A stretch of DNA of 64,000 nucleotides from Pectobacterium colocasium (GTDB lineage: Bacteria > Pseudomonadota > Gammaproteobacteria > Enterobacterales > Enterobacteriaceae), in the NCBI RefSeq assembly GCF_020181655.1, contig NZ_CP084032.1, forward strand, positions 4,526,001 through 4,590,000, read 5' to 3'. Below the pieces are notes generated by a model, which was not told the origin of the DNA, searched no databases, and saw only the letters and a program-made list of their open reading frames with translations. The number at the start of each line of letters is the position of its first letter. The first letter of the stretch is position 1. The translations under genes were made by a program, and so were the position numbers. This document shows positions 1 through 64,000 of this stretch, in pieces.

Positions 1-744
1 GTAGCTCCAGCCCAGTTCACCACCGCCGTAGCCGCTGTTCCAGTTATAACGTCCTTCCGCGCTAAACACACTCTCGCCCCACACATAGCCGATGCGTAAG
101 CGGTAATGACCCATGTATTTGGTGATATCCGGGTTATCATCCTGGCTATCGGAGAAACGTATCCACGGTTTCACATCGACCTGCCAGTTGCCGTTCTGCG
201 CCATCAGACGAGTATAAGCGCGGTTCCAACTGCGTGACGTCGGTTCGGAACGGCCATTAGACTGGTGGTTAAAACCCACTTCCACATCCCGTAACGTCCA
301 GCCCGCGAAGGTGGCGTTCGTTGCCCAGCCCAAAAAGACCTGGGGTTCATAGTCCGTTTCACGAAACGGAGAAGACTCGCTTTTATTCGACAACTGCCAC
401 CATGAGCGCTGCGTGTAGGAAGCCCCCAGCAGCGAATTATCCCCCAGAATACCGCGCCAGATCGGGAAGCCCAGGCTCAACTGGTAATGCACTTCATCTT
501 TACGTGCTTCATTACCCCAGTTATAGCTCTGAATCGCTGTTTTATTGATATTGCTGGTATAGGTGTAGAGTAAGTAGTTACTTTCATAGGGATAGAGGAC
601 AAACGGGGTATCGTGCTCTTGTAACAGACTGGCGATAATGCTGCCACGTACCGCCGGTTGATTTGGCGCTGGCGCGTTTGTTGTGACTTCAGCATGGGCC
701 TGTGCCATCAGTAATGCTGCCAGTACGAATCCGATTTTATGCAT
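1..744 (-). CDS. pldA: Outer membrane phospholipase A (OMPLA), 3' end outside window
   Basis: Encodes the outer-membrane beta-barrel phospholipase that hydrolyses acyl ester bonds of phospholipids misplaced in the outer leaflet; the family dimerises and needs calcium. The frame is open from the ATG at 744 down to base 1, giving 248 residues of an expected ~290, so the C-terminal strands lie outside the window. The start is preceded by GGAG seven bases upstream. The first ~17 residues form a signal peptide ending near AQAHA. The catalytic stretch NHQSNGR, holding the active-site His and Ser, and the downstream SWNR are both visible. It diverges from yigI, as in E. coli. Identity is secure; only the 3' end is unseen. 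Confidence 0.95.
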   Translation of the reverse strand, partial: MHKIGFVLAALLMAQAHAEVTTNAPAPNQPAVRGSIIASLLQEHDTPFVLYPYESNYLLYTYTSNINKTAIQSYNWGNEARKDEVHYQLSLGFPIWRGILGDNSLLGASYTQRSWWQLSNKSESSPFRETDYEPQVFLGWATNATFAGWTLRDVEVGFNHQSNGRSEPTSRSWNRAYTRLMAQNGNWQVDVKPWIRFSDSQDDNPDITKYMGHYRLRIGYVWGESVFSAEGRYNWNSGYGGGELGWSY

Positions 745-776
745 TCATTTTCTCCGACATGTTTCTTCTCCGGCAT

Positions 777-828
777 TCTTTTATAAATAAAGTCTTTTAT
801 CTAAATAAACTCTTTTATCTAAATAGCG
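777..828. repeat. Three imperfect 18-bp AT-rich tandem units between pldA and yigI
   Basis: Three consecutive units begin TCTTTTAT. The first is 16 bp (777-792); the second and third (793-810 and 811-828) are 18 bp and share TCTTTTATCTAAATA exactly. They lie in the divergent pldA-yigI spacer, upstream of pldA. The T/A-rich composition suggests slippage; any promoter role is not evident. Confidence 0.7.
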
Positions 829-1016
829 ATAAGCCTTGCCCACTCAAGCCCGCCATTCTACACAGTTCCGCGACATTTGAATTACCGTTCCTCCGTTTCT
901 CAGCCTTTTCTGGCAAGAAACAAAATCAATGCATAAAATAAACATTCACATAACCTTAGTGCATCAAATCGCCTACATTTAATGTGTATCTCTTATTGCT
1001 CGGACGGAAAACAACG

Positions 1017-1505
1017 ATGGCTAACCTCCCCTCATCTCAGGGAACGATATTAACCAGAGATACCGTGCGCCAGCTTGTTGGCGAGATTTTCATTTACAAA
1101 ATGCCGTTCAACATTGAGCTAGGCCTTGAGCTACAGCAATTTGAAGCTGATAAGGCCGTCCTGACGTTCGTCCGGCAAGAGAAGCTCATCGGCAATGCGG
1201 CACAAAAGATTCTGCATGGCGGCGTGATTGCCGCCGGGTTGGACGTTGCTGCCGGAGTGGTGTGCGTCGGTAACACGCTGCTGCGCCATGAGACGATCAG
1301 CGAGCAGGAGTTTCATCATCGGCTTGCCCGCATGGGAACCATTGATATGCGAGTAGATTATCTGCGTCCGGGTTATGGGGAACACTTCACCATTACCAGT
1401 ACGCTACTGCGCGGCGGCAATAAAATCGCCGTCGCACGCGCCGAATTGCATAACGAGCAGGGTTCACATCTGGCCAGCGCCACCGCCACCTATATTGTTG
1501 GATAG
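1017..1505 (+). CDS. yigI: YigI-type hotdog-fold acyl-CoA thioesterase
   Basis: A 162-residue single-domain hotdog protein. The segment [14 protein letters not shown] near residue 67 is the helix and active-site stretch of the PaaI/YigI thioesterase group, and [14 protein letters not shown] closely matches E. coli YigI. The family hydrolyses medium- and long-chain acyl-CoA in the cytoplasm. A frame extends upstream to 984, but those 11 residues have no family counterpart; the ATG at 1017 follows a GGACGGA stretch and gives the usual length. The position between pldA and rarD matches E. coli. The physiological substrate cannot be read from sequence. Confidence 0.9.
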
Positions 1506-1602
1506 CATTTCGTTGGCAAAGATTGTCATGAACACTTTACGTGAAAGCGCTCACAGTTTTGGGTAGACTTAGCGTTTTCCCGCCGTCCTTATCGAGTCAC
1601 CC

Positions 1603-2493
1603 ATGAACGCGCAACAAACCCGTGAGGGGATATTTTTCGCCCTCGGTGCGTATTTCATTTGGGGAATTGCTCCCGTTTATTTCAAGCTGCTTGAGCACGT
1701 TCCACCCAATGAAATACTGACGCACCGTATTATCTGGTCATTCTTCTTTATGCTGATCCTGCTGACGATTGGCCGGAAATGGCGTCAGGTGAGCTATGCC
1801 TGCCGCAACGTCAAGCACCTGTTTCTGCTGGCATTAACGGCGGTGCTTATCGGTGGAAACTGGCTGTTGTACATCTGGGCGGTCAACAATCATCACATGC
1901 TGGAAGCCAGTCTGGGATATTTTATCAACCCGCTGGTCAACGTTATGTTGGGTATGATTTTCCTTGGCGAGCGCTTTCGCCGTCTGCAATGGCTGGCCGT
2001 ACTACTCGCGGTGACAGGTGTACTGGTTCAACTGTGGACGTTCGGATCGCTGCCGGTTATCGCGCTAGGGCTGGCATTCAGCTTCGCGTTATACGGCCTG
2101 CTGCGTAAGAAAATTGGGATCGACGGGCAAACCGGGATGCTGATCGAAACGCTGTGGCTGCTGCCGGTGGCGGTCATTTATCTGTTTTTTATTGCCGACA
2201 CGCCAAGCAGTCATCTGACGGCCAATCCCTGGTCGCTGAACCTGCTGCTGCTCTCGGCTGGGATCGTCACCACCGTGCCGCTGCTGTTTTTCACCGCGGC
2301 GGCCATGCGCCTGCGCCTGTCGACGCTCGGCTTTTTCCAGTATCTCGGCCCTACCATCATGTTCCTGCTGGCCGTGGTGTTCTACGGGGAAACGTTTAGC
2401 AGCGACAAGCTGGTCACGTTTGCCTTCATCTGGGGCGCGCTGGGGCTGTTCATTTTGGATGCGCTTTATACGCAGCGTAAGCTACGGCGATAA
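1603..2493 (+). CDS. rarD: EamA/DMT-family permease RarD
   Basis: A 296-residue inner-membrane protein with about ten hydrophobic segments arranged as two EamA repeats, typical of the drug/metabolite transporter superfamily. The N-terminus GIFFALGAYFIWGIAPVYFKL is the RarD signature region. RarD members are named for a chloramphenicol-sensitivity phenotype, but the transported substrate is not established. It follows yigI by ~97 bp on the same strand, so co-transcription is possible. Length equals E. coli RarD. Confidence 0.92.
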   Translation: MNAQQTREGIFFALGAYFIWGIAPVYFKLLEHVPPNEILTHRIIWSFFFMLILLTIGRKWRQVSYACRNVKHLFLLALTAVLIGGNWLLYIWAVNNHHMLEASLGYFINPLVNVMLGMIFLGERFRRLQWLAVLLAVTGVLVQLWTFGSLPVIALGLAFSFALYGLLRKKIGIDGQTGMLIETLWLLPVAVIYLFFIADTPSSHLTANPWSLNLLLLSAGIVTTVPLLFFTAAAMRLRLSTLGFFQYLGPTIMFLLAVVFYGETFSSDKLVTFAFIWGALGLFILDALYTQRKLRR

Positions 2494-2576
2494 TCGCACA
2501 GAGCAGAGATGTTGCATTGAAGGAAAAGACATGATACGCCTGCTGGTGAATACCCATCAGGCGCATCGGTGAAAAC

Positions 2577-3527
2577 TTACAGCCAGTTTTTACGTTTGAA
2601 ATAGAGGTAAGGTGCCAGTCCAGCGAGAATCATCAGCACAATCGCACCTGGATAACCAAACGACCACTTCAGTTCAGGCATAAATTCAAAGTTCATCCCG
2701 TAGCTGGACGCCACCAGCGTCGGTGGCAGGAACACCACGGAGACCACCGAGAAGATCTTGATAATCCGGCTCTGCTCGATGTTGATGAAGCCCATCGCCG
2801 CCTGCATCAGGAAGTTAACTTTCTGGAACAGGGATTCATTGTGCGGCAGCAGGGATTCGATATCGCGTAAAATTTCGCGCGCCTGTTCCAATTGGCCGGA
2901 TGGCAAACGGGCTTTACGCACCAGAAAATTCAACGCGCGTTGGGTATCCATCAGGCACAGGCGCACTTTCCAGCCCACGTCTTCCAGCTCTGCTAACGTG
3001 GACAACGCATCGTCGTACTCTTCGCCCTGCCGCCCTTCCATAATGATGCGGCTCAGCGATTCCAGATCGCTGTAGATGTTCTCGATTTCATCCGCCAGTT
3101 GCTCAATTTTGGTCTCAAAGAGATCGAGCAGCAGTTCATAAGCATTGCCGTCCACCAGCGTTTGGTTGCGGGCGCGCATGCGATACAGGCGGAACGCGGG
3201 CAGTTCACGCTCGCGCAGGGTGTACAGGCGACCATCGCGGATAGTAAACGCCACCGTGGAGTTACCGGCGTGATCCTCAGCATCTTCAAAGAAGAAAAAG
3301 GAGTGAATGTGCAGACCATCTTCATCTTCAAAAAAACGTGCCGACGCTTCAATATCTTCGAGTTCCGGACGGGTTGCCAGGCTTTGTCCCAGTTCGTTTT
3401 GTACTTTTTCACGCTCATCGTCTTCTGGTTCGATCAAATCGACCCAAACTGACGTGGTGAGATCATCGGAGTCATCCAGTTCCAGACGAGATAAACGGCA
3501 ATTATCCAGTTTAAATGCGCTCAGCAT
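2577..3527 (-). CDS. corA: CorA magnesium/cobalt/nickel channel
   Basis: A 316-residue protein identical in length to E. coli CorA. It has a large N-terminal cytoplasmic domain rich in acidic and helical sequence and two C-terminal membrane helices; the pore signature YGMN is near residues 276-279, followed by the periplasmic loop MPELKW. CorA forms a homopentameric channel for Mg2+ uptake. The frame is open 17 codons further upstream, but homology starts at MLSAFKLDN (ATG at 3527). A ~250-nt leader precedes it and probably takes part in regulation. Confidence 0.96.
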
Positions 3528-3776
3528 GGGCCATAGCTCCCCTTTCAGTAGCAGAGATGGACAACGCGATTGAAGCACAGAAACAGAGGTGAGGTGTCAC
3601 CGGCAGGTTTCAGTCCGTTCGACGGATCTGACTCGTAGCGACAAAAACAGCGTCGCTGACAACCACGAAGGCTATCAGCAGAGGAAGATAGCCTTAGAAG
3701 TTGTACCTAATGAACAGGTTAGTGAGCCAGTATCGACTGGGTGTGTCCAAGGCGTTAGTCCTCCGAGAATAATGAT
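3528..3776 (-). promoter_or_regulatory. corA 5' leader with two hairpins
   Basis: A long untranslated leader can be drawn from a candidate sigma-70 promoter (-35 TTGAAG at 3806-3811, -10 TAACAT at 3783-3788, 17-bp spacer) to the corA ATG. It holds a small ORF (3694-3750), a 9-bp stem with 10-nt loop (arms 3668-3676 and 3687-3695) touching that ORF's stop codon, and a second hairpin around 3609-3632 built on TCCGT/ACGGA. In Salmonella the corA leader contains a short ORF (corL) coupling translation to Rho termination. The arrangement here fits that, but the mechanism is inferred. Confidence 0.5.
3694..3750 (-). CDS. Possible corL-like leader peptide, 18 residues, TTG start
   Basis: A short frame in the corA leader begins at TTG (3750-3748), nine bases after the strong Shine-Dalgarno sequence GGAGG, and ends at TAA (3696-3694). 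The product would be 18 residues, MDTPSRYWLTNLFIRYNF. It is aromatic- and Arg-containing and shows no domain. Its stop codon overlaps the distal arm of the 3668-3695 hairpin, so ribosome occupancy would affect folding. A role like corL is inferred from position only; chance occurrence cannot be excluded. Confidence 0.4.
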   Translation of the reverse strand: MDTPSRYWLTNLFIRYNF

Positions 3777-3936
3777 GCGCGCATGTTACGCCGAGATGAA
3801 AAAGACTTCAACTTTAAAACCGCGGCGGAAACACGCTGTAAAATATTGGTCAAATGAATGGGGTTTATCCAATAAATCCAGCGCTGAAGCGGTAAAAAAC
3901 GCAGTCCCCCAAGCAAAGAGGAACTGCATCTGTCGG
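3777..3936. other. corA upstream spacer with candidate promoter
   Basis: The spacer between the corA leader and the cyclase stop codon. Reading the minus strand, TTGAAG (3806-3811) and TAACAT (3783-3788) with a 17-bp gap make a reasonable sigma-70 promoter for corA. No gene is supported here; long plus-strand frames crossing it run antisense to the leader and cyclase gene. Confidence 0.45.
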
Positions 3937-4683
3937 TCAGGCATTGTCCGGCAAATAAGCAATGGCTCGGACGGGGAAACCGGGTGCGCCAGCAAAATTA
4001 GGGTAGCTGACGTGGATATAAGCACCGGTAGGCGGCAGTTGATGCAGGTTATTCAGTACCTCAACCTGCCAGGCATTCTGGTTTAGTACAAAGAACTCAC
4101 CAATAAGCCCGTTGTTGCGACGGAAATCAGCGGCGGAATCCGTATCCAGCGTTTCGTGCCCCACCGCGCTAATACCACGCTCTTCAAACAGGAACGTCAG
4201 TGCCTCAAACGACCACCCCGGCGTATGGCTGTTGCCCTGTTCGTCTCTATTGGCGAAGGCATCAATATCGGGCCAGCGTGTACTCCAGCCGCTGGCAAAC
4301 GCGACAAAGCTGCCTGACGGAATTTCCCCGTGCTCACGCTCAAACGCCAGGATATCGTCAACCGACAAACGGTAGTCAGCATCACGTGCGACAGCGTCTT
4401 GCTTGTGGATCACCGCCAGCGGCAGCAACAGCTCTTTATTATCAATACGGTCCAGATAACGTTTGCCCGCGACAAAATGCCCCGGCGCATCAATATGCGT
4501 CCCCGTCTGCGTCGCGAATGTCACGGACTGTGCGAAAAAGCCATGCTCTTCAACGTTAAATAACGTCTTGCGCTGCAACACGCCTTCAAACGCGCTAAAA
4601 ATAGGAATCGACTCCGTCACCGTGTGCGTGAGATCGACCCATTTTTTCTTCTGTAATTCGGCAATAATCTGCTCTAGCGTCAT
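3937..4683 (-). CDS. Cyclase-family (KynB-like) metal-dependent hydrolase
   Basis: A 248-residue protein of the cyclase/kynurenine formamidase family (Pfam PF04199). The metal-binding motif TGTHIDAPGHF is in the first third, and the histidine-containing segment SAVGHETLDTD follows in the second half. Relatives include arylformamidase and isatin hydrolase, so amide or lactam hydrolysis is likely; the substrate is unknown. Two ATGs are possible: 4689 sits only two bases from AGGAG, while 4683 is spaced seven bases and is preferred. The gene stands alone between corA and uvrD and is not part of the E. coli backbone at this point. Confidence 0.8.
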   Translation of the reverse strand: MTLEQIIAELQKKKWVDLTHTVTESIPIFSAFEGVLQRKTLFNVEEHGFFAQSVTFATQTGTHIDAPGHFVAGKRYLDRIDNKELLLPLAVIHKQDAVARDADYRLSVDDILAFEREHGEIPSGSFVAFASGWSTRWPDIDAFANRDEQGNSHTPGWSFEALTFLFEERGISAVGHETLDTDSAADFRRNNGLIGEFFVLNQNAWQVEVLNNLHQLPPTGAYIHVSYPNFAGAPGFPVRAIAYLPDNA

Positions 4684-4810
4684 GGGCATGCTCCTTTTTT
4701 ATTGTGATACCACACATCCTGGATACGCGCTAGACCACCTAGCATTGTCGAAAATGGTGATAAAGATTAATACCCGTTTTTTATGAGATATACCGACTCA
4801 CACATGACAA

Positions 4811-6973
4811 TCACACCGTTTCCAGCCGGGCATAGGCGGCAACCAGCCATTTAATCCCCTGCCCTTGAAACGCCACCTGAAGACGGGCGTGATCGCCGCT
4901 GCCTTCCAGATTCACGATCGTGCCTTCCCCAAATTTTGCATGGCGAACCCGCTGCCCCAATTTGTAACCGCTGTCGTTTTGCGTGACCGGCGTGCCGAGA
5001 CGCTGATGATTGACCGGGCGGGAGACGCTGGCGCGTAGCCGCACTTCTTCAACACACTCTTCAGGCAGCTCGCCAACAAATCGGGAAGGTCGATGATAGG
5101 CCTCTTTGCCGTATAAACGGCGGGATTCGGCGTAGGTTATCGTCAGTTTCTCCATCGCACGCGTCACGCCGACGTAAGCCAGACGGCGCTCTTCTTCCAG
5201 ACGCCCGCCTTCATCCAGCGACATCTGGCTGGGGAACATGCCTTCTTCCATGCCGACGATAAACACCTGCGGGAACTCCAGCCCTTTCGCCGAGTGCAGC
5301 GTCATGAGCTGTACCGCGTCCTGATTGGCATCCGCCTGACCTTCCCCCGCTTCCAGCGCGGCATGCGACAGGAAAGCCTGAAGCGGCATCAAATCCTGAT
5401 CTTCTTCCTGATAGCTGAACTGGCGCGTCGCCGTCACCAATTCCTCCAGGTTTTCTACTCGCGCCTGCCCTTTCTCGCCTTTTTCCTGTTCGTACATGCT
5501 CCACAGGCCGGAATCTTTAATCACCCGGTCAGTTTGCACATGCAGCGGCAATTCCGACGTTTCATAGGCCAAGACATCGATCAATTCGATAAAACGCTGT
5601 AGCGATGCCGCCGCCCGTCCGGCCAGCACTTTCTCCTGCAACAGCGCCCGCGTGGCTTGCCACAGCGTCAGTTGACGATCGCGCGACGTCTGGCGGACGA
5701 CATCCAGCGTGCGGTCGCCAATACCGCGCGTCGGCGTATTCACCACACGCTCAAACGCTGCATCGTCGTTACGGTTGGCGATCAGACGCAGATAAGACAG
5801 CGCGTCTTTAATTTCCTGACGCTCAAAGAAGCGCATGCCGCCATAGATGCGGTACGGCATACTCTGCTGCAACAGCGCCTCTTCCAGCACGCGCGACTGG
5901 GCGTTGCTCCGGTAAAGAATGGCGTTATCCTTCAGCGCTCCGCCATTTTCCTGCCAGGTTTTAATCCGGTTGACGACGTAACGCGCTTCATCCAGCTCGT
6001 TAAACGCGCAATACAACGAGATAGGTTCGCCCTCTACGCCATCGGTCCATAGGTTCTTGCCGAGTCGCCCGCCGTTATGGGCAATCAGCGCATTCGCCGC
6101 TTTCAAAATATTGCTGGTCGAGCGGTAGTTCTGCTCCAGACGGATCGTTTCTGCGCCAGCAAAATCCTTCAGGAACAGCTGAATATTTTCGACCTGCGCC
6201 CCGCGCCAGCCGTAAATCGACTGATCGTCATCCCCGACGATCATCACTTTGGCGCTGTCGCCCGCCAGCATACGGATCCAGGCGTACTGAATGCGGTTGG
6301 TATCCTGAAATTCATCCACCAGAATATTGGTAAAACGTTCGCGATAGTGATTCAGCACGTGCGGCTTGTTCAGCCACAGTTCATGGGCGCGCAGCAGCAG
6401 TTCGGCAAAATCCACCAGCCCGGCGCGATCGCACGCTTCCTGATAGGCCTGATACACGCGCTGCCACGTTTGCTCAATAGGGTTGCCGTAGCTTTCAATA
6501 TGCTGCGGGCGCAGACCTTCATCCTTCTTCCCATTGATGAACCACATCGCCTGACGCGGCGGCCACTGTTTCTCGTCCAGATTGAGTGCCCGAATCAGGC
6601 GTTTCAGCAGACGCAACTGATCTTCGCTGTCCAGAATCTGGAAATCCTGCGGCAGATTGGCATCCATATGGTGCGCACGCAGCAGGCGGTGTGCCAGCCC
6701 GTGGAAAGTGCCAATCCACATGCCGCCCTGGCTGGTGCCGATCAGGTGATCGATACGATGGCGCATCTCCGCCGCCGCTTTGTTGGTAAATGTCACCGCC
6801 ATGATGGAGTACGGCGAACAGTTTTCGACAGACAAAAGCCAGGCGATGCGGTGTACCAGTACCCGTGTTTTGCCGCTGCCTGCCCCCGCCAGCACTAATA
6901 AATTACTGCGCGGCGCGGCTACCGCGTCACGCTGTTTGTCGTTGAGGCCATCGAGCAGATCAGAAACGTCCAT
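4811..6973 (-). CDS. uvrD: DNA helicase II UvrD
   Basis: A 720-residue SF1A 3'-5' helicase, the same length as E. coli UvrD. It has the Q motif LNDKQRDAV, Walker A AGAGSGKT (residues ~29-36), DEFQDTN (motif II), [13 protein letters not shown] (motif III) and QLMTLHSAKGLEFPQV (motif V). It unwinds incised strands in nucleotide excision and mismatch repair and strips RecA from DNA. The C-terminal KFGEGTIVNLEG segment is the Tudor-like tail that contacts UvrB and RNA polymerase. A LexA-type box lies upstream at 7149-7164, with a 111-bp repeat between it and the start codon. Confidence 0.97.
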   Translation of the reverse strand: MDVSDLLDGLNDKQRDAVAAPRSNLLVLAGAGSGKTRVLVHRIAWLLSVENCSPYSIMAVTFTNKAAAEMRHRIDHLIGTSQGGMWIGTFHGLAHRLLRAHHMDANLPQDFQILDSEDQLRLLKRLIRALNLDEKQWPPRQAMWFINGKKDEGLRPQHIESYGNPIEQTWQRVYQAYQEACDRAGLVDFAELLLRAHELWLNKPHVLNHYRERFTNILVDEFQDTNRIQYAWIRMLAGDSAKVMIVGDDDQSIYGWRGAQVENIQLFLKDFAGAETIRLEQNYRSTSNILKAANALIAHNGGRLGKNLWTDGVEGEPISLYCAFNELDEARYVVNRIKTWQENGGALKDNAILYRSNAQSRVLEEALLQQSMPYRIYGGMRFFERQEIKDALSYLRLIANRNDDAAFERVVNTPTRGIGDRTLDVVRQTSRDRQLTLWQATRALLQEKVLAGRAAASLQRFIELIDVLAYETSELPLHVQTDRVIKDSGLWSMYEQEKGEKGQARVENLEELVTATRQFSYQEEDQDLMPLQAFLSHAALEAGEGQADANQDAVQLMTLHSAKGLEFPQVFIVGMEEGMFPSQMSLDEGGRLEEERRLAYVGVTRAMEKLTITYAESRRLYGKEAYHRPSRFVGELPEECVEEVRLRASVSRPVNHQRLGTPVTQNDSGYKLGQRVRHAKFGEGTIVNLEGSGDHARLQVAFQGQGIKWLVAAYARLETV

Positions 6974-7016
6974 AGGTACGGGTTATCCGGTGAGGGAAAC
7001 GCCGCACATGTAAGTC

Positions 7017-7127
7017 ATGCCGATCGTTTAAGCATCGAGATACACGGGGCGACCACAGGGGTGAGGCCTCCCTACGGGAACCTCCCCCTGTGTTTCCCCT
7101 AATAACGGGCTTAAGTGACCAGTATTC
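7017..7127. repeat. Interspersed palindromic repeat, copy A (uvrD leader)
   Basis: A 111-bp element that recurs at 55278-55387 with four substitutions and one single-base indel. It folds into a long imperfect hairpin: inner arms CACAGGGG (7054-7061) and CCCCTGTG (7085-7092), then GAGG/CCTC (7063-7066 and 7081-7084), and outer arms GTTTAAGC (7026-7033) and GCTTAAGT (7109-7116). It lies between the uvrD LexA box and start codon, so it should be transcribed into the leader. It carries no ORF. Confidence 0.85.
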
Positions 7128-7148
7128 GCACATGCGAGGGCGTTTCCA

Positions 7149-7164
7149 CTGGTAATTTATACAG
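7149..7164 (-). promoter_or_regulatory. LexA (SOS) box of uvrD
   Basis: On the minus strand the 16-mer CTGTATAAATTACCAG matches the CTG-N10-CAG SOS box and closely resembles the E. coli uvrD operator (CTGTATATATACCCAG). It lies 176 bp upstream of the uvrD ATG, just downstream of the yigB stop codon. A TATAAA within it could serve as the -10. LexA repression and SOS induction of uvrD are inferred from this match. Confidence 0.75.
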
Positions 7165-7177
7165 ATTAATGCGGTGA

Positions 7178-7894
7178 TTATAACAACGCCGACAGCGATG
7201 CCAACCGCGAAATTTCAATATGCGGCAGCAGTCGGGCATCCCCAATCTGCGTCAGGCTGCCTTCACGCAGGTTAATCCAGCAGGCCTGCATACCGCAGCG
7301 GATCGACCCCGCCACATCGGTCGTGAGATCGTCGCCCACGTGAAGGATCGCATGCAAAGGCAGATTGAGTTTTTCCGCTGCCAGATGGTACATGTCATCA
7401 AACGGTTTGGCACGACCGTGCGGGCCAGCGCGCAGGATGAACGAAAAATAGCGATCGAGACCAAAGCGGTGCGGCTCAGCATTACCATTGGTGATGGCGG
7501 CCAGCGGCACTTTCTCGGCTAACGCCGCCAGCGTCTGGTGCGTCTCTTCGGTAATCGTAATCTGGCTGCGCCAGTGGGCAAAATTTTCCATTGCCGCTTT
7601 TGCGCCATCCTTCGCTTCTGCCGCGCTCAGTCCACGTTCTAACATGGCCAGTTCAGCCGCACGGCGACGCCATTCGCTCACGTCGTGATAGATGTCTGGT
7701 TCGCGCTCAAGCAAGGTCTGGCGTAAGTTCTGAAAATCCTCCGCCTGGAAGTCACGAAGCGCAGGATGGTACTGTTGCAGAAAGCGGATTGACTCTTGCC
7801 CCGTGCGCCGGATGACGTCCGCGTTGTCGTACAGCGTGTCATCCAGATCGAACGTGATCGCCCGGATCGGGCCAAGAGATCGGTAAAAATGCAT
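7178..7894 (-). CDS. yigB: HAD phosphatase YigB (riboflavin pathway)
   Basis: A 238-residue HAD-superfamily phosphatase. The nucleophile motif FDLDDT is at residues 15-20 (Asp16, Asp18), ITNGN is motif II and [12 protein letters not shown] is motif IV. E. coli YigB dephosphorylates 5-amino-6-(5-phospho-D-ribitylamino)uracil in riboflavin synthesis and several other phosphometabolites. Its ATG shares one base with the xerC stop codon (TGATG), indicating translational coupling at the end of the dapF-yigA-xerC-yigB operon. Confidence 0.94.
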
Positions 7895-8829
7895 CAGGGT
7901 TTCCCTCGTTTGGCGCGTGGATGCGCAGCATCGTACACGGAGGCTAAATGTTGAAAATCAAGATGGGTATAAATCTGTGTTGTAGACAGGTTGGCATGGC
8001 CCAGTAGCTCTTGCACCGCCCGTAAATCCCCGCTGGATTCCAGCATGTGCGTCGCAAAGGAGTGGCGCAGCTTATGCGGATGAACATGGCTATTTACGCC
8101 CTGCTTAATCCCCCATTCGGCAAAACGCTTCTGCACGTTGCGCATCGAAATGCGTCGTCCCTGATTGGAGATAAAAACGGCATCATCCTGCGGGCCAAAC
8201 AGTTCGCGCAGCGCCAGCCAGCGTTCCAGCCAGGTTACCGCCGTTTTTCCTATCGGCAATTTGCGCTCTTTGCTGCCCTTCCCCATGACCCAAACTTCAC
8301 CGCTGGCCAGATCGATATGCTGACAGTTCATACCGACCATTTCCGCCAAACGCAGCCCCGCACCGTACATCACTTCGAGCATCGTGCGGTCGCGCACCGC
8401 GAGAGGATCGTCCAGATCGATCTCCAGCAGCCTGCCCATTTCATCCACATCCATATTCTTTGGCAACGGGCGTCCGGCTCGCGGTGTGGATACCCCTTTC
8501 GCCGGATTAGCCGCCAGCACGCCGCGTGACACCATCCAGTCGAGAAAGCTGCGTAATGCCGATAGGCGCAACGCCAGACTCCCTGAATGCAGACCATCGC
8601 GTTTACTGCGGGATACCACGGAACGCACGCCAGCGGCGTCCAGCTTACGCCAGTCGCTCACACCCGCAGCAGAGAGAATGGTGATAACCGCAGACAGTTG
8701 ACGCAAATAGCTGGTCTGCGTGAGCGGGCTTAGCTGACGCTCTACTTTCAGATAGCGCAGGAAAGCCTCAACATCGGCGTGTAAAGGGGACGAGGAAGGT
8801 ACCTCCGATGACGCGGGCTGTCGGCTCAT
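7894..8829 (-). CDS. xerC: Tyrosine recombinase XerC
   Basis: A 311-residue site-specific recombinase that acts with XerD at dif to resolve chromosome dimers. An N-terminal SAM-like core-binding domain precedes the catalytic domain, which shows Arg in GAGLRLAEM, Lys in [21 protein letters not shown] (His and Arg) and the nucleophile Tyr in [11 protein letters not shown]. It overlaps yigA by four bases (ATGA) and shares one base with yigB. The arrangement is the same as in E. coli. Confidence 0.97.
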
Positions 8830-9530
8830 ACCCGCTCAACCCAGCGCGCCAGCATCGCCGGCAGCATCATGGCCATTTGCTGGAGCAGTACGGTTCCCAT
8901 ACCATCCTGATAATGGTGGCTGTCACGGCTGCTGAAAATCAGCACGCCCAAATCGTGATTGTTGCCCATCAGCGACAGCGCAACCGACCCAATCTGCCTG
9001 GCCTGCGGCAGCAGGAGCAGCAGTTCCGGCCCATTCAGGCTGCCAAGATAGTGGTTGCTTTGTCCGAAACGCTGAATGCGTAACGGCTCAAATGTGGTGC
9101 GATGTAGCCCAAGATGGGTAAAACCGGATGGCGCACCAATACGCCATTTATCGCTGAACAGACGAACCGTCGCGCCCGCCAAACCAAGCTGGCGCGCCCA
9201 GCGCTGCAACCGCTCCAGCATGTCCGTCAGGCTATCCGCCGACGCCAATTCAGTTTGTAACCCCAGCAGGCGATTGAACAACGCTTCGTTCGCCCCCGCC
9301 TGCTCCATCAACAGCGTGATTTCTTCCTCAAGCTGAGTAATGTGGTTACGCTGGCGCGCCAGTTGCCATTCCACCAGCGACACGGTTCCCCTGACGGGAT
9401 GAGGGATGCGCATCTGCTCGACGGGACGCGCATTGCGGATAAAAAAATCGGGATTCTGTTGCAGGAACTGCAAAACCATCTCGTCACTGAGTGCGATCTC
9501 GCGCTCTGCCTGTTCCTCGACATTCTTCAT
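8826..9530 (-). CDS. yigA: DUF484 protein YigA
   Basis: A 234-residue DUF484 protein, a GAF-like fold family. The start is the ATG at 9530 ([11 protein letters not shown]), overlapping the dapF stop by four bases; the frame stays open upstream only because it runs antisense across dapF. There is a short coiled-coil-like stretch around residues 55-85 ([16 protein letters not shown]). Function is unknown. The fixed place between dapF and xerC suggests a link to that operon but gives no mechanism. Confidence 0.92.
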
Positions 9531-10351
9531 AAATGAATAAATCCATCGTAGACATGCGTTGCAGGCCCGGTCATGAATAACGGATGTCCCGGCCCATCCC
9601 ACTGGATATCCAAATCCCCGCCCGGCAGAGATACGCGAACATTCGCGGACAATAACCCCTGCTGGATTCCTACTGCCACGGCGGCACACGCGCCGCTACC
9701 ACAGGCCTGTGTTTCTCCCGCACCGCGCTCGTATACCCGCAGACGGACAGTGTGGCTATCGACAACCTGCATAAAACCAATATTGGCACGCTCAGGAAAA
9801 CGCTCATGGCTTTCCAACAGCGGCCCCAGCGTTTCCACCTTCGCCGTGTCCACATCCTCAACCTGAATCACACAGTGCGGGTTACCCATCGACACCACGC
9901 CGCAAAGCACCGTGTGTTCATCGGCACGCATGATGTAGGTTTTCTCTGCTTTGACCGCGCGAAACGGCACCTGTTGCGGCTCGAAATTGGGTTCGCCCAT
10001 ATTGACGCGCACCAGCTCATCATCCGTCACAGACAACACCATCCTGCCCGTTTGCGTACTGACGGCAATATCACGCTTGTTGGTCAGCCCTTTCAGGCGA
10101 ACAAAGCGGGCAAAACAGCGCGCACCGTTACCGCACTGCGCCACTTCACTGCCATCCGCGTTAAAAATACGGTAATGAAAATCCAATTCAGGATCGTAAG
10201 GCGGTTCGACGACCAACAGTTGGTCAAACCCGACACCACAGTGCCGATCCGCCAAACGGCGAATTAATTCAGGTGAAAAATAAACGTTTTGCGTAACGGC
10301 ATCAACGACCATGAAATCGTTGCCTAATCCGTGCATCTTAGCGAACTGCAT
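9527..10351 (-). CDS. dapF: Diaminopimelate epimerase
   Basis: A 274-residue PLP-independent epimerase converting LL- to meso-diaminopimelate for lysine and peptidoglycan synthesis. The two catalytic cysteines are visible in AQCGNGARC (Cys73) and [10 protein letters not shown] (near 217). The N-terminus [17 protein letters not shown] is the family signature. Length equals the E. coli enzyme. It is first in a four-gene overlapping operon and is preceded by lptM, as in E. coli. Confidence 0.97.
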
Positions 10352-10428
10352 TATCCTGACTCCCCCGCTTGCTTAACCGGGCGCGATAAACATCTACGTG
10401 ACCTGTTATTTATTATTACCGTCACGCA

Positions 10429-10596
10429 TTAAGGACGTATTGACGCTTTCTTTTGCGGCGGCTGGTTCTCATTTTGCTGAGTCGTTGACGCACCGGATTT
10501 GCCATCGGCAGGCATATACAGCGGCCCTTTCAGACCACAACCAAATAAACTCACTACGGCTAACACCAGAAAAAACTGGCGAAATACGTTCTTCAT
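10429..10596 (-). CDS. lptM: LptM lipoprotein (YifL), LPS transport assembly factor
   Basis: A 55-residue lipoprotein. The signal peptide MKNVFRQFFLVLAVVSLFGC ends in the lipobox LFGC (Cys20), followed by the conserved GLKGPLY motif of LptM/YifL. In E. coli, LptM assists oxidative maturation of the LptD-LptE translocon. Homology starts at the ATG at 10596; an upstream ATG six codons earlier adds residues absent from homologues. The low-complexity tail is typical. Located upstream of dapF, as in E. coli. Confidence 0.9.
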   Translation of the reverse strand: MKNVFRQFFLVLAVVSLFGCGLKGPLYMPADGKSGASTTQQNENQPPQKKASIRP

Positions 10597-10673
10597 CACG
10601 TTAAGACCTGTCATTAATACTCGTATGCTCTCTATAATCGCAGGTGGATCATGAAAATCAATAGGAATCGAAA

Positions 10674-10994
10674 ATGAACGATAGCGAGTTCCACCAATTA
10701 GCCGACGAACTCATGCTTCAGTTGGAAGAAACGCTGGATCGGTTTGAAGGTGATGCCGACATCGATTACGAAACCAACGGCGGCGTGATGACGCTGAGTT
10801 TTGAGAACGGCAGCAAAATCGTGATTAATCGGCAGGAGCCGCTGCACCAAATCTGGCTGGCGACCAAAGCAGGTGGTTACCACTTCAACCTTCAGGAAAC
10901 ACGCTGGATATGCGATCGCAGCGGTGAGGACTTTATCGCGCTGCTGTCATCAGCCTGTTCGGCTCAGGCCGGGGAAGCCGTTCACTTCGGATAA
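10674..10994 (+). CDS. cyaY: Frataxin-like iron protein CyaY
   Basis: A 106-residue frataxin homologue. The acidic first helix ([20 protein letters not shown]) and the strand [24 protein letters not shown] are family hallmarks. CyaY binds iron and IscS and modulates Fe-S cluster assembly. It is transcribed alone, divergent from lptM-dapF, in the conserved location near cyaA. An MFS gene now separates it from cyaA. Confidence 0.96.
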
Positions 10995-11026
10995 CAGTCA
11001 TCTTTTCAATCACGCAGCACCGTACC

Positions 11027-12199
11027 TCAGCGTCGTCTCAGTAATATCAGAGCCAGTAGCAGTAACAACAGCATGCCGATACCCACCATATTCACCAGCG
11101 GCCAGCCGCTGGTCAGCGCCATCAAGCTCCCGGCAGACAGCGAAGCCAGCGCGTTAGGCACGTAAATCACCAGCGAATTAATGCCCTGCAACCGGGATTT
11201 GTGCACGGAATGCGTAAAGGCGTTCAGCATAAATGTCCCGCCATTGAACATAAACGCCCACCCGATGCCGAACAGCGCCAGTGCAAAAAGGAAGTGCCAG
11301 AACGTCAAACCACTCAGCGCAACCGCCACGCCAACGACGTTACATACCATGCCAATCGCCACCACCTGAATCGGCGTCAGCCGTTTCGCCAGTATCACTA
11401 ACAGCAGCGCTGGCGCATACATGGCGACAAAGTGCCATTGCAGCACCGTCGCACTATGGCTGACGGAAAAGTGGTGCTGGTGCATCGCCAGCGGCACTGA
11501 ATTCATTAATAGCGTCATCACCACAAACCCGATAGAACAGCTTGCCGTTCCCAACACAAACGCCCGACTTTTCAGGATTGACGCCAGCGGTTCACTACGC
11601 TGAGCGTTAGCCGTGGCAACGGACATCGGAGGCAGTTTAAGGCCAAGTAACAGCAGTGATGTGATGACACAGATGAACGCCGCCGCGATAAAACTGCCGA
11701 AAAACGGGTACGATGCCCAGAGCTGAGACGATTGACTCGCCGCGAACGGACCGAGGAAGCCCCCCAGAACACCGCCGCTGATCACCCATGAAATAGCACG
11801 ATTTTTCTGCTGATTGTCGGTGAAAATTTCAGCCGCGGCGAAACGATAGTATTGATTGAAAGCGCAGGACATCCCCAGAACAAACGTCGAGAACACAAAG
11901 AGGAAGAAGCTGTGCAGCACAATCGCCAGCGCCGCCAACAGCGCCCCCGCCAGCCCCATCATCGTGCCGATGATGAACGCATTACGCCTGCCATATTTTG
12001 TCATCAGCGATGAAACGGCGTAGATCATCAGCGCCGCACCGCACACCGTCGCGGTAATCGGCAAGGTGGTCAACAGCGGAACCGGCGTCATGGATACGCC
12101 AACCAGCGTAGAGCATAACGTCATCAGGGAAATAATACTGCCGGTCAGCCCTTGTCCAAGCGCCAGCAGTATCAGGTTTCGGCGTTGCAACGAATCCAT
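11027..12199 (-). CDS. Major facilitator superfamily transporter, substrate unknown
   Basis: A 390-residue inner-membrane protein with about 12 hydrophobic segments and the MFS-type cytoplasmic loop YGRRNAF after helix 2. It ends in a short basic tail (LILLRRR). Sequence alone does not show whether it imports or exports, nor what it carries. It stands alone between cyaY and cyaA on the minus strand; this is an insertion relative to E. coli, where the two cya genes are closer together. I do not recognise an orthologue with a known role. Confidence 0.85.
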   Translation of the reverse strand: MDSLQRRNLILLALGQGLTGSIISLMTLCSTLVGVSMTPVPLLTTLPITATVCGAALMIYAVSSLMTKYGRRNAFIIGTMMGLAGALLAALAIVLHSFFLFVFSTFVLGMSCAFNQYYRFAAAEIFTDNQQKNRAISWVISGGVLGGFLGPFAASQSSQLWASYPFFGSFIAAAFICVITSLLLLGLKLPPMSVATANAQRSEPLASILKSRAFVLGTASCSIGFVVMTLLMNSVPLAMHQHHFSVSHSATVLQWHFVAMYAPALLLVILAKRLTPIQVVAIGMVCNVVGVAVALSGLTFWHFLFALALFGIGWAFMFNGGTFMLNAFTHSVHKSRLQGINSLVIYVPNALASLSAGSLMALTSGWPLVNMVGIGMLLLLLLALILLRRR

Positions 12200-12244
12200 C
12201 AGTACATCCCTTTCTGAGTACGCTGAAAGCCGAGTATAGAGTGG

Positions 12245-14800
12245 TTATAAAATCTGTAGTCGCTGCTTCATTGTCATCATCTCATCATCCACCACGGGCG
12301 TGATGCACAGATGAGAAAGCGCGCTACTGCGGAACGGGATCACCTGCGTGCGGCCGTCCAACTGCACGATTTGGTAGAACTGCGGCAGGTTGAAATTGAT
12401 AAAGCTGGAACCATAGGTAAAGCGATCGTGCGACGACGAATAGAAGCGGCTGACATCACGCACCAGCTCTTCTTTACTGCCCTCACAGTGGTGATACACC
12501 TCAACGCGATTCGATTCATCCAGAATATAGATATTAAAACCCTGATTTTCCGTCAGATCTTCAAAGAAGAACTGGATGATCCCTTCACTGGCGACGCCAT
12601 CAACCACCGGCGGTAAATGGACATGGTTGGTTTCAACCTGAACCGGCTGGCCTTGCAGTTTGTTGTTGGAAATGGCGCCATAAAATTCAACCGCGTTTTC
12701 CAGCTTCTGCACTGACACACTGAGCCGCTCGAAGAACAGCCCCCAGGTTTGACCCGCCACTTTCACCGCTTTGAAGCGACCCGGCTCCTGACGCGTACTG
12801 GTCAGGCGCAGCTCAATGCATTCGGACACCAATTGCTGCACACGGGTACGAATCAGCCCGCGCAAATGCTGGCTGTAGCAGAACACTTCCAGTGATTCCG
12901 GCAGCGCCGCATCCTGATGCATTTTGCCCAGAATGGTTTTCAGCGCTTCCAACACCGCCTGCTCGCCGCTGAAATGCAGGGTACGCACTTCGTTCCACGA
13001 GTTGCGATACAGCAGGTCGATACTGCCGACCAGACACTGCTGCTGCTGGCCGAAGCTAAAGACATCCAAATGACGGAAATCGAAATGCACCACCTGATTG
13101 CGGAAAGCCGCGGTCGGATCATGTTCCAGATTGACGATAATCGCCAGATGACGAATTTCACACGGGCTATACAGCGCTTTCGGCGTTGGCGCAGGCAGTC
13201 GCAGCGGGAAGTGGCTGGCGACATCGTCCACCAGCGCTTGCAGGCGCGTGATATCGCACAGCTCGTTGCCTTTAATGTACAGACGCGTGCTTGGTGTCAG
13301 CAGGCCATTAAAATAGGCCCACGCCACCAATTTGTTCAGATAACGGTTATATTCCAGCGGCTGGTGGCTGACGATGGCATCCATCGACGGCGCCTGATTG
13401 TACAGGTACCAGCCAGAACGGTTCGCACGACCCGGAGGAACATAGATAAAGGTTAAGTTCGGCTCCGACAAATCAGGCGATATTTGTGGGTTCAGCAGCG
13501 TGACTTTGCCCGGCAGCGCTTCAAACGCAGCATACAGTTTACGGGTCAACACACCGATATCCTGCGGGCTGGCGCTGACACTCAGATTATTACGGCGGGC
13601 AAAGCGGATCAGGTTGCGATAGGTCTGCATCATCGCGTCCAGCAGTTCATTATGCGCTTCGCGTACCTGTTCGATTTTCCAGTTAGCGCGGTTATCCAAC
13701 ATCGCCAGATGTTCGTCGCTCCAGCCCCATTCTTGCACCAACTGGCTCAGAATCTGGCGACGCCAGCCAACGCAGGCTTTTTCTCTGGAGAGCTTTTCAC
13801 AGACTTTTAAGTAGAAACATCGACGCGCCAGATCGAGACGCGTGGGATCGTTGATCGCCGTCAGGTAGTGCGTCACGCGCTCCAACATCATGCAGTAAGG
13901 ATCAAGACCGAAGGAGACGATCTCACCATCATGCAGACGTTTTTTAATTTCAGTCGACAGCAAGCTGGTATCCGGGTATTCCCAGGAATAGGCTTCCAGC
14001 AGCAGCGTTTTCAGTACGGCTTTATAAGGAGAATCGATACTTTTATAGAGCTGCCAGAGGCTCGCGCCGAAATACTCTTCCGCCGACAGCGTACTTAAGC
14101 CGCCTAAATCCATCCACTCGTTAGGTGCCAGTGCGCCTTGTGAGTACAGCGACAGTACATATTCGTCGTAGTGAGATTCTTCTTCGACCGGCACCATGTT
14201 CCACAGAATGCGTTTACCCGCCATACGCACGGCGGTACGGTAGAATTCGTCGAGTAACAGGATATGCTGCGTGGTACCGCAGTCTTCACCGCTCAGGCTG
14301 CCGCTTTCATTGTGGCGGAAACGGCTTTCATCCATCAGGAAGAAGCTGACCTCTGCGCCTTGCGCCGCGGCCCACTGCTCCAGCAGCGTACATTTTTTCT
14401 GTAGGAGCTGGCGTTCTTCGCTGTCCAACCAAGATTGGTGGCACACCCAGATATCAAGATCGGAGCTACAACTCTGCCCGATAGACGAGGTGCTGCCCAT
14501 GGAATAGATGCCCGTGATCGGCAGTTCGCCTTGCGGATGAGAACAGTCAAACTGACCCCAGCGCAGCGCGATGCCATCAAGGTACTGTTGTTGTTTTTCA
14601 TCAGGCGTGTGAGTGCAGATACCGTGAGGCACCTTGCCTTCAAGGTAGCCGGGCATCAACGGGTGATGATGATGTAATAAAATGGGCAGAAGACTGTAAA
14701 CCTGCTGAAAAGCGGGCTTCATTGCTCCCAGAGCACGGTCAACACGCAGTTGGTTGATCGCATCCAGTCTTTGCTTCAAAGTCTCGATGTAGAAGTACAA
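12245..14800 (-). CDS. cyaA: Class I adenylate cyclase
   Basis: An 851-residue class I adenylate cyclase that makes cAMP from ATP in the catabolite repression circuit. The nucleotidyltransferase motif GSTSS (from residue 102) with the acidic pair DLD (114-116) marks the catalytic domain; the C-terminal half is the regulatory domain that responds to the glucose PTS. The start codon is TTG (14800-14798), as in E. coli, where it limits translation. A CRP site lies upstream at 14899-14914. Divergent from hemC. Confidence 0.97.
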
Positions 14801-15135
14801 GACGTTTCGCCTGATTTATCCCAGTGCCTAGAAAAACCCCGTGTTCCAAATCCGCCATGATGAAATTAGAAGAATGTTTAGCGAATTATTGCTGGAAACG
14901 TGATCAATTTAACACCTTGCTGAATGGGCGTAAAGAAAGTAAAGAAAGTTAGACTTATCTATCTTGCTTTATTACGAATTTCTCTACCCAACTGCATCAG
15001 CACGGTCTCCTATCTCTATGTTTGCGGCACCCGAATTTCAGACCGTTTTAAAAGGCGCACCGCTCATGCCCACAACCTGACACCAACGCACCATCAATGA
15101 TACGATGGCGGAAAATGATAAAAACGGTATCAAGC
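14801..15135. promoter_or_regulatory. Divergent cyaA-hemC promoter region
   Basis: A 335-bp spacer carrying both promoters. It holds the CRP-type site at 14899-14914. Further right I see no unambiguous hemC -35/-10 pair, and no ORF is supported. The order cyaA-spacer-hemC is conserved in Enterobacterales. Confidence 0.6.
14899..14914 (-). promoter_or_regulatory. CRP-cAMP binding site upstream of cyaA
   Basis: On the minus strand TGTTA-N6-TCACG fits the CRP consensus TGTGA-N6-TCACA, and the wider context (AGGTGTTAAATTGATCACG) resembles the E. coli cyaA P2 site, where CRP represses. Negative feedback by CRP-cAMP is inferred from this conservation. Confidence 0.75.
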
Positions 15136-16077
15136 ATGTTAGCCAATATTATTAGAATTGCCACCCGACAAAGCCCGCTCGCCCTGTGGCAAGCACAATA
15201 TGTACAGCAGTGTCTGAATCTCCTCTATCCGGATTTACACGTGGAGCTGGTGCCGATGGTGACTCGCGGCGACATCATCCTGGATACGCCACTGGCAAAA
15301 GTCGGCGGTAAAGGATTGTTTGTTAAAGAGCTGGAATTGGCGCTGCTTGAAGGGCGTGCCGACATTGCCGTCCACTCCATGAAAGATGTGCCCGTCGAAT
15401 TCCCGGATGGCCTCGGCCTGACCACGATTTGCGAACGTGACGACCCGCGCGACGCTTTTGTTTCCAATCATTACGACAGCCTCGAACAGTTACCGGAAGG
15501 CAGTTGTGTCGGCACTTCCAGCCTGCGCCGCCAATGTCAGCTGCGCGCCCGACGCCCCGATCTGGTGATTCGTGATTTACGTGGCAATGTCGGAACGCGC
15601 CTGTCAAAACTGGATAGCGGCGACTACGACGCCATTATTCTTGCCGTCGCCGGTCTGAAACGCCTCGGCCTCGAAGAACGTATCCGCAGCGCGTTGAGCC
15701 CGGAAGAATCTCTGCCCGCCGTCGGACAAGGCGCAATCGGCATCGAATGCCGTTTAAATGACGATCGTATCCGCCAACTCCTTGCCCCACTCAATCACTT
15801 CGCTACCGCTGCCCGCGTTCTGGCTGAACGCGCCATGAATGTGCGTCTTGAAGGGGGTTGTCAGGTGCCGATTGGCAGCTATGCCGAACTGGAAGGCGAC
15901 ACACTGTGGCTACGTGCGCTGGTTGGTGCCCCGGACGGCAGCCAAATGATCGTCGGTGAACGTAGAGGAAGCGTCTCCGACGCCGAACAAATCGGTATTG
16001 CGCTGGCTGAAGAGCTGTTAGCAAAAGGAGCCAGCGCTATCCTTCAGGCCGTTTATCACGAGTCGAGCTCATCATGA
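15136..16077 (+). CDS. hemC: Porphobilinogen deaminase (hydroxymethylbilane synthase)
   Basis: A 313-residue enzyme that polymerises four porphobilinogens into hydroxymethylbilane. The cofactor-attachment cysteine is in [13 protein letters not shown] (near 242), and substrate-binding stretches [12 protein letters not shown] and HSMKDVP are present. The start chosen is the ATG at 15136 ([14 protein letters not shown]), which gives the E. coli length; the frame is open 13 codons further upstream. First gene of hemCDXY; its stop overlaps the hemD start by four bases. Confidence 0.97.
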
Positions 16078-16814
16078 CGATTCTGGTTACCCGTCCGTCA
16101 CCAACTGGCGAACAACTGGTGACCCGTTTAAGAAAGCTTGGCTATCACGCCTGGCACAGTCCACTGATCGAATTTTCACCCGGACGAGAACTCGCTCGCC
16201 TGCCTGCTTTGTTACAGGCACTACGCGCCGACGATCTGGTGTTTGCGCTCTCACAACACGCGGTTCACTACGCCGATCCGATGCTGGCACGAGCGGGTAT
16301 CAGTTGGCCCGCCCATCTCGCTTATTATGCGATTGGCCGCACCACAGCGCTGGCGCTGCATAAAACCAGCGCCCACCCGGTAACTTATCCTCCCGAACGC
16401 GAAACCAGCGAAACGCTCCTGCAACTGCCTGACCTACAAAATCTTTCTGGCAAACGCGCACTATTGCTGCGCGGTAACGGCGGCCGGGAATTGCTGGGAG
16501 AAACGCTAATCGAACGCGGCGCGCAGGTGACCTACTGTGAATGTTATCAGCGAAGGGACGTTCATTATGATGGGCCAGAGCAAAGCCGTCACTGGCAACA
16601 AATAGGCATCGACAAACTGGTGATCACCAGCGGAGAAATGCTACAACGGATCTATACTTTAGTACCTGATTACTATCGGGCTTCCTGGTTACTCGGCTGC
16701 CAGTTGATCGTCGTCAGCGAACGGCTGGCAGAACAAGCCCGTCAGCTTGGCTGGCGTGATATCCGGGTCGCCGATAACGCCGATAACGATGCGCTCGTGC
16801 GCGCACTACAATAA
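16074..16814 (+). CDS. hemD: Uroporphyrinogen-III synthase
   Basis: A 246-residue two-domain enzyme that closes and inverts ring D of hydroxymethylbilane to make uroporphyrinogen III. The sequence is diverse, as usual for HemD, but [20 protein letters not shown] at the start, the central [17 protein letters not shown] and ITSGEMLQ fit the family, and length equals E. coli HemD. It overlaps hemC by ATGA, so translation is probably coupled. Confidence 0.94.
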
Positions 16815-16837
16815 ACCTGATCATGGGATGTACCATT

Positions 16838-17962
16838 ATGACGGAACACAATACCCCCACAGCTCCATCCGACGAGGTTGCTGAACGGGTTGAACCCGCG
16901 CATCAGCAGCAGGATCCCGCACCGCAACCCAAACGCAGTGGTGCCGTGCTGGGGGCCATCGCGATTGTCATTGCGCTGGCGATAGGCGCGGGGCTGTATT
17001 ACCACGGCCACCAGCAGGCGAAGCGGGAAACCGCTACGCTTCAACGTCTGGAAGCACAGTTAAACGCCTTGCAGCAGCAACACAAGCAAGAGCAACAACA
17101 GTGGCAGGACGCTCAGCAGCAGCAAAGCAAAGCGCAGGACACGGCCGCACAGCGTCTTGAAGCACTATCGCGTCAGTCAGATGAACTACGCGATAAGCTG
17201 GCGGCACTTTCCAGCCATGACACCAATACCTGGCTGATCGCTCAGGCAGATTTTCTGGTAAAACTGGCAGGGCGTAAGCTGTGGAGTGACAAAGACGTCA
17301 CCACCGCGGGCGCGTTGCTGAAAAGCGCGGACGCAAGCCTGGCGGAAATGAACGATCCCAGTCTGATAGAAATCCGTCGTGCGCTGACCAGCGATATCGG
17401 TGCGCTGGCAGGCGTGAGCCAGGTGGATTTTGACGGCATCATCCTGAAAGTGAACCAGCTCACCGATCAGTTGGACAACTTGCAGCTCGCCGATAACAAC
17501 ACCGATGAAGCGCCGATGGACGCCAACAGCACTGAGCTGTCCGCTTCCCTGAGCGAATGGCGACAAAATCTCAGCAAGAGCTGGCACAATTTCATGGCGG
17601 ATTTTATCACCATTCGCCGCCGCGACAGCGCTGCCGAACCATTGCTGGCGCCCAATCAGGATGTGTACCTGCGTGAAAACATTCGTTCACGTCTGCTGGT
17701 TGCAGCCCAGGCCATCCCTCGTCACCAGAATGAAGTGTACAAACAGTCTCTGGAAACGGCCGCAACCTGGATCCGCGCCTACTTCGATACCACCGATCCC
17801 ACCACGCAGGCCTTTTTGGATCAGCTCGATGCCTTAAGCCAGCAGTCAGTTTCATTGGATGTGCCTATGGAGCTACAAAGTCAGCCGCTGTTGGAAAAAT
17901 TGATGCAAACGCGCGTTCGTAACCTGCTGGCTCAAGCGCCAGCCACGCAGCAGGGGGAATGA
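16838..17962 (+). CDS. hemX: HemX, membrane-anchored accessory protein of the hem operon
   Basis: A 374-residue protein. A polar, Pro/Gln-rich N-terminus leads into one membrane helix (about 35-56), a Gln-rich coiled coil (about 60-125) and a helical C-terminal domain. It belongs to the HemX family (once listed as a putative uroporphyrinogen-III methyltransferase), but no methyltransferase motif is visible and activity should not be assumed. The start at 16838 is preferred over an in-frame ATG at 16823 for spacing from GGGATG. Followed by hemY with overlap or near-overlap. Confidence 0.9.
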
Positions 17963-17964
17963 AC

Positions 17965-19158
17965 ATGCTGAAAGTCTTATTGTTGTTCCTGATCCTGATC
18001 GCGGGCGTCGTAGTCGGCCCCATGATCGCAGGCCATCAAGGTTACGTCCTGATCCAAACGGATAACTATGATATTCAAACCAGCGTGACCGGTTTGGTCA
18101 TCATGCTGGTGCTTTTTTTCCTCACCTTTCTGGCGGTGGAATGGGTACTCCGCCGGATCTTTCGTACCGGCGCCCGCACGCGCGGCTGGTTCCTCGGCCG
18201 CAAACGCACCCGCGCCAGAAAGCAGACCAAAGCCGCACTGCTCAAGCTGGCCGAAGGGGATTATTTACAGGTAGAGAAGCTGCTGACTCGCAATGCCGAT
18301 CATGCTGAGCAGCCCGTGGTGAACTACCTGCTGGCAGCCGAAGCCGCCCAACAGCGCGGTGACGAATTCCGCACCAAACAATATCTGGAACGTGCAGCGG
18401 AGATTGCGGATACCGACCAGCTCCCGGTAGACATTACGCGCGTGCGCATTCAGCTAGCGCGTAATGAAGATCATGCCGCGCGTCACGGCGTGGACAAACT
18501 GCTGGAAGTCGCCCCCCGTCATCCAGAGGTGCTGCGTTTAGCGGAACAGGCTTTCCTGCGAACCCACGCCTACAGTGCACTGCTGGATATTCTGCCTGCG
18601 ATGCGCAAGATCAACCTGTACCCTGAAGAACGTTTGCTGGATCTACAGGAGCAGGCCTATATCGGTCTGATGAATCAGGCGATGGAGGATGGCGGCAGCG
18701 AAGGACTGAAATCGTGGTGGAATAATCAAAGTCGCAAAGTGCGCCACGAGATCCCGCTTCAAGTCGCAATGGCTGAGCATTTGATCGAGTGTGACGATCA
18801 CGATACCGCTCAGAAGATCATTCTCGACGGCCTTAAACGCCAATATGACGAACGCTTGATCCTGCTAATGCCGCGCCTCAAAGCCGGAAATCCAGAGCAG
18901 TTGGAAAAAATGCTTCACCAGTATATCAAGCAGCAGGGAGCAACGCCGTTGTTGAACAGCACGTTAGGACAATTGCTAATGAAACACGGTGAATGGCAGC
19001 AGGCCAGCGATGCCTTCCGTACTGCACTGGAACTCCGCCCAGACGCTTATGACTACGCCTGGCGCGCCGACGCTCTCGATCGGTTGCGTCTGCCGGATGA
19101 AGCGGCGCAAATGCGGCGCGAAGGGCTATTGCTCACGCTACAGCAACCTGCCGACTGA
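17965..19158 (+). CDS. hemY: HemY, TPR membrane protein of the hem operon
   Basis: A 397-residue inner-membrane protein. Two N-terminal hydrophobic segments (residues ~3-20 and ~40-60) are followed by a basic stretch and a cytoplasmic TPR-type helical domain. The enterobacterial HemY is unrelated to Bacillus HemY (protoporphyrinogen oxidase) and its role in haem biogenesis is undefined. Two ATGs compete: 17959 overlaps the hemX stop (ATGA), while 17965 is better spaced from GGGGG and matches the E. coli MLKVLLLF start; I take 17965. A strong terminator follows. Confidence 0.93.
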   Translation: MLKVLLLFLILIAGVVVGPMIAGHQGYVLIQTDNYDIQTSVTGLVIMLVLFFLTFLAVEWVLRRIFRTGARTRGWFLGRKRTRARKQTKAALLKLAEGDYLQVEKLLTRNADHAEQPVVNYLLAAEAAQQRGDEFRTKQYLERAAEIADTDQLPVDITRVRIQLARNEDHAARHGVDKLLEVAPRHPEVLRLAEQAFLRTHAYSALLDILPAMRKINLYPEERLLDLQEQAYIGLMNQAMEDGGSEGLKSWWNNQSRKVRHEIPLQVAMAEHLIECDDHDTAQKIILDGLKRQYDERLILLMPRLKAGNPEQLEKMLHQYIKQQGATPLLNSTLGQLLMKHGEWQQASDAFRTALELRPDAYDYAWRADALDRLRLPDEAAQMRREGLLLTLQQPAD

Positions 19159-19179
19159 TCGCGACACTATCCCTTTCAT

Positions 19180-19210
19180 AAGGCTCCTTTTTGGAGCCTT
19201 TCTCTTTTTA
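19180..19210 (+). terminator. Rho-independent terminator of hemCDXY
   Basis: Perfect 8-bp stem AAGGCTCC/GGAGCCTT (19180-19187 and 19193-19200) with a T-loop, followed by TCTCTTTTTA. It lies 22 bp after the hemY stop codon. Confidence 0.9.
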
Positions 19211-19279
19211 TGGGCTGTTTTTTATAGACGGCTTCATCTAGCACGACAGCAGACGGCGACCGAACATTTTCATCAGACG

Positions 19280-19489
19280 AAAAAAAACGCTTACCGATAA
19301 ACGGTAAGCGTTGAAAATATCAGGTCTGTCAGACAACAGAATGGTGCCTCACTCAACGTTATGTCCGGAAAGCCCGATGGAGATTTGCATCTTCATCTGG
19401 AGTTGGACGATAGGCACCTCAAATTGGCTCTGCGTCATTCCCAGGATTATGAAGCCGAAGCAAACATAGAAGGTGGAATGAGCATCTAC
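19280..19489 (-). ncRNA. glmZ: GlmZ small regulatory RNA
   Basis: A ~210-nt RNA on the minus strand. The 5' end GTAGATGCTCATTCCA, the internal GGAATGACGCAGAGCC, and the 3' stretch AACGTTGAGTGA with TGTTGTC and ACAGACCTG match E. coli GlmZ, and the site next to hemY is also the E. coli location. It ends in an 11-bp terminator stem (19286-19296 and 19302-19312) followed by eight U. GlmZ with Hfq base-pairs with the glmS leader to activate glucosamine-6-phosphate synthase; RapZ and RNase E destroy it. The paralogue GlmY is less likely given the location. Confidence 0.93.
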
Positions 19490-19501
19490 CCGTATATTTA
19501 A

Positions 19502-19516
19502 GCACAAATTATGCCA
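19502..19516 (-). promoter_or_regulatory. Sigma-54 promoter of glmZ
   Basis: On the minus strand TGGCATAATTTGTGC places GG and GC exactly 12 bases apart, as in the -24/-12 consensus TGGCAC-N5-TTGC. The -12 GC lies 13 bases from the inferred GlmZ 5' end at 19489, the correct distance. AT-rich sequence between could also give a sigma-70 -10, as in the overlapping promoters known for these sRNA genes. Confidence 0.8.
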
Positions 19517-19650
19517 ATATGCATAACTTTATTGCCATCGCCCGATAAATTCATGATAACCCGCTAATAATAAATACTATTTTTATTTCTTCACTGGAAA
19601 TGAAGCAAACGCGCAATGGGTGATAAAAACGAGACGGACCTCACAAAACC

Positions 19651-19764
19651 TGTCGCTATTCAGAGACGGATTTATAAATAAAAATATTAAACCTTATTAA
19701 TCAACTAATTAAATGTCTCTTTTTTGCGACAGCAGATCCCGCCAAGTGTCGTGTTTTTCCGACA
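19651..19764. promoter_or_regulatory. Three GlrR-type activator boxes upstream of glmZ
   Basis: TGTC-N10-GACA, the GlrR (YfhA) recognition pattern, occurs exactly at 19714-19731 and 19747-19764, and once with GACG as the second half at 19651-19668. They lie about 160-275 bp upstream of the sigma-54 promoter, suitable for an enhancer-binding protein. In E. coli, GlrR drives glmY from three such sites; here the cluster precedes glmZ. Confidence 0.8.
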
Positions 19765-19855
19765 GTCCTATCAAAGCTGCTGATTTAATTTAGAAAAGGG
19801 GAACATATCCGCGCCGGAAAACAGACGCGAACAGAGTTGACTTAATGATAGGAGC

Positions 19856-21013
19856 TTAGCGGGAGGAGAGTTGTTCCAGACTCTGCTTCGCCATCTGGTA
19901 CAGATAGTGCGCGGTCGGGAACAGCGCGCGATCGTCAACGCGGAATTTCGGGTGGTGCAGCGCATATGGCCCGCCGGAGCCGACCATCATGAACGTACCA
20001 GGTAGTTTCTGCTGATAGAACGCAAAATCTTCACCAATCGGGCTGGCTTCCACACGACGTGCTTCAAACCCTTCGTCACTCGCCACATTCAGCGCAAACT
20101 CGACCCACTCCGGCGTGTTGATCACCGACGGCGGCCCTGCGTGCCACAGGAACTCGATTTCCGCACCAAAGGTGCTGGCAATACCGGCCACGATCTGGCG
20201 GAAACGCTGTTCAATCAAATCACGCGCATCCTGATTGAACGTTCTGACCGTGCCTTCAACGTAGGCAGTATCAGGGATAACGTTCCAGGTGCTGCCGCTA
20301 TGAACCTGAGTAATCGACACCACCGCGTTGTTGTCAGAAGACACAGTACGGCTGATGATGGTCTGTACGGCAGAAATCAACTGACCCAGAATGATAATCG
20401 GATCGTTGCCTTCATGTGGCTTCGCGGCATGACAGCCTTTTGCCGCAATCTTGATCTCAAAGCGGTCAACACCCGCCGTCAACGCGCCATCTTTCCCGCC
20501 GATAACGCCAACAGGCAGCGTCGGATCGTTGTGGATACCGAAAATCGCTACCGCATTGTCCAACGCACCAACCGCAATGACTTCCGGCGCGCCCAGCCCG
20601 GTTTCTTCGGCAGCCTGGAATAAAATTCGCACCGTGCCTTTCAGCTCCTGCTCGATTTTCTTCAGCAGAATCGCCGCGCCCAGCGCAGCGGAAGAGTGAA
20701 AATCATGACCGCAGGCGTGCATCACGCCTTTATTGAGCGACGTGAATTCTACGCCAGACTCTTCTTCAATCGGCAGGGCGTCGATGTCAGAACGCACCAC
20801 GACCAACGGGCCATCCTGAAGGCCGCCCACTTCGGCAACCAAACCCGTTTTCAGCGGCAGATCGAGGACGCGAATCCCCTCTTTTTCCAATACCGCACGA
20901 ATCTTCTTCGTGGTTTCAAACTCCTGATTCGACAGTTCAGGGTTGCGGTGTAAATCGTGGCGAAACGCCTGAATAAACTGAGCCAGAGGCTCATGTTGAG
21001 GTGCTGTTCTCAT
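19856..21013 (-). CDS. M20 amidohydrolase, probable N-acetylcysteine-type deacetylase (YxeP-like)
   Basis: A 385-residue M20/peptidase-D type amidohydrolase. Metal-binding residues appear in RSDIDALP (74-81), HACGHDFHS (99-107) and AAEETG (134-139). The family removes N-acyl groups from amino acids; B. subtilis relatives YxeP and YtnL act on N-acetylated cysteine derivatives. Start: the ATG at 21013 follows GGAG, while an in-frame GTG lies five codons upstream. It is last in the six-gene minus-strand operon with an acetyltransferase and a lyase, so it probably deacetylates the N-acetylcysteine released in the pathway. The precise substrate is inferred. Confidence 0.88.
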   Translation of the reverse strand: MRTAPQHEPLAQFIQAFRHDLHRNPELSNQEFETTKKIRAVLEKEGIRVLDLPLKTGLVAEVGGLQDGPLVVVRSDIDALPIEEESGVEFTSLNKGVMHACGHDFHSSAALGAAILLKKIEQELKGTVRILFQAAEETGLGAPEVIAVGALDNAVAIFGIHNDPTLPVGVIGGKDGALTAGVDRFEIKIAAKGCHAAKPHEGNDPIIILGQLISAVQTIISRTVSSDNNAVVSITQVHSGSTWNVIPDTAYVEGTVRTFNQDARDLIEQRFRQIVAGIASTFGAEIEFLWHAGPPSVINTPEWVEFALNVASDEGFEARRVEASPIGEDFAFYQQKLPGTFMMVGSGGPYALHHPKFRVDDRALFPTAHYLYQMAKQSLEQLSSR

Positions 21014-21090
21014 GAATACTTGCTCCACATTATCGTGCCCTGCCTGACAGGGCGGCCTTGTTCAGGCGTGCAGGTGTGTCTACGTATACG

Positions 21091-21852
21091 TTAAATATCG
21101 TACTCAAGCGGCTCAGGCAGCTTGGTCAACTGACGCAGGAAACGCTGGGTCTGCGGGTTGTCCGAGAAGCTAATGACTTGCTCCGCCGGACCTTCTTCAA
21201 CGATGTGCCCGTCCGCCATGAAGATCACACGGTCAGCCACTTCTTTCGCAAACTGCATTTCATGGGTAACGATCACCATCGTGGTGTCGTTCTTCGCCAG
21301 CTTCTGAATAACCTGAAGCACTTCGTGTACCCTTTCCGGGTCCAGCGCCGAGGTCGGTTCATCAAACAAAATCGCCTTAGGATCGACTGCCAGCGCACGC
21401 GCAATACTCACGCGCTGCTGCTGCCCGCCGGATAACGTCACCGGATACTGCGCCGCCTGCGGCAGCAGACCGACCTGCTCCAGCAAAGCAAGACCGATTT
21501 CATCCGCCTGCTTCTTCGGCATTTTTTTCACGACAATCAGCGCTTCCGTTACGTTCTCCAGCGCCGTCTTGTTCTTAAACAGGTTATAGCTCTGGAACAC
21601 CATCGCCGTCTGGCGGCGCAGCGCGTAGGCTTCTTTAGAAGAGTAACGACGCGTATCCAGCGTTTGGTCGCCAATGTGAATGGTGCCCGATTCTGGGGTT
21701 TCCAGCAGGTTCAGACAACGCAGCAGCGTGGATTTACCCGACCCGGATGGGCCGATAATCGCCACGACTTCGCCTTTCGCGATATCCAGACTAATGTTGT
21801 CCAACACCACCTGATCGCCAAAGCGTTTAGAAAGATTCTTTACACTGATCAT
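21091..21852 (-). CDS. Polar amino acid ABC transporter, ATPase
   Basis: A 253-residue ABC ATPase of the polar amino acid uptake group. It has Walker A GPSGSGKST (34-42), the signature LSGGQQQR, Walker B ILFDEPTSALD and the switch histidine in VIVTHEMQF. It pairs with the permease gene 9 bp upstream and the lipoprotein receptor further up. Relatives in sulphur operons (TcyN, YxeO) import cystine and modified cysteines. Substrate identity is inferred from the neighbouring enzymes. Confidence 0.93.
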   Translation of the reverse strand: MISVKNLSKRFGDQVVLDNISLDIAKGEVVAIIGPSGSGKSTLLRCLNLLETPESGTIHIGDQTLDTRRYSSKEAYALRRQTAMVFQSYNLFKNKTALENVTEALIVVKKMPKKQADEIGLALLEQVGLLPQAAQYPVTLSGGQQQRVSIARALAVDPKAILFDEPTSALDPERVHEVLQVIQKLAKNDTTMVIVTHEMQFAKEVADRVIFMADGHIVEEGPAEQVISFSDNPQTQRFLRQLTKLPEPLEYDI

Positions 21853-21861
21853 GTCAGCCCC

Positions 21862-22545
21862 TTATCGCTGTAGCGAGTGATTCAGTTTCTTCTCCAGCTG
21901 CTTTTGCAGCCAAGAGTAAACAATGATCACCAACCAGTAAATCAGACCCACAACCAGGAAGGTCTCAAAGAAACGCAGAGATTCGGCGGCAATCATTTTG
22001 CCTTCCGCGAACAGTTCGGAAACACCCAACGCAAAAGCCACCGAGGTATCTTTAATCAGAGAAATGAACGTGTTCCCCGTCGCTGGCAGCGCGTTCAGCA
22101 TGGCCTGAGGCAACACGATGCGGCGATAGACCTGCGCTTTACTCATGCCAATGGATAGACCCGCTTCCGTCTGACCGAAATCCACCGAAGCCAGACCCGC
22201 ACGGAAAATTTCTGCCATATAGGCGGACGTTTTCAGGCTAAAGCCGATAATCGCCGCCGTCATCGCATCCAGATTGGATAAGCCGGGGAACAGCTGCGGC
22301 AGGCCAAAGTAGATGATAAACAGTTGAACCAGCGACGGAATGCCGCGGAACAGCGAGATATACAGTTCGACGATTTTTACTACCACGACGACCTTGCTTT
22401 CACGGACTAACGCCAGGATAAGGCCGAGAACCATAGCAAAAAACATCGAAACCACGGCAAGAAACAGCGTGGTCGGCAAATACATTAATACCTGGGGAAA
22501 GACCTTTAACAGGTAGGCAAGATCGATATTCATGAGTAATACCAT
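21862..22545 (-). CDS. Polar amino acid ABC transporter, permease
   Basis: A 227-residue HisM/TcyL/YxeN-type permease with about five membrane segments and the EAA-like coupling loop EAGLSIGMSKAQVYRRIVLPQA. Only one permease gene is present, so it likely acts as a homodimer. Starts considered: GTG at 22557, ATG at 22545 (seven bases after GGTGGA, preferred) and ATG at 22533. It lies 117-130 bp downstream of the receptor gene. Transport of S-(2-succino)cysteine or a related thioether amino acid is inferred. Confidence 0.9.
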   Translation of the reverse strand: MVLLMNIDLAYLLKVFPQVLMYLPTTLFLAVVSMFFAMVLGLILALVRESKVVVVVKIVELYISLFRGIPSLVQLFIIYFGLPQLFPGLSNLDAMTAAIIGFSLKTSAYMAEIFRAGLASVDFGQTEAGLSIGMSKAQVYRRIVLPQAMLNALPATGNTFISLIKDTSVAFALGVSELFAEGKMIAAESLRFFETFLVVGLIYWLVIIVYSWLQKQLEKKLNHSLQR

Positions 22546-22674
22546 TAATGCTTCCACCGGCCATATTGCGCCGGTGGAACAGGGTTATGACTAGGCTATA
22601 TAACGAATCATCTGGCTATCTACATCACGAATCATCAATCTACGTAACGACCCGGCCAGAATGACGGCGTGAGG

Positions 22675-23466
22675 TTATTTAGCCGGTGATACCGTAATGT
22701 CTTCACCAAAATATTTTTCGGAGATCGCTTTCAGGCGTCCATCTGCACGCATTTTCGTTAACTCTGCATCGAACTGCTTACGCAACGCATCGCCTTTCTC
22801 GTCCTTATGGAACGGGAAGCTCACTTCTTCAATCACCAGCGGTTCACCAACCAGTTTGAACGGCAGGTTACGCTTATTGATTTCCGCCAGCAGGATAGGA
22901 CGTGAATTCACATAGCCTTCAACACGTTTAGATAACGCGTCGTTCATTGCGCCGTCGCGCGTTTCATAGGTGCGGATATTCACGCTGCCATCGGCAAACG
23001 CTTTTTTCAGGTTATTAACGTGGTTAGAACCCAGCACACCAGCCACTGTCTTCCCTTTTAGGTCAGCCAGCGTATTAATGTCCACGTTGTCTTTGTGCGT
23101 CACAATCTGGCTGCCGTAGAAGCTGTAAGGCTGGGCGAAATTGTATTTTTCCTGACGCGCAGGCGTAATTGCCACCACGTTCGCCACGGTATCCAGTTTT
23201 TTCGCTTCCAACTGTCCCATCAGGCCGCTGAAATCGGCGGTAACCCACTCAACTTTGTAGTTCAGATCTTTCGCAATGGCTTCCGTCACTTCAACGTCAA
23301 AGCCGACCAGCTTGTTATCTTGCTTGAAGCCGCTTGGATAGCTTTGGCCGGTTGAACCCACTTTCAGGACTTTTTCCTGCTCGGCGCTGCTTTTCCCAGA
23401 ATCACAGCCGGCTACAAGAAAGGCGGTCGTCAGCGCCAGAACAGACAACGTTACTTTTTTCATCAT
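22675..23466 (-). CDS. Amino acid ABC transporter substrate-binding lipoprotein
   Basis: A 263-residue family-3 solute-binding protein. The signal peptide ends in lipobox LVAGC (Cys21); the mature part has the two-lobe fold with GFDVEVTEAIAKDL and LKGKTVAGVLGSNH. It resembles TcyK/YxeM-type receptors for cystine-like ligands. The start overlaps the acetyltransferase stop by ATGA and follows GAGAGG. Because the receptor sits in the membrane facing the periplasm, it defines the substrate of this transporter; the ligand is not readable directly. Confidence 0.92.
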   Translation of the reverse strand: MMKKVTLSVLALTTAFLVAGCDSGKSSAEQEKVLKVGSTGQSYPSGFKQDNKLVGFDVEVTEAIAKDLNYKVEWVTADFSGLMGQLEAKKLDTVANVVAITPARQEKYNFAQPYSFYGSQIVTHKDNVDINTLADLKGKTVAGVLGSNHVNNLKKAFADGSVNIRTYETRDGAMNDALSKRVEGYVNSRPILLAEINKRNLPFKLVGEPLVIEEVSFPFHKDEKGDALRKQFDAELTKMRADGRLKAISEKYFGEDITVSPAK

Positions 23467-24005
23467 TTTACTGCCTCTCTTTTTGAGTTTTTATCTTTCC
23501 ACTGGTCATACAATTGGTTATCAAGGATTTTTTCCATCCAGATTGTCAGGTGTCCTTTCCCCAGATTCGTCTGCCCGACTTCCCTGAAACCATAATTTCT
23601 GTACATCTCGATCAGCCACGGGTGGTTTTGTGCCGTGCCAAGCGACACCGCAGGCGCTTTAAGCTGGTTAATCAGAATTTCTTCTTCCAACCAGCCCATC
23701 ATTTGCTTACCCAACCCCTGTTTTTTATAGCCAGGGTGCGTTGCAAACCAGCCCAGATGGGGTAAACCGAACGGGCCTGGCTCCGGCCCCCACGGATAGC
23801 GGATGGTAAATGACGACACCATCTCTCCGTCTTTCTCCATCACATAAACGCCGTGTGAGGCAATATGCGTGCGCACCATGTCGATATCCGCATGGGCAGC
23901 AGAGAAGTTGATACCTAACTGACGGATCGGCTCAAACGCCGCCAGCGCCAGCGCCAAAAAAGTTTCATCATCCGCAAGCGTAGCCTGACGAAATACGATA
24001 CTCAT
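23463..24005 (-). CDS. GNAT N-acetyltransferase, YxeL/SnaA-like
   Basis: A 180-residue GNAT-fold acetyltransferase. The acetyl-CoA binding motif appears as WFATHPGYKKQGLGKQMM (about residues 86-103), and the C-terminal MYRNYGFREVGQ is the usual helix-strand of the fold. It lies 9 bp after the lyase gene and overlaps the receptor gene. B. subtilis YxeL and SnaA acetylate the amino group of S-modified cysteines as the first step of salvage. A similar role on S-(2-succino)cysteine is inferred from context; antibiotic or protein acetylation is not suggested by the neighbourhood. Confidence 0.85.
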   Translation of the reverse strand: MSIVFRQATLADDETFLALALAAFEPIRQLGINFSAAHADIDMVRTHIASHGVYVMEKDGEMVSSFTIRYPWGPEPGPFGLPHLGWFATHPGYKKQGLGKQMMGWLEEEILINQLKAPAVSLGTAQNHPWLIEMYRNYGFREVGQTNLGKGHLTIWMEKILDNQLYDQWKDKNSKREAVK

Positions 24006-24014
24006 GGTGTCACC

Positions 24015-25379
24015 TTATGCTGGCAGCAGGCCGGAGTTGTCCGCATAACGAATCACGTCATCCACTTTCTGCGGCGCACTGCCAACGTAGTTAGCCGGAT
24101 TCAGCCATTCGTCCAGATCGGCGGCAGTCACCTGCTCGGAAAGCACCGGATGGGTCAATAGCACCGATTTAAACGATTGATTCTGCTCGAATGCCTGCAT
24201 AGAGCATTCGTAAACCAGATGGTGAGCGGTCTGCTTGCCGAGACGTTTACCAATCTCAAACATCACTTTTTCAGACAACAGCAGGCCATTTTGCAGATCG
24301 AGGTTCGCCAGCATTTGCTTCTCGTTGACGGACATCCCACGCAGGATGCCAAGCGCGTTCTGAAGCTGAGCGGACAGATAGATATTGATTTCCGGCAGCG
24401 CGATCCACTCCGCACGCCAGCTCATCGCATCACGCTCGTGCTCAACTTTCATGGATTCATGAATCAGCGCGGCACTCTTGAACAGCGGTGCCGTCAGGCT
24501 CGCCAGCCCTTCCAATGCGGCAGGGTTACGTTTATGCGGCATGGTGGTAGAACCGATTTTCCCTTCGGAGAACGGCTCTTCGATTTCATTAATCTCGGTG
24601 CGCATCAGGTTGTACAGCTCGTTGCCGATTTTACCCAGCGTACCGCTGATCAGCACCGCGACAGAAGCATATTCGGAGAAACGATCGCGGGCAGACTGCC
24701 AGCCGATGTTCGGCGTATTCAGCCCCAGTTTATCCAGCGTCAGACGCTCGATTTCCGGCCCTTGTTCGCCAAAAGAAGCATAGGTGCAGATGGCACCGTT
24801 AATGTTGCCGACCAGAACACGTTCTTTGATTTCACTCAGGCGTTCGAGGTGGCGAATAAATTCATCCAGCCACACGGCCAATTTGAAGCCAAACGTGGTA
24901 GGTAGCGCCTGCATACCGTGGGTACGACCGGCCATCAGCGTATATTGGTATTTCTTCGCCAGACGTTTCAGTTCAACGGCCAGCAATTGTGTATCTCTGA
25001 CGACAATATCAAAAGATTGTTTCAGCTGTAACACAGTTGCCGTATCAACGATGTCCTGCGTGGTCACGCCGTAGTGAATAAACTCACCTGCCGCGCCGCA
25101 CTGTTTCTGAATCGCGGTAATCGTCGGCATCAGAGAGTGCTTCATACGTGCCGCATCTTTTGCAATCTCTTCAACGTTAAGCGCACTTGCGTCAGCGTTT
25201 TCTGCAATGGTTTTTGCCGCATCCAGTGGAATGACACCCAGTTCACCCTCAGCAAGCGCCAGGGCAACTTCGACTTCGACCTGTTTAGTCAGGCGGTTAT
25301 GCTCGGACCAGACACCGCGCATTTCGGGCGTGCCAAAATTATTCCCTATAAGAAGAAAATCAATAAGATGTGATGCCAT
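24015..25379 (-). CDS. Fumarase/argininosuccinase-superfamily lyase, probable S-(2-succino)cysteine lyase
   Basis: A 454-residue member of the fumarase/aspartase superfamily, closest in style to adenylosuccinate lyase. It shows the active-site regions TTQD (106-109), GRTHGMQALP (151-160, His154) and the signature loop GSTTMPHKRNP (276-286). Every member eliminates fumarate from a succinyl adduct. It heads an operon with an acetyltransferase, amino acid ABC transporter and deacetylase rather than purine genes, and the sequence differs from ordinary PurB. Lyases of this kind acting on S-(2-succino)cysteine have been described in a similar context. Cleavage of (N-acetyl) succinocysteine to fumarate and a cysteine derivative is the best fit. 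Confidence 0.8.
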   Translation of the reverse strand: MASHLIDFLLIGNNFGTPEMRGVWSEHNRLTKQVEVEVALALAEGELGVIPLDAAKTIAENADASALNVEEIAKDAARMKHSLMPTITAIQKQCGAAGEFIHYGVTTQDIVDTATVLQLKQSFDIVVRDTQLLAVELKRLAKKYQYTLMAGRTHGMQALPTTFGFKLAVWLDEFIRHLERLSEIKERVLVGNINGAICTYASFGEQGPEIERLTLDKLGLNTPNIGWQSARDRFSEYASVAVLISGTLGKIGNELYNLMRTEINEIEEPFSEGKIGSTTMPHKRNPAALEGLASLTAPLFKSAALIHESMKVEHERDAMSWRAEWIALPEINIYLSAQLQNALGILRGMSVNEKQMLANLDLQNGLLLSEKVMFEIGKRLGKQTAHHLVYECSMQAFEQNQSFKSVLLTHPVLSEQVTAADLDEWLNPANYVGSAPQKVDDVIRYADNSGLLPA

Positions 25380-25465
25380 AATTAACTCGTTAGTGTTGGA
25401 TTTATCAGGCGGGATTTATGTCGTCTTTTTAATTTTTAAAAATATAACATGCGGAAATTATGCGC

Positions 25466-25495
25466 TTTATACCTTTGGGATCTATCTTAGATCAA
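25466..25495 (-). promoter_or_regulatory. Candidate promoter of the lyase operon with palindromic operator
   Basis: On the minus strand -35 TTGATC (25490-25495) and -10 TATAAA (25466-25471) are 18 bp apart. A perfect inverted repeat GATCTA-TCT-TAGATC occupies 25479-25493, overlapping the -35 and spacer, where a repressor would block RNA polymerase. The regulator is unknown; no regulator gene lies in the operon. Confidence 0.45.
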
Positions 25496-25626
25496 AAAGT
25501 TTGATTGCAAACTATGCATGTAGAAATGTTCGCTAACACTCTCTCCCAAGCGGAAAAGCCCGTTTGTCACTTTCCTCTTCCTACAATAAAACTTCTTATC
25601 CGTATGACTGCTGACGAAGGATTATC

Positions 25627-26934
25627 ATGCTTTCCCACACGACATTACGCATACCCCGTACCCTATTGATTACCATGATCATTATTTCTTCATTCTCTAC
25701 TCAGGCCCAGGCTCAGGATCGCTACCAGTTGGAAAAGGTGGTCGAAGTCAGCCGTCATGGCGTACGTCCTCCGACAGAATCCAACACGACGGCGCTGGAG
25801 TCCGGCACAGCACGAGAGTGGTCGAAGTGGGTCACACGCGAGGGTGAATTAACCGGACACGGCTATGCCGCTACCGTGCTAAAAGGCCACTATGAAGGCG
25901 AATATTATCGTCAACAGCATCTGTTCGCTTCAGGTTGTCCGACAGAGCAGCAGATTTACGTGCTCGCCAGTCCATTACAACGCACCCGCGCCACCGCACA
26001 AGCCTATATGGATGGCATGTTTCCCGGCTGTGGCGTGGCGACGCACGCCGTTGAGGATGAAAAGCAAGATCCGCTGTTCCACGGGGATAAAATGGGAATT
26101 GGCAGGCTTGATCCCGAACGGGCAAAGGCCGAAGTGTTGAAAGCAATGGGAGGCGATCTCAATATTGCCTATCAGCGGCTTCAACCCAGCATCGAGCAGT
26201 TGAAGCAGATCGTATGTAAAGCGGATAAACCGTGCCCGGTGTTTGATAAACCGTGGGCGATAAAACAGGATAAAGACGGTTCGATTTCTATCAGCGGCCT
26301 GAGTACGCTGGCGAATATGAGCGAGGTATTCCTGCTGGAGTACAGTGAGAATCTGCCACAGGTGCAGGTCGCATTTGGTCACGTCAGCAACACGCAGGAT
26401 CTCACTCCGTTGATGGCTCCGATGACGGCTAAATACGATTTCACCAATGATGTTCCCTATATCGCACAGCGCGGCGGTTCACTATTCATGCAGCAAATCG
26501 CACAGGCTCTGGCACAGGGGACGCAGGAAGAGCAAGACACCACACAAGGGGAGCCGCCGTCAGCCCCTTACTTACTGTATGTCGCCCATGACACCAACAT
26601 CGCCTACCTACGCACGATGTTGCAGTTTCATTGGCTGCTACCCGGCGATACCGCTGATAACATTCCCCCCGCGGGTAGCCTGGTATTCGAACGCTGGCGC
26701 GATACCACCACGCAACAGCGTTTTTTACGTATTTATTTCCAGACACAATCGCTGGATCAGATCCGTTCGCTGACGCCGTTGAGCGCTCAACAGCCGTTAT
26801 TGAAAGAAGAATTGACCTCTCAGGGCTGCCAGCAGACGGAAAAAGGCACGCTGTGCCCTTTCGATACCGCTCTGAAATCCATGCGAAAAAGTATCGATAG
26901 CAGCGCGCTGGCACCTGTGCACTACGCGCCATAA
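25627..26934 (+). CDS. Periplasmic histidine acid phosphatase / phytase (AppA/Agp-like)
   Basis: A 435-residue secreted histidine acid phosphatase. The signal peptide ends around AQAQA (residues 25-30). The catalytic motif RHGVRPP is at 43-49 and the proton-donor motif HDTN near 321; cysteines are paired along the chain as in AppA. The family releases phosphate from phytate (6-phytase) or glucose-1-phosphate. A plant-associated host supplies phytate, so phytase is plausible, but Agp-type activity cannot be excluded. It diverges from the lyase operon and is followed by a bidirectional terminator. Confidence 0.88.
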   Translation: MLSHTTLRIPRTLLITMIIISSFSTQAQAQDRYQLEKVVEVSRHGVRPPTESNTTALESGTAREWSKWVTREGELTGHGYAATVLKGHYEGEYYRQQHLFASGCPTEQQIYVLASPLQRTRATAQAYMDGMFPGCGVATHAVEDEKQDPLFHGDKMGIGRLDPERAKAEVLKAMGGDLNIAYQRLQPSIEQLKQIVCKADKPCPVFDKPWAIKQDKDGSISISGLSTLANMSEVFLLEYSENLPQVQVAFGHVSNTQDLTPLMAPMTAKYDFTNDVPYIAQRGGSLFMQQIAQALAQGTQEEQDTTQGEPPSAPYLLYVAHDTNIAYLRTMLQFHWLLPGDTADNIPPAGSLVFERWRDTTTQQRFLRIYFQTQSLDQIRSLTPLSAQQPLLKEELTSQGCQQTEKGTLCPFDTALKSMRKSIDSSALAPVHYAP

Positions 26935-27015
26935 CGCGCACTCCCGCAGAGAAGCAACGTCTTGTCGGGTTGACGAATCTGACAAGATTTTTGCCAGAGA
27001 AGACAAATCGCAGAC

Positions 27016-27052
27016 GAAAAAAAAGCACATCTTTCGATGTGCTTTTTTTTTT
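27016..27052. terminator. Bidirectional terminator between phosphatase and tRNA operon
   Basis: Stem AGCACATC/GATGTGCT (27024-27031 and 27036-27043) with a TTTC loop, flanked by A8 on the left and T10 on the right, so it can stop both the phosphatase transcript and the convergent tRNA transcript. Confidence 0.9.
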
Positions 27053-27055
27053 AAT

Positions 27056-27132
27056 TGGTCGGCGAGAGAGGATTCGAACCTCCGACCCACTGGTCCCAAA
27101 CCAGTTGCGCTACCAAGCTGCGCTACTCGCCG
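27056..27132 (-). tRNA. proM: tRNA-Pro (anticodon TGG)
   Basis: A 77-nt cloverleaf with encoded CCA. Acceptor CGGCGAG pairs with CTCGCCG; anticodon loop TTTGGGA gives UGG; T-loop GGTTCGAATCC. Last gene of the four-tRNA operon, matching E. coli proM. Confidence 0.97.
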
Positions 27133-27174
27133 AATGTACTGCTTTTTTGAACATCACTGATGTTCTCGTTTGTG

Positions 27175-27261
27175 TGGTGCGAAGAGAGGGACTTGAACCC
27201 TCACGTCCGTAAGAACACTAACACCTGAAGCTAGCGCGTCTACCAATTCCGCCACCTTCGC
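27175..27261 (-). tRNA. leuT: tRNA-Leu (anticodon CAG)
   Basis: An 87-nt class II tRNA with a long variable arm and encoded CCA. Acceptor GCGAAGG; anticodon loop CTTCAGG gives CAG; T-loop GGTTCAAGTCC. Third in the operon; matches E. coli leuT. Confidence 0.97.
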
Positions 27262-27303
27262 ATAACTCACAAACTGTCAATCAACTACTATAGCTGCAAA
27301 ATC

Positions 27304-27380
27304 TGGGGTGGCTAATGGGACTCGAACCCACGACAACTGGAATCACAATCCAGGGCTCTACCAACTGAGCTATAGCCACC
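27304..27380 (-). tRNA. hisR: tRNA-His (anticodon GTG)
   Basis: A 77-nt tRNA with the extra 5' G typical of tRNA-His and encoded CCA. Acceptor GGTGGCTA; anticodon loop TTGTGAT gives GUG. Second in the operon; matches E. coli hisR. Confidence 0.97.
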
Positions 27381-27500
27381 ATCACCACACTTTACATCAA
27401 CTACTTATTACGCGGTACTTCCTTTTCACGGGATACTTTCTTTACGAAGGTAAATGTACCACCGCAGCTCTTGCACACAACATACTTCATAAAAATATAA

Positions 27501-27577
<77 letters not shown>

Positions 27578-27598
27578 TTAGCGCCGTTGCGGGGCGGG

Positions 27599-27627
27599 AT
27601 ATTACGGGCTTAGCGACTGGCTGTCTA
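27599..27627 (-). promoter_or_regulatory. Promoter of the argX-hisR-leuT-proM operon
   Basis: On the minus strand -35 TAGACA (27622-27627) and -10 TAATAT (27599-27604) have a 17-bp spacer and are followed by a GC-rich discriminator CCCGCCCCGC, the hallmark of stringently controlled stable RNA promoters. Confidence 0.8.
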
Positions 27628-27716
27628 GTGCTTTTTTATCGAAATGATGCGTTTGGTTATGATTTATTCATTCCAAGCTAAATAACAGACAGTTATGCCC
27701 TTCCCGCCCCCAAATG

Positions 27717-29108
27717 CTACGATTTACCCCCTACTGGCGGCGCTTTTTTACCCAGTCCCAGCGCGAAATAGCACAGGCTGACTACGGCTAAAAAGGCGAT
27801 ACCGACCAATAAAGACATCCGCGTATCGATATTGATGTACATTCCTACCAGCACACACAGCAAAAACGCCATCGTCAGGTAGTTTACCCACGGGAACAGT
27901 ATCGATTTAAACGGGTGTGCGGCCAGAGCGGCACGATGCTGTTCACGAAAACGCAGTTGGCTAATCAACACCACAAACCACGGCACCATGCCTGGCAGTA
28001 CGCTCGCGCTATAAACATAAACAAACACTTTTTCGGGGTTAGGGATAATGTAATTCAATACCGACCCAGCCATCAGGCAAAGAATCGAAATCATGACGCC
28101 CGCAGCCGGTACGCCGCTGGCCGTCACTTTACCTAACCAGGCAGGAAGCTGGCGATTATTGGCCAGCGAATACAGCATACGGCCACAGCTATACATACCG
28201 CTGTTACAGCCGGACAGCGCGGCCGTCAGTACCACAAAGTTGATGATGCCTGCCGCCGCCGTGATGCCAATTTTCGCAAAGGTCAGCACAAACGGGCTGC
28301 CGGATGTACCAATTTCATTCCAGGGGAAAATCGTCACGATAACGAAGATTGCGCCCACATAGAAAATCAGGATGCGCCACAGAATATTGTTGATTGCTCG
28401 CTTCAGCGTCACCTGCGGGTTTTTCGCCTCACCCGCCGTAATCCCTACCAGCTCCACGCCCTGATAAGACGCTACCACCAGACAGAGTGCGAATAGCAGG
28501 CCTTTCCAGCCTCCGGCCAGAAAACCACCGTGTTCGGTCAGATTACTGAATCCGGTCGCCTGACCGTGGTTACCAAAACCGAAGAAAATAATGCCGACAC
28601 CAACGACAATCATCACAACGATGGTGGTGATTTTTATCATGGCGAACCAAAATTCGATTTCGCCATACAGCCTGACTGCCGCAAGGTTTGCGCCCGCAAC
28701 CAGTGCAACCGCGGCAATAGCCGGTATCCACTGCGGCAAATCGGGGAACCAGTACTGAACATATACGCCAATGGCGGTAATTTCCGAAATCCCGACCGCC
28801 ATCCACATAAACCAATAGCCCCATGCGGTGAGATAACCGAAAAAGGGATTCATATATTTATGCGCGTAGACGGCAAACGATCCTGCGACCGGCTCCAGAT
28901 ACAGCATTTCACCCATTGAGCGCATGATGAAGAAAACGAAGATCCCAGCGACAATATAAGCCAGCAAGACCGATGGCCCTGCCCACTTCAGCGCACTGGC
29001 TGCGCCCATAAACAGCCCGACGCCGATCGTGCCACCCAGCGCAATCAGCTCAATATGTCGGGCTTCTAACCCCCGATGGAGTTTTTCCTGCTTTGCCTCT
29101 TCTACCAT
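27717..29108 (-). CDS. yifK: Amino acid permease YifK (ThrP, threonine/serine)
   Basis: A 463-residue APC-superfamily permease with about 12 membrane segments. The N-terminal [20 protein letters not shown] is the AAT-family signature; the chain closely matches E. coli YifK, a proton-coupled threonine/serine importer also called ThrP. The location between argX and wecG is conserved. GAGG lies four bases before the ATG. A CACAACAT motif in the leader suggests GcvB control. No break or missing region is seen. Confidence 0.93.
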
Positions 29109-29394
29109 ATATCCTCTGTCTTTATGTTGTGCTTATCCCGGCTGCTGCCGGTTATTGTTCTTATTCAGAAAGGCGATTGATTAGAAAGAATGTGCCCTCG
29201 CCTCTAATCAGCGGCCATGAAAATACCGTAATGTGAGTGTGAATAACACATCAGGGATGACGAATACGCCAAAGATAGAATTCTGTATTTCCGATTGGCT
29301 GGAAAACAGACAATTAAAATCGAATAGGGATAAAAACACAGGGCGATATATCGCAGAGAAAGGTTGGCGTGTTCAACACGCCAATTTAATGAGG
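29109..29394. other. yifK leader and yifK-wecG spacer
   Basis: A 286-bp spacer with the yifK leader and promoter region. At 29124-29131 the minus strand reads CACAACAT, the core GcvB target motif, 15-22 bases upstream of the yifK ATG, within an ACA-rich stretch. At 29363-29383 TTGGCGTGTT/AACACGCCAA forms a hairpin 12 bp after the wecG stop, without a U-tract. No ORF is supported. Confidence 0.5.
29124..29131 (-). promoter_or_regulatory. Probable GcvB sRNA target site in yifK leader
   Basis: CACAACAT on the minus strand is the consensus target of the GcvB R1 seed. In Salmonella, yifK is a GcvB target through ACA motifs that enhance translation. The motif and its spacing to the start codon are seen; repression here is inferred. 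Confidence 0.55.
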
Positions 29395-30144
29395 TTACAG
29401 GCGACCGCTATAGTGATAGGCCACATATTTCAACAGCCTGAGTTGCCGAAAAATACGACTCGGCTGGGACAGCAAACGATACAGCCACTCCAATCCTAAG
29501 TTTTGCCACACTAAGGGAGCACGCTTTACATGCCCGGTAAAGACGTCATACGTTCCGCCCACGCCCATATACAAGGCATCAGGATAGTGGTGACGACAAT
29601 CGCGCATCAGAATTTCCTGTCGCGGCGACCCCATCGCGACGGTAACAATCTGCGCACCGCTGGCGCGAATACGCTCAAACAAGGCATCGCGCTGCTCTGG
29701 CGCAAAATAGCCATCCTGACTACCAACAATATTCACATTCCACAGTGCTCGCAGTTTTGCTTCCGTTTGTGCCAGCACCTCAGGTTTGCCACCCACCAGA
29801 AAAACCGGTGTTCCCTCTTTGCCTGCCCGCTCCATTAGCGCTTCCCACAGGTCTGCGCCTGCAATCCGCATGACGTCAGCCTGCGGGTACTTGCGACGAA
29901 TGGAACGCACAATGCTAATGCCGTCCGCATACTTATAGTCTGCGCGATCGAGCAGTGTACGCAACGCCACATCTTTCTCTGCCGTGAGCACTTTCTCAGC
30001 GTTAATCGCGACAAGTGTTCCCGTCTCAACCTGTTCTCCTGCAAACAGGTAATCAACGAACTGCGTCATATTGCGGAAGCCGTGAATGGGCAAATCACGG
30101 ATGGTATACAGAGGGATTGTCTCTGTGGTTTTTAACGCTGTCAT
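29395..30144 (-). CDS. wecG: UDP-N-acetyl-D-mannosaminuronate transferase WecG
   Basis: A 249-residue WecG/TagA/CpsF glycosyltransferase that adds ManNAcA to GlcNAc-PP-undecaprenol, making ECA lipid II. Family segments [10 protein letters not shown] (here [14 protein letters not shown]) and GSPRQE (in [12 protein letters not shown]) are visible. The start is the ATG at 30144 ([11 protein letters not shown]), overlapping the wzyE stop by four bases; the longer upstream frame runs antisense-free but inside wzyE. It ends the wec operon. Confidence 0.94.
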
Positions 30145-31532
30145 ATCTGTTCCTTTATCACAGGATCCGGTACGGTGCTGGATGTCGGCGCTAGCGGCGT
30201 CGCACGCATACGCATCAGGCGCTGCCGGATTAGCCCGGCGCTTTCCAGCAGCCAGTAAAGCAGTTTGGCAACGAGCAGACACAGGCCAAATACCAGGCAG
30301 AAAAACACCACGCGTGAAACAAAGGAATCGACGCCTTCACGCGTCAGCACAATGATATTGAACACCGCCCCGAAGCAGAACGCCTGCAAAATAGCGGCCT
30401 TATAGCGGTTGCTGTCGCGTTTTCCTAACTCGTACACCCAGTCGAACCACTTGATAACCAACCCGACTGCAATCGCTCCCAGCGGGATAAACAGTACGCC
30501 GCCCATCACCACCAGCGACCCCAGCAGCGTGGGAGATATCGCCAGCCCGGAGTGGTTATTCAGCACTTCCCAGGTGAAATAGTTCGCACTGTTTAACACC
30601 AGATTCGGGCGATCAGGCCATAGCCAGGAGGGAATGAAAACATAGAAATCACGGGCAATCGGCGCCAGCCCCTGAAATTCAATCTTGTCGTAGTTCTGCC
30701 ACAGCAGCGCCAAATTTTCCCAGGGTGAGAAAGTGTCACGGGTTAAATAGAGGAAAGTATAAAAGGCGTAATCGCCGCTGACATCCAGCCCATAGCGCTT
30801 CAGCGCCAGCCAGAACATCCCGACAATCCCGAACGCGCCTGCCGCAACCAGCATCCACAGCGTAATCCAGCCACGCAAAATGCCAATAAACAAAAACAGG
30901 GCGAAGGCGATGATCAGATTCGCACGCGTTCCGCCGACAATCACGTAGGTCAGCATCCCAAATGCAACCGTACCAATGAGGAACATCAGCCACGCACGCT
31001 GCGTCTGACGCAGGAAATACACCACCAGCATCGCCGGAATGAAGAAGTAGAAAAAGCGTTTCAACGCCACGCCGGATACATCGCTGGAGAATATCTGGCT
31101 ATAAGAGCGCAGTTTAAACAGCAGAAAGCCATTGTTAAGAAAGAAAATACCGACGGTGGCGACCGCAATCAACGCCAGCAACAGCCAGGTCAGATTGGCT
31201 TCAACCCGATTCACCGTCAGGAGTGGCGCACGCGGCGCGGAGGCTTTCTGACGCAGGCGAGTCTTATAGCTGACGTAATAGATCGCATAGAACGCTATCG
31301 CGGACAGCATCGCCTGAAGCAGGTACTGCACGGGAACGACCTCAACGCCGAACCGGAATACCAGCACGCAGGTAAACGGAAAACCGAAATAGAACGTCAA
31401 TAAATAGAGCAATGAAAACAGCACGTTAAAGTTAAAACGCACTCGCCGAAACTCCATCCAGGTCAGGCTCAGGATAAAGATGACTGAAATCAGGTAGACG
31501 ACAAACAGCCCACCAAATTGCCCCAGCGTCAT
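30141..31532 (-). CDS. wzyE: Enterobacterial common antigen polymerase WzyE
   Basis: A 463-residue polytopic membrane protein with about 11 hydrophobic segments and a large periplasmic loop between the late helices. WzyE links ECA trisaccharide repeats in the periplasm, with chain length set by WzzE. Sequence and place between wecF and wecG match E. coli. Overlaps both neighbours by four bases. Confidence 0.94.
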
Positions 31533-32614
31533 GTTGGTTCTCCCGTCGCCAACGCCAGCGCCTCTCGCCAGCCTTGCAGATAATTGGGATTAAAGAACGC
31601 GATCTGGTGCTTATCTACCGATGCCAGTTGGCGCTGCGCCTCACGCACCAGCGCTTCATCCAGCTCATCACCGTAAAACAGTACGGGCAACCCCTGTTCC
31701 GTCAGATCCTGCCAGAACGGATTTTGCCGACTGATCACGAACGGCACGCCAAACTGAATCAGCAGGCATAACGTCCCGATGCCCTGCTGGCGATCGAAAA
31801 TAAAATAGCCCAAATCGCAGGTGCGTAGCATGTTGAGGTAGTCATCAAACGCCAGTTGATCCTTTAGCAGTTGGAAATTTTTCACACCAAACAGCGCTAA
31901 ACCGTCTTTTTCCACCTGCGCGATATAGGATTGGTTATTCGCAGGGTAGCCCATTGGCACAATCACCCGCACATTTTTCCCGAACTGTGTGTGAATCGCC
32001 CGCAGCGCTTCCTGATGGCGATTCGTGCGATCGCCAGAATTGCCGACCAGAATCGTCATCGGTCCTGCTAGCGGTTTATCCACCTGCATGCCCGTTAGCG
32101 CCGGATTCATTCGCGTTGGGAAGTACAACAATGACGTCGGCACACGAGGTGCTCGCGGTGCATACCACGCCAGATCGCCACGCGTAGCAAACACGTGCCC
32201 AACACGCTTTTGCGCCATGCGTCGCAGCCAATAAAACAGGCGGTATTTCAGGCCACTCGCTTCCTCATACAGATCAGCGCCCCACACGTGCCAGTAAACC
32301 TGTTCGGATTTGATTTTCCCGCTCAGCAACGCCAGCCACAGCGTGGGGTTAAACTGCCCGTGCAGGAAAAAGCGCATCTTACGGTTCGCTTTGGCTCTGG
32401 CAATGACGGCCTCAGCCAGCGTTTTCTTATCCACGCAGGTTTCAATACGCAGTGCGGGAAAGTCAGCCGATGAAATGCCATCGCAGGACGCCACGATGAA
32501 GTGCCGAATCTGCTGTTCGGGGAGTTCCGTCGCCAGTACGTCGTTAAAAAAACGTAAAACGGTCTGGTTATGATGCGGGATGTCAGATCCCAATACATGA
32601 ATCAGTGTCGTCAT
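31529..32614 (-). CDS. wecF: TDP-Fuc4NAc:lipid II Fuc4NAc transferase WecF
   Basis: A 361-residue glycosyltransferase (family 56) that adds 4-acetamido-4,6-dideoxygalactose to ECA lipid II, giving lipid III. The opening [25 protein letters not shown] and [10 protein letters not shown] segment match WecF/RffT. Length is close to the 359-residue E. coli protein. ATGA overlaps at both ends show tight operon coupling. Confidence 0.94.
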
Positions 32615-33861
32615 GCTCGCCTACGGTAAATAATGAATACGCAACAACAAAGCAAAAAATAGACCAGATAGGTTGCCATATAGGCCTGCGCCGCACCTTG
32701 TGCGCCATACAGCGGAATCAGCCAGTGGGAAAACCCTGTCAGCAGGAGAAATTGGCTGACTTCCGTGAGCAGATAAAAGCGCAGTGCCGCTTTCGCGATG
32801 ACCAGATAGCCAAATACGTAAGCGCCCACTTTCATTACATCGCCTACCAATTGCCAAACAAAGAGATCTCTCATTGCAGTAAACTGGCTGGAGAACAACA
32901 GCCAGATGGCAAAATCTCGCAGCAGCCACACGCAAAAGCTGACGCCCGCCACGACGGGCAGCACAAATTTCAGCGAGCGAACGATTTCCTGCGACAGCGC
33001 AGCCTTGTCCGTCAGACGCGACAGTGTCGGCAACAGATAAACGGTAAAGGAGGCGGTAATGAATTGCAGGTAAGCATCGGAAATACTGCTGACGCCCTGC
33101 CAAATGCCCACCTCATCCCAGCTGTAATGCGCCGCCAGCAAATTACGCATCATGATATATGCCACGGGCAGCGTCACTGCGGTCATTAACGCCATCAGCG
33201 TGAACTTGCCCAACTGACCTGCAATAGCGCGCTCCCACGCTGGTTTTAGCGACACAAGCGACAGCGGCGTACGTCGCAGTAGCATGATGCCCGCGGGAAT
33301 CACCAGCAGTGCAGGCACCAGCGCCAACCCCGCCAAAGCGCCAACGTAGCCACCGAGTTGCAGACAGAGCCAAAAAGCCGCCAATCCGATCAGGCTACCG
33401 CCGATCACCGCCAGCGCGTTGCCTACCGCATCCCGATAGCCTTTGAGGATCGCCAGAAACAGGTTGGCATAGGCGATGCCCATTTGAATAAACGCCAGCG
33501 CATGCACCACATCGCGATAGTCGTCATGCCCAAATAGCAGATTGGCGATAGGCGTTGCAGCAGCCAGAAAGAGTATCGCCAGCAGCGTGGAAAACCCCAA
33601 CACCAGCGTGACAGACGTACCGAGTAGCAGCCTCAGCCGTTCAGGCTGTTGCTGATATTCCGCCACGTATTTGGTGACGCCGTTGAAGATCCCGGCACCG
33701 GCTAACACCCCCAGCACCGTAATAAGCTGGCGGAAATTCCCTGCCATTCCCACACCGCCAGGGCCAAATGTGACCGCCAGCAGTTTGACGACAACCAGCC
33801 CCGCGCCGATTTTTATCAGCGTGGAACCAGCCGTCCATATCGATGCCTTCGCCAACGACAT
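32611..33861 (-). CDS. wzxE: ECA lipid III flippase WzxE
   Basis: A 416-residue MATE/MOP-type flippase with about 12 membrane segments; it moves the undecaprenyl-linked ECA trisaccharide across the inner membrane. N-terminal [18 protein letters not shown] matches E. coli WzxE, which is 416 residues. One base separates it from the wecE stop region upstream and it overlaps wecF by four. Confidence 0.95.
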
Positions 33862-33862
33862 A

Positions 33863-34993
33863 TCAGGAGAAGAAACTCAGAATGGTGTTGATGACCGTCC
33901 GCTGATTGACGTCCGACAGGTTGTAGAACAGCGGTAAACGTACCAGCCGTTCACTTTCCTGCGTGGTGTAACGATCTTCACCAGAGAATTGACCGAAATT
34001 CAGACCCGCCGGGCAGCTATGCAGCGGAATATAATGAAAGACCGTCATGATTTCGGCTTCTTTCATGTAATTGATAAACGCGCTGCGATCGTCTTGGGAG
34101 CTGAGTTTGATATAAAACATATGCGCGTTGTGAATGCCATTAGCTGGCACGGTCGGCAGCGTAATACGCCCGGCATCGGCCAGCGATTTGAATGCCGCAT
34201 AGTAGTTCTGCCATAGCTTCAGGCGGCGCTCGTTGATCGGCCGAGCCGCTTCCAACTGCGCCCAGAGATAAGCAGCCTGAATGTCCGCCATCAGGTAGCT
34301 TGAACCGATATCACGCCACGTGTATTTATCCACCTGTCCGCGGAAAAACTGGCTCCGGTTCGTGCCTTTTTCACGGATGACTTCCGCGCGCTCCACCAGT
34401 CTTGCGTCATTAATCAGCGTGGCCCCCCCCTCACCGCCCGAGGTGTAGTTCTTGGTCTCATGAAAGCTGAAGCAGCCGATATGACCAATGGAACCCAGAA
34501 CACGGCCTTTGTAGCTGGACATCACGCCCTGCGCGGCATCTTCCACGACATATAAATCGTATTTCTTCGCCAGCGCCATAATCGCGTCCATCTCGCAGGC
34601 CACGCCCGCGTAGTGGACTGGCACGATAATGCGCGTCTTTTCCGTGATAGCCGCTTCGATTTTCGTCTCGTCAATGTTCATGGTATCCGGGCGGATATCG
34701 ACAAACACGATTTTCGCGCCGCGTAGCACAAAGGCGTTAGCAGTGGAAACGAAGGTATAGCTCGGCATGATCACTTCATCGCCGGGCTTAACGTCCAGCA
34801 GGATAGCAGCCATCTCCAGCGAAGCGGTGCAGGAAGGCGTGAGCAGGACTTTTTTACTGCCGGAATAATGTTCCAGCCACTGCTGACAACGGCGGGTAAA
34901 CCCACCATCGCCGCACAACTTACCGCTGCTCATGGCAGCCTGCATATAGTCCAGTTCCGTACCGACAATCGGTGGCGCATTAAATGGAATCAT
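33863..34993 (-). CDS. wecE: dTDP-4-dehydro-6-deoxyglucose transaminase WecE
   Basis: A 376-residue PLP-dependent sugar aminotransferase (DegT/DnrJ/EryC1 family) making dTDP-4-amino-4,6-dideoxygalactose for ECA. The PLP lysine lies in SFHETKNYTSGGEGG. The start is the ATG at 34993 (MIPFNAPPIVG), which gives the E. coli length; the 28 upstream codons overlap wecD. The wecD stop lies four bases before the start. Confidence 0.96.
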   Translation of the reverse strand: MIPFNAPPIVGTELDYMQAAMSSGKLCGDGGFTRRCQQWLEHYSGSKKVLLTPSCTASLEMAAILLDVKPGDEVIMPSYTFVSTANAFVLRGAKIVFVDIRPDTMNIDETKIEAAITEKTRIIVPVHYAGVACEMDAIMALAKKYDLYVVEDAAQGVMSSYKGRVLGSIGHIGCFSFHETKNYTSGGEGGATLINDARLVERAEVIREKGTNRSQFFRGQVDKYTWRDIGSSYLMADIQAAYLWAQLEAARPINERRLKLWQNYYAAFKSLADAGRITLPTVPANGIHNAHMFYIKLSSQDDRSAFINYMKEAEIMTVFHYIPLHSCPAGLNFGQFSGEDRYTTQESERLVRLPLFYNLSDVNQRTVINTILSFFS

Positions 34994-34997
34994 GTGA

Positions 34998-35735
34998 TCA
35001 CCTGTATAACCAATACGCCGTGCTCTCAATCGTGGCACCACGGCGAAGATAAAGACGAAGCGCCGCCACGTTGCCAACCTGCGTCGCGACTCGAAGACGA
35101 ATCAATCCTTGTTGTCGGCACCACGTTTCCGCCAGCGCCATCAGCTGTGAACCGATACCGCGTACCGCCACACCCGGCCAAACGCCAAGTAGCCCGATAC
35201 GTGCATCCGTGTCATCCACTCTGCGTAGCGTGACCCATCCTTGTGGATTGCCGACGGCATCTTCCGCCAGTAAACAGCAGTGATCGAACGTACCGCACAC
35301 GGCATTTTCAATCCACTGCGCATAGAAACGCCCGCTATCCTCCGGCTGGTACCACGGAGAACGAAAACGGCTCAGCGCAAACACGCGTGATGCCGCGTCC
35401 CTCAGTACCGGGATATCGTCGCGCGCGGCTTCACGCCAGCGCGGTAGCGGCGTCACTACCGTAGCCCGCTCCAGCGACAGACTGAGACTGAGATCGACTT
35501 CGCCTTCAACCAATCGAAAACCAAGATCGGCAAGCACATCCGCCAACACCAGATTGTCCGCCGTAATTTTGGCCTGCGTCAGCGTAAAGGCGCTCAACAC
35601 ATCAGGCGTCAACACGGGCGCAGCAGGCGAAAAATTCAGCTTACCGCTGTCGATCTGGAAGAACTCACTCTCCCAGCCCAGCGGTTCAACCGTGGCGCGA
35701 ATCTCTCCCTGTCCTACTGATACCGGATGGATCAT
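34998..35735 (-). CDS. wecD: dTDP-4-amino-4,6-dideoxygalactose acyltransferase WecD
   Basis: A 245-residue GNAT acetyltransferase that N-acetylates dTDP-Fuc4N. The acetyl-CoA motif GVWPGVAVRGIGSQLM is near residue 185. It is longer than E. coli WecD as first annotated but matches the corrected ~224-residue protein plus N-terminal residues. Located between rffG and wecE; in E. coli rffH would lie just upstream, but only 44 bp separate it from rffG here. Confidence 0.92.
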   Translation of the reverse strand: MIHPVSVGQGEIRATVEPLGWESEFFQIDSGKLNFSPAAPVLTPDVLSAFTLTQAKITADNLVLADVLADLGFRLVEGEVDLSLSLSLERATVVTPLPRWREAARDDIPVLRDAASRVFALSRFRSPWYQPEDSGRFYAQWIENAVCGTFDHCCLLAEDAVGNPQGWVTLRRVDDTDARIGLLGVWPGVAVRGIGSQLMALAETWCRQQGLIRLRVATQVGNVAALRLYLRRGATIESTAYWLYR

Positions 35736-35779
35736 TGTTTCGCTCCTTCTTTTCCTTTTCCGCCACTGGGCACAGGTGT

Positions 35780-36853
35780 TTAATCGTTAAGTCCTAAACG
35801 TTCGCCGGCATAAGAACCATCCTGCACGCTGCGCCACCATTTTTCGTTATTCAGATACCAGTTGACGGTTTTTCTCATACCCGTCTCAAACGTTTCTTCC
35901 GGACGCCAGCCCAGTTCACGTTCAATTTTTCTGGCATCGATCGCGTAGCGCATATCATGACCAGGGCGGTCTTTCACGTAAGTGATGAGATCGCGATAAC
36001 GTTCCACGCCAGCGGGTTTATTCGGTGCCAGTTCTTCCAACAGCGCGCAAATGGTCTGCACGACCTCAATGTTTTTACGCTCGTTGTGGCCACCGATGTT
36101 GTATGTTTCGCCGATTTCACCTTCTGTCACCACTTTGTACAGTGCACGAGCGTGATCTTCGACAAACAGCCAGTCGCGGATTTGCGCGCCGTCACCGTAA
36201 ACCGGCAACGGTTTACCCGCGACCGCATTCAGGATCACCAGCGGAATCAGTTTCTCTGGGAAATGGTAAGGGCCGTAGTTATTCGAGCAGTTGGTGATAA
36301 TCGTCGGGAACCCGTAGGTACGCAGCCAGGCGCGAACAAGATGGTCGCTGGATGCCTTCGAGGCCGAATAAGGGCTGCTCGGCGCGTAGGACGTTGTTTC
36401 TGTGAATAGATCGTCTGTCCCGTGCAGATCGCCAAACACTTCATCAGTGGAGATATGGTGAAAACGGAACGCACGTTTGTCCGCATCAGCCAGGCCCTGC
36501 CAGTAGTGGCGTGCCGCTTCCAGCATGGTGTAGGTGCCAACAATGTTGGTTTCGATAAACGCCGCCGGGCCGTCGATAGAGCGATCGACATGACTTTCTG
36601 CCGCCAAATGCATCACCAGCGCGGGCTGGTAGGCCTTAAAGACACGGTCCAGCTCAGCACGATCGCAGATATCTACCTGCTCGAACGCAAAACGTTCGCT
36701 ATCGGCAACGGGAGCCAGAGAAGACAGATTACCTGCATAAGTCAGTTTATCGACAATGACGACGCTGTCCTGCGTCTCCGTCAGAATGTATCTGACCAAC
36801 GCCGAACCAATAAACCCTGCACCACCGGTAATTAAAATACGTTTCAACGCCAT
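35780..36853 (-). CDS. rffG: dTDP-glucose 4,6-dehydratase RffG
   Basis: A 357-residue short-chain dehydrogenase-type dehydratase. NAD-binding [13 protein letters not shown] is at the N-terminus, catalytic [15 protein letters not shown] contains the Tyr-x3-Lys pair, and STDEVFGDL is the RmlB/RffG signature. It converts dTDP-glucose to dTDP-4-keto-6-deoxyglucose. The ATG at 36853 is very close to AGGAG and overlaps wecC by ten bases; a TTG at 36847 is better spaced and is an alternative start. The partner enzyme RffH is not encoded in this cluster. Confidence 0.95.
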
Positions 36854-38106
36854 ACTCCTTTGGTATCAATGACCCACTGTTGTTTCACATCTTCTGGGTT
36901 AATCGCTTTAAACTGACGATGGTCGACTAACATCACCAACACATCGGCTTCTTTTAATGCACTGCTGGTATCGACCAGTTTCACCTGCCCGGTCAATACG
37001 GACGGCAGGTGTTTGACATTGGGTTCGACGGCTAACGTCACGCCGGTATTCCACTGTGCAATCATGGACGTAATCCCTACCGCAGGGCTTTCACGCAGAT
37101 CGTCAATGTCAGGCTTGAACGCCAGTCCAAAGCAGGCCACCGTAACCTCGCTGGCACGTTTATTCGTTTGTGCCAGATAATCCGCTACGGCCGCTTTGAC
37201 GCGATCCACCACCCAGAGCGGTTTGCCATCGTTGACCAGTCTGGCGGTATGAATCAATCGAGCCTGCTGCGGGCTCTGCGCCACGATAAACCAGGGATCA
37301 ACCGCAATACAGTGCCCGCCGACGCCAGGGCCGGGTTGCAGGATATTGACGCGGGGATGACGGTTTGCCAATCGGATAAGTTCCCATACGTTAATGTTTT
37401 GTTCGGCACAAATCAGCGAAAGCTCATTGGCGAAAGCAATGTTGACATCGCGGAAGCTATTTTCCGTCAACTTGCACATTTCGGCGGTGCGGGAGTTAGT
37501 AACCACACACTCACCTTCAAGGAAGATTTTGTACAGTTCACTGGCGCGCGCAGAGCACACCGGGGTCATACCACCAATCACGCGATCGTTTTTAATCAGC
37601 TCAACCACCACCTGACCGGGCAGCACACGCTCAGGGCAATAGGCAATATTGATATCCGCCGTTTCCCCAGCCTGCTGCGGAAACGTCAAATCCGCACGCG
37701 CATCGGCTAGCCACTCGGCCATTTGCTCGGTTGCCCCTACGGGGGATGTCGATTCCAGAATCACCAGATCGCCTTTCTTTAGCACAGGTGCGATGGACGC
37801 AGCGGCAGCCTGAACATAGGTCAAATCGGGTTCGTGATCGCCTTTGAAAGGGGTAGGAACGGCGATCAGGAAAGCATCGGCGGGTACGGGCTTGGTCATG
37901 GCCTGGAGATAGCCATTTTCCACGGCGACTTTGACCAGTGAATCCAGATCGGGCTCGACAATATGGATTTCGCCGCGATTAATGGTTTCAACCGCCAGTT
38001 TATTCACATCAATACCGATGACTTTTTTCTGACGGGATGCAAAGGCTGCGGCAGTGGGTAAACCGATGTAGCCTAAACCGATTACGGAGATGGTAGTAAA
38101 GCTCAT
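36844..38106 (-). CDS. wecC: UDP-N-acetyl-D-mannosamine dehydrogenase WecC
   Basis: A 420-residue UDP-sugar dehydrogenase oxidising UDP-ManNAc to UDP-ManNAcA with two NAD. The Rossmann motif [14 protein letters not shown] is at residues ~11-24, and the catalytic cysteine region [15 protein letters not shown] is present. Length equals E. coli WecC. The 126-bp spacer to wecB, unusual in this otherwise compact operon, is filled with hairpin repeats. Confidence 0.96.
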
Positions 38107-38126
38107 AGTGTCACCTGATAATTTTT

Positions 38127-38252
38127 ATGTCTGGCCGTCGTGTGACGACGTTTAAAATCGCTCCTGGCGATTTTTTATGTCGAGCTATCCCTGCCCGACC
38201 CCCTTCGGGTCGCCGCTGGACGGCGCTAAAAATCATTTCCTATGATTTTTTA
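38127..38252. repeat. Modular hairpin repeat between wecB and wecC
   Basis: Four short hairpins in series: CGTCG/CGACG (38136-38150), AAAATCG/CGATTTT (38154-38174), GACCC/GGGTC with GCCG/CGGC (38197-38224), and AAAAATCAT/ATGATTTTT (38228-38250). The pattern, GC-rich hairpin then an A/T-flanked hairpin, recurs in the element at 41782-42045. The last hairpin contains the wecB stop codon (38233-38235). Transcribed within the operon, it could weaken expression of downstream genes. Confidence 0.75.
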
Positions 38253-39357
38253 AAGCATCAACAATGCGTTGGCAGGCCTGACCATCGCCATAGGGATTAT
38301 GGGCGTGGCTCATTGCCTGATACGCCTCTTCATCCGTTAGCAGCATAGAGACCGCATCAACAATGCTGGTCACTTCTGTTCCCACCAACTTAACCGTGCC
38401 CGCTTCAACCGCCTCCGGCCGCTCTGTCGTATCACGCATCACCAATACGGGCTTGCCTAACGACGGCGCTTCTTCCTGAATACCGCCAGAGTCGGTCAAA
38501 ATCATGTAAGAGCGATTCATCAAATACACGAAAGGCAGATAGTCCTGCGGCGCAATCAGCATCACATTATCAATGCCGCTCAGGATTCGATTCACGGGTT
38601 CACTGACGTTAGGATTCAGGTGAACCGGGTACACAATTTGTACTTCAGGGTGGCGACGAGCAATATCCGCCAGCGCGCTACAAATGCGCTCAAAACCGCC
38701 ACCAAAACTCTCGCGTCGGTGTCCGGTAACCAGAATCAGCTTCTTGCTGTCGTCCAAAAAGGCATATTTTTCATCAAGGCTACGGCGCAACGCGGCATCG
38801 CCGAGGATACGGTCACGCACCCAGAACAGCGCATCGATCACCGTATTGCCGGTCACAAAAATATGTCGATCGGACAAGTGCTCACGCAGCAAATTCTGGC
38901 GGGAATTTTCCGTCGGAGCGAAGTGGTACATTGCCAAATGCCCGGTTAATTTACGGTTGGCCTCTTCCGGCCAGGGCGAATACAGATTGCCAGTGCGCAA
39001 TCCCGCTTCTACGTGGCCGACGGGGATGCGCTGATAAAAGGCCGCCAGGCTGGTTGCCAGCGTCGTGGTGGTATCGCCGTGTACCAATACCAGATCCGGT
39101 TTGAACTCCGTCATAACGGGTTCAAGCCCCGATAAAATTCGGCAGGATATCTCACTCAGCCCCTGTCCCGGTCGCATAATATCCAGATCGTAGTCTGGCG
39201 TAATATCGAACAAACGCAGCACCTGATCCAACATCTCTCGATGCTGGGCTGTCACGCAAATCCTCGATTCAAAGGCTCCATCCTGAGCCAGAGCATGAAC
39301 CAGCGGCGCCATTTTAATGGCTTCCGGCCGGGTGCCGAAAACAGTCAATACTTTCAC
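38233..39357 (-). CDS. wecB: UDP-N-acetylglucosamine 2-epimerase WecB
   Basis: A 374-residue non-hydrolysing epimerase converting UDP-GlcNAc to UDP-ManNAc. [14 protein letters not shown] at the N-terminus, [10 protein letters not shown], and [21 protein letters not shown] near the C-terminus are family hallmarks. It is about two residues shorter than the E. coli protein; its last codons and stop lie in a hairpin repeat, which may have replaced the original end. Confidence 0.96.
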
Positions 39358-39424
39358 ATTGAATCTCTTTAATCAGGTTAGACGCAGACGCTCGCAGAGC
39401 GTCAAACGCGAATCAGCAAGCTGC

Positions 39425-40471
39425 TTAGCGCGGACGGCGAGCCAAGGCAACACCCGCCCCAACGAGCGCACCAATCGCACCCCACATCACCATCAGGAAT
39501 GCCCGGCGTGGGCTGTCGCGCTTCACCGGTTCTTCCGGCGTACGCAAATAACGGTATGTCTGGAAACTCGCCTCAAGCGTTGGGCCAACGTCCAACGTCG
39601 CCAACATCGCGCGATTTTGATCATAATCCAGTTCGTAGTGCGGGCCGCTGGTCTGCAATGTTTCCAGTCGGGCCTGGAGCATCGGCCTGCCGAGCAGGAA
39701 CATTTCCGATGCGGGGATTTCGTCTGCCGGCGTATCCGTCTGGCTACGGCTAATGCCTTGCTGCTGTGCGATTTTCAGCGCCAGTTCAACGCTGCGGACT
39801 TCGCGATCGTAAATCGCTTTCGCTACGGCTTCCTGACGCTTGATCTGCGATTTCATGAAGATAGTTCTGGCAGCCCAGGCCCCCTTGATCTCTTCATTCA
39901 GGTGGTTGGCGGCTCGCTGGCTGGCAAAAGCCACATACTGACGAAGCAACGTGTTGGAATCCGCAGAGGTTTCCGCCACCAGCTTCACAGAATCATTGGT
40001 TTTTTTCCCATCATCGCGCGGCGTAAACTGAATGTTGTTGACCATTTCATCCAGCAGAGCGGAATCCGCCTTTGCATCACCTTCCAGTCGCTGCTTGTAA
40101 TAATCGGTCTGCAACCAGAAATCGCGGCGGGTATCGTAAGCCGCTAATTGCATGATGAATTCATCATAAGCATCAGCCGAAATAGACGGCTGCTCTGGCT
40201 GAGGAGTAGAAAAAGATCGAGCGTCGAGGTTACGCAGGAATTGCTGCTGCGAATAATACCCTCCTAGCATATTGACCGTCGGCTTGTCGGTAATCGCTGT
40301 CGCGCTCCATTCCTGTTTAACAAGATAGGAGTAGCCTAATGCCACAACGGCAAAAAGCAGGCCGATCGCTATCGGCCATACCTTTCCCCGCCACAGCAGG
40401 CGAAATAAACCACGGATATCCAGTTCGTTATCAATCAACGCATTCCCGGTAGACAAATTCTCTGATTTCAT
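39425..40471 (-). CDS. wzzE: ECA chain-length regulator WzzE
   Basis: A 348-residue Wzz-family protein. One membrane helix near residues 33-51, a long periplasmic domain with coiled-coil character, and a second helix near the C-terminus (FLMVMWGAIGALVGAGVALA) give the standard polysaccharide co-polymerase topology; the PxxP-like segment before the last helix reads TPEEPVKRDSPRRA. It sets the number of ECA repeats made by WzyE. Position after wecA is conserved. Confidence 0.95.
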   Translation of the reverse strand: MKSENLSTGNALIDNELDIRGLFRLLWRGKVWPIAIGLLFAVVALGYSYLVKQEWSATAITDKPTVNMLGGYYSQQQFLRNLDARSFSTPQPEQPSISADAYDEFIMQLAAYDTRRDFWLQTDYYKQRLEGDAKADSALLDEMVNNIQFTPRDDGKKTNDSVKLVAETSADSNTLLRQYVAFASQRAANHLNEEIKGAWAARTIFMKSQIKRQEAVAKAIYDREVRSVELALKIAQQQGISRSQTDTPADEIPASEMFLLGRPMLQARLETLQTSGPHYELDYDQNRAMLATLDVGPTLEASFQTYRYLRTPEEPVKRDSPRRAFLMVMWGAIGALVGAGVALARRPR

Positions 40472-40492
40472 TACTTCCCCAAAATTATTTGG

Positions 40493-41590
40493 TCAGGATG
40501 ACTGCTTTTGCTCATCGGAATGCCGCATACGGCGTTTGATTCGCTTGATAAAACGGGCGACCCGCCATGCTCGTTTCAGGCAGTAGCCATACAGTAGAAA
40601 TGCAAGCAAGAATAATGCCAACATCAACCATTCGGGTATAAAAAAGAAATACTCTCCCAACACACCAACCGCAGCCAACAAAGCGGCGGCGAGCGTAATC
40701 AGCACAAAAGCCTGTCGGGAAGAAAAACCTGCACGCATCATTAAATGATGAATATGCTGTCGGTCAGGTGAGAACGGGCTCATCCCTTTGCGTAAGCGCC
40801 GATACATAATGGCGATCATATCAATCAGCGGGATCGCGATGATCCACAATGCCGTCACCGGATTAATCGGATGCTGCGGGCCTTGCGTCGTTTGGATCAG
40901 AAGCCAGATCGCCGTGAAACCAATCATTGTGCTTCCCGCATCGCCCATGAAGACTTTGTAGCGCCGTCCAAACACGCCCAGATTCAGCAAAATGTAAGGC
41001 AGCGTCGCCGCGATCATGGCGAAACACCACAGAGCCAGATTCGAATGGCCGCTCAGATACAGCAAAATCCCCATCGCCCCAAATGAGACGCTGGACAATC
41101 CGCCGAGCAACCCATCGATCCCGTCCACCATATTGAACGCATTAATCGCCGCCCAAACGGCAAACAGCGTGACCAGATAACCAAACGGCCCCAGCGCCAT
41201 CTGCCATGGGCCGAAAATGTATCCCAGATTGTGTAGCGTCAAGCCAGCAAAGGCCATCATCACCACCGCGACAAACGCTTGCACAACGGCACGAATTTTC
41301 ACACTGATATCAAAACGATCGTCCAGCATGCCGACAAAGACCAGCACGCCCGCACACAGCAGGTAAAGACGGAAGTTGGGAATATATTGGTCGGTAATAA
41401 AGTAGCTAAAGCAGATACCCGCATACACAGAAATGCCACCAACCAAAGGCACAAGACCCCGGTGACGTTTACGGTAGTTGGGACGATCGACAAGCCCTAT
41501 TTTACCCGCGATGCTGCGAGCAAAAAAAAGAAAGCCCAGAGAAAACAAGAAAATAAATAGTAATTCGGTACTCATAGTGAGTAAGTTCAC
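40493..41590 (-). CDS. wecA: Undecaprenyl-phosphate GlcNAc-1-phosphate transferase WecA
   Basis: A 365-residue polyprenyl-phosphate sugar transferase with about 11 membrane segments. DDRFDISVKIRAVVQ, NAFNMVDGIDGLLGG and the HIHH motif (in DRQHIHHLMMRAG) are the catalytic signatures. It starts ECA, and often O-antigen, synthesis by loading GlcNAc-1-P onto undecaprenyl phosphate. First gene of the wec operon. E. coli WecA is 367 residues. Confidence 0.96.
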   Translation of the reverse strand: MNLLTMSTELLFIFLFSLGFLFFARSIAGKIGLVDRPNYRKRHRGLVPLVGGISVYAGICFSYFITDQYIPNFRLYLLCAGVLVFVGMLDDRFDISVKIRAVVQAFVAVVMMAFAGLTLHNLGYIFGPWQMALGPFGYLVTLFAVWAAINAFNMVDGIDGLLGGLSSVSFGAMGILLYLSGHSNLALWCFAMIAATLPYILLNLGVFGRRYKVFMGDAGSTMIGFTAIWLLIQTTQGPQHPINPVTALWIIAIPLIDMIAIMYRRLRKGMSPFSPDRQHIHHLMMRAGFSSRQAFVLITLAAALLAAVGVLGEYFFFIPEWLMLALFLLAFLLYGYCLKRAWRVARFIKRIKRRMRHSDEQKQSS

Positions 41591-41731
41591 CGTTAACAGC
41601 TGCGCTGTAGCTGTTCAGTATAGACTCGGTTTACGCCTTATATCCTATCGCCCACGTTGATCGCCAGTACAAATTGAGTGAGAACCGCGACTTCCCAGTA
41701 GAAAGCCCTTTCACACCCGATCAATGAGGGG

Positions 41732-41762
41732 ATAAAAAAACGCCACGACCCAGCGTGGCGTT
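41732..41762 (-). terminator. Rho-independent terminator downstream of rho
   Basis: On the minus strand AACGCCACG (arm 41754-41762) pairs with CGTGGCGTT (41739-41747), a perfect 9-bp stem with 6-nt loop, followed by T7 (41734-41740). It lies about 300 bp beyond the rho stop, displaced by the repeat element. Confidence 0.9.
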
Positions 41763-41781
41763 CCCCGAGTTATCCGTAATG

Positions 41782-42045
41782 TACCCGTCATACTTCAAGC
41801 CGCATGTGCGTTGGCAATACTCGGCTCATTTCAGAGCCTCGCCCGAAGGGTCGCCGCAAGCGGCGTTCAAATTGGCTAAACCAATTTGTCCTTACTCACC
41901 CCAGTCACTTACTGATGTAAGCTCCTGGGGATTCGTGCGCTTGCCGCGTTACAAGGCACATAAATGTACCTCGCCCTGACGGGCCAACGCTTTGCGTTGT
42001 TCAAAACGCTAGCGTTTTGTCCTGCAACTCGAATTATTTAGGGTA
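41782..42045. repeat. Long composite palindromic repeat in the rho 3' region
   Basis: A 264-bp element with related ends, TACCCGTCATACTTCAAG on the left and, reversed, TACCCTAAATAATTCGAG on the right. Its core is a hairpin CCCCAG...CTGGGG with inner CTTAC/GTAAG (about 41899-41930). Two nested hairpin pairs follow the same plan: GCCGC/GCGGC then TTCAAATTGG/CCAATTTG (41852-41888), and CAACGC/GCGTTG then AAAACGCT/AGCGTTTT (41985-42018), each closed by TTTTGTCC or TTTGTCC. It looks like an interspersed enterobacterial repeat; no ORF is present. Confidence 0.8.
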
Positions 42046-42066
42046 TATATAGATGAACGCCCGGAT

Positions 42067-43326
42067 TTATGAACGTTTCATCATATCGAAGAATTCATCG
42101 TTGGTTTTCGTCATCGCCAACTTGTTGATCAGGAATTCCATCGCGTCGATCTCGCCCATTGGGTGAATGATCTTGCGCAGAATCCACATCTTCTGCAATT
42201 CTTCAGAGGTGGTAAGCAATTCTTCTTTACGCGTGCCGGAGCGGTTGTAATCAATCGCTGGGAAGACGCGTTTTTCTGCGATTTTACGTGCCAGGTGCAG
42301 TTCCATATTACCTGTACCTTTAAACTCTTCGTAAATCACTTCATCCATCTTGGAACCGGTATCCACCAGCGCAGTGGCGATGATGGTCAGGCTACCGCCT
42401 TCCTCAACGTTACGCGCCGCACCGAAGAAACGCTTTGGACGATGCAGGGCGTTAGCATCCACACCACCAGTCAACACTTTGCCCGAAGCAGGAACAACGG
42501 TGTTGTAAGCACGCGCCAGACGAGTAATGGAGTCCAGAAGAATGATAACGTCTTTCTTATGCTCAACCAGACGCTTCGCTTTTTCGATCACCATTTCGGC
42601 AACCTGAACGTGACGGGAAGCGGGTTCGTCAAACGTTGACGCCACCACTTCACCTTTCACCAGACGCTGCATCTCGGTCACTTCTTCCGGACGTTCGTCA
42701 ATCAGCAGTACCATCAGCACACAGTCAGGATGGTTGTAAGCAATGCTCTGCGCAATATTCTGCAGCAGCATGGTTTTACCTGCTTTAGGCGGTGCAACGA
42801 TCAAACCACGTTGACCACGGCCAATCGGCGCAGCCAGATCCAGCACACGCGCCGTCAGATCTTCTGTCGAGCCGTTACCGCGTTCCATACGCAGACGAGA
42901 GTTTGCATGCAGTGGCGTGAGGTTTTCGAACAGGATCTTGTTGCGGGAGTTTTCAGGTTTGTCGTAGTTGACTTCGTTAACTTTCAGCAGCGCAAAGTAG
43001 CGTTCACCTTCTTTCGGCGGACGAATCTTGCCAGAAATGGTGTCACCAGTGCGGAGGTTAAAACGGCGGATTTGGCTGGGAGAAACGTAGATATCATCGG
43101 GGCCTGCGAGGTAGGAGCTGTCTGCGGAGCGAAGAAAGCCGAAGCCGTCCTGCAATATCTCCAGCACACCATCGCCGAAAATATCCTCGCCGCTTTTGGC
43201 ATGCTGTTTCAGAATAGCGAAGATAATATCCTGTTTACGCATGCGGGCCTGGTTTTCCAGTCCCATATTTTCGCCAAGAGCAATTAACTCAGAAACTGGC
43301 GTATTCTTTAATTCGGTAAGATTCAT
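42067..43326 (-). CDS. rho: Transcription termination factor Rho
   Basis: A 419-residue hexameric RNA-dependent ATPase/helicase, same length as E. coli Rho. The N-terminal RNA-binding domain has GFGFLRS; Walker A is APPKAGKT, Walker [14 protein letters not shown], and the Q/R-loop region [13 protein letters not shown] follows. Homology begins at the ATG 43326 ([10 protein letters not shown]); the frame stays open 38 codons into the leader, which has no homology. A long leader and conserved trxA upstream match E. coli. Confidence 0.98.
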
Positions 43327-43788
43327 AGTGGTGGGTTCTTTAACTCGGGGTAAATCTCGAACTATTAACGTGAATGGTATGGCAGGGTCATCCGTGCCTC
43401 TATAACTGCCTTCAACCACCGGATTCCTGTCTGGTTTCACACCTGAAGCGCATTACATCCGCGCAAAACAACATCCGCATAAACGATATCCGCATAAATC
43501 AACGGCAGGAGATCGAAGACACATAAAACCAAGTATTGTAAAACTAGTAGACTGCCAAAATCGGATCATAAATGTGTTGTAAAACAACGGCGTTTCGATT
43601 TCGACACAGAATAATGCTTTAGACTCTAACTTTCAGGCTTAAGCCTAAGGGCTTAAACATAGGCAAGTACGATATGCAGTAATGAAGAATCTAGCACGCT
43701 TCCCGACGAGCGGCAAGCAGTCAATATGAGAATTGCATATTGCCCGATTGCGCCCGCCGGCAATACCCTTTTGAGGGTATAAAGCTAA
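43327..43788 (-). promoter_or_regulatory. rho leader and promoter
   Basis: A 462-bp trxA-rho spacer. On the minus strand -35 TTGCCG (43711-43716) and -10 TAGATT (43688-43693) with a 17-bp spacer make a promoter, with TTGACT (43719-43724) just upstream. This gives a ~350-nt leader with a GGGCTTA/TAAGCCT stem. E. coli rho is autoregulated by Rho within a similar leader. I do not see a convincing rhoL peptide; an in-frame extension of rho from 43440 is the only notable frame. Confidence 0.55.
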
Positions 43789-44115
43789 TTACAGATTCGC
43801 CGTCAGGAACTCTTTTAGTTGCCCTTTGGACAGTGCGCCGACTTTTGTCGCAGCGACTTCGCCGTTTTTAAACAGCAGCAGAGTGGGGATACCACGGATA
43901 CCGTACTTCGGCGCAGTAGCCGGATTTTCATCAATGTTCAGTTTGGTAACCGTCAGTTTACCTTCAAACTCTTCGGCGATTTCATCCAGAATAGGAGCGA
44001 TCATTTTGCAAGGACCACACCACTCAGCCCAGAAATCAACCAAGATAGCGCCCTCAGCTTGCAGTACTTTCGTGCCAAAGCTGTCATCAGTCAGGTGAAT
44101 TATTTTATCGCTCAT
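43789..44115 (-). CDS. trxA: Thioredoxin 1
   Basis: A 108-residue thioredoxin with active site WCGPC (32-36) and the cis-proline loop GIRGIPTLL. It is the general cytoplasmic disulphide reductant, used by ribonucleotide reductase and PAPS reductase. Nearly identical in length to E. coli TrxA (109). Divergent from rhlB, upstream of rho, as in E. coli. Confidence 0.98.
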
Positions 44116-44233
44116 ATTTTACTCCGCAGGATTATTTCTACCTTGTTGGTGTAGCATTAACCAACAACGGCTTGACTTTATTTCACCGGATACGCTTTCG
44201 TAAAGCAATAGTTAGCTGATATTCTACCACACT

Positions 44234-45526
44234 ATGAGCAAAACACACTTAACTGAACAGAAGTTTTCCGACTTCGCCCTGCACCCGCAGGTTATTGAAG
44301 CTCTTGAAAGCAAAGGGTTTCATAACTGTACGCCTATTCAGGCGTTAGCTCTGCCATTGGCTCTGTCAGGGCGTGATGTTGCAGGTCAGGCGCAAACCGG
44401 TACCGGCAAGACGCTGGCTTTTCTCGCGTCTACTTTCCATTATTTGCTTTCACACCCTGCAAATGCAGAGCGTCAAACCAATCAACCACGTGCCTTAATT
44501 ATGGCACCCACTCGTGAATTGGCTGTCCAGATTCACTCTGACGCAGAAGCACTGTCTCACCTTACCGGGTTAAAACTGGGTTTAGCCTACGGTGGAGACG
44601 GTTACGACAAGCAGCTTAAGGTGCTGGAAAACGGCGTTGATATTCTGATCGGCACCACGGGTCGCCTGATCGATTACGCTAAACAGAACCACATAAACCT
44701 GGGCGCGATTCAGGTCGTCGTGCTGGACGAAGCAGACCGTATGTACGATCTTGGCTTCATCAAAGACATTCGCTGGTTGTTCCGCCGCATGCCACCAGCG
44801 ACACAGCGTCTGAACATGCTCTTTTCCGCAACGCTCTCCTACCGAGTGCGTGAACTCGCGTTTGAACAGATGAATAACGCAGAGTATGTGGAAGTTGAAC
44901 CGGAACAGAAAACCGGCCATCGCATTAAAGAAGAACTGTTTTATCCGTCTAACGAAGAAAAAATGCGTCTGCTCCAGACACTACTGGAAGAAGAGTGGCC
45001 GGATCGCTGCATTATTTTCGCGAATACCAAGCATCGCTGTGAAGACATCTGGGGTCATCTGGCTGCCGACGGCCATCGCGTTGGACTGCTGACGGGCGAC
45101 GTCGCACAGAAAAAACGCCTGCGTATTCTGGAAGAATTTACCCAGGGCAATCTGGATATTCTGGTGGCAACGGACGTTGCAGCGCGCGGTTTACATATTC
45201 CTTCCGTGACCCACGTTTTTAACTACGACCTGCCAGATGATTGCGAAGACTACGTTCACCGTATTGGCCGTACCGGCCGCGCAGGGCAAAGCGGAAATTC
45301 TATCAGCCTGGCCTGTGAAGAGTACGCACTGAACCTCCCGGCTATCGAAACCTATATCGGTCACAGCATCCCGGTTAGCAAATACAACAGCGACGCGCTG
45401 ATGAATGATTTACCCGCGCCGAAGCGTTTAACGCGCCCACCGCGTTCCAATAATGGTCCGCGCAGACACAGCAATGCGCCGCGCCGTAGTGGAGCGCCCC
45501 GTAATAACCGTAAACGAGCGGATTAA
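44234..45526 (+). CDS. rhlB: ATP-dependent RNA helicase RhlB
   Basis: A 430-residue DEAD-box helicase. Q motif [13 protein letters not shown], Walker [13 protein letters not shown] in [14 protein letters not shown] in LFSATLSYR, and [11 protein letters not shown] are all visible. The basic C-terminal tail ([13 protein letters not shown]...) is typical. RhlB unwinds RNA in the RNase E degradosome. It is 6 bp upstream of gppA, likely co-transcribed. Confidence 0.97.
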
Positions 45527-45532
45527 CCGTCG

Positions 45533-47029
45533 ATGCTGAGCTCTTCTTCACTTTATGCTGCCATCGATCTCGGCTCGAACAGCTTCCATATGCTGGTCGC
45601 CCGGGAAACCGCAGGCAGCATTCAGACGCTGGCGAAAATAAAGCGTAAAGTCCGCCTTGCGGCAGGGCTGGATAAACAGAATCGGCTCTCGCAGGACGCG
45701 ATGCAGCGCGGCTGGCAGTGTCTGCAACTGTTCTCCGAACGGTTGCAGGACATCCCGCAGGATCACGTGCGCGTCGTCGCAACCGCAACCTTGCGGCTGG
45801 CAACGAATGCTGACGAGTTTCTGCAACGGGCTCAGGATATTCTGGGCTTGCCGATTCAGGTTATCAGCGGTGAAGAAGAAGCACGCCTGATTTATCAAGG
45901 TGTAGCACATACGACAGGCGGCCCGGATGCGCGTCTGGTCGTGGATATCGGCGGTGGCAGTACCGAGCTGGCGACAGGGGTTGGCGCCAAAACAACCCAG
46001 TTGATCAGCCTCCCGATGGGATGCGTAACGTGGTTGGATCGCTATTTCAGCGACCGCAATCTGGAAGCCGGTAATTTTGAACGCGCGGAACAAGCAGCAC
46101 GTGAAATGCTGCGTCCTGTTGCCGCCTCGCTACGTGAGCAGGGCTGGCAAATCTGCGTCGGCGCCTCCGGTACAGTACAAGCGCTACAGGAAATCATGGT
46201 CGCGCAGGGAATGGATGAATACATTACCCTGCCGAAGCTCAGGCAGCTTAAAGAGCATGCAATTCAGTGCGATAAGCTGGAAGAGCTGGAAATTGAAGGC
46301 CTGACGCTGGAGCGCGCGCTGGTTTTTCCCAGCGGATTAGCCATCTTGCTGGCGATCTTCCAGGAGCTCGACATCAAAACGATGACGCTGGCTGGTGGAG
46401 CACTGCGTGAAGGGCTGGTCTATGGGATGTTGCATCTGCCCGTCGATCAGGACATTCGTCACCGCACATTGGCGACACTGCAACGCCGTTATTTGCTGGA
46501 TGCCGAACAGGCTAAGCGCGTCAGCACACTGGCAGACAACTTTCTGCAACAGGTTGCCCGTGACTGGCAGTTAAATAACCGATGTCGCGAGTTACTGCGC
46601 AGCGCCTGTCTGGTACACGAAATCGGTTTGAGCATCGATTTTCGCCAGTCGCCCCAGCATGCTGCCTATTTGATTCGCCATAGCGATCTCCCCGGCTTTA
46701 CGCCCGCTCAGAAGAAACTGTTAGCCACACTCCTGCAAAACCAGATTAACCCTGTCGATTTAATGCCGTTGAGCCAGCAGAACGCACTACCGGTCAATCA
46801 GGCACAGCGCCTGTGTCGCCTGTTGCGTCTGGCGATTATTTTTGCCAGCCGCCGCCGCGACGACACGCTGCCAGCCGTACGATTACGCGTAGAAGGTGAA
46901 ACACTGCGTTTGATTCTGCCTGCGGGCTGGCTGGCACAGCATCCATTACGGGCAGAAATGCTGGAACAGGAAAGTCGCTGGCAGAGTTATGTACACTGGC
47001 CGCTGATGCTGGAAGAAGCTTCAGCTTAA
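45533..47029 (+). CDS. gppA: Guanosine-5'-triphosphate,3'-diphosphate pyrophosphatase GppA
   Basis: A 498-residue ASKHA-fold phosphatase of the Ppx/GppA family, converting pppGpp to ppGpp and degrading polyphosphate. Phosphate loops [14 protein letters not shown] at the start and [12 protein letters not shown] near residue 138, plus [11 protein letters not shown], are present. A C-terminal HD-like helical domain follows. Convergent with rep. Confidence 0.95.
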
Positions 47030-47039
47030 CGAGCATATA

Positions 47040-47064
47040 GGGGAGAACGCTTTATTCCCCTTTT
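47040..47064. terminator. Possible shared terminator of gppA and rep
   Basis: GGGGA (47040-47044) pairs with TCCCC (47056-47060), followed on the plus strand by TTTT. The right arm lies inside the last codons of rep (stop at 47052-47054). The stem is short, so this is tentative. Confidence 0.4.
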
Positions 47065-49073
47065 GCTTTCGCCAACATCGCTCGGATGTTAGCAACGTTC
47101 GCCTGACCTTTCTGCATACGCTCTTGTGCGCTGACCACTTTCCGTTCCGTTTCCCACACGACATCATCCTGTGGCAATTCCAGCAGGAAACGACTCGGCT
47201 CAGGGCGAACCAATTCACCATACTGGCGGCGCTCTTTGCACAGTGTAAAGATGAGTTCACGCTGCGCGCGCGTAATCCCGACGTACGCCAGACGGCGCTC
47301 TTCATCAACGTTGTCTTCATCAATACTGCTTTGGTGCGGTAGTAGTCCCTCTTCCATCCCGACCAAAAACACATACGGAAATTCCAGACCTTTGGACGCA
47401 TGCAGCGTCATCAGTTGTACCTGATCCAGCTCCTCTTCACTTTCTCCACGTTCCATCATGTCTCGTAGGGTGAAGCGCGTCACCACCTGCGTCAACGTCA
47501 TGGGCTCATCCAATTCGGAGCCTTCCAGCATCTCCGTCATCCAGCTAAATAACTGATTGACGTTCTTCATCCGCATTTCCGCGGCTTTTGGGCTGGGCGA
47601 GGTTTCATACAGCCAGCTTTCGTAGTCTAGCCCATGAATCAGGTCGCGCACGGCGGCTACCGGTTCACGCTCTGCCAAACGGGCAATTTCCGCCAGCCAC
47701 TGGGTAAACCGTTGCAGGGATTCCAGCCCACGGCCAGTCAGCGACTGGCTCAACCCCAAATCAAAACTCGCACTGAACAGACCTTTATTGCGCTGCCCCG
47801 CCCACTCGCCCAACTTCTTCATCGTCGCCGGGCCAATCTCACGTTTAGGCGTGTTCACGATGCGTAAGAACGCACTGTCATCATCCGGGTTGGTCAACAC
47901 GCGCAGATAAGCCAGCAAATCCTTGATTTCAGGACGGGAGAAAAAGGACGTGCCGCCAGAAATGCGATACGGAATACGGTTCTGCATCAGCATCTTTTCA
48001 AACAGGCGCGATTGATGGTTACCACGATACAAAATGGCATAGTCGCCATACTGGGTCTTTTTAATAAAGTGATGGGCAATCAGTTCACCCACGACCCGCT
48101 CCGCTTCGTGATCTTCGTTGTTGGCGGTAATCACTTTGAGCTCATCGCCGTAGCCCAGCTCCGAGAACAGGCGTTTTTCAAAGACGTGCGGGTTATTGGC
48201 AATGAGAATATTGGCCGCTTTCAGAATACGCCCGGATGAGCGGTAGTTTTGTTCCAACTTGATCACGTCAAGCGTGGGGAAATCCTGCTGTAGCAACACC
48301 AGATTCTGTGGACGCGCCCCGCGCCAGGAGTAAATAGACTGATCGTCATCTCCTACGACGGTGAAACGCGCGCGGGTACCGACCAGCAGTTTAACCAGCT
48401 CATACTGGCTGGTATTGGTGTCCTGATATTCATCCACCAGCAGGTAGCGCAAACGGTTCTGCCAACGTTCGCGTACCTCAGCGTTTTGCTTCAGCAGCAG
48501 CGTGGGCAGCAAAATCAGATCGTCGAAGTCCAGCACGTTACAGGCGCGCAAATGTTCATGATAGAGCGAGTAGCAGTGCACAAATAGCTTGTCGCGTTCG
48601 GAACGCGCCATCGCTGCCGCACCAGCAGGATCGATCAGATCGTTTTTCCAGTTTGAGATCGTCGAGATCAGCTGCTGCAGCAAAACCTTATCATTTTCCA
48701 GCCACTGCTCCGTCAGCTCTTTCAGCAGCGCCATCTGATCCTGATCGTCGAACAGGGAGAAGTTGGATTTCATCCCCAATGCGGCGTATTCACGTTTGAT
48801 GATCTCCAACCCCAGCGTATGGAAGGTCGCAATCATCAACCCGCGCGTTTCTTTGCGCCCCAGCGTTTGCGCCACGCGCTCCTTCATCTCCCGCGCCGCT
48901 TTGTTGGTAAACGTCACGGCAGCAATATGCCGAGCCTGATAGCCACACTGGCGGATAAGGTGCGCAATCTTGTTGGTGATCACGCGGGTCTTGCCTGAAC
49001 CTGCGCCCGCCAGTACCAGACAAGGTCCGGTGACGAATTCGACGGCGTGTTGTTGGCTGGGGTTTAAGCGCAT
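47052..49073 (-). CDS. rep: ATP-dependent DNA helicase Rep
   Basis: A 673-residue SF1A helicase, the E. coli Rep length. Q motif LNPSQQHAV, Walker [29 protein letters not shown] and [13 protein letters not shown] are visible. Rep moves 3'-5' with the replisome and removes protein roadblocks. Start: the ATG at 49073 (MRLNPSQQ) matches homologues; the frame also opens at a GTG five codons upstream. It is a paralogue of UvrD, also encoded in this window. Confidence 0.97.
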
Positions 49074-49233
49074 AACGATCTTGCTCACTCATAAAACGGA
49101 AGGCGATTGTAGCAGAAAGCCGTATCGATCTTGACCAGGGATTTGTTATTAAGGAAAGCACGTCGCAGTCCACATCTTGCGTTGCAAATGTTACATTGCG
49201 CGCAGGAATCTCTTTTGCAAAAAAGGTAACAAC

Positions 49234-49515
49234 ATGGCAAATACCGCAGCAGCTCTGCACATCCTGGTGGACACCGAACAGCAGGCTAACGACATTCTTG
49301 CTCAACTGGAAAAAGGCGCAGACTTCCAGAAACTGGCGCAAAAACACTCCACCTGCCCGTCAAAACGCAACGGCGGTGATTTAGGTGAATTTCGTAAAGG
49401 CGACATGGTGCCAGCGTTCGATAAGGCCGTGTTTTCCTGCGAATTGTTGAAACCGTTTGGTCCGGTGAAAACCCAGTTTGGTTACCATGTGATCAAGGTG
49501 CTATACCGCAACTAA
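49234..49515 (+). CDS. ppiC: Parvulin peptidyl-prolyl isomerase PpiC
   Basis: A 93-residue single-domain parvulin. [33 protein letters not shown] and [14 protein letters not shown] are hallmark segments. It is cytoplasmic, with no signal peptide. The ATG at 49234 gives the E. coli length; 19 in-frame codons upstream have no homology. Followed by a bidirectional terminator shared with putA. Confidence 0.96.
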
Positions 49516-49541
49516 GTCATTACATCGACACACATAAATAG

Positions 49542-49580
49542 AAAAAACGCGCCGACCTTCTGGGCTGGCGCGTTTTTTTT
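49542..49580. terminator. Bidirectional terminator between ppiC and putA
   Basis: A 10-bp stem AAAACGCGCC/GGCGCGTTTT (49544-49553 and 49567-49576), with A-tract on the left and T8 on the right, serving the convergent ppiC and putA transcripts. Confidence 0.92.
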
Positions 49581-49581
49581 C

Positions 49582-52500
49582 TTAGCCTATCGTCATCAGG
49601 CTGGCGTTGCCGCCCGCTGCCGCAGTATTAATACTCAGAGCACGCTCGGTCAGCAGACGCTCAAGCTGAACGTGGGTATCGCCCTGCGCATAACCCAGCG
49701 GCAGGATAATCGGGCCATCGCGCTCTGCAAGCGTTGTACTCAACTGCCGTAACCGATCGGCATCGCCGTGGTAAATGACGCCATGAAAAGAGACGCCGTG
49801 CCGCTGCCAGTCAGGCGTGAACTGAATATGCGACTGTACCTCGGCGGGTAAATGCTCATAGAGTGTTTTCTCATGCTCACCTTCCGGCCACAGGAGTTGC
49901 CCGCCCGTTGCCAACACCGCCGCTGTCTGAATCAGGCGGTCTTCCTCATTATCCGCCAGACATAAAATCCGTTCACGCGGCAACAGCGTATAGGTATTGC
50001 TTTCTCCTGTCGGCCCCGGCAGCAGTCGCGTTATCCCGCTTACACTATATTCTCTGTAACGCTGGCACAGCGTCGCCAGCCCGTGGCGTTCGCCGGCAAT
50101 CGCCCACGCTTCCAGCGCCTGTAGCCCTGCCAGCAGCGACGCTCGGGCAGAAACATCGGGGGCCTGCTCACGATCCCGCGGTGCGAAGCTTTTCGAGAGC
50201 GCCTCATCCGGCCGATGTGCCAACAAGCGATACAGATAAAGCGGTCCGCCTGCCTTTGGCCCGGTTCCTGATAAGCCTTCACCACCGAATGGCTGAACCC
50301 CAACAACAGCACCGACCATATTGCGATTCACATAGTGGTTGCCCACCCTCGCCTTGCCCGTCACACTCTGGATGGTTTCATCAATGCGGGTATGCACGCC
50401 CAACGTCAGGCCATATCCCGTTGCGTTAATTTGCTCAATCACGGTATCCAACTGCTGGCTTTGATAGCGAACAACGTGTAAAACTGGACCAAAAACTTCT
50501 TTTTTCAACTCGTCTATACTGCCCAGTTCAATCAGGGTCGGTTTCACAAACGTCCCGTGCCGCCAGGTTTCCTCATCCTGCGGGTGCGCAGCCTGAAATA
50601 CGGTATGGCCTTTCGCCCGCATCGCGTGAATATGCAACTCCACGTTCTCTTTCGCTTCCGCGTCAATCAGCGGGCCCATGTCGGTCGATAAGCGTTCAGG
50701 ATTCCCCATTCGACACTCTGCCATCGCGCCACGCAGCATAGCCAACGTGCGATCCGCAATGTCCTCTTGCAGACATAAAAGACGCAGCGCGGAGCAACGT
50801 TGTCCGGCGCTATCGAACGCAGAGGCGATCACGTCATTCACCACCTGTTCCGTCAGCGCAGAGGAATCGACAATCATCGCATTCAGGCCGCCAGTTTCGG
50901 CAATCAGCGGCGTCACCCGTCCCTGTGGATCGAGCCTGCCAGCAATGCTGCGCTGTAGCGTTTTAGCCACGGCCGTCGATCCGGTAAACACCACGCCGCG
51001 TACCCGCTCATCATTGACCAACGCTGCACCAATCGTTTCGCCCTGCCCAGGCAGCAGTTGCAGTACGCCCAGAGGAATGCCCGCCTCATGTAAAATACGC
51101 ACCGCCTGTGCCGCAATCAGCGGTGTCTGTTCAGCCGGTTTCGCCAATACGCTGTTTCCTGCCGCCAGTGCAGCAGAAATTTGTCCGGTGAAAATCGCCA
51201 GCGGGAAATTCCACGGACTGATGCACACCACTGGCCCCAGCGGACGATAGGTGTCATTGGTGAACGAGTCGCGGACCTGACCTGCGTAATAGCGCAAGAA
51301 GTCCACCGCTTCGCGCACTTCCGCGATCGCGTTATTGAAGGATTTCCCCGCTTCCCTCACCAGCAACCCCAACAGACTCTGCAACTGACTTTCCATCAGC
51401 GATGCGGCCTGATTCAATATCGCGGCACGCTCAGCAGGTGGTGTCGCAAACCAGATGGTGCCTGCATGTACCGCTGCGTCTATCGCCAGCTCAACATCCG
51501 CCACCGAGGCATCGAGAACGTAGCCCACCACGTCGTGCATATCGGCAGGATTCACCACGGGCTTTTCTTCGACCGCGCCGCTTTCTCCCTCAATCATCGG
51601 TGCGGCATACCACGGTTGTGTCGCATGGTTCAGCAGCGCGCTGGACAGCGAAGCCAGCCGGTGTTCATTCGAGAGATCCAGCCCGCTCGAATTTTGCCGC
51701 GCCTGACCATATAGCTGACGCGGCAGGGGAATGCGGGGATGCGGGGCACCCATGATCCATTCCACTTTTGCCAGTTCCTCGACGCCGCGAATCGGATCGG
51801 CAATCAGCGTTTCCAGCGCCATGGAGGTATCCGCAATGCGGTTAACAAACGAGGTATTCGCGCCGTTTTCCAGCAGACGCCGCACCAGATAAGCCAGCAG
51901 CGTTTCATGGGTTCCCACCGGGGCATAAATACGACACGGGCGGTTCAGTTTACCGTCAGCAACCGTCCCCACCACCTGATCATAGAGCGGTTCCCCCATG
52001 CCGTGCAGGCACTGAAACTCATACTGGCCGGGATAGTAATTATTGCCCGCCATGTGGTAGATCGCACTGAGCGTCTGCGCATTGTGCGTGGCGAACTGCG
52101 GGTAAATCAGATTCGGTACGGCCAGCAACTTGCGGGCGCACGCCAGATACGACACATCGGTATAGACCTTACGCGTGTAGACAGGGTAGCCTTCCAGCCC
52201 GTCAACCTGTGCCCGCTTGATTTCACTATCCCAGTACGCGCCTTTCACCAGACGAATCATCAGCCGCCGATGGCTGCGCTGTGCCAGCTCAATTAGCACA
52301 TCAATGACATACGGACAGCGTTTCTGATAAGCCTGAATGACAAACCCAATACCGTTCCACCCCGCCAGTTGCGGTTCCATGCAGAGTTTTTCCAGCAGAT
52401 CGAGTGAGATCTCTAGTCGATCCGCTTCCTCCGCGTCAATGTTGATCCCGATATCGTACTGACGCGCCAGCAGTGTCAGCGTCAACAAACGCGGATAGAG

Positions 52501-53550
52501 TTCTTCCATTACACGGTCATACTGCGCCCGGCTATAGCGAGGATGCAGCGCCGATAGTTTGATGGAGATGCCCGGCCCTTCGTAAATTCCGCGCCCGTTC
52601 GAGGCTTTACCAATGGCATGAATCGCCTGCTGATAGGCTGCCAGATACGCGACGGCATCGTGCTCCGTCAGCGCCGCTTCACCTAACATATCGTAAGAGT
52701 AGCGGAAGCCTTTTTCCTCTCGCTCACGGGCATTCGCCAACGCTTCACCGATGGTCTCGCCAGTCACAAACTGCTCTCCCATCAGCCGCATGGCCATATC
52801 AACGCCTTTGCGGACAAGCGGCTCACCGCTTTTCCCGATGATGCGGTTCAGCGAATTCGATAGGTTCACTTCGTTGTGCGTCGCCACCAGCTTTCCGGTA
52901 AACAGCAGCCCCCAGGTTGCAGCATTCACAAAGAGCGACGGGCTGTGACCAAGATGCGCCTGCCAATTTCCCCGACTGATCTTGTCGCGGATCAGCGCAT
53001 CGCGCGTAGATTTATCAGGAATACGCAGCAGCGCTTCGGCTAAACACATCAACGCCACCCCTTCCTGAGAAGAAAGTGAAAATTCCTGTAGCAACCCTTG
53101 CACAATGCCCGCACGCCCGCTTCCCGCTTTCTGGCTGCGTAATTGCTCCGCCAGCCGATAGGCCAATTTCTGCGTTAATTCCGACATTTCATCGGTAAGT
53201 CTTGCCTGTTCAAGCAAAATGGGAACCAGTTCACTTTCAGGGCGGCGGTAAACAGAGGTAATGGCGGCGCGGATAACGGACTGGGGAAGGACATGCTCAG
53301 CGAAATCAAGAAAGGGTTGGTGGGTTTCTTCTTCCCGAGATTGCGGCATAATCTCTTCCGCTTCAATGTGGCTGACGTTCGCCCATTGCGGTGTTTCAGG
53401 AGTGTCGAGGCCACTTTCGAGGCGTTCGAGGTAATGGAAAATAGCCTGTTTGATCAGCCAGTGCGGTGTGCGATCAATACGCTGTGCTGCAGCCTTGATG
53501 CGTTCGCGCGTTTCCTCATCGAGTTTTACACCCATCGTGGTAAAGCCCAT
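49582..53550 (-). CDS. putA: Trifunctional PutA: repressor, proline dehydrogenase, P5C dehydrogenase
   Basis: A 1322-residue protein oxidising proline to glutamate. The N-terminal ribbon-helix-helix (GVKLDEETRERIKAAAQRID) binds put DNA. The proline dehydrogenase barrel has RLVKGAYWDSEIKRAQ and the aldehyde dehydrogenase domain has SPWNFPLAIFTGQ, ETGGLNAMIVD and the catalytic Cys in GQRCSALR. The start at 53550 follows AGGAG eight bases upstream; ten extra in-frame codons lie beyond it. Divergent from putP, with operator-like repeats between. Confidence 0.97.
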   Translation of the reverse strand: MGFTTMGVKLDEETRERIKAAAQRIDRTPHWLIKQAIFHYLERLESGLDTPETPQWANVSHIEAEEIMPQSREEETHQPFLDFAEHVLPQSVIRAAITSVYRRPESELVPILLEQARLTDEMSELTQKLAYRLAEQLRSQKAGSGRAGIVQGLLQEFSLSSQEGVALMCLAEALLRIPDKSTRDALIRDKISRGNWQAHLGHSPSLFVNAATWGLLFTGKLVATHNEVNLSNSLNRIIGKSGEPLVRKGVDMAMRLMGEQFVTGETIGEALANAREREEKGFRYSYDMLGEAALTEHDAVAYLAAYQQAIHAIGKASNGRGIYEGPGISIKLSALHPRYSRAQYDRVMEELYPRLLTLTLLARQYDIGINIDAEEADRLEISLDLLEKLCMEPQLAGWNGIGFVIQAYQKRCPYVIDVLIELAQRSHRRLMIRLVKGAYWDSEIKRAQVDGLEGYPVYTRKVYTDVSYLACARKLLAVPNLIYPQFATHNAQTLSAIYHMAGNNYYPGQYEFQCLHGMGEPLYDQVVGTVADGKLNRPCRIYAPVGTHETLLAYLVRRLLENGANTSFVNRIADTSMALETLIADPIRGVEELAKVEWIMGAPHPRIPLPRQLYGQARQNSSGLDLSNEHRLASLSSALLNHATQPWYAAPMIEGESGAVEEKPVVNPADMHDVVGYVLDASVADVELAIDAAVHAGTIWFATPPAERAAILNQAASLMESQLQSLLGLLVREAGKSFNNAIAEVREAVDFLRYYAGQVRDSFTNDTYRPLGPVVCISPWNFPLAIFTGQISAALAAGNSVLAKPAEQTPLIAAQAVRILHEAGIPLGVLQLLPGQGETIGAALVNDERVRGVVFTGSTAVAKTLQRSIAGRLDPQGRVTPLIAETGGLNAMIVDSSALTEQVVNDVIASAFDSAGQRCSALRLLCLQEDIADRTLAMLRGAMAECRMGNPERLSTDMGPLIDAEAKENVELHIHAMRAKGHTVFQAAHPQDEETWRHGTFVKPTLIELGSIDELKKEVFGPVLHVVRYQSQQLDTVIEQINATGYGLTLGVHTRIDETIQSVTGKARVGNHYVNRNMVGAVVGVQPFGGEGLSGTGPKAGGPLYLYRLLAHRPDEALSKSFAPRDREQAPDVSARASLLAGLQALEAWAIAGERHGLATLCQRYREYSVSGITRLLPGPTGESNTYTLLPRERILCLADNEEDRLIQTAAVLATGGQLLWPEGEHEKTLYEHLPAEVQSHIQFTPDWQRHGVSFHGVIYHGDADRLRQLSTTLAERDGPIILPLGYAQGDTHVQLERLLTERALSINTAAAGGNASLMTIG

Positions 53551-53606
53551 AGCGTCCACTCCTGTCATTAGAAGATGCACATCGGGAAAACGTCAATATC
53601 GACCAT

Positions 53607-53624
53607 GTTGCAACTTTGTGCAAC
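53607..53624. promoter_or_regulatory. Cluster of PutA operator half-sites (GTTGCA)
   Basis: GTTGCA, the recognition hexamer of PutA's ribbon-helix-helix domain, occurs at 53607-53612 on plus and, reversed, at 53609-53614 and 53619-53624. The first two interleave as the palindrome GTTGCAAC. They lie 57-74 bp from putA and ~120 bp from putP. PutA repression of both genes is inferred from the E. coli system. Confidence 0.6.
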
Positions 53625-53744
53625 CTTGTTAACAAATGGAGCGGTTGCCCCCTTATCACCTTCAGACCTCGTTCCGGCCTGAGTGATGACAATAAAACAC
53701 AACGTCGCCGCGACAGCGGCACGAAAAATAATGTGGAGAGTTGA

Positions 53745-55232
53745 ATGACAATAAGCACACCTATGTTGGTGACGTTTCTGGTGTATATTTTCGGGATGGT
53801 TCTCATCGGCTTGTTTGCCTACCGCGCGACGAATAACTTTGGCGATTACATCCTGGGCGGGCGCCGCATGGGAAGCGTGGTGACCGCACTGTCGGCAGGC
53901 GCTTCCGATATGAGCGGCTGGCTGCTTATGGGATTACCGGGCGCTATTTTTATTGCCGGGATTTCTAAAAGCTGGATCGCGATCGGCCTAACGTTAGGCG
54001 CATACCTGAACTGGAAATGGGTTGCCGGACGCCTACGCGTACACACCGAGGTCAACCACAACGCGCTCACCCTGCCTGACTATTTCACCCACCGCTTTGA
54101 AGATAACAGCAAATTACTGCGTGTCATTTCCGCGTTAGTGATCCTGATTTTCTTCACGATCTATTGTGCATCCGGCGTGGTAGCGGGAGCGCGCCTGTTT
54201 GAAAGCACCTTCGGTATGAGTTACGGCACCGCATTATGGGCCGGCGCCGCAGCCACCATCGCCTATACCTTCATCGGCGGCTTTCTGGCAGTGAGCTGGA
54301 CAGACACCGTTCAGGCCAGCCTAATGATTTTCGCCCTGATCCTAACGCCAGTAATCGTCATTCTGTCACTTGGGGGAATCGATAGCTCGCTGATGGTGAT
54401 TGAAGCGAAAAACCCAGCCAATCTGGATATGTTCAAAGGGCTGAATGTTGTCGCAATCCTCTCGCTGATGGGCTGGGGGCTGGGCTATTTCGGTCAGCCG
54501 CACATTCTGGCGCGTTTTATGGCCGCCGATTCACACCATACGATCCACAGCGCACGCCGCATCAGTATGACCTGGATGATTCTTTGCCTGGCTGGTGCGG
54601 TGACGGTGGGCTTCTTCGGTATCGCCTACTTCCAAAATAACCCGGATCAGGCAGGTAACGTGACGCAAAACAGCGAACGCGTCTTTATCGAGCTGTCGAT
54701 GTTACTGTTCAACCCGTGGATTGCTGGCGTGCTGCTGTCTGCGATTCTGGCCGCCGTGATGAGTACGCTGAGCTGCCAACTGCTGGTGTGTTCCAGCGCC
54801 ATCACCGAAGATTTATACAAGCCCTTCCTGCGTAAAAATGCCAGCCAGAAAGAGCTGGTGTGGGTGGGTCGCGGCATGGTGCTGTTAGTCGCTATTATCG
54901 CTATCGCACTGTCTCTCAACCCAGAAAACCGCGTCCTGGGTCTGGTGAGCTATGCCTGGGCTGGGTTCGGTGCCGCATTCGGCCCCGTGATTCTGATTTC
55001 TCTGCTGTGGCCGCGTATGACGCGTAACGGCGCCCTGTTTGGAATGATTGTGGGCGCAGCAACCGTGCTGATCTGGGAACACTACGCCTGGCTGGGCCTG
55101 TATGAAATCATCCCTGGTTTCCTCTTCAACAGCCTGACCATTTTTGTCGTCAGCCTGCTGGGTAAAGCGCCATCAAAAGCGATGACCGACCGCTTCAATC
55201 AGGCGGAAGCGAAGTACCGCTCGGTGCAATAG
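53745..55232 (+). CDS. putP: Sodium/proline symporter PutP
   Basis: A 495-residue SSS-family symporter with about 13 membrane segments. ALSAGASDMSGWLLMGLPGA holds the sodium/proline-binding residues of helix 2, and GWGLGYFGQPHILARFMA is highly conserved. It supplies proline to PutA. The chain matches E. coli PutP throughout, with a shorter C-terminal tail. Divergent from putA. Confidence 0.97.
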   Translation: MTISTPMLVTFLVYIFGMVLIGLFAYRATNNFGDYILGGRRMGSVVTALSAGASDMSGWLLMGLPGAIFIAGISKSWIAIGLTLGAYLNWKWVAGRLRVHTEVNHNALTLPDYFTHRFEDNSKLLRVISALVILIFFTIYCASGVVAGARLFESTFGMSYGTALWAGAAATIAYTFIGGFLAVSWTDTVQASLMIFALILTPVIVILSLGGIDSSLMVIEAKNPANLDMFKGLNVVAILSLMGWGLGYFGQPHILARFMAADSHHTIHSARRISMTWMILCLAGAVTVGFFGIAYFQNNPDQAGNVTQNSERVFIELSMLLFNPWIAGVLLSAILAAVMSTLSCQLLVCSSAITEDLYKPFLRKNASQKELVWVGRGMVLLVAIIAIALSLNPENRVLGLVSYAWAGFGAAFGPVILISLLWPRMTRNGALFGMIVGAATVLIWEHYAWLGLYEIIPGFLFNSLTIFVVSLLGKAPSKAMTDRFNQAEAKYRSVQ

Positions 55233-55277
55233 TCCAAAACGCATACGAGTATGATAACTAGCCATCCTATACGGTTA

Positions 55278-55387
55278 ATGCCGATCGTTTAAGCATCGAG
55301 ATACACGGGCGACCACAGGGGTGAGGCCTACCTACGGGAATCTCCCCCTGTGTTTCCCCTAATAACAGGCTTAAGTGACCCGTATTC
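55278..55387. repeat. Interspersed palindromic repeat, copy B (downstream of putP)
   Basis: A 110-bp copy of the element at 7017-7127, same orientation, differing by one deleted G and four substitutions. The inner arms CACAGGGG and CCCCTGTG and the outer arms are intact. It lies in the 228-bp spacer between the convergent putP and LysR genes and could act as a terminator-like structure. Confidence 0.85.
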
Positions 55388-55460
55388 ATCTTATATGGTG
55401 GCCTTTTTACGCCATACTCTGCGGCAGTGAGCGAGCCATTGCCTTTATCACGATGAATCG

Positions 55461-56348
55461 CTATCCGAAATTCGTTCTGATTGCATCAACAAACGTTTTC
55501 ACTTTAACCGTTGACCGTCTGGCAGAGGGCACCATGACGTGTACAGGACGTACAGGCCCGCTGTAATCAGGCAGTACCTGAACCAAACGCCCTTTTTGGA
55601 TTTCCTTGCGCAATACGGCTTCTGGACCGAGTGTCACGCCATACCCTTCGATGGCGGCATGCAGCAACGCATTCCAGTCATTGGCGTACAATCTCCCTTT
55701 CGGCCTGACTTCTTCTGTTTTTCCCTCCTTTTGGAACACCCATTGGCAAGGCGTCAGGAGGGATTTCACCCCATAAATCAGGCAAGTATGGTTTACGAGG
55801 CTTGATGGTGTATCAGGCAGACCCGCACGTGCGACGTAATCTGGCGATGCGCAGGCAATAAGTGAGTAAGGCTGAAGCGGCCAGGCGATCATGGTACTAT
55901 CGGTCAACGGTCCGATACGGATAATCACTTCAAACCCTTCCTCAATGGGGTCAACCAGACGATCGTTTAACGTTAACGCAATCTGCGTCTCTGGATAGCA
56001 TTCGAGATAACGAGTGATAAACGGCGCAAGCAGATGCGATCCCCAGGTAACAGGCGCGTTAACGTGAATAATTCCCGAAGGCGTCGTCTGCATTTCCCGC
56101 GCAATATCATCGGCGGCCTGCAATTCAGCAAGAACCACTTTGCAACGTTCATAATAACGTTGGCCGATATCGGTCAGGCTCTGACGGCGGGTCGTACGGT
56201 TTAGCAACCGGGAGCCCAGTCGAGTCTCAAGCCACGCCACATACTTTGCGACCATCTGTGGCGAGAGGGTAAGAGCATCAGCGGCAGCAGCAAAAGATCC
56301 CAGCTCCACCGTTTTGACAAAAATGTTCATGCTGGTAAACCGATCCAT
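55461..56348 (-). CDS. LysR-family transcriptional regulator
   Basis: A 295-residue LysR-type regulator. The N-terminal winged helix (SFAAAADALTLSPQMVAKYVAWLE) is followed by the usual two-lobe effector domain starting near residue 90. The group resembles the AaeR/CrgA-like cluster near oxidoreductase genes. Start: the ATG at 56348 (MDRFTSMNIF) aligns with family N-termini; 14 upstream codons do not. It is divergent from a reductase gene 102 bp away, its most likely target. The inducer is unknown. Confidence 0.88.
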   Translation of the reverse strand: MDRFTSMNIFVKTVELGSFAAAADALTLSPQMVAKYVAWLETRLGSRLLNRTTRRQSLTDIGQRYYERCKVVLAELQAADDIAREMQTTPSGIIHVNAPVTWGSHLLAPFITRYLECYPETQIALTLNDRLVDPIEEGFEVIIRIGPLTDSTMIAWPLQPYSLIACASPDYVARAGLPDTPSSLVNHTCLIYGVKSLLTPCQWVFQKEGKTEEVRPKGRLYANDWNALLHAAIEGYGVTLGPEAVLRKEIQKGRLVQVLPDYSGPVRPVHVMVPSARRSTVKVKTFVDAIRTNFG

Positions 56349-56449
56349 GATTCCCTCATTTTTGTTGTTTATTCCTTTCTGATAACACACTTTATCTTCA
56401 ATAAGTAGAGGATTAGCCTTTTCTTCTCACAACCATAAAGGTGGAAAAG

Positions 56450-57097
56450 ATGAAAATTGGCATCATTGGGGCAGGCTTTGTCGGGCGGGCAATCGCTAAA
56501 TTGGCGATCCAAACCGGACATCAAGTCATGCTTAGCAACTCACGCGACCCTCAAACGCTTTTCAGCCTACGGCCTATGATCGGTTGCGATATTGGAACGC
56601 CAACACAAGCCGCCGCGTTTGGCGATATTGTCGTCATCGCGGTTCCTCTCTACGCTATCGATAACCTTCCTACTCAGGCGTTAGAAGGCAAACTAGCCAT
56701 TGATGCCGTCAACTATTACCCGGAGCGAGACGGGAAAGTGGCGGTTCTTGATACACAGCAGACAACGACCAGTGAGCTTCTGGCCGACACATTACCCGGT
56801 GTAAAAATCATCAAAGCCTTTAACGCGATCACCATGACACATTTGGAAAGCGACGGTTTACCCACGGGTCACTCCGACCGACGCGCGCTACCGCTTGCAG
56901 GTGATGAGATTCAAGGAAAAACGCTTGTGGCTGAGCTTTATGACGCGTTTGGATTTGATGTGGTAGACGCTGGTGCCCTGTCTGAGGGGTGGCGTTTTGA
57001 AAGAGGTATGCCGTCTTACTGTGTGCGGATGACCAAAACGGTGTTAACCACGGAACTGGCTCGTGCTTCTCGCCAGCCACGCTTCGACGCATCGTGA
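56450..57097 (+). CDS. NADPH-dependent F420-reductase-like oxidoreductase
   Basis: A 215-residue single-domain Rossmann protein. GIIGAGFVGRAIAKLA at the N-terminus binds NAD(P), and the NSRDP segment after strand 2 suggests NADPH preference. It belongs to COG2085 (F420-dependent NADP oxidoreductase-like); enterobacteria lack F420, so the true substrate is different and unknown. Start: the ATG at 56450 follows GGTGGA; a GTG three codons upstream is the alternative. Probably controlled by the adjacent LysR gene. Confidence 0.82.
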   Translation: MKIGIIGAGFVGRAIAKLAIQTGHQVMLSNSRDPQTLFSLRPMIGCDIGTPTQAAAFGDIVVIAVPLYAIDNLPTQALEGKLAIDAVNYYPERDGKVAVLDTQQTTTSELLADTLPGVKIIKAFNAITMTHLESDGLPTGHSDRRALPLAGDEIQGKTLVAELYDAFGFDVVDAGALSEGWRFERGMPSYCVRMTKTVLTTELARASRQPRFDAS

Positions 57098-57120
57098 GTA
57101 TGGCGGGTATCAGAAGAAGG

Positions 57121-57157
57121 TAAAAAATATGCCGCACATATTTTGTATGTGCGGCAT
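57121..57157 (-). terminator. Rho-independent terminator of ilvC
   Basis: A perfect 12-bp stem (57129-57140 and 57146-57157, core GCCGCACATA) with 5-nt loop, followed on the minus strand by ATTTTTT. It lies 28 bp past the ilvC stop. Confidence 0.9.
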
Positions 57158-57184
57158 GAACATTAGCTCACCTTCACAAGGGCA

Positions 57185-58663
57185 TTAGCCCGCAACGGCG
57201 ATACGCTTCATATCCGTCATGTAGCCACGCAGCGTGCGGCCTACCGTTTCGATTGGGTGGTTACGGATAGCTTCGTTAACATCACGCAGTTGCGCGTTGT
57301 CCACTTCAGTACCCGCGACGGCTTTGCCCAGATCGCCTGGCTGCAAGGAATCCATGAAATCACCTTTCAGCAATGGAACAGCGGCATTCGCAAACAGGTA
57401 GTTGCCGTATTCTGCGGTATCAGAGATAACCACGTTCATTTCATACAGACGCTTACGCGCAATGGTGTTGGCGATCAGCGGCAGCTCATGCAGGGATTCG
57501 TAGTAAGCGGATTCTTCGATGATGCCGGAGCTCACCATGGTTTCAAACGCCAGCTCAACGCCCGCTTTCACCATCGCAACCATCAGCACGCCGTTATCAA
57601 AGTATTCCTGCTCAGCGATTTTACCGTCGAACTGCGGTGCGTTTTCGAATGCCGTTTTACCGGTCTCTTCACGCCAGGTCAGCAGTTTAACGTCATCGTT
57701 CGCCCAGTCGGCCATCATGCCGCTGGAGAATTCGCCGGAGATGATGTCATCCATGTGTTTCTGGAACAGCGGTGCCATGATGCCTTTCAACTGCTCAGAC
57801 AGCGCGTAAGCACGCAGTTTCGCAGGGTTAGACAGACGATCCATCATCAGCGTAATTCCGCCTTGCTTCAGCGCTTCGGTGATGGTTTCCCAGCCGAACT
57901 GAATCAGTTTTTCTGCGTAAGCCGGATCGGTGCCTTCCGCAACCAGTTTGTCGAAGCTCAGCAGAGAACCCGCCTGCAACATACCGCACAGAATAGTCTG
58001 CTCACCCATCAGGTCAGATTTCACTTCCGCAACGAAAGAGGATTGCAGCACGCCAGCACGGTGGCCACCGGTTGCCGCAGCCCAGGCTTTAGCAATCGCC
58101 ATGCCTTCGCCTTTCGGATCGTTTTCCGGGTGAACCGCAATCAGCGTCGGTACGCCGAAACCACGTTTGTATTCTTCACGTACTTCCGTACCTGGACACT
58201 TCGGTGCCACCATCACAACGGTGATGTCTTTACGGATTTGTTCGCCGACTTCAACGATGTTGAAACCGTGAGAGTAACCCAGCGCCGCGCCTTGCTTCAT
58301 CAGAGGCTGTACCGCCTGAACCACAGCGGAGTGCTGTTTGTCTGGCGTCAGGTTAACCACCAGATCAGCCTGTGGGATCAGATCTTCGTAGGTGCCAACG
58401 GCGAAGCCGTTTTCGGTCGCTTTGCGCCATGATGCACGTTTTTCTGCAATGGCTTCAGCACGCAGGGCATAAGCGATATCCAGACCGGAATCACGCATGT
58501 TCAGACCCTGGTTCAGGCCCTGAGCGCCACAGCCGACGATCACCACTTTTTTCCCTTTCAGGTAGCTCGCCTCATCGGCAAATTCATCACGCCCCATAAA
58601 GCGGCACTTGCCCAATTGATCCAGCTGCTGACGCAGGTTTAATGTGTTGAAATAGTTAGCCAT
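57185..58663 (-). CDS. ilvC: Ketol-acid reductoisomerase (class II)
   Basis: A 492-residue NADPH-dependent enzyme of valine and isoleucine synthesis. The long enterobacterial class II form has a duplicated knotted C-terminal domain. [24 protein letters not shown] Rossmann sequence (here [14 protein letters not shown]) and the cofactor-specificity Arg in [16 protein letters not shown] are present. GGAG precedes the ATG by seven bases. Divergent from ilvY, whose product activates it when acetolactate or acetohydroxybutyrate accumulates. Confidence 0.97.
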
Positions 58664-58758
58664 GTCGTGCTCCGTATACGGTTTTGTTTGTCTATTATTC
58701 GAGAAAGGATTCCCGCCAGATGGGAATTCACTATGACCCCATCATATGACAGGAATTG

Positions 58759-58786
58759 CGTTGCTGAAATTGATATATTAGCAACG
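58759..58786. promoter_or_regulatory. IlvY operator in the ilvC-ilvY spacer
   Basis: A 7-bp inverted repeat CGTTGCT/AGCAACG separated by 14 bases, followed by ATTGCA...TTGCAA (58791-58806). LysR-type regulators bind such pairs; in E. coli IlvY binds two tandem operators here. Function is inferred. Confidence 0.65.
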
Positions 58787-58800
58787 TCATATTGCACTAT

Positions 58801-58873
58801 TTGCAAGATAAAAAGCAGTTGCAAGATATAAAACGGCTGCAAGATATAAAACGGCTGCAAGATAAAAAACGGG
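58801..58873 (+). repeat. Four 18-bp tandem units preceding ilvY
   Basis: Units start at exact 18-bp intervals (GCAAG at 58803, 58821, 58839, 58857), each resembling TGCAAGATATAAAACGGC; the middle two are nearly identical. Two carry GATATAAAA, which resembles a -10 element, and each repeats the TGCAAG half of the operator. The array ends 11 bp before the ilvY ATG, in its leader. Confidence 0.85.
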
Positions 58874-58884
58874 GCCTGCGTCGC

Positions 58885-59775
58885 ATGGATTTACGTGATC
58901 TCAAATTATTCCTGCATCTGGCGGAAAGCCGACACTTTGGTCGTACCGCCAAGGCGATGCACATCAGCCCGTCGACACTGTCGCGGCAAATTCAGCGGCT
59001 GGAAGAGGATTTAGGGCAGACGCTGTTTCTGCGCGATAACCGCACCGTGCAGCTCACTGATGCCGGAGAGCATCTGAAGCTGTTCGCCCAGCAAACGCTG
59101 CTGCAATACCAGCAGCTACGCCACACGATAGACGCGCATGGGCCGTCGTTAAGCGGCGAGCTGCGCATCTTCTGTTCCGTCACCGCTGCCTACAGCCATC
59201 TTCCACCGATTTTGGATCGCTTCCGGGCGCTGCACCCGCTGGTGGAAATCAAGCTGATGACCGGTGATGCCGCCGATGCCGTTGAGAAAATTCAGTCGAA
59301 TGAGGGGGATTTGGGGATTGCAGGTCGCCCGGAAGCCCTGCCTGTCAGCGTGGATTTCATGCCGCTCGACAAACTCCCTCTGGCCTTGATCATCCCGGCG
59401 CTCCCTTGCCCCGTGCAGTCACTGGCGCGTCAGGCGAATCCAGACTGGTCGCAAATTCCCTTCATCCTGCCAGAACATGGCCCGGTGCGTAAGCGCATCG
59501 ATCTATGGTTCCGACGCAACCACATCACCAATCCGCAAATCTACGCCACCATTTCCGGGCATGAAGCGATGGTATCGATGGTTGCGCTAGGCTGCGGTAT
59601 CGCGCTAATTCCCAACGTGGTACTGGAAAACAGCCCAGAGCCGGTACGCAACCGCGTCTCCGTCTTTGTCGAGCAGGTGATGGAACCGCTTGAACTGGGT
59701 GTTTGCGTACAGAAAAAACGGCTTAGCGAACCGCTGATTGCCGCCTTTTGGGACATATTACAGGACACGCCATGA
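58885..59775 (+). CDS. ilvY: LysR-type activator IlvY
   Basis: A 296-residue LysR regulator, E. coli IlvY being 297. The winged helix FGRTAKAMHISPSTLSRQIQRLE and the effector domain with SGELRIFCSVTAAYSHLPPIL match IlvY. It activates ilvC in response to acetolactate and represses itself. The start is the ATG at 58885 (MDLRDLKLFL); a longer frame from a TTG at 58792 merely translates the tandem repeat as LQDIKR units and is rejected. Its stop overlaps the next gene's ATG. Confidence 0.95.
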   Translation: MDLRDLKLFLHLAESRHFGRTAKAMHISPSTLSRQIQRLEEDLGQTLFLRDNRTVQLTDAGEHLKLFAQQTLLQYQQLRHTIDAHGPSLSGELRIFCSVTAAYSHLPPILDRFRALHPLVEIKLMTGDAADAVEKIQSNEGDLGIAGRPEALPVSVDFMPLDKLPLALIIPALPCPVQSLARQANPDWSQIPFILPEHGPVRKRIDLWFRRNHITNPQIYATISGHEAMVSMVALGCGIALIPNVVLENSPEPVRNRVSVFVEQVMEPLELGVCVQKKRLSEPLIAAFWDILQDTP

Positions 59776-60572
59776 AGATAGCCTTCACTACCCTTATCGC
59801 CGTCGGGGTGACGCTGGTCTCCCTCAGCAACCGCGTCCAGGCCGCCAGCTTCCCCTGCGACAAAGCCGCCTCGACGCAGGAAAAACTGATTTGCGCCAGC
59901 CCACTGCTTGGACAACTGGATGAAGAACTGGCGCAGGCCTGGAAGACCTCCCGCGCGTTTCTGACAGCCTATAGCAACAGCGCACCGTGGGAAAAAACGC
60001 TCAACCAGTTTCAGCGCAACTGGCTGACCACCCGTGACCAGTGCAAAGACGAAGACTGCCTACGCCAGCGTTATCAGCAACAGCTCAATCGTCTGCGCTA
60101 CCTGAATGACATCGCACAGCACGCATTGCCGTCCCCGATTACGCCCGTGAAAAGAACGTCCTGCTTCCACGGTTCATTCAGCTATGAGTATGTGATGTCA
60201 GGGCTTTCCGCCGAAGAGTACCGCGATCTGGGGGACTATTTTCGGGAAATGTACGATCAGAAAGCTCCCTATCACGCAGTCAGCCTGACAATGACCAACC
60301 AGCGCGGCAAAATTGAAGGCGGCGCGTCCATTGCATTCCGCTACGGTAACAAGCTGGATGATTCCTCCTTCACGGCACGTCAGATGAGCGATGTACAGGC
60401 TATCGGCAAAGGTGAAAGCAGTTTCGGTCAGCAGGTGAAATTACTGCTCACCTGCATTGATGACGACCATCTGCAACTTGCCACCTTCGGCAGCAATCAG
60501 GAAGAAGGTTACCTGTTTAACACGTTGCTGGTACGCGATAAAACCTCACAGGAACAGCAGAAAACGCCGTAA
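59772..60572 (+). CDS. Secreted protein with N-terminal LprI-like (DUF1311) domain
   Basis: A 266-residue protein. The signal peptide (MKIAFTTLIAVGVTLVSLSNRVQA) precedes a cysteine-rich LprI/DUF1311-type domain: SFPCDKAASTQEKLICASPLLGQLDEEL with W and C spacing ending DQCKDEDCLRQRY. The remaining ~140 residues, with Cys in RTSCFHGSF and LLLTCIDDDH, are not recognised. LprI is named for lysozyme inhibition in mycobacteria; here that function is unproven. The ATG overlaps the ilvY stop (ATGA), suggesting co-expression. Confidence 0.8.
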   Translation: MKIAFTTLIAVGVTLVSLSNRVQAASFPCDKAASTQEKLICASPLLGQLDEELAQAWKTSRAFLTAYSNSAPWEKTLNQFQRNWLTTRDQCKDEDCLRQRYQQQLNRLRYLNDIAQHALPSPITPVKRTSCFHGSFSYEYVMSGLSAEEYRDLGDYFREMYDQKAPYHAVSLTMTNQRGKIEGGASIAFRYGNKLDDSSFTARQMSDVQAIGKGESSFGQQVKLLLTCIDDDHLQLATFGSNQEEGYLFNTLLVRDKTSQEQQKTP

Positions 60573-60582
60573 CGCTTATCCC

Positions 60583-61326
60583 TTAACGATCAAACCACTT
60601 ATCCGCCGAAAAAGCCCGCGTACTGGACTCTGGTTCCTGCGCGGCTTTCTTCATGGTTTCGATATTCATCAGGTAGTGATAGAGCGGTTCAAGCTGGGTA
60701 AAACCCTGTGACAGAAGCGTCACCAGATCGCCGGAAAACAGCGCTTCCATATCCTGCCGGGTACATATCGCAGCAAACGATTTACGGTTATACCAGTCAG
60801 CCAGTTCCGGCTCCTGATCTTTAATCAGCGGACGTTTATAGCTTTCCCCTTCCAGTGCGAAGGTATTTCCCAGACAACTCGCCACTTCAAGAAACTGTGA
60901 CGGATTACCACGCAGCGTCTGACGGAACAGATCCATCGTATTGCGCGTCGCGCTGTAATAGCCCAGCCCATAGCGCCAGGTATCCGGCGTGATTTCAAAG
61001 AAATACACCGGCGCATCCGTCCAGTCTTTGCGTGTGCGTTTGAAAGTGAGCCACATATGGCTGCGATAGCGTGATTTATCGTGAGAAAAACGCGTATCGC
61101 GGTGAATACGGGAGAGGGTCTTGCCGATGGCCGGGCGCGTTTCAAAATGGTCGTCAATCTGCAACATGGTCAGACTAAGCTCATCCACCAGCGTGCGAAA
61201 CGGTGCAACCAGTTGCTCATCGTAAACGGCACGATGCTCATCAAACCACGCTTTATCGTTGTACTGACGAACCTGCTGAAGAAACGTTAAACCCGCTTGA
61301 GAAAAACCCGTGAATTGCGTTGCCAT
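60583..61326 (-). CDS. DUF2461 family protein, function unknown
   Basis: A 247-residue DUF2461 (TIGR02453) protein. Typical segments are FLQQVRQYNDKAWFDEHRAVYD near the start, RIHRDTRFSHDKSRYRSHMWLTF in the middle and YFFEITPDTWRYGLGYY. No catalytic residues are established and no function is known. It is predicted cytoplasmic, transcribed alone, and convergent with the LprI-like gene, with only 10 bp between stops. Confidence 0.88.
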   Translation of the reverse strand: MATQFTGFSQAGLTFLQQVRQYNDKAWFDEHRAVYDEQLVAPFRTLVDELSLTMLQIDDHFETRPAIGKTLSRIHRDTRFSHDKSRYRSHMWLTFKRTRKDWTDAPVYFFEITPDTWRYGLGYYSATRNTMDLFRQTLRGNPSQFLEVASCLGNTFALEGESYKRPLIKDQEPELADWYNRKSFAAICTRQDMEALFSGDLVTLLSQGFTQLEPLYHYLMNIETMKKAAQEPESSTRAFSADKWFDR

Positions 61327-61431
61327 AAGGAAATGCCATCCCTGTTGCTGTCAGATGACATAAAGATAACGCCGCCAACGGCGAAACACCATCGGCGGCG
61401 TGAAGGGAACACTCAACGTTTAACAGCTAAC

Positions 61432-62976
61432 TTAACCCGCCAGAAAGAAGCGGAACGCCGGGTTATTGGTTTCATCGTGGCATTCATAGCCCAGCGCCTG
61501 TAGGTGCTGCTCGAATTCCCGATCGCCTGCCTCCAACTCGAACGCGGCCAACACGCGGCCAAAATCCGTGCCGTGACTGCGGTAATGGAACAGCGAAATA
61601 TTCCAGTGCGTGCCCAGCGTCTGCAAAAATTTCAGTAACGCCCCCGGCGACTCTGGGAACTCGAAGCTATAAAGCCGTTCCTGAAGCGGCTTGGAAGGGC
61701 GTCCGCCGACCATATAGCGAACATGCAGTTTCGCCATTTCATCATCGGACAAATCCACCACTTCATAACCATCCGCAGACAGCTCGGCAATAATCTCCTG
61801 CCGCTCCGCATAACCACGCGTCAGACGTACACCGACAAAAATGCAGGCGTCTTTAGCATCGGCGTAGCGATAATTGAACTCGGTAACAGAGCGGCCGCCC
61901 AGCAGTTGGCAAAACTTCAGGAAGCTGCCCTGTTTCTCGGGGATTGTCACCGCCAGCAAGGCTTCGCGCTGTTCGCCCAGTTCGCAACGCTCTGAAACAT
62001 AACGTAATCCGTGGAAATTCACGTTCGCACCGGACAGAATATGCGCCAGACGCTCCCCCTGAATCTGATGCTGCTGGATGTATTTTTTCATCCCCGCCAG
62101 CGCGAGCGCGCCAGACGGTTCAGCAATCGCACGAACATCTTCAAACAGATCTTTCACGGCCGCACAGATGGCATCGCTGTCGACGGTAATCACATCATCC
62201 AGATATTCCCGACACAGGCGGAAGGTTTCATTGCCGATGCGCTTCACCGCAACACCTTCGGCAAACAGCCCGACACGCGGCAGATCGACCGGTTGCCCGG
62301 CATCCAGCGCCGCGCGCAGACAAGCGGAATCTTCCGCTTCCACGCCGATCACCTGCACCTGTGGCATCAGCTGTTTAATCAGTACGGCAACCCCCGCCGC
62401 CAGACCGCCGCCGCCGACGGGCACAAATACGCGGTCCAGATGGGCATCTTGCTGTAACAATTCCAGCGCCAGCGTACCTTGACCCGCAATCACCGCTGGG
62501 TGATCGAAAGGCGGCAGAAACGTCATTTTCTGCTGCTGTGACAGTTCAATGGCCTTCGCCTTGGCTTCATCAAAGTTCGCGCCGTATAGCAGCACTTCGC
62601 CGCCAAAACCGCGCACAGCATCCACTTTGATATCGGCCGTCGCCACGGGCATCACAACCAGCGATTTAATCCCCAGCTTGGTGGAGGAGAGCGCCACGCC
62701 CTGCGCATGGTTACCCGCAGACGCCGTCACCACACCGTGTGACTTCTGCTCGTCGCTCAGCCCCGCCATCATGGCGTACGCGCCGCGCAGCTTGAAGCTG
62801 TGCACCGCGTGCCTGTCTTCACGTTTTACCAGAATGACATTACCCAGCCGCGAAGAGATCTTCTCCATCTTCTCCAGCGGTGTGACCTGCGTAACTTCAT
62901 ACACTGGCGAGCGCAAGATCGCCCGCAGGTACTCCGCGCCTCCCGGCGCGGCAGGAAGAGGTTGTGACACAGCCAT
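61432..62976 (-). CDS. ilvA: Threonine deaminase, biosynthetic
   Basis: A 514-residue PLP enzyme converting threonine to 2-oxobutanoate, the first step of isoleucine synthesis. PLP Lys lies in HSFKLRGAYAMM and the phosphate-binding loop is GGGGLAAG. Two C-terminal ACT-like regulatory domains bind isoleucine and valine. The start at 62976 is nine bases after GGAGG and gives the E. coli length; an ATG two codons upstream is too close. The ilvD stop lies 5 bp upstream, so it belongs to the ilvGMEDA operon. Confidence 0.97.
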   Translation of the reverse strand: MAVSQPLPAAPGGAEYLRAILRSPVYEVTQVTPLEKMEKISSRLGNVILVKREDRHAVHSFKLRGAYAMMAGLSDEQKSHGVVTASAGNHAQGVALSSTKLGIKSLVVMPVATADIKVDAVRGFGGEVLLYGANFDEAKAKAIELSQQQKMTFLPPFDHPAVIAGQGTLALELLQQDAHLDRVFVPVGGGGLAAGVAVLIKQLMPQVQVIGVEAEDSACLRAALDAGQPVDLPRVGLFAEGVAVKRIGNETFRLCREYLDDVITVDSDAICAAVKDLFEDVRAIAEPSGALALAGMKKYIQQHQIQGERLAHILSGANVNFHGLRYVSERCELGEQREALLAVTIPEKQGSFLKFCQLLGGRSVTEFNYRYADAKDACIFVGVRLTRGYAERQEIIAELSADGYEVVDLSDDEMAKLHVRYMVGGRPSKPLQERLYSFEFPESPGALLKFLQTLGTHWNISLFHYRSHGTDFGRVLAAFELEAGDREFEQHLQALGYECHDETNNPAFRFFLAG

Positions 62977-62981
62977 CAGCA

Positions 62982-64000
62982 TTAGCCTCCCAGCTTGCTT
63001 TTATCCCGCACAGCGCCTTTATCCGCGCTGGTTGCCAGACTGGCGTACGCTCGCAGCGCAAAAGACACCTGACGTTCACGATTGTGCGGCGTCCAGGCGT
63101 GTTCGCCTCGTGCTTCTTCCGCGTCGCGACGGCTCGCCAACTCCGCATCATCCAGAACCAGCGCAATGCTGCGGTTCGGAATATCAATCGCGATGGTGTC
63201 ACCGTCCTGTACCAGGGCAATGGTGCCGCCGCTGGCCGCTTCAGGAGAGGCATGGCCGATAGACAGACCTGATGTACCGCCAGAGAAACGGCCATCGGTA
63301 ATCAGCGCGCAGCTTTTACCTAATCCCATCGATTTCAGATAGGTGGTCGGATACAGCATTTCCTGCATGCCCGGCCCGCCTTTTGGCCCTTCGTAGCGAA
63401 TCACAACCACATCACCCGCCACGACTTTACCGCCCAGAATAGCGTCTACCGCATCATCCTGACTTTCATACACTTTTGCCGGACCACGGAAGACCAGGCT
63501 ACCTTCATCCACGCCTGCGGTTTTCACGATACAGCCATTCTCTGCCAGATTGCCGTACAGCACGGCCAAACCGCCGTCCTGACTGTAGGCAAATTCGCGG
63601 GAACGAATACAGCCTTCCTGACGATCGGTATCCAGTGAGTCCCAGCGGCAATCCTGCGAGAACGCTTTGGTCGTACGGATACCCGCCGGGCCAGCGGAAT
63701 ACATGCTTTTCACACTGTCATCCTGCGTCAGCATGACGTCGTAGGCTTCCAGCGTTTCCGGCAGCGTTTTGCCCAGCACGTTGTTTACTTCACGGTTCAG
63801 CAGACCAGCCCTGTCCAGCTCACCCAAAATACCGATCACGCCGCCCGCACGGTGTACGTCTTCCATGTGGTATTTCTGCGTACTCGGCGCCACCTTACAC
63901 AGGTGCGGAACCTGACGTGACAGTCTGTCGATGTCGGTCATGGTGAAGTCCACTTCACCTTCCTGCGCCGCGGCTAACAGATGCAGAACGGTATTGGTGG
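62982..64000 (-). CDS. ilvD: Dihydroxyacid dehydratase, 5' part outside window
   Basis: The C-terminal 338 residues of IlvD (full length about 616). The frame stays open to the window edge: residues [16 protein letters not shown] precede the internal Met often mistaken for a start. Segments [40 protein letters not shown] and RSIALVLDD are family signatures. The Fe-S enzyme makes 2-oxo acids for valine and isoleucine. The Fe-S cysteines in the N-terminal part are not seen here. Confidence 0.97.

What the first reader, a model, noticed from the sequence alone, without database searches (positions are those of the whole stretch)
19856..25379. Six-gene operon that looks like a lyase-type S-(2-succino)cysteine catabolic system
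Fumarase-superfamily lyase, GNAT acetyltransferase, lipoprotein receptor, permease, ATPase and M20 deacetylase are packed on one strand (9-bp gap, ATGA overlap). All B. subtilis yxe functions are present except the YxeK monooxygenase and YxeQ; the lyase would replace them. Expected route: import of succinocysteine, N-acetylation, elimination of fumarate, deacetylation to cysteine. Lyase pathways of this kind have been reported in some bacteria, Dickeya among them as I recall. Product fumarate would link sulphur salvage to carbon use.
Basis: partly seen in the sequence, partly recalled or inferred. Interest (0 to 1): 0.8.

Follow-up and report, generated by a model that had tools for sequence, protein, structure and literature searches.

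The report
Succinocysteine salvage operon, lyase type
A Pectobacterium operon very probably recovers cysteine from fumarate-damaged cysteine by a lyase route already published for the related Dickeya, and comparing genomes points to a separate, uncharacterised partner enzyme (YxeQ) that may flip the handedness of the damaged molecule.

Summary
The six-gene operon is real and is an ortholog of a published system: the S-(2-succino)cysteine (2SC) pathway with S-(2-succino) lyase (2SL), shown biochemically for Dickeya dadantii and Enterococcus italicus (PMC9706529). The genome is Pectobacterium-like. Its lyase is 63% identical to that of the same E. italicus strain and 88-89% to those of nine Dickeya genomes, with the same five partner genes beside it. 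The M20 protein's best solved match is B. subtilis YxeP.

One correction is the most interesting result. The lyase does not replace YxeQ. Of 59 loci from the lyase search, 30 carry a YxeQ-like gene nearby and 26 more elsewhere in the genome; the window's genome has one 0.55 Mb away. In 295 Enterobacteriaceae genomes YxeQ occurs in 18 of 19 with 2SL and in 11 of 276 without, nine of those beside a YxeK-type monooxygenase. YxeQ belongs to the MmgE/PrpD family, which includes two epimerases of 2-substituted succinates. I propose that YxeQ interconverts the C2 diastereomers of (N-acetyl-)2SC. This is inference; no activity is shown.

The parts
24015..25379 (-). S-(2-succino) lyase (2SL), 454 aa, fumarase/aspartase superfamily
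   Evidence: 63% identical to the E. italicus DSM 15952 gene, 88-89% to nine Dickeya genomes; tree and 17 diagnostic positions
23463..24005 (-). GNAT acetyltransferase, YxeL/ScmL-like, 180 aa; proposed 2SC N-acetyltransferase
   Evidence: Pfam GNAT; GNAT beside the lyase in 58 of 59 loci; no solved relative at E 0.001
22675..23466 (-). Solute-binding lipoprotein, YxeM-like, 263 aa; lipobox LVAGC followed by Asp
   Evidence: SBP_bac_3; 67% identical to the E. italicus partner; lipobox survey
22552..22579 (-). Hairpin TTCCACCGGC-loop-GCCGGTGGAA between receptor and permease genes
   Evidence: 3 of 100 shuffles reach it in the window; 17 of 31 rows tested pass 2 of 100
21862..22557 (-). ABC permease, YxeN-like; the start is more likely the ATG at 22545 or 22533, because the listed GTG lies in the hairpin
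21091..21852 (-). ABC ATPase, YxeO-like, 253 aa
19856..21028 (-). M20 amidohydrolase, YxeP/ScmP-like, 390 aa; proposed N-acetylcysteine deacetylase
   Evidence: best solved match is B. subtilis YxeP 1ysj, 395.6 bits
25479..25493 (.). Palindrome GATCTA-N3-TAGATC in the conserved block upstream of the lyase; possible operator
   Evidence: only site in the 4.91-Mb genome; exact in 17 of 23 aligned upstream regions

Best explanation
The operon encodes the lyase variant of the yxe/scm pathway. An ABC importer (YxeMNO-like, its receptor probably anchored in the inner membrane) takes up 2SC. The GNAT acetylates the amino group to give N-acetyl-2SC. 2SL eliminates fumarate and leaves N-acetylcysteine. 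The M20 enzyme releases cysteine. The three enzymatic steps are shown in print for relatives (the 2SL step for two orthologs); here every step is inferred from orthology and gene order. The importer's ligand is inferred only. The genome also keeps an unlinked YxeQ; its proposed role is in the section on the most novel reading.
For: PMC9706529 (abstract and parts 1-4 of 6 of the main section): 2SL of D. dadantii and E. italicus complement a B. subtilis yxeK mutant and split N-acetyl-2SC. The same E. italicus strain is locus L053: lyase 63%, partners 38-67%. Lyase and all five partners in 9 of 9 Dickeya genomes. Lyase in 25 of 25 Pectobacterium genomes. Context: 34 of 59 loci with all five partners, against none in five stretches around relatives at 41-43% identity. 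Tree and 17 diagnostic positions. M20 best matches YxeP. Genuine PurB is elsewhere.
Against: No activity was measured here. The D. dadantii sequence (E0SKP1) could not be compared directly; other Dickeya stand in for it. The receptor's ligand is open: its best NCBIfam model, a cystine receptor, is far below cut-off (148 of 312 bits). The GNAT is the least conserved partner (38% to E. italicus). 15 of 59 loci lack a YxeP within 7 kb. The lyase exceeds NCBI's purB cut-off (375 against 326 bits).
Confidence: 0.92

Rival explanations
1. The lyase is a second adenylosuccinate lyase or another C-N/C-C lyase (PcaB-like), and the operon takes up some other amino acid derivative.
For: It passes NCBIfam TIGR00928 purB (375.1 bits, cut-off 326.2), and its best solved relatives are trans-aconitate decarboxylase, PcaB and ADSL structures.
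Against: The genome has a proper PurB (802 bits to NF006764; 26% identical to the lyase). The lyase groups with the characterised 2SL of E. italicus and sits with the yxe partners.
Confidence: 0.03
2. The operon salvages a different succinated or sulfonated thiol (for example an XcbD-like substrate or another small-thiol adduct), with 2SC as a side substrate.
For: The second-best NCBIfam model is XcbD, 3-sulfopropionylcysteine synthase (438.9 bits, cut-off 600). Published 2SL enzymes also act on several small thiols.
Against: N-acetylcysteine was the best thiol tested in print, and the YxeL and YxeP partners point to an N-acetylcysteine intermediate.
Confidence: 0.04
3. The enzyme works mainly in the synthetic direction, trapping fumarate or thiols as succinated products.
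For: Equilibrium favours synthesis (Kc 0.0046 and 0.0067) and the reverse reaction is fast in vitro.
Against: It is encoded with an importer and a downstream deacetylase, and the published complementation is in the breakdown direction.
Confidence: 0.01

Closest known systems
2SL-type yxe locus of Dickeya dadantii and Enterococcus italicus (Hillmann et al. 2022, PMC9706529)
   Same: Lyase in place of YxeK, with YxeL, YxeMNO and YxeP partners
   Different: No YxeQ in the Pectobacterium operon, but an unlinked copy in the genome. E. italicus has a YxeQ-like gene beside its lyase
B. subtilis yxe/scm operon (YxeK monooxygenase type)
   Same: Acetylation, breakdown, deacetylation logic; M20 best matches YxeP
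   Different: Lyase instead of the FMN monooxygenase; fumarate instead of oxaloacetate; no oxygen needed (paper's argument)
CmoO/CmoJ S-alkylcysteine salvage cluster
   Same: Same strategy and the same gene classes; one such cluster is in this genome (L071)
   Different: Oxidative C-S cleavage by flavoenzymes (passages of PMC10863075); no lyase
For YxeQ: iminodisuccinate epimerase and (S)-(R)-methylsuccinate isomerase, MmgE/PrpD family
   Same: Family; 2-substituted succinate substrates; active-site residues shared
   Different: Their substrates are N- and C-substituted; the proposed YxeQ substrate is S-substituted. I found no assay of YxeQ

Membership tests
S-(2-succino) lyase (2SL) | Groups with the characterised enzymes rather than with PurB, PcaB or other lyases | tested here: met
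   Window in a 54-row group (99/99), joined by the E. italicus group into 57 rows (92/89); L054 unresolved and several long branches flagged. 17 positions invariant in 58 clade rows and absent from 7 outgroup rows
[quoted passage not shown]
   YxeL, YxeMNO and YxeP-like genes in one operon
S-(2-succino) lyase (2SL) | No close YxeK in the genome | tested here: met
   Six Bac_luciferase places. The one of YxeK-like subfamily in a sulphur-type cluster is 57% identical to YtnJ and 45-48% to nine yxe-linked monooxygenases. B. subtilis YxeK itself was not available, and not all six were compared
S-(2-succino) lyase (2SL) | Cleaves N-acetyl-2SC to fumarate and N-acetylcysteine | not testable with these tools
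   Needs an enzyme assay
Adenylosuccinate lyase (PurB) | The genome's purine-pathway lyase | tested here: not met
   PurB is a separate gene at G000:C1:2256481-2257779, although the purB model's cut-off is passed by the window lyase
YxeQ as epimerase of the MmgE/PrpD family | MmgE/PrpD domains and nearer by sequence to IDS epimerase than to mammalian decarboxylase | tested here: met
   Pfam (on the Klebsiella copy); 176 against about 100 bits, 163 against about 100 bits
YxeQ as epimerase of the MmgE/PrpD family | Active-site residues that set epimerases apart | tested here: inconclusive
   The two proposed bases are kept in 55 of 55 rows, but the genome's other MmgE/PrpD protein also has both as aligned; it differs at three other sites
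YxeQ as epimerase of the MmgE/PrpD family | Epimerase activity on 2SC or N-acetyl-2SC | not testable with these tools
   Needs an enzyme assay

The most novel reading that the evidence does not exclude
YxeQ, the yxe-locus protein listed as of unknown function, is a C2-epimerase of S-(2-succino)cysteine or N-acetyl-2SC. Fumarate adds to thiols without an enzyme, so both diastereomers at the succinyl carbon should form (chemistry recalled), and a lyase or a monooxygenase would be expected to take one. An MmgE/PrpD enzyme would interconvert them, as members of its family do for N-substituted (iminodisuccinate) and C-substituted (methylsuccinate) succinates. It serves both cleavage variants and stays in the genome when it is not in the operon, as in Pectobacterium and Dickeya.
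Probability: 0.55. Interest if true: 0.7.

Novelty: new member of a known kind. Interest (0 to 1): 0.5.

Why it matters
2SC is a marker of fumarate overload in diabetes and some cancers (PMC9706529), so complete bacterial disposal pathways are of interest. The operon extends a two-species biochemical result to every Pectobacterium genome searched (25 of 25), and the lyase is easily misnamed PurB. The larger point is YxeQ: if it is an epimerase, the published pathway lacks a step, both diastereomers formed by succination become usable, and a structure deposited as a cis-aconitate decarboxylase (7BRA) would need another function. One coupled assay would decide.

Tried and rejected
PurB or another C-N lyase: rejected, because the genome has its own PurB and the context fits 2SL. 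XcbD-type enzyme: below cut-off. A YxeK elsewhere in the genome: the cluster-borne candidate is CmoJ/YtnJ type; the other five Bac_luciferase places were not compared with YxeK-type proteins. Relatives at 38-44% identity as further 2SL enzymes: five such stretches have no yxe neighbours, and the 40% paralog in another Pectobacterium sits beside a transporter and a GntR-like regulator (labels from the translations). Riboswitch upstream: at gathering thresholds Rfam lists only GlmZ in 19400-25700. The promoter scan found no consensus site on the operon strand. No structure was predicted.

Weak points. The Fisher p of 2.4e-20 ignores kinship; by genus 11 of 12 genera with 2SL also have YxeQ. The YxeQ-like genes of Gilliamella, E. 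italicus and Pasteurellaceae are only about 30-35% identical to the window genome's copy. That 7BRA is YxeQ is inferred (B. subtilis, 445 aa) and recalled, not read. 'YxeK-type' for the nine monooxygenases rests on gene context and on their being a group apart from YtnJ; no B. subtilis YxeK sequence was at hand. I found no statement on 2SL stereospecificity. Searches (15 of 45 papers listed; 2 papers; one seen as listing only; 1 paper) showed no paper that proposes the epimerase role, but the 2018 discovery paper is not held, and for the YxeK paper I asked with a wrong DOI and did not ask again when one search showed the right one.
Full report
WHAT IS THERE. Six minus-strand genes occupy 19856-25379 as described: lyase, GNAT acetyltransferase, solute-binding lipoprotein, permease, ATPase and M20 amidohydrolase, with matching Pfam domains. 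Upstream, read the other way, is a frame that looks like the acid phosphatase agp; downstream are frames that look like hemC, hemD, hemX and hemY (these names are recalled from the translations) and a GlmZ sRNA match at 19400-19489, minus, cut by the edge of the searched stretch. The window lies in a 4.91-Mb single-contig genome. The nearest named loci are Pectobacterium, with lyases 98-99% identical.

THE PATHWAY IS PUBLISHED. I read the abstract and parts 1-4 of 6 of the main section of PMC9706529. [quoted passage not shown] The genes of Enterococcus italicus DSM 15952 and Dickeya dadantii complement a B. subtilis yxeK mutant on 2SC, and the enzymes split N-acetyl-2SC into fumarate and N-acetylcysteine, strongly preferring it to 2SC.

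THIS OPERON BELONGS TO IT. One search of the species genomes gave 59 loci. One is E. italicus DSM 15952 itself (L053): lyase 63%, partners 38, 67, 63, 66 and 55% identical. Of the 59, 34 keep L, M, N, O and P on the lyase's strand within 7 kb, 15 lack only P, 7 keep L and P (L064 among them, its lyase a fragment), one keeps L alone, one (L062, lyase frame interrupted as held, near a contig end) keeps L, M and N, and one (L063, 34% identical) keeps none (identity and coverage floors are in the script). The lyase is in 25 of 25 Pectobacterium genomes and, at 88-89%, in 9 of 9 genomes of a genus group with all five partners beside it. That group is Dickeya, because two members contain exactly the D. 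oryzae and D. undicola lyase gene. D. dadantii could not be picked out by name.

SPECIFICITY TESTS. In a 66-row tree the window is in a 54-row gammaproteobacterial group (99/99), joined by the three-row group with E. italicus (57 rows, 92/89); one Clostridiaceae sequence (L054) is unresolved and several long branches are flagged. Over 58 clade rows (L062 and L064 left out as incomplete, L063 used as outgroup) 127 of 454 positions never vary, and 17 of these are absent from all seven outgroup rows. Of 295 Enterobacteriaceae genomes 41 have a match at E 1e-100 or better: 19 at 70% identity or more (one partial), 22 only at 38-44%. I count the 19 as 2SL. Five stretches around relatives at 41-43% show no yxe gene. 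The M20 protein's best solved match is B. subtilis YxeP, 395.6 bits. The lyase passes NCBI's purB cut-off, but the genome's PurB is another gene.

YXEQ IS NOT REPLACED. Klebsiella michiganensis has an MmgE/PrpD gene right after 2SL, yxeL and yxeP. Searching with it finds YxeQ-like genes at 30 of the 59 loci, among them E. italicus, Gilliamella, Providencia and Pasteurellaceae (identity 33-100% to the query, some over only 58-73% of it). The window's genome has one 55% identical, at C1:3999555-4000883, beside frames that look like a TonB receptor and an AraC regulator. Of the 29 loci without it nearby, 25 genomes hold a copy at least 51% identical to the window genome's (two of them broken), one holds a 40% copy with one stop in frame (L059), and three hold none or only a 31% paralog (L025, L062, L063). 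So 56 of 59 have a copy, three of them damaged. All 25 Pectobacterium and all nine Dickeya genomes have it.

CO-OCCURRENCE. In the same 295 genomes YxeQ (E 1e-40 or better; identity 50-100%) is in 29: 18 of the 19 with 2SL and 11 of the 276 without (the one miss, G088, is 91% complete). By genus it is 11 of 12. Of the 11, nine hold YxeQ in a stretch with a YxeK-type monooxygenase, eight of these also with yxeL and yxeP; G046 and G244 have an orphan copy. These nine monooxygenases are 72-96% identical to each other and 44-46% to YtnJ, while the window genome's own is 57% identical to YtnJ and 45-48% to the nine. One genus (g116) has a 2SL genome and two YxeK-type genomes, all with YxeQ; another (g2) has one genome with both 2SL and YxeQ and one with neither. 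In a quick tree of 42 of 57 rows, YxeQ from lyase-type and monooxygenase-type loci are mixed, and the 11 unlinked copies fall in the same 30-row group. In Symbiopectobacterium the intact operon (L018) goes with an intact YxeQ, and the two eroded operons (L021, L023) with broken ones; three cases in decaying genomes are only suggestive.

WHAT YXEQ MAY DO. The best solved match of the window genome's YxeQ is 'Bacillus subtilis IRG1' (7BRA, 250 bits), then iminodisuccinate (IDS) epimerase (176), then mammalian cis-aconitate decarboxylase (about 100). The 7BRA paper (PMC7347537, passages only) says its active site is completely conserved with IDS epimerase, two proposed bases included, and not with the mammalian enzyme; the passages that I saw show docking and no assay. 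PMC12290011 (passages) says that the B. subtilis protein was described as a decarboxylase without evidence of activity and most likely catalyses another, unknown reaction, and that a different member of the family interconverts (S)- and (R)-methylsuccinate. The two bases are kept in 55 of 55 YxeQ rows, three of them second copies of the same locus. Against this as proof, the genome's other MmgE/PrpD protein also has both bases as aligned; it differs at R100 and at the K and H of KPLHAG. PMC9706529 lists YxeQ as of unknown function and has no word beginning with diastereomer, stereo, epimer or enantiomer. A stereospecific lyase and a stereospecific monooxygenase would both need the other diastereomer turned round, which would explain why YxeQ follows both. 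That is inference.

OTHER FEATURES. The lipobox cysteine of the receptor is followed by Asp in 43 of 50 loci with an operon yxeM; the exceptions are three Bacillota (Ser, Gly, Gly), Thorsellia (Gly), two Pasteurellaceae (Asn) and one locus without a readable lipobox (a first pattern missed three). By the recalled Lol rule Asp keeps the protein on the inner membrane. The hairpin between receptor and permease differs in sequence between lineages; of 32 rows that could be placed (of 51, window included) one has no gap and 17 of 31 pass at 2 or fewer of 100 shuffles, the window being at 3. The upstream palindrome occurs once in the genome and exactly in 17 of 23 aligned upstream regions; the half TAGATC is in 23 of 23.

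VERDICT. Observation confirmed; interpretation supported with one correction; the operon is a new member of a known kind; the testable new idea is YxeQ.

Noticed in passing
L091:8556-9884 + (G000:C1:3999555-4000883): Orphan YxeQ-like MmgE/PrpD gene of the window's genome, beside frames that look like a TonB receptor and an AraC regulator; present in 25 of 25 Pectobacterium genomes.
   Followed up: yes
L071:6454-15955 (G000:C1:2550453-2559954): A second sulphur-type cluster in the same genome: MsnO8-type flavoenzyme, M20, flavin reductase, YtnJ/CmoJ-type monooxygenase, two receptors, GNAT, permease, ATPase; looks like S-alkylcysteine salvage.
   Followed up: partly
L073:7117-7554 (G000:C1:1870116-1870553): Only the C-terminal part of a 40%-type lyase paralog remains in this genome, beside an intact transporter and a shortened GntR-like gene; 13 of 24 other Pectobacterium genomes have a match over nearly the full length, one with a stop.
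   Followed up: partly
23400-23466: Receptor lipobox with Asp after the cysteine in 43 of 50 loci (0 of 3 Bacillota): an inner-membrane-anchored receptor would be unusual beside free periplasmic amino acid receptors.
   Followed up: partly
22552-22579: Hairpin before the permease gene with lineage-specific sequence; may set receptor above permease expression.
   Followed up: partly
25479-25493: Genome-unique palindrome in the upstream block; no regulator gene lies in the operon.
   Followed up: partly
L032:7900-15300: Klebsiella michiganensis type: 2SL, yxeL, yxeP and YxeQ in a row, with a different ABC transporter on the other strand; six further loci keep only L and P near the lyase.
   Followed up: partly
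L107 and L064 (Serratia rubidaea): A 2SL fragment beside a YxeK-type monooxygenase: a swap of the cleavage enzyme caught in progress.
   Followed up: no
L021, L023 (Symbiopectobacterium): Operon genes shortened or missing in two insect-associated genomes, whose YxeQ is also broken.
   Followed up: no
24015-25379: Annotation trap: the lyase exceeds NCBI's purB equivalog cut-off.
   Followed up: yes
Gilliamella loci L030-L055 (12 loci with LMNO only): No YxeP-like gene near the lyase; no match in four of these loci searched whole by tblastn (L030, L031, L033, L036).
   Followed up: no
19400-19489: GlmZ sRNA match on the operon strand just downstream of the operon.
   Followed up: no
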